Shown here piece after piece: positions 1-35,156 of a stretch of 35,156 nt of DNA. Each line of letters opens with the position of its first letter. Within the stretch, counting starts at the first letter, position 1. The notes beneath the pieces were generated by a model, which saw nothing but the letters and a program-made list of their open reading frames with translations, was not told the DNA's origin and made no database searches. Source of the DNA: Promethearchaeota archaeon (lineage in GTDB: Archaea > Asgardarchaeota > Lokiarchaeia > Sigyniarchaeales > SOKP01); assembly GCA_004375715.1 (NCBI GenBank), contig SOKP01000119.1, positions 1 through 35,156 of the forward strand. The letters run 5' to 3'. A program made the translations under genes and the position numbers.

Positions 1-160
1 CATTTATAAGGATTATTGCTAAACTAGTCATAAACTACGCTCTGAATTACAATCCCGTTTATATACACTAATAGTTTAACGATAGAGAAAGCGCTGAAAT
101 TTAAGAATAAAATTAAATAAGAAGTTGGTTATGATTTTTTTATAAAGTTCATTTTTAACT

Positions 161-1189
161 ATGAAGACTGATTATTTAGATAAATTTCAAGGGTGTCTTA
201 TTGGTGTTGCAGTAGGAGATACATTAGGTCATCCTTTTGAAGGGATTCTTAGGGAAAAAATATACTCCCGCTTTAGTGACTTTAAAGAATTTATAGCGAG
301 CAATAAAAAGTTATTTAATACATATACTGACGACACTCAATTAACACTGCACACAGCAAAAGCGCTTATTCAAGGATCTGGTTTTAATGAAGACTACCTT
401 ATTAGAGAATATGTCGAATGGCTTGAAGATCCCCCTATTGGTCCCGGATATGGATGTATATCGTCGATTCAAAAACTAAAATACGGGATTTCGTGGAAAA
501 AAGCAGCTTCAAACTCAGGAGGTAACGGTACGACGATGAGAGTCTCACCCATTGGGTTATTTTACAATAAAGATGCAATAAAGCTAAAAAATTTCGCATT
601 GCAATCAAGTAACATTACTCATTCTCATCCTGCAGCTTCTGCAGGGGCGATAGTAATTGCTCGAGCAATTTCTTTTCTAATAAATAAAACCATAGAGACA
701 GAGTTCTCAGTTGATGAATTTTTTAATGTCATTATTTCTTCTATCTCTAATTCGAGAGAAGAAATATGGGATCAATTTATAGAGATTTTAAATAAAGTAA
801 AGAATAGTCTTAACATTTCGTTGGGAGCAGGGTTAATTAAATTCTCTCAAGCGGGCGTAAAAGCACCTTATTTTATCGAGGATTATTTAGGTAAAGCGTT
901 TGTTCATCCATATACTCTGAGCACAGTAGCTTGTGCAATCTTCATCTTTTTGAAATATTTGAATTCATTTGAAGAGTGTATTTTCCAATTAGCCACCGCT
1001 GGTGGTGATAGTGATACTGTGGGGGCTATAGGAGGTAGTTTAGCAGGAGTTTATTTCGGTAAAGGAAATATACCCCCTGATTTGATACAAATTGTAAGAG
1101 GTTACAAAGATATCCTAAAAATTAGCGAAGAACTATGGTTAAAATTCAAGGAGATATATATAACAAAATCTACTCAAAATCATCTATAA
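161..1189 (+). CDS. ADP-ribosylglycohydrolase (DraG/ADPRH family)
   Basis: This is a complete 342-residue ADP-ribosylglycohydrolase, an enzyme family that removes ADP-ribose from proteins or small molecules using two metal ions. The family landmarks are all present: an N-terminal GCLIGVAVGDTLG stretch (residues 11-23), the metal-binding TDDTQ (56-60), GNGTTMR (121-127), HSHP (154-157) and the second metal motif GGDSDTVGA (281-289). Length is typical. No DraT-type transferase or nitrogenase gene lies nearby, so the substrate is unknown and a nitrogenase-related role is unlikely. The start is ATG with no clear ribosome-binding site; TATA-like stretches lie at 58-65 and 139-147. Its last 20 bases overlap the 3' end of the convergent archaemetzincin gene. 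The family is secure; the biological target is not. Confidence 0.93.
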   Translation: MKTDYLDKFQGCLIGVAVGDTLGHPFEGILREKIYSRFSDFKEFIASNKKLFNTYTDDTQLTLHTAKALIQGSGFNEDYLIREYVEWLEDPPIGPGYGCISSIQKLKYGISWKKAASNSGGNGTTMRVSPIGLFYNKDAIKLKNFALQSSNITHSHPAASAGAIVIARAISFLINKTIETEFSVDEFFNVIISSISNSREEIWDQFIEILNKVKNSLNISLGAGLIKFSQAGVKAPYFIEDYLGKAFVHPYTLSTVACAIFIFLKYLNSFEECIFQLATAGGDSDTVGAIGGSLAGVYFGKGNIPPDLIQIVRGYKDILKISEELWLKFKEIYITKSTQNHL

Positions 1190-1739
1190 AGATGGCCATT
1201 CTATTAGCACATTCTTCGCAAAATTTTGGCGGTTTTTGATCTGTGTCTTCTAAATCATTTGAGAATTTCATTACGCAGAAATTTGTGCAATGCTCTAAAC
1301 CAAATGTATGGCCTAGCTCATGAATTGCCTCTTTATGGATTCTCAGTTCAAATAGAGTTACATTTTCGGTTCTTCTATAAAAATCTTCTCTTAAGCGGGT
1401 AACTGAAATTAAAGCGCTCCCAAAGCTCTTGTTCTTAGGCAGATCGGCAACGCCAAAAACAAAGTTTAATAATTTAGAAAAAATGTCAACATCCAAAACA
1501 CCCAGGACACGAGTATATCCTTTAATTTTAACGTACTTAATTAATCTATTTTTTACCTTTAAAGCGTCGTATTGTCTTTTAAATGAATCATATTCAGATT
1601 CCAATAAAGGAAGTGGGTTGGGAAGGTTGACAATTTTAAAACCGTATTTATTAAAGAACCACTTCAAATTTTTTTTTAATACAATTAATATCCCGGGCTC
1701 AATATCTCCAACTCTCTGTAAGTAAATTATTTTCTTCAT
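1170..1739 (-). CDS. amzA: Archaemetzincin zinc metalloprotease
   Basis: This 189-residue protein carries the diagnostic archaemetzincin signature: HELGHTFGLEH (residues 140-150), followed by the structural cysteines C151, C155, C174 and C177 and the Met-turn methionine M157 (C-x4-C-M then C-x2-C). The three histidines H140, H144 and H150 bind the catalytic zinc, E141 is the general base, and the four cysteines hold a second structural zinc. Archaemetzincins are small cytosolic proteases of archaea and vertebrates with poorly known substrates. There is no signal peptide. The size matches the archaeal family. It is transcribed towards the ADP-ribosylglycohydrolase gene and overlaps it by 20 bp at the 3' ends. 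Confidence 0.95.
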   Translation of the reverse strand: MKKIIYLQRVGDIEPGILIVLKKNLKWFFNKYGFKIVNLPNPLPLLESEYDSFKRQYDALKVKNRLIKYVKIKGYTRVLGVLDVDIFSKLLNFVFGVADLPKNKSFGSALISVTRLREDFYRRTENVTLFELRIHKEAIHELGHTFGLEHCTNFCVMKFSNDLEDTDQKPPKFCEECANRMAIFIDDFE

Positions 1740-1940
1740 TTCAAAACTAAGTGTAAGCGATTTCCTAAGGAATTTAAATTTAAACTACTTTATATGATTT
1801 AACAAAAACTACTAATAGATGGAATAAAGAAATAAAAAAATTAAAAATCGAAAAAATATTTGTATCTTTATTATTGATATTTTTTGATCTTATTTTTCAT
1901 TACGAAAACATAAAATATCAATTTCCTTCTCATTTTGAAA

Positions 1941-2014
1941 GGGAGGGTGGTCTAGCTTGGTATGATTCCTGGTTTGGGACCAGGTGGCCGGGGGTTCGAA
2001 TCCCCCCTCTCCCA
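1941..2014 (+). tRNA. tRNA-Pro (UGG anticodon)
   Basis: A full cloverleaf can be drawn by eye. The acceptor stem GGGAGGG pairs with CTCTCCC (one G-U pair), followed by discriminator A at 2014. The anticodon stem CCTGG/CCAGG encloses the loop TTTGGGA, giving anticodon TGG with G at position 37, as in proline tRNAs. The T arm is GGGGG-TTCGAAT-CCCCC. The CCA end is not encoded and there is no intron. The gene sits in a 357-bp gap (1740-2096) whose flanks are AT-rich and show no other gene. Confidence 0.96.
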
Positions 2015-2096
2015 TTTTTACGACTTTCTTAATTGGATTAGTTAGGCTAAATCAACATTAGAAAAAATAGGTAAATGACTCATAAAAGAAAGAGAG

Positions 2097-2384
2097 TTAG
2101 ATTTGGGTATATTCTTCAACATCAACAGATTGATTACTATTGAAATAAATATCAGGAATTAATTCTTGAACTGTTGTAAGAAGAGATAACATTATTGCGG
2201 GATTATCTGAAGTAATTTTGTAGTATACATGGCGCCCAATTCTCTTTTTTACTTGAATCTGTTCTTTGAAGAACTCTATTAACTGCTGGACATCTTCTTT
2301 AAACGCTTTATTTTTTTCAATCCAAACAAAAATTTGCTTCTTTTTTGTTTTGTTATTTGATTTTATTTTTAATTTTAGTATCAT
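2097..2384 (-). CDS. Small hypothetical protein
   Basis: A 95-residue protein that I do not recognise. It starts with ATG and has a lysine-rich N-terminus (K4-K17), an amphipathic helix around residues 28-47, and an acidic end. There is no membrane segment, no cysteine and no known motif. Composition is ordinary for the window, so it is plausibly a real gene, but the only support is an open frame of reasonable composition. It lies 138 bp downstream of the next unknown gene on the same strand. Confidence 0.5.
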   Translation of the reverse strand: MILKLKIKSNNKTKKKQIFVWIEKNKAFKEDVQQLIEFFKEQIQVKKRIGRHVYYKITSDNPAIMLSLLTTVQELIPDIYFNSNQSVDVEEYTQI

Positions 2385-2522
2385 GTTAATTGACGGGAAA
2401 TTTATTATTGTTTTCTTTTATGAATTAACCATACATCTAACTCTAATTATAAAAACGAGGATATTTTTAATTTCAATAGAAATACTTCACTTTTTGATAA
2501 GAAAGGCAAAAAAGAACCGAGC

Positions 2523-2858
2523 TTATTTATCAAAAAAAGATTTTAACTGATATTTTTCATATAAACCCTCGATAGCAATATCAAATCTCTCAGAAATATT
2601 TAGATAACGATTACCCCATCCACTTGATAGAGAAATTTCTTGAAAATCTGATGTAGGAGCAAATAGAAGGATAAGGTCTTTAACTTTTGAAAAATCTCTG
2701 AGTCTTAATTTTTGGATATGAGCATCTATTTCAATAATCAATTCATCTTTACTATTAAATGTTGACCAAGAAATGTCGGTTCTTGGTTCTAGAATTAATT
2801 TCTTAACTGATTCCAGTATTTCAATTATAACTGTTTCATCATTGTCAATGTTTTCCAA
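2523..2858 (-). CDS. Hypothetical soluble protein
   Basis: A 111-residue acidic, mixed alpha/beta protein with no family that I recognise and no membrane segment or metal motif. The first usable start is TTG at 2858. The frame stays open upstream to a stop near 2916-2918, so an atypical start up to about 18 codons further out cannot be excluded. It lies 57 bp downstream of the TIGR04076-type gene on the same strand and could be its last operon member. Confidence 0.55.
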   Translation of the reverse strand: MENIDNDETVIIEILESVKKLILEPRTDISWSTFNSKDELIIEIDAHIQKLRLRDFSKVKDLILLFAPTSDFQEISLSSGWGNRYLNISERFDIAIEGLYEKYQLKSFFDK

Positions 2859-2915
2859 TCTATTTTCACTCAGGTATTTATCAAAACTGCCTCTGAACGT
2901 GATATCTCCAAGTCT

Positions 2916-3203
2916 TTATCTAATCCTTTTTAATTCGATTTTCACAACATTTAGACGATCTGGACATTCTAATTCAACTATATCTGGTTCTGGTGACCAA
3001 GGAAAGGTACCACCAAATTGTAATGTTAGAATAGAAGGAAAAATATCGTGATAAAAAAACCCACATAATCCTCCAGAGTCGTGACCGCTCAATTCGATCA
3101 CATCTCCTTTTTTATGGTTTGCGGTACAACGACCTTTAACATCTTTTATCGTTCCAACTATTTTATACACTTTTTTCTCTTTTTCACTCAAGCTTAAACA
3201 CAT
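2916..3203 (-). CDS. TIGR04076 family protein
   Basis: This 95-residue protein matches my memory of the TIGR04076 family of small anaerobe proteins. It shows the YKIVGTIKDVKGRC start (residues 13-26), a KGD-I motif, a central GLCGFFYHDIFP segment (45-56) and an FGG--PW motif, with a terminal stretch rich in valine and isoleucine. The family has no settled function. Its ATG is 3 bp past the stop of the upstream FwdF-like polyferredoxin gene, so the two are almost certainly co-transcribed. That placement hints at a role near iron-sulfur or redox proteins, which is inference only. Confidence 0.8.
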   Translation of the reverse strand: MCLSLSEKEKKVYKIVGTIKDVKGRCTANHKKGDVIELSGHDSGGLCGFFYHDIFPSILTLQFGGTFPWSPEPDIVELECPDRLNVVKIELKRIR

Positions 3204-3206
3204 TAA

Positions 3207-4280
3207 CTAGTTTTGGATTTTTTTTTTTAATTCTTTGAGAATGTTATCTACTTTTTTATCCTTAATCCAATATCTTATTTTGGAGGATTGTAATAGAGAT
3301 TGAATTTTAACATTAAGCTCTTTTAATTTTAGTTTATCCTCTTCAGATAGTTGAGGAACTTCTTCAATTTTTGACTTGCTGATCTTTTTTATATGTTCTT
3401 CGATAGATGGGATTTCTATTTGCTCCTTTCCTTCAATTAGCGCTTTTCTTAATACTTCTTCAATATTCTTAACCCAACCTTCTATCCAAGGATACGGCTC
3501 GCTTTTTTTCGGATCTTTAATTTGAATATTTTTCCTTTTAACGACAATTAAATCGTCAGGGCAAGAGTTTTCGCACGCTCCACAATAAAAACATTCTTTT
3601 TCGTTACACGCAATCTTACCATATTTTAGAACATCTACAGCGCTCTCAGGAATGTAAAAAGATTCTACGGGGCAGATATTAACGCAAGCCTTACAACCTT
3701 GGGGATCGCATTTATGTAACATGTTTTTCTTAATAATGACGTCTCCCTCGATTGGAGTATTGATAGAAAAACAATCAGCGGGGCATTCTTTTGAAATTTT
3801 AAAATAATCTTGGATGTGATTCCTTTCTCTTACTGTTAAGCATAATTGGCAAATTTCATTTTCCTTATCTTCAGTACACTTATCAAAATCGATTTCATAG
3901 AATTTCTCTATAGTAGGAAACTCATCCATAACAATTTGTCCTTCAGGCTCAATATTTTCGTGGAACGCATCGGTGGGGCAAACCACAACACATAGCATGC
4001 AATAACAACATTTATCGTGATCAATAAAGAGTTTAGGGTTTGAATCGTCCAATATATTTTGGGCAATTTCTGGGATTGGGCCAAGTTCAATGGCGTCAAC
4101 CGGGCAGACAAGTTTACATAAACTGCACCCGATACATTTTTTAATATCGTACGTTAGTTTCTTCTTAACATCCTTATATTGCCAATTTAAAACTAACTGA
4201 TCTCCAGCTACATCTAAAGTTTTTTCAATCTCTTCTTCTTTTTCTTGATCTAATTTATCTTGATCTGAAGATTCAGTAAT
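3207..4280 (-). CDS. fwdF: FwdF-like polyferredoxin (multiple 4Fe-4S), probable ATT start
   Basis: This polyferredoxin resembles the FwdF/FmdF subunit of formylmethanofuran dehydrogenase, which wires electrons between clusters. The frame has several 4Fe-4S motifs: CIGCSLCKLVCP near the N-terminus (about 4104-4137), then CCYCMLCVVVCP, a diverged pair around CxLC/CPADC, CKACVNICP, and CFYCGACENSCP. A lysine/glutamate-rich tail follows the last cluster. From the internal TTG at 4052 the frame stays open for 76 more codons upstream, and those hold the first complete cluster motif, so TTG-4052 is not the real start. No ATG, GTG or TTG exists upstream. The best start is ATT at 4280-4278, seven bases after a GGGAG ribosome-binding site, giving about 357 residues, which fits the family. 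No fwdABCD gene is in the window. Confidence 0.82.
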   Translation of the reverse strand: MTESSDQDKLDQEKEEEIEKTLDVAGDQLVLNWQYKDVKKKLTYDIKKCIGCSLCKLVCPVDAIELGPIPEIAQNILDDSNPKLFIDHDKCCYCMLCVVVCPTDAFHENIEPEGQIVMDEFPTIEKFYEIDFDKCTEDKENEICQLCLTVRERNHIQDYFKISKECPADCFSINTPIEGDVIIKKNMLHKCDPQGCKACVNICPVESFYIPESAVDVLKYGKIACNEKECFYCGACENSCPDDLIVVKRKNIQIKDPKKSEPYPWIEGWVKNIEEVLRKALIEGKEQIEIPSIEEHIKKISKSKIEEVPQLSEEDKLKLKELNVKIQSLLQSSKIRYWIKDKKVDNILKELKKKIQN

Positions 4281-4376
4281 TTTGATTCTCCCGAGAATGT
4301 ATTTAAAACTTTTCTAATTAATTTAAATTGTGCTGATTAATTAATTTTAACTCTTAAACAAAATTAGCAGTAAAAG

Positions 4377-4877
4377 TTAAGAAAAATAGGATTGACTTTC
4401 TCTATCAAAACCGTATACATATTCAATAAGCATACCATCTGGACGCCGTTCAGGAGGTACAAAGACAATTTTCAAATCGGGTATAAATACGCCAATTCCG
4501 TTTTTTGCGAGTATTAGTGCAGGATGGTCATTGTCTTTAAAAATTTCCTCACTAATATTAAGCGTAATAGTTCTACACTGCCGTTCATCAATAACACCAA
4601 GTGAATGGATGTATTCATGAAGCAGAATGTGATAAGTGTATGCCCAAACAATATCGTCTGATTGTGTTTTTAAAATGATCTTCAAAGGAGAAGTATTCAT
4701 TACTATATCTGTGCCAGGGTGAAAATGCATTCCTCCTATAAATCCACCTTGGAACATTCCCATTTCTGCAAGTCCTAAACTCAAACCCGCACGATGACGC
4801 CCTAATATCTGTCTAACATCTTTCTTAACGGTTTCAAATATTTCGGGCATTTCTTGCTTTAAATCTCTTAGGTTCAT
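4377..4877 (-). CDS. Putative archaeal zinc peptidase-like protein (HEXXH)
   Basis: This 166-residue protein has a zincin motif, HEYIHSLG (residues 87-94), preceded by a helix, plus an upstream glycine-rich region RAGLSLGLAEMG and GGFIGGMHFHPG. I recall uncharacterised archaeal proteins with this layout (RAGL-LGL, then LLHEYLHSLG), but know of no assigned function. H87, H91 and E88 would be the zinc ligands and base; the third ligand is unclear (H118 is one candidate). There is no signal peptide. The start ATG at 4877 follows a strong GAGGAG ribosome-binding site (4881-4887). The gene stands alone between the polyferredoxin and the heat-shock operon. Confidence 0.75.
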   Translation of the reverse strand: MNLRDLKQEMPEIFETVKKDVRQILGRHRAGLSLGLAEMGMFQGGFIGGMHFHPGTDIVMNTSPLKIILKTQSDDIVWAYTYHILLHEYIHSLGVIDERQCRTITLNISEEIFKDNDHPALILAKNGIGVFIPDLKIVFVPPERRPDGMLIEYVYGFDRESQSYFS

Positions 4878-4946
4878 ATATCTCCTCTTTAAAATACTAT
4901 TTTATGTTTAAAATATTAATAATAAGAAACGCTATAGTGATAGGGG

Positions 4947-5732
4947 TTAAAAATCAAAAAACCAATCATCGTCATCTTCCCAGAGAAAATCCATGAATGA
5001 TGACATATCTCTCAGAAGGCTTTTAACGTCTCCTATTTTAGATTCTCTTGTAAATGGATCTAGATCTGAAAAAAATAATCTATCCATGAGATTATCTATG
5101 CTAATTCTTTTACGAAATTGTACTGGATTGTAAAATAATGTATAAAAAATTTCCCGTTCTAAATTTTCGACTTCAGCTTTTGGTTTTAGGAAATGTTTCT
5201 GGTATGTTCGATTAATGATGCTCTTAAGTTCGATTATAAAGCACTCTTTATTCTGCAGTAATTTACGTCTATCTCCTTCTAAATTCCTAATACTATGCTC
5301 GATATCTCTAATCTGTTCCCCCAAAAATCTAATTTTATTATCTGGAGTTTTAATGTTCTCGTATTTGATAGAGCATCCAATGTCTTTAAGATTGATGGAT
5401 TTTGCTTTGCTATCGATTTGAGCCATACTGTATTGGATGTTATAATAATCGGGAGTAATATCAATCCTTATAGAAAGATTACTTTTTATTCGAAATTTGC
5501 TCCCCCGCTTTTCATCTCCAATTCTTTCGAGAATATTACTTGAGCCTAAAATTTCTAACTGACTGTGTACGGCTTGTCTCGAAATACCTAAAATTTTAGA
5601 TAATTCTGAAGCGGAGTGTGGAACTTTTGCTAATTTAGACAATATAATCCGTCTAGTTGGATTACCTAAAATTTCTAAGAGATTATCTAAACTTATGAAC
5701 TGTTTGCTTTGATTTTTTTCTTCTATTTCCAT
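4947..5732 (-). CDS. ArsR-type winged-helix regulator, probable heat-shock repressor (HSR1/Phr-like)
   Basis: The N-terminal part (about residues 15-85) is a winged helix of the ArsR type: LGNPTRRIILSKL, then the recognition region ASELSKILGISRQAVHSQLE and a wing. A possible coiled coil follows (about 134-165), and the protein ends in an acidic-aromatic tail (WEDDDDWFF). It is the last gene of the hsp20-cdc48 operon, 33 bp after cdc48. In Archaeoglobus fulgidus the heat-shock regulator HSR1 sits in an operon with hsp20 and cdc48, and Pyrococcus Phr, also ArsR-like, represses hsp20 and an AAA ATPase gene. By analogy this protein probably represses its own operon. Domain assignment is firm; the heat-shock role is inference. 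Confidence 0.85.
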   Translation of the reverse strand: MEIEEKNQSKQFISLDNLLEILGNPTRRIILSKLAKVPHSASELSKILGISRQAVHSQLEILGSSNILERIGDEKRGSKFRIKSNLSIRIDITPDYYNIQYSMAQIDSKAKSINLKDIGCSIKYENIKTPDNKIRFLGEQIRDIEHSIRNLEGDRRKLLQNKECFIIELKSIINRTYQKHFLKPKAEVENLEREIFYTLFYNPVQFRKRISIDNLMDRLFFSDLDPFTRESKIGDVKSLLRDMSSFMDFLWEDDDDWFFDF

Positions 5733-5765
5733 CTACATCACTTCTTTCTCGTTTAAGATTTTATA

Positions 5766-8087
5766 TTATCTATACATTTCGTTTGACTCTTTTGAATATT
5801 GATCGTGAACTTTTTTAGCTCTGTCTGCTCCTTTAATGATTTTATCAATTGCCTCGTCGAAATCTGATTGTTTTATTTCGATTTTGCTTAAGAGTTTGGA
5901 TTGAGCGCTCTTAATTTTATCTTCTACATCTTGAATAGCTGCCTCGTCGTCTTTTTCCGATTGTAATTGCTCCAGATGATCCATGAGCTCTTGTAACTCT
6001 ACCTTCTTCTTATTAAAGGTGGGGATTGCCTTTCGAATTGTTAATAAAGTAGCTTCTTCAGCAATTGCTTGGATATCAGCCCCTGTATAATCTTCTAAAG
6101 CTTCAGCGAGTTTATCAAAATTCACATCCTTCGCCAAAGGTTTATTCTTAAGATGAATCTTAAATATTTCCTTTCGAGTTTCAAAATCAGGTATAAAAAT
6201 CTCGATATGCCTACCAAACCTACCGGATCGGAGTAAAGCAGGATCTAACATATCAGGTCTGTTAGTAGCTGCAAGTAAAATTACACCTTTTAAATCTTCT
6301 AAACCGTCCATTTCGGTTAATAATTGAGAGATCACTTGATCAGTAACCTCGGAGCTTGCAGATCTACCTCTCACTCCGGCGATCGCGTCAATTTCATCAA
6401 AAAATACGATACATGGAGCCGCAGCTCTTGCTTTCCTAAAGGTCTCTCTTACAGCTTTTTCGCTCTCTCCAACCCATTTGGAGAGAAATTCGGGTCCCTT
6501 CACTGAGATAAAGTTAATTTCAGTTTCATGGGCTAGTGCTTTTGCTAATAAAGTTTTTCCGCTTCCAGGGGGTCCATATAATAATATTCCACTTGGAGGT
6601 TTTGAAGATAAATGGCTATACAATTCAGGGTACTTTAAAGGCCACTCGATAATTTCTCTCAATTGTAACTTAGCATCTTCCAGCCCACCTACATCTTCCC
6701 ATGTTTCCTTAGGTTGAGAAATTACTACTTCCCTTAATGCTGAAGGCTCGATACTATTTAACGCTGAAGTAAAGTTCTCCATTTTAATTCTTAAAGCACT
6801 TAAAATTTCAAAAGGAATCGGTTTATCTAAATCGATCTTTGGAAGCATTTCTCTAATGGCTAACATCGCTGCTTCTTTAGCCAATGCTTCAACATCAGCA
6901 CCAACGAAACCATGGGTTTTCTCTGCTAATGTTCTTAAATCAACATCTTCAAATAATGGCATACCCCGAGTATGAATTTGCAAGATTTCTAGCCGGCCAT
7001 CAGTATCTGGAACCCCAATTTCGATTTCTTTGTCAAATCTACCAGGTCTTCTCAATGCGATGTCTATATCATTAACTCGGTTCGTAGCTCCAATGACGAT
7101 GATTTCTCCTCTTCCTTCTAATCCATCGAGTAAAGATAATAACTGAGCTACGACCCTTCTTTCTACTTCTCCAGTCACTTCACCTCTTTTTGGGGCAATT
7201 GAATCTAACTCGTCAATAAAGATGATTGAAGGCATGTTTTTTTTAGCGTCTTCGAAAATATCTCTTAAATTTTGTTCGCTTTGCCCGTAAAATTTACTCA
7301 TGATTTCAGGACCGCTAATAGTTATAAAATGTGCATCTGTTTCAAATGCAACCGCCCTGGCTAATAGAGTTTTCCCCGTTCCAGGAGGCCCATGTAATAA
7401 AACACCTTTGGGGGGATCGATTCCGATTGTTTTGAATATTTCGGGATGTCTTATTGGCAATTCGATCATTTCACGAATTCTCTGAATCTCGTCTGCTAAT
7501 CCTCCTATATCTTCGTAGCTTACCCTTGATTTTTCTCTTTCTATAATTTCTTTATGGGTTTTTTCACTTAATTTAATCTCCGTACCAGAATGAATTCTCA
7601 CTGCAGCAGTTTTTGGTAAAAAATCAATAACTATAAAATCATATTTCTTATTGTACGAGTAAAAGCTTAAAATATCGTTCTTAGTGAGCACTCTATTCTC
7701 TAAAAGGGAGTTTAGTCGCTTCGGACTAATTACAACCGATTCTGTTAATCCTGCGAATGTCACCTTTTCCGCTAAAGAAACTTTAATTTTACGAATCACA
7801 ACAGAATCATCCACTGTAGTATCGATATTTCTTCGTAGAAATGGATCTAACCGAATTATCCCTGTCCCAATATCTTCAGGCTTACTTGGAAATAATAATG
7901 CAGCAGTTTTTAATTTTGAAATTGGGTTAGATATCTCTATTGCATCACCATTTTTTAGTTTCAATTTTTTTACGACTTCAGCGTCAATCCTAATTCTACC
8001 TAATCCAGAATCGTCTTTAAACGCATCTTTAACTCGCAAACGCGTTTTTTTATCTTCTCCTTCTACACCACTTGAAATTTCACTCAT
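5766..8087 (-). CDS. cdc48: Cdc48/p97-family AAA+ ATPase with C-terminal HbYX motif
   Basis: Complete 773-residue Cdc48/VAT protein, a hexameric unfoldase that extracts and unfolds proteins for degradation. Residues 1-185 form the N domain (double-psi barrel plus the second Cdc48 subdomain). D1 has Walker A GPPGTGKT (233-240), Walker B IIFIDE (288-293) and RRPGRFD (346-352). D2 has GPPGSGKT (505-512) and IVFFDE (560-565). A helical, probably coiled-coil insertion rich in Gln and Glu (about 697-733) lies before the final helix. The last three residues, MYR, match the hydrophobic-Tyr-any (HbYX) motif that docks AAA unfoldases on the 20S proteasome. It is the middle gene of the hsp20-cdc48-regulator operon, 13 bp after hsp20. 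Confidence 0.97.
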
Positions 8088-8100
8088 TATGTAATCACAC

Positions 8101-8724
8101 TCAAATGTTCTTCTTATGCATTATAATCGTTATTATTCCGTTATTAAATTCTAAAACATGATCGTCCATTGTGGACTCAAAAGGTAGTAGTATCTCTCTT
8201 TCAATATTAATAAAATTGATTTCGATTGATATTCTAAGAGTTCTCCCATCTTCAGTTAAACTTAGTAAAATGTGCCCTTTTTCAATTCCTGGAGCTTCGA
8301 TAATAATCTCAGCAGAATCTTTATTAAAAATTTTTTCAAAATAAGGATCTTTTGCTATTATATCTCCTTTTTCGTAATTAGGCTGTAAAGAAAGCGTACT
8401 TACATCAATAGCTTGTCTATCCCTTGAAGGATTTAACCGTTTAAGTTGTGAATTTTTAGAAAGATTAATTTTCTTAAAATAGTTCTGAAGCTTTTTTTCG
8501 TCAAAATTACCTTCAACCTTTATTTCTGGTTTATCCATTCCAGATTCAAAATGATAAGTTACTTTAAAACCTTTAAACTTATCATCATTACGATTAGTCA
8601 TTGGACCAAAATTCGGTTCAGGTAGAAATAAAAAATCCACATCAAAAGCTCCTTGATCTAAATTAAGGTATTCTTTGATTCGCTCTAAAAAATCATTATA
8701 ATCATCATCATACTCATCTGACAC
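8101..8724 (-). CDS. hsp20: Hsp20/alpha-crystallin-like small heat-shock protein
   Basis: The C-terminal half is an alpha-crystallin-like beta sandwich: [18 protein letters not shown], then RTLRISIE, and the closing [10 protein letters not shown] strand. The N-terminal half (about 110 residues) is acidic at the start and does not look like a standard sHsp arm. The start chosen is GTG at 8724, because a perfect anti-16S match GGTGAT lies five bases upstream. A TTG at 8757 would also open the frame but lies inside a repeat operator and has no ribosome-binding site. The first gene of an operon with cdc48 and an HSR1-like regulator, it likely holds unfolded proteins for Cdc48 or the thermosome. 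An I-x-I tail motif is not evident, so oligomer assembly may be atypical. Confidence 0.83.
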
Positions 8725-8744
8725 GAATATCACCTTTTTATTTT

Positions 8745-8771
8745 TGTCAATTGACAATTGACAATTGACAT
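8745..8771. promoter_or_regulatory. Triple palindromic repeat, candidate heat-shock operator
   Basis: The 8-base unit CAATTGAC is repeated in tandem about three times, creating overlapping palindromes. The leftmost is the perfect 12-bp palindrome TGTCAATTGACA (8745-8756). The array lies just downstream of the hsp20 TATA-like box and upstream of the GGTGAT ribosome-binding site, so it covers the expected transcription start. A repressor bound here would block polymerase, as known for Phr and HSR1. The regulator is probably the winged-helix protein at the end of the same operon. The binding itself is inferred. Confidence 0.6.
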
Positions 8772-8790
8772 TAGTAATATGGCAAAAAAG

Positions 8791-8800
8791 CTATAAAAAC
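8791..8800 (-). promoter_or_regulatory. TATA-like box of the hsp20-cdc48 operon
   Basis: On the minus strand the stretch GTTTTTATAG resembles an archaeal TATA box. It lies about 20 bp upstream of the palindromic repeat array, which puts the expected start of transcription within the array. Confidence 0.45.
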
Positions 8801-8953
8801 TTATTGATTTTTAAAAATAAGCTGTGTACACTTAAAAATTGAATTTCAATCATTTTATTCATTCAATAATAATTTAAAAATTCTGAAATAAGATTCTGAA
8901 ATAAATAATCCTTAAATTAATAACGTGGATATGTTTTAAGACTGATTAACCAA

Positions 8954-9547
8954 TTAATCGAAAATTGACACAATTTGTGATTTGTATATTTTTTTCAAGA
9001 TAAGTTCAATAAGCTCTTCAAAAGATTCTAAAACGCCATATCCATGAGTTGCTACAGTCTTTTTAGTTTTAAAGTTCTTAAATTTGAAAGAATTGATATT
9101 TTCTAAGAAATCGGTTGAATTAAACTTATCGTGCAAATCTTGTTTATTAAAGGCTAAAATTTTCGGTAAATTGATGAAATAATCTTCGAAATAGTTGCCC
9201 AATTCATTCCATGAGGTCAAATTTCGATAATAAGCAGATTGTTGAGAGTCAGCAACGAAAATGATTCCATCTATCGCTTGTAGTGTTATAGGTCGAGTGA
9301 TTATGTAGAAATCTTGTCCAGTCGTGGAATAAATGTGGATTTTTAGCCGCCATCGTTTATTTTCGAATGAAATTGTACCGTAGTCAAAGAATAGAGTTCT
9401 TCTTATGCTACTTTCAATACTTAATACGCTATCCTCTTTTCCAAAGTGTTTGAATAAGGATTTAAGAGTTGTGGTTTTTCCCGAAAGCGCTGGTCCGAAA
9501 TAGCAAATTTTTAATTGAATAGTTTGGTTCAAATGATCTATTATCAT
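8954..9547 (-). CDS. MglA-like small Ras-family GTPase
   Basis: This 197-residue protein is a single GTPase domain. G1 is GPALSGKT (residues 18-25), a switch-I segment RTLFFDYG starts at 50, G3 is TTGQ (75-78), G4 is NKQD (134-137) and G5 is near ATHGYGV (166-172). The RTLFFD block, the DGIIFVADSQ strand and the TTGQ in place of DxxGQ point to the MglA/Gtr-like branch used by bacteria for polarity and common in Asgard archaea. There is no lipidation cysteine or membrane segment. It stands alone, with AT-rich flanks. No roadblock partner gene is adjacent, so its regulator (MglB-like) is not visible here. Confidence 0.9.
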   Translation of the reverse strand: MIIDHLNQTIQLKICYFGPALSGKTTTLKSLFKHFGKEDSVLSIESSIRRTLFFDYGTISFENKRWRLKIHIYSTTGQDFYIITRPITLQAIDGIIFVADSQQSAYYRNLTSWNELGNYFEDYFINLPKILAFNKQDLHDKFNSTDFLENINSFKFKNFKTKKTVATHGYGVLESFEELIELILKKIYKSQIVSIFD

Positions 9548-9742
9548 TTTTTATTATATTGCATTGGTTTTTGTCTTCTATTTTGATTAGAAGTATATTA
9601 ATTTCGATTATTTTTTTCTTAAAAAAAGAAGTCTTTTTAAAAGATATGTGTAAGGAATTGAGTATAAAGGAATTTTGCTTCATTAATTGGATTATTTAGT
9701 ATTTACGATACATAAATATCAATCTTTATACTTTATATCTAC

Positions 9743-10801
9743 TTATAAAGTATTTCTAACATCCTTAATGACTTTATAAGTTCTTTTTAGTAATTCGTAA
9801 GCAACTTGAGGAGGATTCCATCCTTTAAGGCCACAATCAGGTCCTACGAATTTAACCCGATCTCCATAGTGTTCGAGAGCAAATAATAAATTTTTTTTAA
9901 TGAATTCTTTTGAATCTATTAAGGACATGGTTCCTTCAAATGTTTTGAGTTCATCAAGTGGAGTTCCCGCATCCAATTTCTCGGCCATAATACTATTTAC
10001 GTTCGTTCTCGTGATACCTACACGTATGAACTTATCGTGCTTTTCTAAGTCATTTTTTGGAATGATATTAGAATGATCAGAGGCGTATTCACATGTCAGC
10101 ACGTCAATATTTTTTGTTTGAATAGGAATTGTGAATTTTTTTAAAGTATGAAGGTGGATTTGAATAAGACCATCTATCCCTTCCACAGTTTTATCAAATG
10201 CTTTAATCAAATCATTTTCTTCGATATTAAACATGTCAACATACCCAAATGACGGTTCATCAATCGAGATGATGGAATTTTGAAGATATTTCGTATTCTT
10301 TATTGAATTTTTCAATATTCTGTTTAAAGACTGTGCAAAATTGAATACAATATCGGGATATAAAGTAAAACCATGTTTTTTTATGTATAATTCTATGGGT
10401 CCAGTAATACATACTTTTATCTTAAGGGTATTTCCAGTTCTTTCGTAATAATCTTTCGCAAAAGAGTCTAATATAAAGAGTTCTGGAATAATTCCTTTTT
10501 TGGAGTCAATCAGAGAGGGCTCTATTGCATAATCTTCGATAGGCTTTAAAAATTGGGTATACATATCCATATGTTGAGGATAATTGATTATTTCTACCCC
10601 AGCGTTTAATTTTAACTGAAAGGATTGGAGAAACGGATGGATGAAAAAATTGTAAATTCCCCTATTCTCAAAAATATCAGCGTTATTAATAATTCCCTTG
10701 TATCCTACCCAATAGAATTGGTTAAATTTGTCAAGATCAATGTAATCAGGTAATGGAAAACTACCTACATCGTCAAATTGGGGAAATTCAAATTCATCCA
10801 T
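9743..10801 (-). CDS. MetE-like cobalamin-independent methyltransferase (core domain only)
   Basis: This 352-residue protein corresponds to the C-terminal catalytic half of MetE, the methionine synthase that needs no cobalamin cofactor; there is no N-terminal half. Short archaeal forms like this can take methyl groups from corrinoid proteins instead of folate. Zinc-site positions are readable: H216 in IHLHT, E238 in LTCEYA, and C313 in GPDCGLKGW. The second usual ligand is Cys (H-x-C), but here it is H218 (H-x-H). That may mean a changed zinc site or a different thiol acceptor. The gene is divergent from the radical SAM gene, sharing a 60-bp promoter region. Methionine synthesis is likely but not proven; a UroD/MetE-like methyltransferase is the alternative. 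Confidence 0.82.
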   Translation of the reverse strand: MDEFEFPQFDDVGSFPLPDYIDLDKFNQFYWVGYKGIINNADIFENRGIYNFFIHPFLQSFQLKLNAGVEIINYPQHMDMYTQFLKPIEDYAIEPSLIDSKKGIIPELFILDSFAKDYYERTGNTLKIKVCITGPIELYIKKHGFTLYPDIVFNFAQSLNRILKNSIKNTKYLQNSIISIDEPSFGYVDMFNIEENDLIKAFDKTVEGIDGLIQIHLHTLKKFTIPIQTKNIDVLTCEYASDHSNIIPKNDLEKHDKFIRVGITRTNVNSIMAEKLDAGTPLDELKTFEGTMSLIDSKEFIKKNLLFALEHYGDRVKFVGPDCGLKGWNPPQVAYELLKRTYKVIKDVRNTL

Positions 10802-10861
10802 TAATCAAACACAATCACTAATATCGTTAATCATAAATAATCTGCTATAACAGATATATTT

Positions 10862-11920
10862 ATGGAACATGAGTTAATTAGTAAACAAATAAAAAGAAAG
10901 AAAAAACAACAAATTGCCGAATTAGCGCTAGCTGCGAAAATTGCTAAAGAGAGAGATGGTAAGCCATTTATATTTCACTTTCTAACAACTTTAAAATGTA
11001 ATTGCGATTGCGAAACTTGTCTTTGGAAAAATAATACGAAAAAAGATGAACTAACACTTGAGGAAATCAAGCGCATATATTTGGAAGCAAAGGAAGCAGG
11101 ATTTTTAGTAACTATTCTCTGGGGTGGAGAACCTCTCATTAGAAAAGATATTACTGAAATTATTAAATTTGTTAAAAGGGACCTAAAATTTACAATTGTT
11201 GGGATAGTGACGAATGGTTGGTTCCTTCCAGATAAAATTAAAGAATTTGGAGACGATATAGATTTTATTCTCATATCTCTGGACTCCCCTAGGCCAGAAG
11301 AACACGATCAGATTAGGGGGCTGCCTGGATTGTATGATAAAATAATGGATTCTGTTACTAATATTAAAGAAAGCTATCCTTTGATTTCATTACAATTTAG
11401 CTTTTCAATTAGTAAATATAATATTAATCGTGTTGAGGAAATGATAATTTTATCTGATAAAATTGGAATTCCCGTAGCTTTTAATGTAATAAATACTGTC
11501 CGCCATTATTCACATGGAGATGTGGATGAGAAAGGTACGCTTTCTGCGAGTGATAACGATATTAGTCAAGCATTTGAAAGAATTCTAGAAGCTAAGAAGA
11601 ACGGTTCGAAAATACTAAATTCAGAAATGTATTTAACACATTTTATTGGTGGTAAAAGGCAATACCAATGTCACACAAAAAAGGTTTTCATGTTTGTAAA
11701 CTATAATGGAGATATTGAAAATTGTCTTCAGATTGATAAACCTATAGCTAATTTACGACAAACATCTGTTAGTGAAGTGTTACAACTTCCTCAATTTGTT
11801 AAATTCATTAAAGAGAGCGAGAAATGTTATAGCTGTAATTCTCCCACAATGATCGACACCAGTTATTTATGGGATGATCCGAGATTGTTAACAAAATCAG
11901 GAGGCATTTCATTTGGTTAG
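10862..11920 (+). CDS. Radical SAM protein with C-terminal Cys-rich (SPASM/twitch-like) region
   Basis: This 352-residue protein has the radical SAM cluster motif C-x3-C-x2-C at C46, C50 and C53, with an extra cysteine at C48, and the SAM-contact motif GGEP (88-91) after a Rossmann-like strand. Downstream cysteines C270, C288, C322 and C325 suggest one auxiliary 4Fe-4S cluster, as in twitch or SPASM-type proteins. The N-terminus (1-30) is lysine-rich. The substrate is unknown: SPASM/twitch enzymes modify peptides, cofactors or lipids, and no small precursor peptide is evident nearby. It is divergent from the MetE-like gene and convergent with the adenine methyltransferase gene, so neither neighbour fixes its role. 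Confidence 0.85.
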   Translation: MEHELISKQIKRKKKQQIAELALAAKIAKERDGKPFIFHFLTTLKCNCDCETCLWKNNTKKDELTLEEIKRIYLEAKEAGFLVTILWGGEPLIRKDITEIIKFVKRDLKFTIVGIVTNGWFLPDKIKEFGDDIDFILISLDSPRPEEHDQIRGLPGLYDKIMDSVTNIKESYPLISLQFSFSISKYNINRVEEMIILSDKIGIPVAFNVINTVRHYSHGDVDEKGTLSASDNDISQAFERILEAKKNGSKILNSEMYLTHFIGGKRQYQCHTKKVFMFVNYNGDIENCLQIDKPIANLRQTSVSEVLQLPQFVKFIKESEKCYSCNSPTMIDTSYLWDDPRLLTKSGGISFG

Positions 11921-11936
11921 TTTTTTATTATATCAT

Positions 11937-13916
11937 CTAATAGTATTTCTCTATCAAAAAATCAATTTCTTTCTCTTCCAAACCAAATAATTCAAAAAGG
12001 AGTTTATCAATAATTTCTTGAACTAATTGTTGATTATTCTGTTCTGTAGATTCGAATATTTTATTTAATAATATCCTATTCCTGTCGTTAGAAAAAAGTT
12101 CTAATTCAAGAATTTTTTCCTTGATTTCTTTTAATTTCTGAGGTTTCTTGATATTGGTGAACTTAATCATCCATATAGCTAAGAGTTTTATTAAGGATAT
12201 TTTAGAAGCTTCTTCGTCAGATTGAAATATTTGTACATTTGGAACATATAATTGGTCTTCTAATTTCGTCTTACTTCTTTTGATTGAAATGTTATTAGCT
12301 TTAAATAAGAAATTAACTAATTTGGAGTTTAAATAAGCAATAAAAAATAAATAATCGACTTTCGTCTCGTCATCTTTCGACCATAAGAAGTAAGTATCGG
12401 AAGTTGCGTAATACATCTCTTCTGAATAGCCAAATATGTTCTCTTTTGAGATGTATTTGAAGAAAATCTTTTGATTTTTGTCATATAAAGGCTCAAGGTT
12501 TGTTATAATCCGCTTGGTGTCAATCCCATTCCTAATAATAAAACTGCCCCTTCGAGGAAAATATAAATCTTTTACGTTTTCTTTTGCGTTTGTTAATATC
12601 TTTTCCAGTTCCTCTTTGTATTGATGTAGATAAGATGTTAGTGTGGGGTATTTTTTTTTTAAAAGCTCATTCCTTTTGTTCTTATCTCGATTTTTAAATT
12701 CTTCTTTATTGAAGTATACGATATATCCATGAAAATCTTCCATTTTATAACCATAAGACCTAATGGATCTACTTTTATAAATTTTTTTTAGTCTTTTCTT
12801 TTCTTCCTCGTTTAATTTAACAAATTCACCGTTGATTTTGACGAATACTTCGTTATCTCTAAGTTTTAGATTTTCATTAAGATTTAAAATAAAAATCTCG
12901 TCTTTAATTAATATCAGTCCATTTCTAATAATAAAATAATCTTTTAAAAAACTAATTTTACCTTTAATTATACAAAAGGACTTAATTTTATCAACAATTT
13001 TTTTTACTTCAATTGGATACAAAAGATTCCAGCTGCCTATACTATTTAGCTCTCTGTTAGTTAAGGCTGATTGATATCGCATAACAAAATTGTGATTTAA
13101 GGAGTGTTTCAAGGAACGGTTCAAAGTATCAAAAATAACATTATTAGTGTTGTCATTAAATTGATTTTTGGGTTTAGAACTTGAAATTTGTAATACATCT
13201 ATTTTCCTATTTGTTTTTTTTAGCTTATCGTTTTCTGTCTTCTTTTGAAGCGAAAAAATACAGTTATGCTGTCCTTGGGCATCTCTAAATACTCTTATCC
13301 TCGATAAATCAATATATTGAATCAAAAAGCACTCGTCTAATATGTGTGGTTTCAATAATTTAATACCAGTTTTCTTGGATTTGGTAATCCAATAATTTGT
13401 TGTGATATAAGAAAGAATTCCACCAGGTTTCAACTTAGTTATTCCAAGATGGATAAAGAAATAAAATAAGTCCATATTGCCAACGAAGTATTCGCGACAA
13501 AAGGGATAATTATTTGCCAAGTTCTGAAAAACTTTTGCGTTATAATTTTGACCTAAGTAAGGCGGGTTTCCAATTATAATATCGAATTTTTCTTTAATAT
13601 CTGAGCCTAAAAAATTTTCAAAACGAAATTGAATGTTAGGATAATTTTTAACCAATTGCGATTTTAAACGATTATCAATTTCATACGCAGTTATGTTTGT
13701 GAGATTATTTTCCAAGAGATATTTTAAAAAAACGCCCTCCCCGGTTGTAGGATCTAGAACCTTTAAATCGTTAAATTTAATACTAAATTTATCTTCATAG
13801 TCTAAAGTTTTAAGTAGCTCGAGAACATTTGAAACCATAAACTTAGCGATATAGCTAGGTGTAAAAATTTGACCAATAACGGTGTTTTGTTGTTTTATAT
13901 CCTTTTTTATATCCAT
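11937..13916 (-). CDS. Orphan N6-adenine DNA methyltransferase (Eco57I/TaqI type)
   Basis: This 659-residue protein begins at once with a methyltransferase: GQIFTP (residues 15-20, motif X), DPTTGEG (55-61, motif I, SAM binding) and NPPY (117-120, motif IV, catalytic) leading to YITTNYW. The rest is a large target-recognition region with lysine-rich stretches. There is no N-terminal PD-(D/E)XK nuclease as in type IIG enzymes, and no restriction gene beside it. It is probably a solitary DNA-marking enzyme or the remains of a restriction system. Its start codon lies inside one copy of a 68-bp direct repeat, whose second copy lies 771 bp away near the 3' end of the flavoprotein gene. That suggests a rearranged or acquired locus. 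Confidence 0.9.
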   Translation of the reverse strand: MDIKKDIKQQNTVIGQIFTPSYIAKFMVSNVLELLKTLDYEDKFSIKFNDLKVLDPTTGEGVFLKYLLENNLTNITAYEIDNRLKSQLVKNYPNIQFRFENFLGSDIKEKFDIIIGNPPYLGQNYNAKVFQNLANNYPFCREYFVGNMDLFYFFIHLGITKLKPGGILSYITTNYWITKSKKTGIKLLKPHILDECFLIQYIDLSRIRVFRDAQGQHNCIFSLQKKTENDKLKKTNRKIDVLQISSSKPKNQFNDNTNNVIFDTLNRSLKHSLNHNFVMRYQSALTNRELNSIGSWNLLYPIEVKKIVDKIKSFCIIKGKISFLKDYFIIRNGLILIKDEIFILNLNENLKLRDNEVFVKINGEFVKLNEEEKKRLKKIYKSRSIRSYGYKMEDFHGYIVYFNKEEFKNRDKNKRNELLKKKYPTLTSYLHQYKEELEKILTNAKENVKDLYFPRRGSFIIRNGIDTKRIITNLEPLYDKNQKIFFKYISKENIFGYSEEMYYATSDTYFLWSKDDETKVDYLFFIAYLNSKLVNFLFKANNISIKRSKTKLEDQLYVPNVQIFQSDEEASKISLIKLLAIWMIKFTNIKKPQKLKEIKEKILELELFSNDRNRILLNKIFESTEQNNQQLVQEIIDKLLFELFGLEEKEIDFLIEKYY

Positions 13917-13978
13917 CTAATCTTAATATTAGTTTATAACCTCTAAAAAGGTGATGTTTTTCTAAAAAGAAAGGAAAA
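13911..13978. repeat. 68-bp perfect direct repeat, copy 1
   Basis: This 68-bp stretch is identical, base for base, to 14682-14749. It covers the methyltransferase start codon (ATGGAT on the minus strand) and about 60 bp of upstream region, including an AT-rich promoter-like part. The flanking sequences differ immediately outside the repeat. Confidence 0.9.
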
Positions 13979-14045
13979 TAGTTAAAAACTATAATAATGC
14001 GTATTATAATGGTGGAATAAAACTGGAAAAAAAAATATTAAAAAG

Positions 14046-14483
14046 TTGGAATTACCCATTTCATCTAAAACAGGAGAACCATTAAAGCCATTTATAAAAC
14101 CATGGGGTACATTACTACTAGGTATCACATTTATTGCATTGGGATTTTTAAATTGGTGGCGTTCATATTCTTGGTATCCCTTCCCAATTTTTACTAACTT
14201 TACTAACTTTTTACTTTTTATTTTTTTATTAGTTGAAGGGTGTGTATTGATTTATCGTGCAAAACTAGGGAACAAACACGTGCTGACTCACCAAATAATC
14301 TTATTAATAAACAGTTTCTTTGTATTATTTATGGGATTTGTTTTTTCAATAATCTTTTGGTCAATACCTGGTCTATTGGGCATGGTAGGCGGTATTATCA
14401 TCATTATAATATGTACTTTGGGCTCCACTATTCATTGTATATATTGGCTCGTGAAGTTGGAAAAATACAAGGTTAAAAATTAA
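14046..14483 (+). CDS. Small four-helix membrane protein
   Basis: This 145-residue protein has four predicted membrane segments: about residues 26-43, 50-72, 82-105 and 107-136. A short polar N-terminus with conserved-looking prolines comes first (K-P-F-I-K-P-W-G). I do not recognise the family. The start is TTG at 14046; no ATG or GTG precedes it in frame after the TAA stop just upstream, and no clear ribosome-binding site is visible. The gene lies between the two copies of the 68-bp repeat, so it may have been inserted or trapped with them. A membrane role in transport or stress is possible but unsupported. Confidence 0.6.
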   Translation: MELPISSKTGEPLKPFIKPWGTLLLGITFIALGFLNWWRSYSWYPFPIFTNFTNFLLFIFLLVEGCVLIYRAKLGNKHVLTHQIILLINSFFVLFMGFVFSIIFWSIPGLLGMVGGIIIIIICTLGSTIHCIYWLVKLEKYKVKN

Positions 14484-14520
14484 GTCATTAGAAGAGATCG
14501 TAACTACATTATTTATAAAT

Positions 14521-14691
14521 GAAATATTATTAAGTCAGACCAATGCTCAACTTATATTTCTAGCCACTTTTTTTGGAGCGAATAGTTATAATTTTGCTTA
14601 GAATACAGATAAATACATTATCGGGTGGAGTGGAGTTTCAGATGCTATTATGGTAAGTTATGTAATAGCCTTACTTGTTAAATCCATCTAA
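14521..14691 (+). pseudogene. Possible remnant of a membrane-protein gene
   Basis: A plus-strand frame encodes a hydrophobic protein-like stretch (QLIFLATFFGANSYNFA), then a TAG stop, and continues in the same frame with a second stretch (YIIGWSGVSDAIMVSYVIALLVKS) that ends in a TAA inside the second 68-bp repeat copy. There is no start codon and the internal stop breaks it. I see no known family, so this is a low-confidence call of a decaying gene. Confidence 0.3.
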
Positions 14692-14749
14692 TCTTAATAT
14701 TAGTTTATAACCTCTAAAAAGGTGATGTTTTTCTAAAAAGAAAGGAAAA
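14682..14749. repeat. 68-bp perfect direct repeat, copy 2
   Basis: Identical to 13911-13978 over 68 bp. It lies 20 bp beyond the 3' end of the dihydrolipoamide-dehydrogenase-like gene. On the minus strand it carries an ATG-GAT that opens only a nine-codon frame before a TAA, so it is a copied methyltransferase 5' region without the gene. Confidence 0.9.
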
Positions 14750-14769
14750 AAAAGATAAAGCTTTATTTA

Positions 14770-16302
14770 TTACTGGTAATGGTCGTGATTGTGACCGTGA
14801 TGCTCCATTTTTATGTTAACTGGTCTTAGAGAGCCGATAGCCCAGCCAGTGACTTCGTTTAATGAAGGATGAATAACCATTGATCTGTAAATCGGCATAA
14901 AAGATCCTCCTTCTGGACACGCGCGAGATAATTTAGGGATATCCTCCTCCCCAGAAGATTCTGGTAAGACACATGTAAATCCAGAATTCATTAAATAGAC
15001 GAAAGGTTGCACCAAGATCGCTGCGTGTGGTCCAACAACATGAGCGCCTAAAATTCTATAGGATTTATCAACAACTAATTTGACGAATCCGTCGTCGTCA
15101 TCGTTATTACTGAAGCCCATAGCGTAGCCCTTTGCTACTGTGGAATATTGTTTTATAGCAACGTAAATTTCATAACCTTTGTCAATAGCTTCTTTTTCCG
15201 TCATCCCTACGTGACCAATTTGAGGATAAGTAAAAATTGCCCAGGGGACTGCCGAATAATCTACAGATTTTCTATGTTCCTTTGGAGCAAAAATATTATT
15301 ATTACATATCTCTGCTTCATAATTCGCTTTATGTCTAAATTGATAACGCCCATTAGCATCGCCTATACACCAAATATTCTTTTTAGTCGTTTCCAAGTAT
15401 TGATTGGTTGTTACCCATCCGCGTTTATCAGTCTGAACGCCAGTTTTCTCGACATTCAGGATGTCTGCGTTTGAGCGTCTCCCCGTAGCAACTAAAATTT
15501 CTTCGGCTTGTAATTCAATTTCTTTTCCACTATCAACATCTTGAACTGTAACTGTTTTGATTTTCTTTTGTGTAGCAACTTTTATCGCCTTATGATTTAC
15601 TAACACAGTCATATGTTTCTTAAAATTACGTTCCAGGAATTCGCTTATTTCTGGTTCCTCAGTCATGACTAACCGAGGTAACATCTCTACAATAGTTACT
15701 TTCGTGCCAAAAGCGGAAAAAATATGAGCAAATTCAGCGGCAATAACCCCACCTCCAATAATAATTAGACTTTCCCACGGCTTCTTAGGGAATTTATCAC
15801 CAAAGAAATTCTCGCTTGTTATGTATTCTATCTCGTCTAATCCTTGTATAGGAGGAATAAAAGAACGCGCACCAGAAGCTAAAACAAATTTTTCTCCTTT
15901 AAAGTGACCGATGATTTTCCCAGAACCAACAGATTTAACCTGCATTTCATAAGCTCCAATAAATTCACCCACTCCTTTATACAGTTTCAAGTTTGGTACA
16001 TGGGATAGCCCCTCTTCCATTTCTTTGCTTTCATCTATTTGACTCCACATTCTTTTAGCAATTAAGTCCCAATCAATGTCTTCAACTCTAAATTTTATCC
16101 CTACCCTAGTGGCATGCTCTGCTTCTCTTATTAAGTCTGCGGGGTGAACCAATACTTTTGATGGAATACAACCGCGAGTTAAACATGTCGCTCCAAGTTT
16201 CGCGTTTTCAACTAGAGCGCACTTTAATCCCATTTGAAGTCCATAATTAAGGACACTTAGCCCCGCTCCAGATCCAACAACTACTAAATCATATTTCTCC
16301 AT
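14770..16302 (-). CDS. Dihydrolipoamide dehydrogenase-like flavoprotein disulfide reductase with His-rich tail
   Basis: This 510-residue protein is a class I pyridine nucleotide-disulfide oxidoreductase. It has an FAD motif GSGAG (10-14), the redox cysteine pair C40 and C45 in GATCLTRGCIPSK, an NAD(P)-binding GGGVIAAEF (183-191), ATGRR (272-276), IGDANG (313-318), and the C-terminal base pair H478 and E483 in HPSLNE. A segment before the catalytic His (about 447-475, GEEDIPKLSRACPEGG) is longer than I would expect and has an extra cysteine, and the end HHGHNHDH is a metal-binding type tail. Lipoamide dehydrogenase is the closest reading. Mercuric-reductase or coenzyme-A-disulfide-like activity cannot be excluded, since no 2-oxoacid dehydrogenase or glycine-cleavage genes are nearby. 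Confidence 0.88.
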   Translation of the reverse strand: MEKYDLVVVGSGAGLSVLNYGLQMGLKCALVENAKLGATCLTRGCIPSKVLVHPADLIREAEHATRVGIKFRVEDIDWDLIAKRMWSQIDESKEMEEGLSHVPNLKLYKGVGEFIGAYEMQVKSVGSGKIIGHFKGEKFVLASGARSFIPPIQGLDEIEYITSENFFGDKFPKKPWESLIIIGGGVIAAEFAHIFSAFGTKVTIVEMLPRLVMTEEPEISEFLERNFKKHMTVLVNHKAIKVATQKKIKTVTVQDVDSGKEIELQAEEILVATGRRSNADILNVEKTGVQTDKRGWVTTNQYLETTKKNIWCIGDANGRYQFRHKANYEAEICNNNIFAPKEHRKSVDYSAVPWAIFTYPQIGHVGMTEKEAIDKGYEIYVAIKQYSTVAKGYAMGFSNNDDDDGFVKLVVDKSYRILGAHVVGPHAAILVQPFVYLMNSGFTCVLPESSGEEDIPKLSRACPEGGSFMPIYRSMVIHPSLNEVTGWAIGSLRPVNIKMEHHGHNHDHYQ

Positions 16303-16435
16303 AAATTCAATTCGACATCTATCATTTTTAAAGTTTTTACTAATGAGTTAAAAATTATAGAAAAAGAAGATCGATTGAAATATTTGTTTCCATTTGAAAA
16401 CTCATTAATTAATGCGCATTAAAAACACTAATGAG

Positions 16436-17611
16436 TTACTTTCGCATATGTATAAAACCGCCAGATTTCATTAACTCACAAGGTTTAAGGTGTTTTTTAT
16501 CGCTTAATTCCACGAAGTCTTCTAACATTTTAGACCATTTTTCGTAATTTCTTTTACCAGGATTAAAAGGACCAGGCATACTCGTTCCAGCTAACATCAC
16601 ATCGTCAATAATTTTATATCCAGAAACTATATTTTCTTCTAACAGCTTACATCCTTCATTTAACATAATGGCCATTGTCATTTCCGGGTTTAAAATTCCC
16701 GCTTTTTTATTTAAATTTATTTTTGGTCTTCCCACCGTCCAATCGTAGAATCCTCGTCCTGTTTTTCTTCCTAAATATCCCTTTGTCACAAGATCCGTAA
16801 GAACTTTGCCTGGTGCAAAATCTGGAGAAAATATCTTTTCATAACTTTTTAAAACATTATAAGTAGTATCTACACCAAGATAGTCCGTTAGTTCGCATGG
16901 TCCCATTGGAATTAGCTTTCTTGCTCCTGCATCGGCATCAATTTGTTCCCATGGAATGCCTTTCTCGAAAGCGCGATCGAAAATCCAGCTAAGATAAATA
17001 ATTGGGGGCATAAGTAGCCTATTTGCAATAAATCCAGGACTTTCTTTCTCAATTCGAACTGAGAGACGTTTTCCTTTAAGGCAGGGTAGCCTTTTTCCAA
17101 TTTCAACACCAATATCTAAAGCTCTTTCAGATGTTTTTTCGCCCTTCATTACTTCAACACAACATTGAAGGACAACGGGGAGAAAAAAATGCATTCCAAT
17201 AACATTTTCTGGCTTAATTGAATCAGCGGCGATGTCTGTTATTCTAAAAGTAGAAGTATTTGAAGCAAAAATGCAGTGAGGGGGTGAATTTTCCATAACT
17301 AAATTACAAATTTGTTTTTTAATGTCTAATTTTTCTACAACAGCTTCAAATACGAAATCACTCTCTTTTACTGCAGATGATAAATCAATTGATATTCTGC
17401 ACCTTGCCATGATATTAGAAATGGATATTCCTTCGTCTAGCTTACCTTTTATCTGAGCTTTTTTTAAACCCTCTTCAATTTTAGCCAAACCATTGTTAAC
17501 GATATTTTCTTTAACATCAACTAATATTACATTAAAGCCTGCCATTAAAGCAACTTGAGCAATTCCATAACCCATAACTCCTGCTCCTACAACTGTAATG
17601 TTTTTAATCAT
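16436..17611 (-). CDS. 3-hydroxyacyl-CoA dehydrogenase (NAD-dependent)
   Basis: The protein, 391 residues from the chosen start, reads through as a 3-hydroxyacyl-CoA dehydrogenase. The N-terminal NAD fold has VVGAGVMGYGIAQ. The active-site region SNTSTFRITDIA and GMHFFLPVV holds the catalytic histidine. The C-terminal helical domain has GPCELTDYLGVDTTY and GRKTGRGFYDW. A GTG ten codons upstream opens the frame, but the ATG at 17611 has a better GGTGGAT ribosome-binding site upstream, so I start there. A C-terminal extension of about 80 residues follows the dehydrogenase core. Roles in fatty-acid or butanoate-type metabolism are possible; no thiolase or crotonase gene lies adjacent, so the pathway is open. 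Confidence 0.93.
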   Translation of the reverse strand: MIKNITVVGAGVMGYGIAQVALMAGFNVILVDVKENIVNNGLAKIEEGLKKAQIKGKLDEGISISNIMARCRISIDLSSAVKESDFVFEAVVEKLDIKKQICNLVMENSPPHCIFASNTSTFRITDIAADSIKPENVIGMHFFLPVVLQCCVEVMKGEKTSERALDIGVEIGKRLPCLKGKRLSVRIEKESPGFIANRLLMPPIIYLSWIFDRAFEKGIPWEQIDADAGARKLIPMGPCELTDYLGVDTTYNVLKSYEKIFSPDFAPGKVLTDLVTKGYLGRKTGRGFYDWTVGRPKINLNKKAGILNPEMTMAIMLNEGCKLLEENIVSGYKIIDDVMLAGTSMPGPFNPGKRNYEKWSKMLEDFVELSDKKHLKPCELMKSGGFIHMRK

Positions 17612-17758
17612 ATTTATATCCACCATTTTGTATAAAAACACTTAAAAATTAATTAATCTATTGCGAACATTTCTTATTTTAAATATATCTTTTGTGAAAT
17701 ATATCTTTACTATAATCTTAAAGTTAAAAACATTAAAGCTGGTAATATTTTTGTTATT

Positions 17759-17774
17759 AAAAAAAAAAAAAAAA
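17759..17774 (-). terminator. T16 run, probable terminator after the metF remnant
   Basis: A run of 16 A on the plus strand is a T16 tract on the minus strand, 27 bp beyond the stop of the metF remnant. Archaeal transcription usually ends at such T tracts, so the relic locus keeps its terminator. Confidence 0.55.
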
Positions 17775-17801
17775 GAATAAAAATGTGTGTATTCTTTTAA
17801 T

Positions 17802-18161
17802 TTATCCGTTGATAATACTATCTAATTTTGGAAAAATCCGAGGATAATGGACAGCCATACAATGAATTCCGTCAAGAAGGTTTTTTTTCCGCAATTCTGA
17901 TATGAAGGGTTTAAAGAAATCGTAATTGTATTGATCGTATACTTCTTTACGCTGCTTTTTATCAGGAAACTCTGTCTTCACGCTCTTCCACTTAGCTAGA
18001 ATCTCTTTAGGAACACTTACTATTAATAGAAGAATAGGAAGCACGAATAATAGAATTTTACCAATTCCAGAGACTTATTTGACCATTTTGCCTTGAAACC
18101 GTTCCTTTTTAATTATTTTAGCTAAATCTTTTTCTAATTCTCTTTCCATTTTATAATTCAT
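17802..18161 (-). pseudogene. Decayed metF (methylenetetrahydrofolate reductase) copy
   Basis: The last 65 or so codons clearly match the C-terminus of the intact MetF at 22363-23301: VSVPKEILAKWK versus VSVPKDLLKALK, then DFFKPFISELRKKN versus DFYEPFIKEIQKTT, and GIHCMAVHYPRIF versus GIHCMAVHYERLF. Upstream in the same frame lie a TAA stop at 18075-18077 and, before it, a start at 18161 with a KDLAKIIKKERFQGK stretch that may be the old N-terminus. About 200 codons of the middle, with the active site, are missing. So this is a metF duplicate with large deletion and a stop. The C-terminal match is firm, the N-terminal part is only a suggestion. Confidence 0.7.
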
Positions 18162-18265
18162 CCATTCATTTTCTGTAAAATTAAATAAAGATATAGTTAG
18201 AATAATAGAAAACGTGATTTAAAATTTTAATGTAAACAATCCCTAAGATTTCCGATTCAAAATTA

Positions 18266-18275
18266 AATATATAAA
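18266..18275 (+). promoter_or_regulatory. TATA box for the Fe-S protein gene
   Basis: The stretch AAATATATAA is centred about 27 bp upstream of the ATG at 18298. That spacing would start transcription at or next to the ATG, so the mRNA is probably leaderless; no ribosome-binding site is visible. Confidence 0.5.
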
Positions 18276-18297
18276 CAAGACACTCTTTTATAAATTC

Positions 18298-19416
18298 ATG
18301 TTGGAAATTGATAATTATGAGATTGTAAGACAAAAATTAAGTCTCGGGTCATTATACGCACCAAAACATAAGAAAATCTTTGAACTGATGAAAATCTTAT
18401 GGAATGAAGAGGAGATTGAAATCATTTCCAAGTTTGAAGGCGCTGATAAATATACTTCGCTTAAAAGTTTAGAAAAATCTACAGGAATTTCAAGAGATGA
18501 ATTGGTATCTATTTTAGATGGGTTATACGCCAAAGGTACAATTGCTAAAGTAGATAATGGGTACGGTTTAGTTCCAATTCTTCCAGGCATCTTTGAAAGA
18601 TATTTTATTAGGAGGAACGATTCTGAGGAAAATTTAATAAAAGTAGCGGAATTATTCAGATGGTTTTTTAAGAGCTTTCTACCACCATTCTTAGTTGAAA
18701 CAAATTTAAAATTTTTTAGACCGAGGTTACCGATTAACGCTAAGGAAAAATTAATTGAAGTTGATAAATCTCTTGATGTCGAATCTCAAATTTTGCCTTA
18801 CGAATTAATGTCTCAATTAATTGATAATTACGACATTTTCACGGTCATTCCATGCCAATGCCGCTTAATTGCCGAGTACACTGGAGATCCCTGCCAGGTG
18901 GCATCTCCAGAGATGGGTTGCTTTTTAGCGGGAGAAGGAGCTCGATCAAGTATCGAACGAGGCGCACCAAAGCTTAATAAGGAAGAAGCAGTTGAATATC
19001 TTATAAAAACAGAAAAGGCAGGATTAATTCACCATTGTGTTGCCGACAGCAGCATTGAATCGACTTTATTCGTATGTAATTGTTGTATCTGCCATTGTGG
19101 AGCCCTAGTAGCTGCCAAAGAACATAAATACTATGCCACCTTAGCATCCAACTATACTCCTAAAATAAACAATGATCTTTGTACAAAATGCGAAATTTGT
19201 TTAAATAAATGCCCAATGGGTGTTATTTATCATAAACTTCCTAACGAACCAGATTCTTCTGATGAACAGATGTTTATAAACGAAGATTATTGCTTGGGGT
19301 GCGGAGTTTGCGCAGCTAATTGCCCTAATGATGCTATAAAATTAGTAAAAGTCAGAGACAATATTCCCACAGAAAAGTTTAAAATTGGAACGAAAACATT
19401 TCTTGAATTGATTTAA
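18298..19416 (+). CDS. Winged-helix plus Cys-rich plus 2x[4Fe-4S] ferredoxin protein
   Basis: This 372-residue protein combines three parts. Residues 30-95 look like a winged helix (LKSLEKSTGISRDELVSILDGL). A middle cysteine-rich region has C176, C178, C189 and C198, then C237 and a dense CNCCICHC (C250-C257). The C-terminus is a two-cluster ferredoxin: C285, C288, C291 and C295, then C322, C325, C328 and C332. I recall similar proteins in anaerobic bacteria and Asgard archaea, without a set function. The dense Cys patch could hold another Fe-S cluster. The winged helix may be structural or may tie redox state to DNA binding. The gene has its own promoter and looks monocistronic. Confidence 0.82.
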   Translation: MLEIDNYEIVRQKLSLGSLYAPKHKKIFELMKILWNEEEIEIISKFEGADKYTSLKSLEKSTGISRDELVSILDGLYAKGTIAKVDNGYGLVPILPGIFERYFIRRNDSEENLIKVAELFRWFFKSFLPPFLVETNLKFFRPRLPINAKEKLIEVDKSLDVESQILPYELMSQLIDNYDIFTVIPCQCRLIAEYTGDPCQVASPEMGCFLAGEGARSSIERGAPKLNKEEAVEYLIKTEKAGLIHHCVADSSIESTLFVCNCCICHCGALVAAKEHKYYATLASNYTPKINNDLCTKCEICLNKCPMGVIYHKLPNEPDSSDEQMFINEDYCLGCGVCAANCPNDAIKLVKVRDNIPTEKFKIGTKTFLELI

Positions 19417-19788
19417 TTTAATTCAATAAGTTATGAGTTATTTTTAGATTTTTACCTACATTTTTGGTAGTAGAATTCTTTTTTTCTTACATTTTTTCAA
19501 AAAAGGTGTACTTAGGCAATGTGACGATAGAAATTAAGATTAAATTGCGGGATTTAGAATTTGATATGAAGAAGAATATCATGAAAAAAATATAGGCTCC
19601 GTTCTGCTGTAATGCTGGAGAACCCAATCTGTTTATATAAATTCCGTCGTATTTATTATTTATTTTTATTATGTTAACAAACGATTATCACTTTCATTTA
19701 TAAGGGGATGGAGCTAATTTATATTAGAGTTTTGTTATTAGTTTTATTATTAGTTTTATGAAAATTAAAAACGAAGAGTGATTATGTT
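19417..19788. other. 372-bp intergenic region
   Basis: I see no gene here. It begins with a T-rich stretch (T7 at 19479-19485) after a four-bp stem, CTAC/GTAG (19456-19470), which may end the upstream Fe-S protein transcript. TATA-like sequences (TTTATATAAATTC around 19632-19644 and TTTATAAGG near 19696) could be promoters of the downstream membrane protein. A GGCTCCGTTCTGC to GCTGGAG stretch can form a weak stem but no recognisable RNA. Confidence 0.6.
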
Positions 19789-20493
19789 ATGTTAACTGGT
19801 TTAGGTTGGATCGATGGAATCTCTACCTCTGTAGTGGTTATATTTGGCTTCATTTTTGGATTTTTCTTCTTATATAAAGCGCGTAAGTCCAGTGCTAAGA
19901 TTTTAACTATTTTAGGAATAGTAAATATTTTAGCGGGGCTAATGTATTTAGGGGTTTTTACAGATTTTTTAGTGGTCCTTGCAACAGAAACTAATCTGGA
20001 TAATACTTACGGTTTAGTTGGAATCTTAAGTTACATTTGGTTCGCTCCAGTAATGATACTTGCTCTATATATCGGTGCTGAACTCTTATTACCCAAGAGA
20101 AAGTGGTATCTTATGGCTATAATCATCATTATTTGCATAGTATTTGTAATTCTTTTCTTAATGGATCCTATGGGCACTTTTAATTTTGTCCCTCCATTAG
20201 TTCCAGGAGAATCATTGATTGATTATAATGTCAATATATTTACGCCAGCGGGAATTATAATGGCACTATTATTACTCCTGGTCTTAATTATTCTTGGGTT
20301 TGGTTTTTTAATAAAGGGCATTCAGTCTTCAGGTGTGTTAAGGAAAAAATTCTTGTTCTTATCTATGGGAGCTATATGTTTTTGTGTTTTTGGATTACTT
20401 GAGGGCTTAACTGCTCCAGGAGTGATGGTGATTTTTGTTAGAATTGGTTATCTAGTTAGTTTTTGGCTGATGTATTACGGTCTAAAAGATTAG
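19789..20493 (+). CDS. Seven-transmembrane hypothetical protein
   Basis: This 234-residue protein is mostly hydrophobic. Seven membrane segments can be drawn at about 8-32, 37-57, 73-99, 105-125, 147-175, 185-205 and 208-232. A short polar loop (126-146, with PPLVPGE) separates helix 4 from helix 5. I do not recognise the family. The N-terminus has no cleavable signal, so helix 1 probably serves as the anchor. The start is ATG at 19789 with no clear ribosome-binding site. The gene is followed by a T-rich terminator and is not obviously linked to its neighbours. Sensor or transport roles are possible, but I see no residue pattern such as a conserved Lys or Asp to support a rhodopsin. Confidence 0.7.
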   Translation: MLTGLGWIDGISTSVVVIFGFIFGFFFLYKARKSSAKILTILGIVNILAGLMYLGVFTDFLVVLATETNLDNTYGLVGILSYIWFAPVMILALYIGAELLLPKRKWYLMAIIIIICIVFVILFLMDPMGTFNFVPPLVPGESLIDYNVNIFTPAGIIMALLLLLVLIILGFGFLIKGIQSSGVLRKKFLFLSMGAICFCVFGLLEGLTAPGVMVIFVRIGYLVSFWLMYYGLKD

Positions 20494-20508
20494 AATTATT
20501 TTACAAAT

Positions 20509-20531
20509 CTTTTTTTTCTTTTTATTTTTTT
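20509..20531 (+). terminator. T-rich terminator after the 7-TM gene
   Basis: Fifteen bases after the stop codon comes an almost pure T stretch (two runs of eight and five or more T separated by single C or A). Archaeal polymerases stop at such tracts without a hairpin. Confidence 0.5.
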
Positions 20532-20602
20532 AAAAGGCAAATTAAAAATTCCTTTCTTTATTTTTTCAAGTAAGAATCAAATATTGATAGCTAGGTACTT
20601 TT

Positions 20603-21625
20603 TTGTATAAATTTAAATCTGAAGTCAATAAAATTGACGATGTCTATCGAATTAAAATTGATGTTCCATTTGCAGTAAAGTTCGTTTGTCTTTATCTTTT
20701 TAAATTAAATGATCAATACATTCTAATAGATGCAGGTTTAAATATGGGAAATTGGAGTAAACTATTTTTTAAAGCGTTGAATGATATAAATATACGCATT
20801 GAAGATATTAATTATTGTTTTATTACTCATCTTCATTTAGATCACATAGGATTGGTAAAAACGCTTAAAAGAAAAAATCCAAACATGAAAATAGTGATGA
20901 ACGATATAACTCATAAGATTTTGAGATGGGAAACACACGATTCAAGTTTGGAAGAACTAAAAACTGAAGCAAAAAAAGTTGCTAATCTGATGATAAAATA
21001 TGGAATTAGCGAAGAACAAGGGAAAAGAGTGGTCCAATTCTTCACATTTTGGCCGAGACTTTTACGCTACCAAAAACCAGATGTAATTGTACGCGATAAT
21101 GATACATTTTTAGATGATTTAGAAGTAATTTGGACTCCAGGTCATAGCTTTGGCCATACAGCCATTTTTAATGCTAAAAAGAAATATCTTTTTTCTGGAG
21201 ATCACATCCTTTCGAGAATTACTCCACATATCGGGAATTTTTTAATCCCCAATACTCTTAAGGATGAATATGAGAAGTACGATTTTAATAACATTTTAGA
21301 CCATTATCTAAACTCGTTAGATCGAATCGATAAGTTAAATGCAAAGATAATTTTCCCTGCTCATCAAGACATAATATATAATCCACATGAACGGATTTTA
21401 GAAATAAAGAAGCATCACGAGAATAGGTTAGCAGAAATTTCAAATTTGATCAAAGAAAAACCTAAGACTCCGTTTGAAATTTCTCAAATTCATTTTGGAA
21501 CGGATTTAGACGAAATTAATTCATTTATGGCTTTAAGTGAAATTTTAGGACACTTACTTTTTCTCGAAAATCTCGGAAAAATAGATAAATTCGAAAAAAG
21601 TGGAAAGATTTATTATAAAAGTTAA
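20603..21625 (+). CDS. Metallo-beta-lactamase-fold hydrolase
   Basis: This 340-residue protein has the MBL signature THLHLDH (H76, H78, D80, H81), then H181 in GHSFGH, D200 in SGDH and H254 in FPAHQD, which together form a dinuclear metal site. Residues 288-340 (PFEISQIHFG to the end) look like a small winged-helix or helical cap typical of glyoxalase II-like and related MBL hydrolases. The substrate cannot be read from the sequence. The start is TTG at 20603, with AGGT a few bases upstream. The ICMT-like methyltransferase gene follows after 5 bp, so the pair is co-transcribed and may act on a related thioester, lipid or prenyl compound. Confidence 0.88.
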   Translation: MYKFKSEVNKIDDVYRIKIDVPFAVKFVCLYLFKLNDQYILIDAGLNMGNWSKLFFKALNDINIRIEDINYCFITHLHLDHIGLVKTLKRKNPNMKIVMNDITHKILRWETHDSSLEELKTEAKKVANLMIKYGISEEQGKRVVQFFTFWPRLLRYQKPDVIVRDNDTFLDDLEVIWTPGHSFGHTAIFNAKKKYLFSGDHILSRITPHIGNFLIPNTLKDEYEKYDFNNILDHYLNSLDRIDKLNAKIIFPAHQDIIYNPHERILEIKKHHENRLAEISNLIKEKPKTPFEISQIHFGTDLDEINSFMALSEILGHLLFLENLGKIDKFEKSGKIYYKS

Positions 21626-21630
21626 AAAAT

Positions 21631-22230
21631 ATGGCGTTCCTCTTGAGAGAATGGATTAATTTTATAGTTATGATTAGTTCCTCTTTACTTCTTACCATTT
21701 TTTACATTAAAAGCGTTAAACCGGCGACACTTGAGAAAAAAATAGGTGAAGTTGCGTATAAAAGGTGTTATCATTATCGAATATTAGCGAGTTTATTCAT
21801 GGTTTTAATTTTAATTAACCAAATCGTCTATTTTTATTATCCTCTTCCAATAATTTTTCCTCGATTCTTCCCTTGGGATTATTGGGTGTCAGTATTAATT
21901 GCAATCCTAATTGCTGTGCCGAGTCTTCTAATAATGCTTAAAGGCGTTCGTGACGCAGGAGAAGAAACAATCAGACCATCAAGGGAGAATCCTCTTTATG
22001 GTGGTATATATAACAAGATCAGGCACCCTCAAGCTATAGGAGAACTCGGTACGTGGTGGATCGTACCTTTCTTAGTTAATTCTCCTTTTCTTGTTATTTT
22101 TTCTTTTATATGGATACCAATTTTCTACTTGTTTTGTGTTTACGAGGAAAAAGATCTTGAACTCAGATACAAAGAAGCATATATAGAATATAAAAAGAAA
22201 ACTGGAATGTTTTTTCCCAAACAGTGTTGA
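21631..22230 (+). CDS. Isoprenylcysteine methyltransferase (ICMT)/PEMT-like membrane methyltransferase
   Basis: This 199-residue membrane protein has hydrophobic segments at about 6-27, 47-68, 80-104 and 142-165. Its C-terminal half carries the family signature: GGIYNKIRHPQAIGE (SAM-binding RHP motif), then a hydrophobic helix and EEKDLELRYKEAYIEYKKKTGMFFP, close to the EE-x-L-x3-(F/Y)-G-x2-Y-x2-Y pattern. These enzymes methylate isoprenylcysteine, phospholipid or other membrane substrates. Asgard small GTPases are known relatives of prenylated eukaryotic proteins, but no CaaX ending is seen in the GTPases of this window. Co-transcribed with the MBL-fold hydrolase gene. Confidence 0.85.
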   Translation: MAFLLREWINFIVMISSSLLLTIFYIKSVKPATLEKKIGEVAYKRCYHYRILASLFMVLILINQIVYFYYPLPIIFPRFFPWDYWVSVLIAILIAVPSLLIMLKGVRDAGEETIRPSRENPLYGGIYNKIRHPQAIGELGTWWIVPFLVNSPFLVIFSFIWIPIFYLFCVYEEKDLELRYKEAYIEYKKKTGMFFPKQC

Positions 22231-22297
22231 AATTAGATGAATGAATATTCCTTAATTTATGCGTTTAGTTAAAAAATCGAATAATGTAAGTTTTTTT

Positions 22298-22324
22298 ATA
22301 TTATTTAAAAAAATAATATTTTTT
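22298..22324 (+). terminator. Hairpin terminator of the MBL-ICMT operon
   Basis: A perfect 9-bp stem (ATATTATTT/AAATAATAT) with a 4-base loop is followed directly by a T run. It would end plus-strand transcription coming from the ICMT-like gene, before the convergent metF stop at 22363. Confidence 0.5.
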
Positions 22325-22362
22325 GGAAAAATTTTATCATGTTTTTGTTTTACTCATTATTG

Positions 22363-23301
22363 CTAGAAGTTCTTTAATAAAGGCTCAAATAGTCTTTCGT
22401 AATGCACAGCCATGCAATGGATACCTGCAGCTTTAGTGGTTTTCTGGATTTCCTTGATAAATGGTTCATAAAAGTCAATATTAATCTTATCGATAACTTC
22501 ATTCCGCTTTTTTTTATCATCTTTGTACTCCTTTTTTGCAGTCTTTAAAGCCTTCAAAAGATCCTTTGGAACTGAAACGCCAGGGATGTACTCATTGAAA
22601 TACCAAGCAATGCCGTAATTTTTTATAGGAAATAGTCCTAGCAATACGGGAACATTGAATTTTTCTAATTCTTTTAGGAATTCTTTGGCATCATCTATGT
22701 CAAAAGATGTTTGAGTTTGAATGAAATCAGCGCCAACTTCTACTTTTCTTCCTACTTTTAAGATTTCGGGTTCTCTTGGGTTTGAGTTTGGGTTAGCGGC
22801 ACATCCCACATTCATTTCGATTTTTCCGCCTTCAATTTCATTTCCCTTTAAATCAGTACCGTCATCTACCATTTTAGAAACGAGATCAATTAACTGTGTG
22901 GAGTCTAAATCGAATACAGGTCTAGCATTCTGATGATCTCCAAGAGCAGTATGATCTCCAGTTAAAGCAAGTATATTTTTTAGGCCAAGTATCGCTCCAC
23001 CTAATATATCGCCAAATAAGGCAATTCGATTTCTATCTCGAACAGTCATCTGCCATATCGCTTCCAAGCCAACTTTTTCTTGAACTAAGTAGCAAGGAAC
23101 CATGGAACAAGTATAAGCATCTCCTTGTGGTCCATCCGTCACATTAGCAGCAACAATCTTTCCCGTTTTTTTCATTTCTTCCGCAGAATGTAGGATAGAA
23201 GACAAATCAATCATCTTCTTTGGCTCTAATTCACCAGTGAATAAAAATTTACCTTCCCTCATAGTTTTTACTAAATTACTATATGCTGGTCTTTTTGTCA
23301 T
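22363..23301 (-). CDS. metF: 5,10-methylenetetrahydrofolate reductase
   Basis: Complete 312-residue MetF, the flavoprotein that interconverts methylene- and methyltetrahydrofolate. Clear family landmarks are the N-terminal FTGELEPKK (E24/E26 as acid residues), AANVTDGPQGD, QMTVRDRNR, ALTGDH, FIQTQTSFD, NVPVLLGLFP and GIHCMAVHYERLF. No fusion to MetV is seen. It is the last gene of a three-gene operon, 4 bp after metV, with an AAGGAGGAG ribosome-binding site inside the end of metV. This suggests a MetFV-type reductase as in acetogens and Asgards. Direction (C1 oxidation or reduction) is not decided by sequence. A decayed second metF lies at 17802-18161. Confidence 0.95.
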   Translation of the reverse strand: MTKRPAYSNLVKTMREGKFLFTGELEPKKMIDLSSILHSAEEMKKTGKIVAANVTDGPQGDAYTCSMVPCYLVQEKVGLEAIWQMTVRDRNRIALFGDILGGAILGLKNILALTGDHTALGDHQNARPVFDLDSTQLIDLVSKMVDDGTDLKGNEIEGGKIEMNVGCAANPNSNPREPEILKVGRKVEVGADFIQTQTSFDIDDAKEFLKELEKFNVPVLLGLFPIKNYGIAWYFNEYIPGVSVPKDLLKALKTAKKEYKDDKKKRNEVIDKINIDFYEPFIKEIQKTTKAAGIHCMAVHYERLFEPLLKNF

Positions 23302-23304
23302 TTT

Positions 23305-24000
23305 CTATTTCTCCTCCTTTATTGGTTCTTCTTCGTTCGTATAAGATTTATTAATATCAATAAACCGTGGACTTGACCAAAGTCTATAGTTTCTTGGTGG
23401 ACGGTATTTAGTAAAAAGATCCATTCTATTAAATTTTCTTAGGCGTTCGTATATCTTTATCCAAGCACATTCGTGTATATATCCACCAACTTCGCATTTA
23501 CCGTCAACAGTCCCACCACATGGTCCGTTACTCAAGTTTTTAGCACATCCGGCCATAGGACACACTCCACCAGTAGCACCAAGTAAACACTCTCCGCATG
23601 TTTCACAATATTCAGCAAAACTATTTTCTGCATTATTTTCTGCCCCTCCAAACATACTATTTTGAGCAGGATAGGTAAGAATATTTTCAAATATTCGATT
23701 CATCATGACAACGCCTAATCCGCAGGATAACGATACTATCGCATCGTATTCCTCAATAAAAGGTCGAACGGTAGTTGCTGCAATTCTATCGTCACATTGC
23801 CTAAGTACTGTTATAGCTTTCCATTTTAACTCTTTACCCTCGACTTTTGCTTTTAATTCGAGCATTTGACCAAGATTTTTCGCTTCAGCTATAGATCTTG
23901 GAGGTTGACAACATCCATCACACCCAGTAACTAAAATTTTTGAATATTGTTTTATCATATCGTATATTTCTTCTATATTTTTAAGTTCTGTAATTATCAT
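23305..24000 (-). CDS. metV: MetV, Fe-S/zinc subunit of methylenetetrahydrofolate reductase
   Basis: This 231-residue protein is a MetV, the C-terminal-type partner of MetF. It has a dense cysteine set: C27, C30, C31; C69; C93; C132, C135 and C138 in CETCGEC; C147, C152, C161, C169 and C178 in a GGVCPMAGCAKNLSNGPCGG stretch. The latter is the MTHFR_C domain signature. Acetogen studies report that MetV binds Fe-S clusters and zinc and is required for MetF activity. Its start ATG follows a GAGGG ribosome-binding site. The upstream gene encodes an HdrA/GltD/MvhD-like fusion, so the trio probably forms one reductase complex. The last residues are charged and may be a linker. Confidence 0.93.
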   Translation of the reverse strand: MIITELKNIEEIYDMIKQYSKILVTGCDGCCQPPRSIAEAKNLGQMLELKAKVEGKELKWKAITVLRQCDDRIAATTVRPFIEEYDAIVSLSCGLGVVMMNRIFENILTYPAQNSMFGGAENNAENSFAEYCETCGECLLGATGGVCPMAGCAKNLSNGPCGGTVDGKCEVGGYIHECAWIKIYERLRKFNRMDLFTKYRPPRNYRLWSSPRFIDINKSYTNEEEPIKEEK

Positions 24001-24024
24001 TTTAATTTTTCCCTCATAAACATC

Positions 24025-26757
24025 TTAATTTTTAGCATTTGCCGTTTCAAGCGACATACTTATTGACTTAAAATCAGTTTCAATTGATCCTAAATTTTTA
24101 ATTTTAGTAATAAAATCATTCATAATTTTTGAAAATACTTTTTCTTCACTAGGAGAGAACCATTCTAAATTGTATCGTTCAGGGTTGATTCCAATTTCTC
24201 TTAATCCTTTGGCAATTTGTCTGAACCTCCTCTGAGTATCCAAATTACCCTCAACATGATGGCATTTACCAAGATGACATCCTCCTATTATTACTCCATC
24301 AGCTCCATTTAAAAAAGCTTGGAGTATAAAACTTTTACTTATGGCTGCAGAACACATCACTCGAATAATTTGCACATTAAGCGAACTTTGATATTGGTAT
24401 AGACTTGCTAAATCTGCTCCAGAGTAGCTACACCAACTGCATAGAAACGCTAGAATTTTAGGATGCAGTTCATCTTTTTTATCCTGTGGAGTGTAATTGA
24501 TGATTTGTTCTATTCGATCCCTACCAAAACGGCTCATGGTTATGGCTTCCCCCGGACATTCTGCGACACAGTCTCCACAACCCTTGCATAACTGAGGGTC
24601 CACCTTCGAAACATTTAAGCCAGCTTCAAATTTTACACCTACAGAATTATAGTTACAAGTATCAGCGCATCTATTGCAACCAATACATAATGCAGTATCT
24701 ACGTGTGCAATTGGATTAATGATTTCCCATCTATAGTCAGTTAATTTTCGAAGATCAAAACACGATAACCACTCACCAGGAGTTAAAATTACATTATCAA
24801 TGTCAATAGATATCGTTTCACTAAATTGACTACTATCAATAGAATTGGCAACACATTTTTTCACATTTTCCGCGCATTCAGTACAAATTCCACAGCTGAG
24901 ACATCTATTAGCTTCCATGATAGCAAGGTTCTCGTCCCATTCTAGTAAAAATTCTTTAAAATTAGTTTTTCTCTCGTCTGGATGTATTTGTTCAGGATTT
25001 TTTCGTGGTTCTAGATCTATTCTCTCCCTTCTCTTCAATTCCTCAAATTTCACTAAATCTTCATCATTATAATCTGGAATTGTTTCTACAAAGGATAGTT
25101 TCTCTCCTTTTAAGTATTGATTAATAACAATTGCCACTTTATTACCAGTTGCTATCGCATCAATAGCCGCGCCTGGACCAGTAACAACTTCACCTCCAGC
25201 AAATACTCCTTCTTTTGAGGTTTGAAAATTACCATGATCAATCTCTATTCCTCTACCAACATTTATGTCCTTATCTAAAAATGACAAATCAGCGGCTTGC
25301 CCAATGGTAACAAAGACCATATCACACCTAAGCATGTCTTCTGAGCATGCTCCAAATACAGGATTGAAACGCCCTTTTTCATCGTAAACCGACTCACAAA
25401 CAACTGTTTCTAAACCAATAACTTTACCATTTTCGCCTATAAATTTATCTGGACCTAAACTAGTGTGAAATACAATTCCTTCTTCCCTTGCCTCTGTTAC
25501 TTCCCATGGATGGGCAGGAAGAATTTCTTCAGATTCTAATGTGACCATGTGGACCTCCTCGGCTCCTTTCCTCAATGCAGTTCGTGCTACATCAACAGCA
25601 ACATCACCACCTCCAATCACTAAAACATTTTTGCCTACAGTAACCTCTTCTCCCAAACCACATTTTTTAAGAAAATCTATTCCATAAAGAACATTTTCAA
25701 GATCACTTCCTTCAATTTTTAGCTCTCTGGCAAGTTGTAATCCCACGCCAATAAAGACTGCATCGAAATCTTTAAGGAGGTCATCAATAGTGGGTCCAAG
25801 TGGACCAATAGGAGAATTTAACTTTATTTCAACACCATACCTTTTGATGTGATCAATATCTGCCTGTAAAATTTCGGGAGGTAATCTATAATCGGGGATT
25901 CCTAATCTTAACATTCCACCAGCAACTGGAGATTTTTCAAAGATAGTAACTGGATATCCTAGCCTTCCCAGATGATAAGCTACAGTTAATCCAGCAGGAC
26001 CAGAGCCTACAACAGCTACCTTTTTTTCTTTCTTATTCTCTAAGTATTTAATCTCTTCATTTGAATTTTCTCTTATGTAATCAGCAACAAACCTCTTTAA
26101 ACCACAAATATTAACGGGTTCTTCTATTTCCCCTCTATTGCAAGCGGATTCACATGGATGAGGGCAGACCCTCCCAATAGCAGAAGGGAGCGGACATCTT
26201 TCTCGAATGACATTGAGAGATTCTTGGTATTGCCCTTTGATGATTAAATCAACATAATCCTGACTCTTAACATGAGCAGGGCATGCGTTTTCACAAGGTG
26301 GAATCCTTCGTTTTTCCATTAGAATTTTCAATGGGGCAATTGCTGAAAATTGGGAATTATTTCCATCCAATTCTTTTATTTTATCTCTATTCTTTAAAAG
26401 ATCTATAAACGGACACTGTTTTATGCAAGCTTTATCTTCAGAATTAATAGTTTCAACCTGACTAAGACTCTTCTTATAGATGGTTGCTTTGAATTTCCCG
26501 GGTTCTCCTTCTAAACTTATGATATCTGCGTTTCTTATCAATTCTATATTATTATATCCATTAAGGCCAGCAAATTTTAGGGGAATTAGGCATGTAGTAC
26601 AATCATTAACTAAGATTTTTTCTTGATTTGTATTGATTCTTGTTAGAGGGCCTTTCTCTATTAAATATACTCTAAACCCAGAGTCTGCTAAACCGATAGA
26701 AGCTTGTATACCGTCTATACCACTACCTATAACTAAAACGGAATTTTTTTCACTCAT
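24025..26757 (-). CDS. HdrA/GltD-like flavoprotein fused to ferredoxins and an MvhD domain
   Basis: This 910-residue protein is a mosaic. Residues 1-40 hold an FAD-type Rossmann motif VIGSGIDG, as in HdrA. Residues 150-230 are the GltD/Fer4_20 Cys region (C155, C159, C188, C198, C202, C206). Residues 246-540 form the FAD/NAD(P) oxidoreductase module (GSGPAG at 251-256, GGGDVAVDVAR at 382-392, GGE). Residues 619-740 have ferredoxin clusters (C619/C622/C625/C628; C691/C694/C697/C701; C724/C727/C730/C734). Residues 765-885 are an MvhD-like hydrogenase iron-sulfur domain (C773, C776, C802, C827, C832). It leads the MetV-MetF operon and likely passes electrons between NAD(P)H, ferredoxin and methylenetetrahydrofolate. 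Flavin-based electron bifurcation is plausible but not provable here. Confidence 0.9.
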   Translation of the reverse strand: MSEKNSVLVIGSGIDGIQASIGLADSGFRVYLIEKGPLTRINTNQEKILVNDCTTCLIPLKFAGLNGYNNIELIRNADIISLEGEPGKFKATIYKKSLSQVETINSEDKACIKQCPFIDLLKNRDKIKELDGNNSQFSAIAPLKILMEKRRIPPCENACPAHVKSQDYVDLIIKGQYQESLNVIRERCPLPSAIGRVCPHPCESACNRGEIEEPVNICGLKRFVADYIRENSNEEIKYLENKKEKKVAVVGSGPAGLTVAYHLGRLGYPVTIFEKSPVAGGMLRLGIPDYRLPPEILQADIDHIKRYGVEIKLNSPIGPLGPTIDDLLKDFDAVFIGVGLQLARELKIEGSDLENVLYGIDFLKKCGLGEEVTVGKNVLVIGGGDVAVDVARTALRKGAEEVHMVTLESEEILPAHPWEVTEAREEGIVFHTSLGPDKFIGENGKVIGLETVVCESVYDEKGRFNPVFGACSEDMLRCDMVFVTIGQAADLSFLDKDINVGRGIEIDHGNFQTSKEGVFAGGEVVTGPGAAIDAIATGNKVAIVINQYLKGEKLSFVETIPDYNDEDLVKFEELKRRERIDLEPRKNPEQIHPDERKTNFKEFLLEWDENLAIMEANRCLSCGICTECAENVKKCVANSIDSSQFSETISIDIDNVILTPGEWLSCFDLRKLTDYRWEIINPIAHVDTALCIGCNRCADTCNYNSVGVKFEAGLNVSKVDPQLCKGCGDCVAECPGEAITMSRFGRDRIEQIINYTPQDKKDELHPKILAFLCSWCSYSGADLASLYQYQSSLNVQIIRVMCSAAISKSFILQAFLNGADGVIIGGCHLGKCHHVEGNLDTQRRFRQIAKGLREIGINPERYNLEWFSPSEEKVFSKIMNDFITKIKNLGSIETDFKSISMSLETANAKN

Positions 26758-26780
26758 TTTATTATTATTTAATTATACTT

Positions 26781-26800
26781 GTTCAAATTATATTTGGAAC
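26781..26800. promoter_or_regulatory. Imperfect palindrome at the metV-metF operon promoter
   Basis: The stretch GTTC..AA.TATA.TT..GAAC (16 of 20 positions symmetric) lies 24-43 bp upstream of the operon's ATG and overlaps a TATA-like AATATAATTT. A regulator bound here could control access of the TATA-binding protein; the binding is a guess. Confidence 0.35.
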
Positions 26801-26854
26801 AGTTATAATCCCTTTATTTTTTTTTAATTTTTAGTTTTTGTTTGATAATATACC

Positions 26855-27055
26855 TTAATTCTTTATTTTTTCTAAAATTCCATGACGAATAATATCAGTT
26901 TCAATATCAATTATTTCTTTTTGATCTTTTATTAGCGTTATTAAATATTTCTTTTTGATCTTTAGTAGCAAATCTCTAAATCCTACAAGTGATTGTTCGT
27001 CAATTTTTCAAGGATTATAATTACCTCTAGTGATAAGAGCTAAAGGAAACGAGCT
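26855..27055 (-). pseudogene. Possible protein-gene remnant with internal stop
   Basis: In one minus-strand frame a protein-like stretch (SSFPLALITRGNYNP) is followed by a TGA at 27008-27010, then 50 more codons (KIDEQSLVGFRDLLLKIKKK, then a charged helix ending EKIKN) and a stop. There is no ATG. The 18-bp repeat here is spaced 34 bp, not a multiple of three, so its copies are read in different frames, suggesting a recent duplication that shifted the reading. I do not recognise the family. Confidence 0.35.
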
Positions 27056-27243
27056 TTATTATTATCATTATTGAATTAATTATTGTTGTAGTATTTTTCC
27101 TAAAACATAAAATTATATTATCCATATATTAATGCTAAATAAAAAGCTAATTAAGTTAATAATCAAGTAATAAAAACACTTTCAATTATAGACCGGCAAA
27201 AGCTTCATTTGGTATCGTTTGTTTAAAAATAGAGCTAACAATC

Positions 27244-27924
27244 ATGAAAATTACAGTATCAGGTCCAACCCAAAGCGGTAAATCGAGTTTTATTAAATAT
27301 TTTGACGAAAAAGCTTTGAATGTAGAAGCAAAAGCAAGAGATAATAAGTATTATACCGTTGGAATGGACTTAGGAAGCGTAAAATTAAATGGATTTGATG
27401 TCTTTTTATTTGGCACGCCCGGTTTATTAAGATTTAATGTTATGAGAGATGTAGTAGCCCGAGGAGCTGATGGTCTTGTTTTTTTGTTTGATGCGGCCCA
27501 CCCAGAAAAAGATGAGGACGCAATAATTATCTTAAACTCTCTTCGAAAAACCATAGGGCTTGATACTCCTATAGTTTATTTGGCCAATAAACAAGATATT
27601 GCTGGAGCTAGACATAACGAAATAGTAAGATCTCAAAACTATTTAAAAGACGACGCAATGATTTTTCCAACAAGTACACGGACGGGAGAGAATTTGAACG
27701 AAGCTCTCAAATATCTTGTGAATCAAATTTTTGATCATTACTCTTCTCTCCTTACGGTGCTTCGTTCATATGAAACTGATATTGAGGGATTAGCCGCAAA
27801 ACTAAGTAAAAACCCTGTTGAAATGAGGGATTTATTAAATAATCTGGAAATAAAAAGATTTATTGAAGTAGATAGATTAAAACGGACGTACACAGTAAAG
27901 CAGGGATTGAAACTCTTGATATAG
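27244..27924 (+). CDS. Ras-like small GTPase with C-terminal winged-helix-like domain
   Basis: This 226-residue protein opens with a GTPase: G1 GPTQSGKS (residues 7-14), a switch-I threonine around T38 in KYYTVGMD, G3 FGTPG (56-60, with TPG in place of DxxG), G4 NKQD (115-118), and G5 near TSTRTGEN. The G3 change removes the usual Asp/Gln pair that aids hydrolysis. Residues about 165-226 (EGLAAKLSKNPVEMRDLLNNLEIKRF, then VDRLKRTYTVKQGL) look like a winged helix, unusual after a small GTPase. I recall such GTP-binding proteins in Asgards and some Euryarchaeota, without assigned roles. It could link nucleotide state to DNA or protein binding. It stands alone, divergent from the metV-metF operon. 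Confidence 0.85.
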   Translation: MKITVSGPTQSGKSSFIKYFDEKALNVEAKARDNKYYTVGMDLGSVKLNGFDVFLFGTPGLLRFNVMRDVVARGADGLVFLFDAAHPEKDEDAIIILNSLRKTIGLDTPIVYLANKQDIAGARHNEIVRSQNYLKDDAMIFPTSTRTGENLNEALKYLVNQIFDHYSSLLTVLRSYETDIEGLAAKLSKNPVEMRDLLNNLEIKRFIEVDRLKRTYTVKQGLKLLI

Positions 27925-27971
27925 AGTTTTCCACTGTTTCTTTTATAATTTTATATATCCTCTAAAAATTG

Positions 27972-29864
27972 TTAGACTAGTTCAAATGGATTAATTTCTT
28001 CTTTACCCGTTTTTTTTAGCAAACCATTCAATCTTGAGCGTTGCATAAAAAGAGTATCCCAGAAAAATTTAGGTATTTCTTTTTCAGTTTTATACATTGC
28101 CTCAATGCGGTTTAGTTTTTCGAGTAAAAAATTAATTTTTATTGTAAATTGCTCAATGTATTCTTCTTTGGAATAATCTTTATTTAGCTCTATTCTAAAT
28201 AGCATCTTAAGGTCTTTGTATTTAGGTAAATAACCAATTGGTGCTTCAATTGCCTCAAAATCTCCACTAGTACGCCCTTCCGCCCAAATAACCCAAACTT
28301 TTTTGTCTAATATACCATTTAGATATTTTCCGTCTTTACCTTTAAGAAAGTAGTTAGTGGAGAATACTTGTGGGCAGTGTTTCAGTTTTTTTCCAAAAGT
28401 ATTGTGGTTGTTTAAGTATTTCCCCAGAGGAACTACTAAGAAATCAAGGTTTGCCATTGGGCTAGCCTTTCTAACGCCTACATCCCCAAGAGTTGCTGAA
28501 GTCGTTTCAGATTCTATAGAAGCGCCTAGAAAAATCCCATGCTCCCAGTTTAAGCTTTCTACAATAGGGGGCATTGTGTTAGAATCTCTTCCTCCATAAA
28601 ATATTCCATGTATGGGTACACCATCAGGATCATTTAATTTAGGATCACAATTTGATAGATCGGTAAGATTGATTGTATAACGAGCATTTGGATGAGCAAT
28701 AGAGACGATATTTCCTTTTTCATCGGAAATTCCTTCGATCCATTCTCCAAAATGGTTGAAACCATCTTTAGGATGCTCAACACCAATACCAAGCCAGTAA
28801 GGCTTCCCATCTTTTACGAGAACATTAGAAAAAATTAATTCTCTTGGTGTTGTGAGAGCTTCATAAATTACAGGATCGTTTTTCGCATTTACATCTTTTA
28901 TAATCCCAAAAATTCCCTTCTCAATGTTAACAGCATGAGCAAATCCATCCTCCCAAGCTCGTAAATATGCGATATCATCACCAACAATTAGTTGACCAGG
29001 AAGCATTGCAGTAGATGTTTTTCCACAGGCACTTGGAAAAGCCCCGGTAAAATAGGTCACCCGATTTTTACCTTCCGGGCGAACTCCTAAAATAAAGTAG
29101 TGTTCTGTCAACCAATCTTCGTTATTTGCTTTATATATTGCTAATCTTAAAGCTAACTTCTTTAGTCCAAGGGAATTACCCGCATATTGATTATTGACAG
29201 ATAGGACTCGTGATTCTTGCAGATCTATGTAAATTCTCCGTTTTTCGATGTTTTTAGTAACAGGAGGATTACCAACAAGCTCTCCTGCAGAATGAACAAA
29301 ATAAAAGAATTTATCAGATTCATTTAATTCTTTGAATTCCTCGTATCCTTTTCTATACAAAAGGTCTTCAGAATGAGCAACATAGAATGAATCTGTAAGT
29401 TGTAAAGCTCCGATAGTAAATTTTGAATTAATAGGTCCAAGGCAAAAAAATCTTACTAAACATTCTTTCCCTTTCATACACCCATCCATAATTTCTAATA
29501 TTTCTTCAAGTCCTTCATCTCTATCCATCGTATTAATCCAAGGGCTCCGATATTCTCCTTTTGGGATTAAAACTTTAGTGTTTTCTTTATCTCTTGCTTG
29601 ATCATAGAAGCTATCATAGTGAATAGTGTGCCCTTTTACATTTAATTTACTTTCTTCTCGAATAGAAAGTGTTTTCTGGGCAACATATTCAATATCCTTT
29701 TCAGAGTCAGAAATTACGGTTACTTTGCTAGGTTTGCACAAATCTACGAATTGCTTTATAATCTTTAAAACGCGATCATTCTTTAAAGCAAATAACTTCT
29801 CAAGATCTTGTGGAGATATTAGATCTATACCAATAGATACTGCAAATTCTTCATTAAAATCCAT
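27972..29864 (-). CDS. pckG: Phosphoenolpyruvate carboxykinase (GTP)
   Basis: This 630-residue protein is a GTP-dependent PEP carboxykinase, which interconverts oxaloacetate and PEP in gluconeogenesis or anaplerosis. The P-loop GAFPSACGKT (274-283) includes the active-site Cys280 characteristic of the GTP type, followed by GDDIAY. Further landmarks are GIFYGGRDSNTMPPIVES, KASPMANLDFL and WVIWAEGR. Length and order match family members. It is a single gene, 48 bp from the convergent GTPase stop. A C-terminal helix rich in lysine and glutamate closes the protein. In an Asgard with C1-based metabolism this would route carbon to sugars or, in reverse, to oxaloacetate. Confidence 0.96.
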   Translation of the reverse strand: MDFNEEFAVSIGIDLISPQDLEKLFALKNDRVLKIIKQFVDLCKPSKVTVISDSEKDIEYVAQKTLSIREESKLNVKGHTIHYDSFYDQARDKENTKVLIPKGEYRSPWINTMDRDEGLEEILEIMDGCMKGKECLVRFFCLGPINSKFTIGALQLTDSFYVAHSEDLLYRKGYEEFKELNESDKFFYFVHSAGELVGNPPVTKNIEKRRIYIDLQESRVLSVNNQYAGNSLGLKKLALRLAIYKANNEDWLTEHYFILGVRPEGKNRVTYFTGAFPSACGKTSTAMLPGQLIVGDDIAYLRAWEDGFAHAVNIEKGIFGIIKDVNAKNDPVIYEALTTPRELIFSNVLVKDGKPYWLGIGVEHPKDGFNHFGEWIEGISDEKGNIVSIAHPNARYTINLTDLSNCDPKLNDPDGVPIHGIFYGGRDSNTMPPIVESLNWEHGIFLGASIESETTSATLGDVGVRKASPMANLDFLVVPLGKYLNNHNTFGKKLKHCPQVFSTNYFLKGKDGKYLNGILDKKVWVIWAEGRTSGDFEAIEAPIGYLPKYKDLKMLFRIELNKDYSKEEYIEQFTIKINFLLEKLNRIEAMYKTEKEIPKFFWDTLFMQRSRLNGLLKKTGKEEINPFELV

Positions 29865-30020
29865 TTCAAACCAAAAATAAATTTATCAATTTCAAATTTT
29901 ATATTATTGAAAATAACATAAATCGATAGGTTAAAAAGTGAAAAAATTTTTAAAAGCCTTTCTAAATCTAAGAAAATGTGAAAAATTTTTAATGTATGTT
30001 CAAAAATATTACGGTTTGAT

Positions 30021-30052
30021 TTAAAAAAAAATAAAATAAAATAAAAATAGAA
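30021..30052 (-). terminator. T-rich terminator of the thermosome gene
   Basis: The minus strand carries several T4-T9 runs (ATTTTA repeated) within 50 bp after the thermosome stop codon. This suits archaeal intrinsic termination. Confidence 0.45.
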
Positions 30053-30067
30053 TATTAAATCAAATTA

Positions 30068-31654
30068 TTATAATCCAGGAGGTTTACTACCTTTAGCACT
30101 GATAATTCTATCTATCCTTAAAATTAGATTTGCTAATTCGCTTCCTGCTTTAATAACATGATTAACCAATGCTGCTGGTTCAATTATTCCTTTCTCGAAA
30201 TTATCTCCTATCTCGTTAGTAATAGTATCAATCCCTTGCCACTTATCACTTTCAGTTTTGTGGGCTGCACGCAGTTCTGTCATATTTTCGATTTCATCTA
30301 ACCCTGCATTTTTGATCAATGTTTTAGGAATTTCTTCTAACGCAATTGCAAAAGCATTTACAGCTAGCTGTTCTTTCCCGCTAATTTCATTGGCATATTC
30401 TCTTAATTTTTTTGCTAATTCAATGTAAATTGCACCACCACCAGCTACTACCGCCTTAGTATCCATAACTTTAGCAACAACTGAAAGCACATCATGCAGC
30501 GTAATTTCTGCTGAGCTTAAGATTTTGTCTAAACCCCCTTTAAGCAGTATTGACACAGATTTAGGATTTTTGCAACCTGTAAAGAGTACGTAATCATCTC
30601 TAGAGAGTTTTTCGAACTTGACTTTTTCTGCAAAACCTAGATCCGCCTCAGATAAGGAATGTAGATCATCAACTGTACTAGCACCAATAGCTTTCGTTAC
30701 GGCTTTCATATCAGATTCACCGAGATTTTTTATTGCAGCAATTCCTTCTTTAGCCAAATAAGCTCCAAATTTGTCAGATATGTCTTTATTGTTGACTATC
30801 ATATTAACTCCTAAATCTTTAAAGATCTTCAAGTAGTCTATCAGTATCTTTTCTTCTTGATCGAGGAATTTCTGAATATCCGCAGGGTTTGTTATTCGAA
30901 TTTGGGCGTCGAATTCTGTTTTAACGACGTCTAATTTCCTTCTTATGACTGCTATTTTCGCATTTTTAATTACTTCTGGCATTGCTGAATTGACTTTATC
31001 CTTTTCGATGTAGACCCCATTAATTAACTCTGAATCTCTTAAGGATTTTCCAGGTGTTTTTACAATTTTAACATTTCCTACTTTCGAGAACGTATCACCA
31101 TCATCTCCACTTATGTGTTTGATGGCTTTTAATGTTAGTTCAGCAAAATAGTCTTTTACACCTACTATATCTTTAGCATTCATAGCAGTTCTAGCTACAG
31201 CAATAAGAATTTTATCATCGTCGGGAGAGATTTTGGCAGCCATTTCATTTACAAGTTTCAAAGCTTTATCTGCCGCTAACTTGTAACCGTGAGTAATGGG
31301 TTTTGGATGAATACCTTGCTCGATAAGTTCAAGGGCATTTTCCAATAAGGCTGATGAGAAGATAACAGCAGTTGTGGTGCCATCACCAATATCATCATCT
31401 ATAGATTTAGCAATATTGACCATCATATTTGCGGCAACATTATCTATATCAAGTAGTTTAAGTATTTCGGCACCATCATTAGTAATTGTAACATCTCCTA
31501 CAGAATCCACCAGCATTTTATTCATACCTTTTGGTCCAAGAGTAGATTTCACCGTTTCCGTAATGGCTTTGATTGCATTAATATTTTGCATGCGAGCTTC
31601 TTTTTCTTTCGTTTCTTCCGTTCCTTCTTTGAGAATTATAATCGGTACAGACAT
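30068..31654 (-). CDS. ths: Group II chaperonin (thermosome) subunit
   Basis: Complete 528-residue thermosome subunit, part of a two-ring ATP-driven folding chamber in the cytosol. Diagnostic motifs are TVKSTLGPKGMNKMLVD (34-50), TITNDGAEIL (56-65), the ATPase GDGTTTAVI (90-98) and the C-terminal VVAGGGAIYIELAKKL. The end (SAKGSKPPGL) has no GGM repeats. No second subunit gene is in the window. A GGT ribosome-binding site lies six bases upstream of the ATG, and the minus-strand region has a CATTTAAAAAT box near 31734-31744. Together with Hsp20, Cdc48 and MsrB it adds to the quality-control set in this segment. Confidence 0.96.
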   Translation of the reverse strand: MSVPIIILKEGTEETKEKEARMQNINAIKAITETVKSTLGPKGMNKMLVDSVGDVTITNDGAEILKLLDIDNVAANMMVNIAKSIDDDIGDGTTTAVIFSSALLENALELIEQGIHPKPITHGYKLAADKALKLVNEMAAKISPDDDKILIAVARTAMNAKDIVGVKDYFAELTLKAIKHISGDDGDTFSKVGNVKIVKTPGKSLRDSELINGVYIEKDKVNSAMPEVIKNAKIAVIRRKLDVVKTEFDAQIRITNPADIQKFLDQEEKILIDYLKIFKDLGVNMIVNNKDISDKFGAYLAKEGIAAIKNLGESDMKAVTKAIGASTVDDLHSLSEADLGFAEKVKFEKLSRDDYVLFTGCKNPKSVSILLKGGLDKILSSAEITLHDVLSVVAKVMDTKAVVAGGGAIYIELAKKLREYANEISGKEQLAVNAFAIALEEIPKTLIKNAGLDEIENMTELRAAHKTESDKWQGIDTITNEIGDNFEKGIIEPAALVNHVIKAGSELANLILRIDRIISAKGSKPPGL

Positions 31655-31858
31655 ATTTTTACCTTTTTTTTAATTTTGTAAATTTGAAATCATTACAATC
31701 TTCAATGAAAATAATAATAAGAATTTTTTGATTTTTAAATGATCTCCATATCATAAATTGAATATCAAAAATTATAAATAAATTTCAAATATTTGTAAGT
31801 AATGTTGAACAAACAAACAAATTTTAAAGAATAATCTTACTTTTCTGGTTTATGAAAA

Positions 31859-32314
31859 ATGAAAAAAGAAACTTTGGACGAAATTGACGAAGAAATTATT
31901 AAAATTTTACAAGAAAACGCTAAGACATCTTATCGAGAAATTAAAGATAAACTTAATATTTCGATTGGAACCATTCATAATAGAATTTCGAAATTAGAGG
32001 AAAACAAGATAATAGAAGGATATACACTTAAACTTAATAACGAGAAATTAGGTTATAAGTTAACCTTTTTAATAAGAATTAATATTGATGGTAAACACAC
32101 GCAGAAAATCTTAGAAGAAATAACACGCAAACCAGAAGTGTGTTCAGTATTTCATACAACGGGAGAGCAGTCTGCAGCACTAATATGTCGATTTAAAGAA
32201 GCTCAGGATGTGCACGACTTTATCCGAGAATTAAACGAGAAAGAATTTATAACTAAAACTAATTCCAATATGGTTTTAAAAGAATATAAAAATTCGTCAA
32301 TTATCATTTTGTGA
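31859..32314 (+). CDS. Lrp/AsnC-family transcriptional regulator
   Basis: This 151-residue protein is a standard Lrp/AsnC regulator. The N-terminal helix-turn-helix spans about residues 5-55 (LDEIDEEIIKILQENAKTSYREI, SIGTIHNRISKLEENKII). The C-terminal RAM ligand-binding domain, residues 60-150, has the strand pattern FLIRINID, KPEVCSVFHTTGEQSAALICRF and TKTNSNMVL. Lrp proteins sense amino acids or related ligands as dimers or octamers. It is divergent from the thermosome gene and convergent with msrB, whose 3' end is 5 bp away. Which genes it controls cannot be read from the window. Confidence 0.93.
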   Translation: MKKETLDEIDEEIIKILQENAKTSYREIKDKLNISIGTIHNRISKLEENKIIEGYTLKLNNEKLGYKLTFLIRINIDGKHTQKILEEITRKPEVCSVFHTTGEQSAALICRFKEAQDVHDFIRELNEKEFITKTNSNMVLKEYKNSSIIIL

Positions 32315-32319
32315 TAAAA

Positions 32320-32742
32320 TTAGTCGTTCCTCAACTTTTCTTCCTTATTTTTAGACTTAAAATCTAAAGATATCGAATTAATACAGTATCGTAGACTTGT
32401 TGGTTTAGGACCGTCCTTAAACACATGTCCTAAATGGCCTCCACAATTTTCGCATAATACCTCCGTTCTTCTCATACTGAAGCTATTATCGGATTCTTCT
32501 TTAATTTTAGAGTCTTTTACAGGAGTAGAAAAGCTAGGCCACCCCGATTTTGATTTAAATTTCGAATTTGAGTCAAATAATGGCGTTCCACAACCAGCAC
32601 AATAGTATATGCCTTTTTTTTTGTTGTCCCAATACTTGCCGGTAAAAGGGCGTTCAGTCCCCTTCAGTCTTAAAACGCGATATTGATCTTCGGTTAGTTT
32701 TTCCTTCCATTCCTCTTCTTGTAGCGTATCATTTTCAGTCAT
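32320..32742 (-). CDS. msrB: Peptide-methionine (R)-S-oxide reductase
   Basis: This 140-residue MsrB repairs methionine R-sulfoxide in oxidised proteins. It has the two zinc-binding CxxC pairs, C48/C51 ([11 protein letters not shown]) and C97/C100 ([10 protein letters not shown]), and the catalytic C120 in RYCINSISL, together with the substrate block SGWPSF. No recycling cysteine near residues 60-70 is visible, so it may depend on thioredoxin or a thiol cofactor. MsrB in an anaerobe suggests occasional oxygen exposure. It is a single gene, convergent with the Lrp regulator at a 5-bp spacing. Confidence 0.96.
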
Positions 32743-32988
32743 CTTAATAGAAAGAAGGTCAAAAGTATTATTATATGTTGTCTTTATAACATTTCAAGTA
32801 AAACCCAGTATCGTTAACAAATATAAGCTAAAAAGAGTAGAAAGAGTTTAAAATATAATTTTTTGATCTTTAAGTAGCATTTTCCGGCAACATATACAGT
32901 TGAAAAAAATAGGGGTATTGACTGGATGTAGCGAGCATTTATTTCTTTAATTTATCATACTAAGGATTACTATAATTCCCTTTAATAT

Positions 32989-34152
32989 TTAATTTGATTT
33001 CTCCATCTTTTCTTTTATTATACTTTTTAAATCTACTTTTTCTTTAAGCAGGTAATTTTCTATAATGTCTTTTGCTTTTTCTCTCTGTTCTTGATGTTTT
33101 AAAAGAAATTTATTTATTTTTTGGATTAGATTATTTTTACATTCTCCGCAGAGCAAATCGCCCCCCGTGCATCGTGAATGAATAATTTTAATTTCATCAT
33201 TGTCTAAAGTGAAAAACATAAAATGATATTTGTAGACCGAACAAATTGAAGGATTTCCTCCTAATTCCCTCTGTATTTTTGCACTAGCTTGTCCACCCGT
33301 GAATGCATTATTAACTTTTTTTTTGACGATATCAGGTGTATCTTTTGTAAAAATCGCAGTGTGTTTCATTGAAGCAGACATTTTGCCTCCTTGCTGAAGA
33401 CTTGGTAGAAACATGCACTGTATGGAAGCGGGTTTGTAATACCCAAGTTTTGGTAAAACATCTCTTGATAATCGAAAATGAGGATCTTGGTCTACTGCAT
33501 GAGGAATTATACAAGGAACATTCCTTCCTTCAATCAAACTTTTAATTATAGCTGGAACCGTCTGAATACTTGTATAAAAAATTTGTCCAATATTTGCACT
33601 ATTATTTAATCCGAAAGTAGCCTTGATAGTAGAGAATGTTATTTTTTTAGCTATTTTTAACGCATTTCTGTAGAGTGTTCCAGCTAGATCTATATCGGAA
33701 AAGATGAAGGTATTTTTTGGATCAAAACCTAAAGCAATAATGTCTAAAGCATTATCATATGAATACTTATAAGCATCTTCAAGTGAAAGTGATTGATTAA
33801 ATAAAAATTTCTCATCGTCCGTTAATTGAAACCATAGTTCTACATTAAATTTGTCTTGAAGCCACTTTGTAAATATCCAAGGCATTATGTGGCCTAGATG
33901 GATATCTCCAGAAGGTCCTCTCCCAGTATATAGGTAAAAGGGGTTTCCTTTTTGATACTCATCTAATATCCAATTTAAGTCTCTGTGAGCAAAAAATATT
34001 TTTCTTGTAAGAAAGGGATGAATCTCAGATGTAATCTCTTTTATCCGAGATATTAGTTTATCATCGATTGGTTCAATTCCAAATTCTTGAATTATTTTAT
34101 CATAATCTATCTCACCACTAACTTCCCATGGAGTAACAATGAAATTAGGCAT
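32989..34152 (-). CDS. trpS: Tryptophan-tRNA ligase
   Basis: This 387-residue protein is an archaeal/eukaryotic-type TrpRS. The Rossmann core has YTGRGPSGDIHLGHIMPW (75-92), where GDIHLGH replaces HIGH, and LTDDEKF. The second signature is GGKMSASM, the KMSKS loop. An N-terminal extension of about 60 residues, DxxK-rich and before the core, matches the archaeal type more than the shorter bacterial enzyme. The KMSKS loop lies near residue 260. No tRNA-Trp is nearby. The start is ATG at 34152, after an AT-rich stretch. The 246-bp gap to msrB (32743-32988) holds no gene that I can see. Confidence 0.96.
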   Translation of the reverse strand: MPNFIVTPWEVSGEIDYDKIIQEFGIEPIDDKLISRIKEITSEIHPFLTRKIFFAHRDLNWILDEYQKGNPFYLYTGRGPSGDIHLGHIMPWIFTKWLQDKFNVELWFQLTDDEKFLFNQSLSLEDAYKYSYDNALDIIALGFDPKNTFIFSDIDLAGTLYRNALKIAKKITFSTIKATFGLNNSANIGQIFYTSIQTVPAIIKSLIEGRNVPCIIPHAVDQDPHFRLSRDVLPKLGYYKPASIQCMFLPSLQQGGKMSASMKHTAIFTKDTPDIVKKKVNNAFTGGQASAKIQRELGGNPSICSVYKYHFMFFTLDNDEIKIIHSRCTGGDLLCGECKNNLIQKINKFLLKHQEQREKAKDIIENYLLKEKVDLKSIIKEKMEKSN

Positions 34153-34236
34153 AAATTAATCAATTATATTTTTTAATATTGGGTTTTTTTAATATTTCTT
34201 TTTTATTAGATTTTGGGATATAAGAAGATAACACTA

Positions 34237-35156
34237 CTATTTTTTGTATGTTATAAAGAGTAATGGTTTCAATATCTCAATTAATTCGGACAAGAAGTCT
34301 GAAAAATCCTTTAATAGTGGTTCTTTTAGCTTTTCTTTAATAACTACTGATATAAATAATGACTCATTTTCTATTTCAATTCTATGCAGATACGATAATA
34401 ACTCGTCCCCTATTGATGAGAACGCATAATCAGTTTGGTAAGACTCTTCTTGCATCCTTTTAAGTAAAAATAAGTGTTCCTTAATGGATTCTATAAGTTC
34501 GACATATATTTCAGGCTCAATAATGTCCTTATAATACTCACTTAAAATTATTCCATTTTTATCAAATAGTATTAACGACTCACTCTCAAATTGTTTGAGA
34601 TAGCTCTCCAACAATTCAGATAGATCAAAAAACCTAACATTAAATACAGATAATCCGTATGATATGAGCTGGGCTATGGATATTATATTGTATACTGAGG
34701 TTTTTTGAAATAAAATTCTAAAGGAGGAGTATAATTTATGTATATGCTTCCTTAAGGCTTCTATCTGTTCAATCATTTGTTCATTTCCTATGAATTCGGG
34801 GTCGAATTTGTGAAAGCTAATTATAAGTGGAACATCCATTTTATTTTTCGTAAAATTCTTCAGGATCATGTCCAAATAAGCTAAAGAAGTTTCAAATCTT
34901 TCAGGATCTTGAATATCAACGACATATACTAATAAATCTGTGTCAGAAAAATAAAGATCTTGCTTTTCTTGATATATTTTCCTATACTTCTCTTGACCAC
35001 CCATATCCCAGAAAACTACTCGATTTTTTAGAAATTCTGTTGCTTGATATTCAACTCGAATAGTTGGCGTAAGAGAGGTTATATCTTTTTGGAAGTTGTA
35101 TTTTTTGTTCAAAGCGGTTAAAATGGAGGTTTTCCCTGCGTTATCCAAACCTGCAA
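34237..35156 (-). CDS. Arf/Rag-like small GTPase with C-terminal roadblock/longin-like region (5'-truncated)
   Basis: The gene runs off the window; its N-terminus is missing. The first visible residues, AGLDNAGKTS, are the end of the G1 P-loop of Arf type (GLDNAGKT). Switch I follows with T-PTIRVEY, and G3 is WDMGGQ, as in Arf and Rag proteins. G4 is HKFD, close to the HKxD of Rag/Gtr GTPases rather than NKxD. After about residue 185 the sequence turns to LILFDKNGIILSEYYK, then alternating helices and strands to the end, resembling a roadblock/longin (profilin-like) fold, as in Rag C-terminal domains. Such fusions are typical of Asgard archaea. Regulatory or membrane-signalling roles are inferred. 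Confidence 0.85.
   Translation of the reverse strand, partial: AGLDNAGKTSILTALNKKYNFQKDITSLTPTIRVEYQATEFLKNRVVFWDMGGQEKYRKIYQEKQDLYFSDTDLLVYVVDIQDPERFETSLAYLDMILKNFTKNKMDVPLIISFHKFDPEFIGNEQMIEQIEALRKHIHKLYSSFRILFQKTSVYNIISIAQLISYGLSVFNVRFFDLSELLESYLKQFESESLILFDKNGIILSEYYKDIIEPEIYVELIESIKEHLFLLKRMQEESYQTDYAFSSIGDELLSYLHRIEIENESLFISVVIKEKLKEPLLKDFSDFLSELIEILKPLLFITYKK

Follow-up and report, generated by a model that had tools for sequence, protein, structure and literature searches.

A probable strain-variable gene cassette bounded by a 68-bp direct repeat of a methyltransferase start region in Lokiarchaeia

The repeat pair and its flanking genes

The window analysed here is the whole contig (35,156 nt) of a draft Lokiarchaeia MAG, whose assembly amounts to 3.07 Mb in 320 contigs. 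The relatives used for comparison are Lokiarchaeota MAGs. Two genes on the complementary strand frame the locus: an Eco57I-type DNA methyltransferase (MTase, positions 11937–13916) and a dihydrolipoyl-dehydrogenase-like gene (DLD, positions 14770–16302). A 68-bp sequence, termed R, is present twice in this region. R1 (positions 13911–13978) and R2 (positions 14682–14749), both also read on the complementary strand, form an exact direct repeat (68/68 bp) with a start-to-start distance of 771 bp. About 3e-29 exact 68-mer pairs are expected by chance in 35 kb, and no further R copies are found in the rest of the 3.07-Mb assembly.

R1 includes the MTase start codon (ATG, complement of 13914–13916) and the DNA upstream of it. 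R2 adjoins the 3′ end of DLD and displays the same upstream DNA without a gene; its ATG is followed by nine open codons only (ATGGATTTAACAAGTAAGGCTATTACATAA). In orientation, R1 is still in front of the MTase, and the orphan start region R2 points antisense into the DNA between the repeats. A preliminary description of this DNA reported a perfect 68-bp direct repeat, 771 bp apart, which covers the methyltransferase start region and whose second copy lacks its gene. All of this is borne out, at the same coordinates.

The insert X-deltaP

The 703 bp between the repeats (positions 13979–14681, termed X-deltaP) contain two frames, and these correspond to the TTG-start frame and the broken frame previously described. 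The first, X (positions 14046–14483, forward strand), encodes a membrane protein of 145 aa if read from TTG. X has no Pfam match above cut-off and lacks a HAAS domain. It aligns to the C-terminal half, the membrane half, of a ~345-aa protein that is found in most of the family and whose N-terminus matches the HAAS domain (PF22564). X resembles the membrane portion of HAAS-domain proteins such as those of the HAAS-PadR systems (PMC11237479). It differs from these systems in lacking HAAS itself, and the neighbouring genes examined included no recognised PadR regulator.

In six of the seven other X copies, an SD-like GGAGG or similar sequence is followed by an in-frame CTG or TTG and then by an A-rich run of 10 bases; the seventh copy is truncated at its 5′ end. 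The window displays GG and a tract of 9 A at positions 14025–14035 (forward strand), compared with 10 in relatives, and this shifts the likely CTG start into another frame. With one A missing upstream of X, the TTG at position 14046 is probably not the native or ancestral start. The 9-A tract may be an assembly error; if it is genuine, X could be dead or off in this genome.

The second frame, deltaP (positions 14484–14681, forward strand), is a decayed 3′ fragment of a gene termed P and has an internal TAG. Among the genomes searched P is intact only in G022. A viral origin of X or P was considered and set aside, as no relatives of either were found in viral contigs. A literature search gave no description of this locus.

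Gene P of G022 (L037 3283–4338, complementary strand) displays an HG...C motif and a helical C-terminus, and distant relatives are present in other Asgard genomes. It has no Pfam match. The HG residues are invariant in six aligned relatives; the Cys is not present in all. A low-confidence model of P (mean pLDDT 55.8) gives only weak flavodoxin-like and caspase-type matches. A caspase fold for P was considered and tentatively set aside, as the model is of low confidence and has no PDB match at E ≤ 0.001.

Empty, single and double alleles in relatives

Sister MAGs 33X4 (G009) and ABR02 (G010) have a single R at this locus, which joins the DNA on the left of R1 to the DNA on the right of R2. This is the exact product expected of recombination between two R copies. 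In this empty state R takes up nearly all of the DNA between the DLD stop codon and the MTase ATG. The insert is also absent from the outgroups G015, G018 and G020, which have a single R-like site between MTase and DLD. The gene order MetF-HACDH-DLD-MTase-rSAM is common to many relatives, and because this order is conserved the insert is the derived state. In G009 and G010 themselves, the unit may have been lost or may never have been present.

HM4_B22 (G003) displays a tandem R-X-R-X array. The repeat there has longer bounds, with breakpoints that differ from those of the window, and the second R-X unit (L034 2958–3675) contains, besides R, at least ~49 bp from the start of the MTase gene. 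No match to DLD was found in G003. A histidine-kinase gene comes after its array; in G005 this gene adjoins a DLD start remnant at a contig end. R-X is present in G014 and G005 as well; both contigs end inside X and the right junctions are not covered.

Several junctions recur. The R|X junction is identical by alignment in G003, G005 and G014, the deltaP|R breakpoint of the window is found in G022 (where the R copy has a 15-bp deletion), and the R|DLD junction is found in G009 and G010. The comparison of strains that was previously proposed thus reveals alleles with no unit (G009/G010), one unit (window) and two units (G003). The related proposal that the intervening gene can be deleted is largely supported, as G009 and G010 carry one R with the same neighbours; we infer the exchange itself from the allele structures. 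The further suggestion, that recombination here could switch promoter use, is speculative, with R1 still in place before the MTase and R2 an orphan copy.

The DLD gene of the window is G002-like upstream of ~15480 (206/231 informative sites) and G009-like downstream (211/224; p = 4.5e-82). With its breakpoint near 15480, DLD is a recombinant of two lineages, and DNA reaching into the locus has therefore been exchanged by homologous recombination.

Conservation of R

The DNA upstream of the orthologous MTase was read in 26 named relatives. Many of them have a recognisable proximal part of R (ATCA..TTTAGA..AATATTAAGATTAG ahead of the ATG). R shows no differences in G009, G010 and both G003 copies, and one difference in G014 and in G005. 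It is 98.5%–100% conserved among genomes with a dS of 0.1–0.28 in the first 150 MTase codons. By these comparisons R is either constrained or homogenised. Because R is near-identical across relatives whose coding DNA has diverged, the 68-bp identity does not date the duplication. The preliminary description took this identity to indicate a recent duplication or insertion; the empty sites support a duplication or insertion, but with R so conserved the identity does not show that it was recent.

The position of R and its conservation suggest that it is the MTase promoter. A search for an RNA element in and around R gave no Rfam match up to E = 1, the predicted single-strand fold of R is not notable (z about −0.4), and a scan for bacterial-type promoters and terminators gave nothing above chance.

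Proposed exchange at R

The locus is probably a strain-variable gene cassette that comes and goes through homologous recombination at R. Comparison of the genomes shows that the ancestral order was DLD - R - MTase, in which one R, the putative promoter, lay upstream of the MTase. It also shows that X and the dead fragment deltaP became inserted beside R and that R was duplicated along with them, such that one R stayed with the MTase and the other with DLD. The 68-bp direct repeats may then serve as homology arms. Exchange between the repeats, or between homologous loci of different strains, would remove the unit (the G009/G010 state), add a unit (the window state), or leave tandem units, as in HM4_B22, which has two units and different repeat breakpoints. 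Homologous exchange at R would account for alleles with zero, one and two units, and no dedicated enzyme would be needed. Homology this short can suffice for archaeal recombination: Sulfolobus acidocaldarius recombines on ~30–50 bp (PMC3139894).

Gain and loss via repeats is already well known as a general mechanism. The locus resembles cases of direct-repeat-mediated tandem duplication and deletion in that repeats flank a segment, relatives have 0-, 1- and 2-unit alleles, and no dedicated enzyme is seen. What sets it apart is a repeat that is itself the conserved start region of a gene, together with a rapidly evolving gene within the unit. The cassette is real, well-bounded and strain-variable; its mechanism is ordinary, and the fast-evolving gene inside it is moderately interesting. 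Through the empty site, the one- and two-unit alleles and the recombination breakpoint, recombination-driven gene turnover can be followed to the exact base in Lokiarchaea, for which few genetic tools exist.

Evolution of X

A different explanation of the locus takes X as a gene fragment under drift and the duplication of R as an accidental tandem event with no function. Pairwise NG86 values for X are compatible with drift, with a mean dN of 0.157 and a mean dS of 0.152 (rough estimates, from ~140 mosaic codons); omega in the controls is 0.24–0.68 for the parent family and 0.2–0.3 for the MTase. Variable sites in X are distributed 47/53/49 over the three codon positions. DeltaP is decayed, and the likely X start is frameshifted in this genome. 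However, the X frame is open in all eight copies, all indels in the coding sequence have lengths divisible by three, and in 2000 neutral simulations the eight frames never all stayed open. There are also strongly conserved blocks within X. Neutral decay is thus considered unlikely. X probably encodes a functional membrane protein that is diversifying fast and that arose from the membrane half of a HAAS-type sensor; the homology is demonstrated by alignment and the function is presumed. It points to a fast-evolving membrane-protein family that is not described in any family library searched here.

The X copies are mosaic, and G005 and G014 have an identical run of 219 bp in common. Between G000 and G003a, X has a dS of 0.044 and the conserved N-terminal half of the MTase a dS of 0.245. 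A dS for X so far below that of the MTase suggests exchange of X between lineages. One may go further and propose that X belongs to a Lokiarchaeal cassette family in which array copies and dispersed copies recombine, using the MTase start region as their homology arm, and so diversify a small membrane protein. This proposal is speculative and probably incorrect; if true, the X cassette family would be a recombination-based variation system in Asgard archaea.

Other origins of the insert

X-deltaP could also be a small non-autonomous transposable element, with R an unusually long target-site duplication. The insert does have a directly duplicated target and exact empty sites, and X-deltaP is found at unrelated loci (G009:C4, G014:C57 and G022:C134, the last being the locus of P in G022). 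On the other hand, terminal inverted repeats pairing the unit ends were not found, and no transposase gene was recognised in the window. Apart from a 15-bp A-rich match, the G009:C4 copy displays no flanking direct repeat; in G003 the repeat has its own, longer bounds, and the right ends of deltaP vary from locus to locus. A transposable element is therefore improbable.

Alternatively, R could be a site for site-specific recombination, similar to an integron or a phase-variation switch, at which a dedicated recombinase moves X or switches promoters. Exact bounds, multi-unit arrays and a conservation of R beyond expectation would agree with such a site, but the conservation is explained by the place of R as MTase start and promoter, the breakpoints of the arrays vary between genomes, and R has no notable single-strand fold. 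No recombinase gene was recognised in the window, nor was an integrase gene among its ORFs read by eye, the window being one contig of a draft genome. This origin is very unlikely.

Least credible is duplication of R by a collapsed or chimeric short-read assembly, a concern raised in the preliminary description and in keeping with the 320-contig MAG and with the related contigs that break inside X (G005, G014), since the R1|X, deltaP|R and R|DLD junctions recur independently in other assemblies.

The methyltransferase

The MTase of the window matches Eco57I (PF07669; 5.5e-20, 72.6 bits versus a cut-off of 25.3) and also TaqI_C. PADLOC classifies it as MTase_II, and only the MTase matches among known defence genes. 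In its PF07669 match it is similar to other Eco57I-type MTases. Unlike these, it has no recognised partner nuclease beside it, and G000-type and G003-type alleles differ from each other in the specificity-type region. The N-terminal half has ~90%–95% DNA identity to G003 and G005, and the later specificity-type region 43%–78% in places. The recognition region thus appears to have been swapped.

Elsewhere in the window, a 25-bp perfect inverted repeat is present at positions 19508–19532 and 23784–23808, with its arms 4.25 kb apart.

Follow-up and report, generated by a model that had tools for sequence, protein, structure and literature searches.

MetVF reductases occur with electron-transfer partners of several kinds. 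In the Hdr-type MTHFR of Moorella thermoacetica (HdrCBA-MvhD-MetVF), the metVF-linked HdrA (1487 aa) holds a GltD module inside its TrxR/HdrA domain together with an MvhD-like domain (PMC9430772). The presence of GltD within a metVF-linked HdrA is therefore already known, and a preliminary description of our locus, in which acetogens such as Moorella were said to keep these parts on separate proteins, was mistaken on this point. In the model for Sporomusa, electrons enter via MvhD, cross HdrA and exit via HdrCB to MetVF, with MvhD thought to be the membrane link (PMC9430772). Among HdrA proteins more widely, type III has GltD inserted and type Ia has MvhD fused (PMC12054007), and HdrA9-11 of ANME-1 (PMC9012536) can be grouped with them as near kin. 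The available text of these two papers reports no archaeal GltD-inserted HdrA beside metVF and leaves the kind of metVF-linked HdrA in Syntrophoarchaeum unstated.

The window analysed here is a stretch of 35,156 nucleotides from a Promethearchaeota archaeon (contig SOKP01000119.1). Its minus strand encodes a 910-aa electron-transfer protein (24025..26757), MetV, the Fe-S partner of MetF (23305..24000, 231 aa), and MetF, the catalytic subunit of methylene-THF/H4MPT reductase (22363..23301, 312 aa), in one tight unit with intergenic gaps of 24 and 3 nt. All three genes are real. MetF matches the Pfam MTHFR family (PF02219, 1.8e-31) and MetV the C-terminal family PF12225 (1.4e-29), and they are 96% and 92% identical, respectively, to their counterparts in the related genome G145. 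No relative of MetV was found among solved structures at E 0.01. The MetVF operon with an HdrA/GltD/MvhD-like fusion given in the preliminary description was confirmed, its open reading frames being where it had placed them and the parts being borne out by Pfam and structure matches, and the domain order is indeed unusual. E-values of domain and structure matches at the locus are far beyond chance.

The 910-aa protein begins with the first part of a TrxR-type HdrA FAD domain carrying few of the inserted-ferredoxin cysteines (residues 1-135; 26353..26757), in which residues 5-117 resemble the domain start (e.g. 7-117 against 5odc_A 146-258). The HdrA-type FAD motif had thus been recognised correctly, but the domain is incomplete. 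A GltD/NfnB/StnC-like module for FAD and NAD(P)H, which includes an Fe-S part, follows (residues 150-552; 25102..26310; Pfam Fer4_20 153-231 and Pyr_redox_2 245-538), then the GltD part's C-terminal Fe-S motif (Cys 619-635) with a remnant HdrA strand (residues 553-680; 24718..25101). The protein ends in a 2[4Fe-4S] ferredoxin domain (residues 684-745; 24523..24708; Pfam 684-741), where residues 680-745 resemble the C-terminal ferredoxin of HdrA (5odc_A 573-638), and an MvhD/FlpD domain with its invariant cysteines retained (residues 765-892; 24082..24465; Pfam 768-890), both of the native metVF-linked type. The GltD insertion is shared with type III HdrA (HdrA 1-117, GltD 145-552, ferredoxin 684-741), although the TrxR domain with E356 and K409 is mostly missing here. 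Like type III and Ia HdrA and ANME-1 HdrA9-11, the protein has GltD/NfnB in the inserted-ferredoxin region and a C-terminal MvhD fusion; here both features lie in one chain, beside metVF. The AlphaFold model (mean pLDDT 69) is confident chiefly within GltD, and because residues 660-762 and further stretches fall below pLDDT 50, no cluster geometry was taken from it.

By sequence and fold the closest GltD domains are those of StnC and the NfnABC large subunits (8oh5, 9bov, 9n5u; 40-42% identity), StnC differing in being joined to NuoG/Fdh-like domains. A partner like NfnA, with [2Fe-2S] and a second FAD, is absent from the unit and the scanned neighbours. The FAD Rossmann motif is VGSGPAG and the NAD(P) Rossmann motif IGGGDVA. 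Markers for NADH and NADPH conflict: the 'YRR' motif kept in 8oh5, 9bov and 9n5u is missing, whereas GxGxxA, as in GGGDVA, is taken as NADP-type (PMC12054007). For the GltD of type III HdrA the same paper gives GxGxxG as the NAD-type motif, its available text naming neither Rossmann site as the one scored.

Alignments and trees identify the 910-aa protein as a chimera of two older proteins. Residues 1 to ~680 correspond to a truncated GltD-inserted HdrA and share 61% identity with a 768-aa protein from G082, a genome of the same phylum, whereas residues ~683-900 match the tail of an HdrA-HdrA-ferredoxin-MvhD protein of ~1150 aa, with 56-60% identity to nearest-type relatives over ~215 residues. 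The junction (residues 676-691; 24685..24732) coincides with the ferredoxin's first CxxC; to its left the alignment tracks the 768-aa protein and to its right the metVF-linked HdrA-HdrA-MvhD proteins. Trees of the two halves conflict: the GltD tree puts the chimera with the 768-aa protein (98/96), whereas the ferredoxin-MvhD tree nests it in the clade of metVF-linked HdrA-HdrA-MvhD proteins (99/98); MvhD alone is placed with the metVF-linked type at 85/76. No compositional sign of foreign DNA was detected in the front half.

The chimera is known from one genome, whose assembly is 84% complete in 320 contigs. The preliminary description had proposed looking for the same fusion in other Asgards; HdrA-GltD relatives do exist, but no other single-ORF copy was found among 227 genomes of the phylum, in each of which up to four candidates were scored. 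What look like full-length matches in G136 and G103 cross stops and represent separate genes (782 + 142 aa and 785 + 143 aa). The G137 match is cut off by the end of its contig, and the genes around it are similar to those next to a 1648-aa protein in G135, so it was left uncounted. When contigs were scanned with the 910-aa sequence, one unrelated match came up, from Flavobacteriales (33%, residues 241-311); the single occurrence of the chimera refers to the genomes of the phylum. Among the matches listed in the open-licence literature, as far as its accessible text goes, no description of the chimera was found.

To place the unit in context, we compared metVF loci of relatives. A ~1150-aa HdrA-HdrA-ferredoxin-MvhD protein lies upstream of metV in 19 of the 20 fetched loci, the contig of the remaining one ending too early, and we therefore regard the ferredoxin-MvhD part as the constant partner of MetVF. 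These proteins (loci L068-L086) share the locus and the tail with the chimera, but their front half is a pair of HdrA domains; the CC-K motif occurs in all 18 examined and is missing from the 910-aa protein. HdrC/HdrB-size genes precede metV in 8/20 loci, while in 11/20, nearest relatives included, metV follows the long protein without intervening HdrBC genes. We ruled out that the graft entailed a loss of HdrBC, since nearest relatives such as L073 also lack these genes in the fetched locus. Here, no HdrB or HdrC gene occurs within 22363-26757, in contrast to the Hdr-type MTHFR, with which the unit has metV and metF next to HdrA/MvhD in common. Compared with Moorella, metVF linkage, GltD inside an HdrA/TrxR domain and an MvhD-like domain are shared, but the chain is shorter (910 versus 1487 aa), archaeal and probably H4MPT-linked, with an incomplete TrxR domain and no E/K signature.

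The closest HdrA-GltD proteins (G136, G103, G082) have no metV within the 11.6-19 kb fetched, so the concern that the fusion might occur in unrelated contexts applies in part.

We next considered the pterin substrate, which the preliminary description took to be tetrahydrofolate-bound. Mch is present in 62 of the 65 family genomes, formyl-THF ligase (FTHFS) in none of the 65, and no Mer exceeds the TIGR03555 cut-off in any of them. On this gene content methylene-H4MPT is probably the substrate, rather than methylene-THF. Matches below the TIGR03555 cut-off occur in 49/65 family genomes and not in the genome studied here; they may be other luciferase-like proteins, or else divergent Mer.

The sequence shows the domains, the chimeric make-up, the synteny and the missing HdrA parts; the electron path, docking role, cofactor, non-bifurcating mode and direction are our inference. 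Our preferred reading, at a probability of about 0.55, is that the 910-aa protein is a linear, single-chain electron-input module between NAD(P)H and MetVF, derived by replacement of an HdrA-HdrA front end. The GltD-type FAD would oxidise NAD(P)H; single electrons would then pass through [4Fe-4S] clusters to the C-terminal 2[4Fe-4S] ferredoxin, the [2Fe-2S] site of MvhD and MetV, and from MetV to the flavin of MetF, where methylene-H4MPT would be reduced (or, in reverse, methyl-H4MPT oxidised). A GltD-inserted HdrA front would have replaced the front of the native gene at the metVF locus, the ferredoxin-MvhD tail staying in place as a putative plug that docks on MetVF. MetVF would thus probably draw its electrons from NAD(P)H via one simple subunit, with no large Hdr complex needed, and the one-chain partner for MetVF proposed earlier gains support. 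Precedent comes from the Moorella HdrA with GltD, which oxidises NADH at 190 U/mg, and from Sporomusa MvhD, which pulled down MetF (PMC9430772). With Strep-MetV as bait, HdrA and MetF were recovered and HdrB was not, MvhD being untried as prey (PMC9430772). The Sporomusa model, with MvhD as entry point, implies the opposite polarity and counts against a plug-like tail.

MetVF-RnfC2, the third MTHFR type, is exemplified by Acetobacterium woodii. It is alike in that one added subunit gives MetVF access to NADH (PMC9430772), although RnfC2 comes from a different family and a Pfam scan of the 910-aa protein gave no RnfC match.

Could the chimera be two genes misjoined in metagenome assembly? Its single occurrence in an assembly of 320 contigs would allow this, but the flanks on both sides of the locus match relatives: upstream a divergent Ras-like GTPase gene (27244..27924, plus strand; 90% identical to L073, 79% to L082) and downstream of metF an MBL-fold hydrolase and a PEMT-like gene (20603..22230, plus strand), all outside the proposed machine. 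An artefact would therefore need two joins at one locus; GC and GC3 are moreover even across the junction, and the native HdrA-HdrA front half has no copy elsewhere in the 84%-complete assembly (best match 63%), which makes a misjoin very improbable. We consider it slightly more far-fetched still that the gene is decaying, as its fast ferredoxin-MvhD part (branch 1.03; 102/149 invariant positions kept) and a nearby metF2 relic might suggest, given an open 910-codon frame, retention of 13/13 invariant cysteines, an ordinary GltD branch (0.22) and the high identity of MetV and MetF to those of G145. Bifurcation, which the preliminary description had entertained, would have the GltD flavin split NAD(P)H electrons as in NfnB, to MetVF and, via the N-terminal clusters, to ferredoxin. 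It fits the GltD fold (5jca_L, TMt 0.77; 4ylf_B, 0.79) with its Rossmann domains for FAD and NAD(P)H, the conserved Arg (R291, aligned to R201/R239), the many Fe-S motifs, the proposal made for the Moorella complex (PMC9430772) and the word 'bifurcating' in the titles of the whole Stn and 9bov complexes. However, the proximal [4Fe-4S] ligand is Glu in the NfnB-type 4ylf_B and 5jca_L but Lys in 8oh5_C, 9bov_A, 9n5u_A and here (Lys221, the K170 position of StnC), and StnC is reported to have lost bifurcation. HdrA residues 259-572, bearing E356 and K409, have no counterpart; with this half missing and a StnC-like Lys at the ligand position, HdrA-type bifurcation appears unlikely. With H4MPT as substrate, both couples have E0' near -320 mV, leaving almost no driving force. 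Altogether we judge bifurcation improbable.

Less easily set aside, though still unlikely, is that the MvhD tail works with a different partner (a hydrogenase, a further Hdr unit or a membrane protein). MetVF would then be contacted either by the GltD/HdrA front or in trans, candidates being HdrBC or HdrA paralogues. MvhD is the entry point in the Sporomusa model (PMC9430772), the genome retains paralogous HdrA-HdrA/MvhD clusters on contigs C86 and C107, and the HdrA-GltD proteins of G136 and G103 adjoin HdrD-like, MvhD, HdrA-HdrA and FrhB-like genes. Against this, the unit contains no hydrogenase or HdrBC gene, no HdrBC genes separate the long protein from metV in the nearest relatives, and both clusters are paralogues, the C107 proteins grouping in trees with those of other genomes. 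The direction may also be oxidative, with methyl-H4MPT oxidised and NAD(P)H made (reverse Wood-Ljungdahl). If the substrate is H4MPT, a near-equilibrium couple would permit it, and ANME-1, for whose MetF this direction was proposed, offers a parallel in its switch between Mer and MetF and in the idea put forward on HdrA/NfnB (PMC9012536), but homoacetogenesis has also been proposed for Lokiarchaea (PMC10667645); we hold this a real possibility while leaning against it. Oxidative operation is compatible with the linear NAD(P)H-MetVF module.

On the origin of that module, we tentatively suggest, at somewhat under even odds, that one graft within the genus made a linear, NAD(P)H-linked enzyme out of a methylene-H4MPT reductase that had been Hdr-type, possibly F420-linked and bifurcating, the tail being the plug and the front interchangeable. 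If true, MetVF enzymes would gain a fifth and minimal class. The three proteins (GltD front with MvhD tail, MetV, MetF) are open to expression and assay, and the HdrA-HdrA front of relatives and the GltD front of this lineage form a natural before/after pair, bearing on whether bifurcation is dispensable at this step.

In G146, an FrhB-like gene adjoins the metVF unit. Repeats around the locus studied here are just weak, diverged ones. The metF2 relic (17811..18020, minus strand) is a 3' remnant fused to the start of a neighbouring gene; across 70 aa it shares 83% identity with the MetF2 of L069, and from the join read in the sequence it looks like the deletion scar of a metV2-metF2 unit.

The metVF unit consists of three open reading frames on the minus strand, encoding a 910-residue protein (24025-26757), MetV (23305-24000) and MetF (22363-23301), with intergenic gaps of 24 and 3 nt, respectively. 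These positions agree with the preliminary description, and Pfam searches bore out its identification of MetV and MetF. No other MetV was found in the assembly; this one is 92% and MetF 96% identical to the counterparts in genome G145 of the same phylum, and both evolve ordinarily. In the 910-residue protein, Pfam detected Fer4_20 and Pyr_redox_2 domains of the GltD type, a C-terminal 2[4Fe-4S] ferredoxin and an FlpD/MvhD domain. Of the FAD domain of HdrA, only the first part is present: residues 7-117 align with 146-258 of the solved HdrA 5odc_A and residues 680-745 match HdrA 573-638, and alignment to HdrA gave no counterpart of HdrA 259-572 in this protein. A VPS28 (ESCRT) match was found in 23 of the 24 genomes of the genus, our own included, and in none of 14 controls, consistent with the earlier placement among the Asgards, a name that we infer.

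Sequence comparison indicates that the 910-residue protein is a chimera whose front and tail have different histories. The front (residues 7-751) shares 61% identity with a 768-residue HdrA-GltD-ferredoxin protein of genome G082 and 53% with proteins of 782 (G136) and 785 residues (G103), all three without an MvhD domain. In G136 and G103 a separate MvhD gene lies 3' of the HdrA-GltD gene. An HdrD-like gene stands 5' of both and, further 3', come an HdrA-HdrA gene, another MvhD gene and one resembling FrhB; the HdrD-like assignment (CCG domains) and the FrhB-like one were checked in G136. This common order, HdrD-like, HdrA-GltD-ferredoxin, MvhD, HdrA-HdrA, MvhD and FrhB-like, was seen in loci L038 (3457-12222) and L039 (1810-10562), with the HdrD- and FrhB-like assignments checked in L038; the cluster is a large Hdr assembly with NAD(P)H- plus F420-type modules. 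The fetched surroundings of the three HdrA-GltD genes (18, 11.6 and 19 kb) contain no metV, and the MetV matches of these genomes (both of them in each of G136 and G103, the best one in G082) lie on other contigs.

The tail (residues 683 to about 900) is 56-60% identical to the C-termini of the nearest type of a long protein of about 1150 residues (HdrA-HdrA-ferredoxin-MvhD) encoded ahead of metV in relatives, and 44-51% identical to the remaining long proteins; the alignment with that of G142 extends further (302 residues, 47%). Residues ~676-691, where the ferredoxin has its first CxxC, mark the change from the front-type to the tail-type pattern. In the GltD tree the chimera is sister to the G082 protein (98/96). 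In the ferredoxin-MvhD tree it falls within the metVF-linked clade (99/98), the grouping with its ten nearest relatives being weaker (92/76) and its exact place unsure because of a long branch (1.03, with a program warning); with MvhD alone the metVF-linked clade received 85/76. The preliminary description had proposed looking for the same fusion in other Asgards, and no second single ORF spanning the whole chimera was found in 227 genomes of the phylum (at most four candidates scored per genome), to which our claim of uniqueness is limited.

Among 20 metV loci fetched from relatives, the long protein immediately precedes metV in 11 and lies two genes ahead in eight, with HdrC- and HdrB-sized genes between (Pfam check in L082 only); in the remaining one the contig ends too early to show it. 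In G145 the long protein is preceded by an additional pair of HdrA-like genes and an MvhD gene; in G146 (locus L073) an FrhB/FdhB-type (F420) gene, itself on the opposite strand, adjoins such genes. With tblastn, the extra HdrA and the FrhB-like protein matched nothing significant in the window except the chimera itself, and the other genes preceding the long protein were unmatched among the 28 window ORFs compared, the chimera aside. HdrB and HdrC are absent from the chimera-metVF unit, which need not stem from the graft since the fetched L073 locus also lacks both. The Lrp/AsnC gene found 3' of metF in L069 is missing from the window, where there is only a distant Lrp paralogue at 31874. The second metV-metF unit of relatives is also gone, leaving 70 residues of metF2 at 17811-18020 (minus strand). 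A probable deletion scar at 17700-18050 (minus strand) fuses the start of a homologue of a 495-residue protein with the final ~70 codons of metF2. In L069 these two genes are separated by metV2 and a gene for a 505-residue protein, both of which are missing at the scar; the metF2 relic has an in-frame stop upstream.

As far as can be seen from the sequence, the join is not an assembly artefact. Both flanks are shared with relatives: past metF lie MBL-fold and PEMT-like genes, and on the chimera's side a Ras-like GTPase (as in L073 and L082) and PEPCK (as in L082), so we infer that misassembly would take two separate false joins; GC3 of the two halves is 0.231 vs 0.243. The native front half (the HdrA-HdrA part of the long protein) was not found in the rest of the assembly: its closest match, a paralogue on contig C107, is 63% identical, where far higher identity would be expected by analogy with MetV and MetF, and the best matches to the upstream HdrA of G145 reach 54%. 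Absence of the front half is not proof of its loss, as the genome is 84% complete. The tail retains 102 of the 149 positions invariant in the ten nearest long proteins, compared with 95-100% when each of these is set against the other nine, and keeps all 13 invariant cysteines. Preserved cluster ligands in an otherwise fast-changing tail would be as expected if old partners had been lost; relaxed constraint on the tail is the alternative to lost partners.

The ferredoxin-MvhD tail is the likelier plug onto MetVF. It is the constant element before metV in relatives, and MvhD of Sporomusa pulled down MetF, but in the Sporomusa model electrons enter at MvhD and leave to MetVF through HdrCB, and MvhD was mostly (75%) in the membrane fraction (PMC9430772). 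The entry of electrons at MvhD in that model reduces our confidence in the tail as plug. At the nucleotide site, TLE (residues 406-408) replaces the YRR of all five aligned Nfn/Stn structures, whose arginine pair we take to bind the 2'-phosphate, and this loss favours NADH. The fingerprint IGGGDVA fits GxGxxA, an NADP-type reading (PMC12054007). With markers in conflict, we lean towards NADH over NADPH.

Mch occurs in 62 of 65 family genomes, our own included, FTHFS in 0/65 and Mer above the curated cut-off in 0/65, which suggests that MetVF probably stands in for Mer and acts on methylene-H4MPT rather than on the tetrahydrofolate substrate named earlier. Weaker, sub-cut-off Mer-like (luciferase-type) proteins were seen in 49/65 family genomes and not in our own. 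The methylene-H4MPT couple lies at about -320 mV, which would leave no energy for bifurcation from NADH and make the step reversible. With THF, at -200 mV (PMC9430772), there would be room for it. A replacement of Mer by MetF has also been proposed in ANME-1; the ANME-1 MetF branches with that of uncultivated archaea, Asgards among them (PMC9012536).

The suggestion that the protein is perhaps bifurcating was not supported. E356 and K409, the residues of HdrA bifurcation (PMC9430772, PMC12054007), align with E217 and K270 in the long protein of G145. The CC...K motif around these sites is present in 18/18 long proteins examined (a truncated one of G116 left out), in 0/4 for the chimera together with the three HdrA-GltD proteins related to it, and in seven of ten other GltD-bearing proteins (absent by pattern in G184, G195 and G213). 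The proximal cluster ligand is Lys170 in non-bifurcating StnC and Glu in NfnB (PMC10482914); this position aligns with Lys221 of the chimera and with Lys in 8oh5, 9bov and 9n5u, but with Glu in 4ylf and 5jca. Since the whole 8oh5 and 9bov complexes are titled 'electron bifurcating', Lys221 argues only against the GltD domain as the bifurcating site. The chimera has retained the R201/R239 arginine (R291), which has no discriminating value.

The preliminary description had the parts separate in acetogens such as Moorella, yet GltD inside HdrA is already known from the metVF-linked HdrA of Moorella (PMC9430772), as well as from ANME-1 HdrA9-11 (PMC9012536) and type III HdrA (PMC12054007). MvhD fused to HdrA is known as type Ia (PMC12054007), and MetVF-HdrA-MvhD clusters from acetogens (PMC9430772), marine Chloroflexi and Syntrophoarchaeum (PMC9012536). 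What we did not find described in the literature searched is the combination, a GltD front and an MvhD tail in one chain beside metVF, with no HdrBC in the unit and no complete HdrA flavin domain, and arising by an evident exchange of its front end. Its closest functional likeness would be RnfC2, a subunit added to MetVF that gives access to NADH.

Other Hdr-type proteins were also seen. Moorella-like 1648-residue proteins (HdrA-GltD, second HdrA, ferredoxin, MvhD) are encoded in L041 (5964-10910), L042 (5548-10494) and L043 (4982-9928), with an HdrD-like gene 5' (Pfam checked in L041); the 16-18 kb retrieved at each contain no metV. Two more GltD-bearing proteins of about 920 residues, one gene between them, lie on contig C297 of our genome (L053, 12805-19341), with 42% and 39% identity over matched parts. 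In the same genome, contigs C131, C3 and C58 carry internal TGA codons in HdrA-/MvhD-like frames, possibly selenocysteine; selenoprotein HdrA and MvhD have been reported in Lokiarchaeia (PMC9723677).
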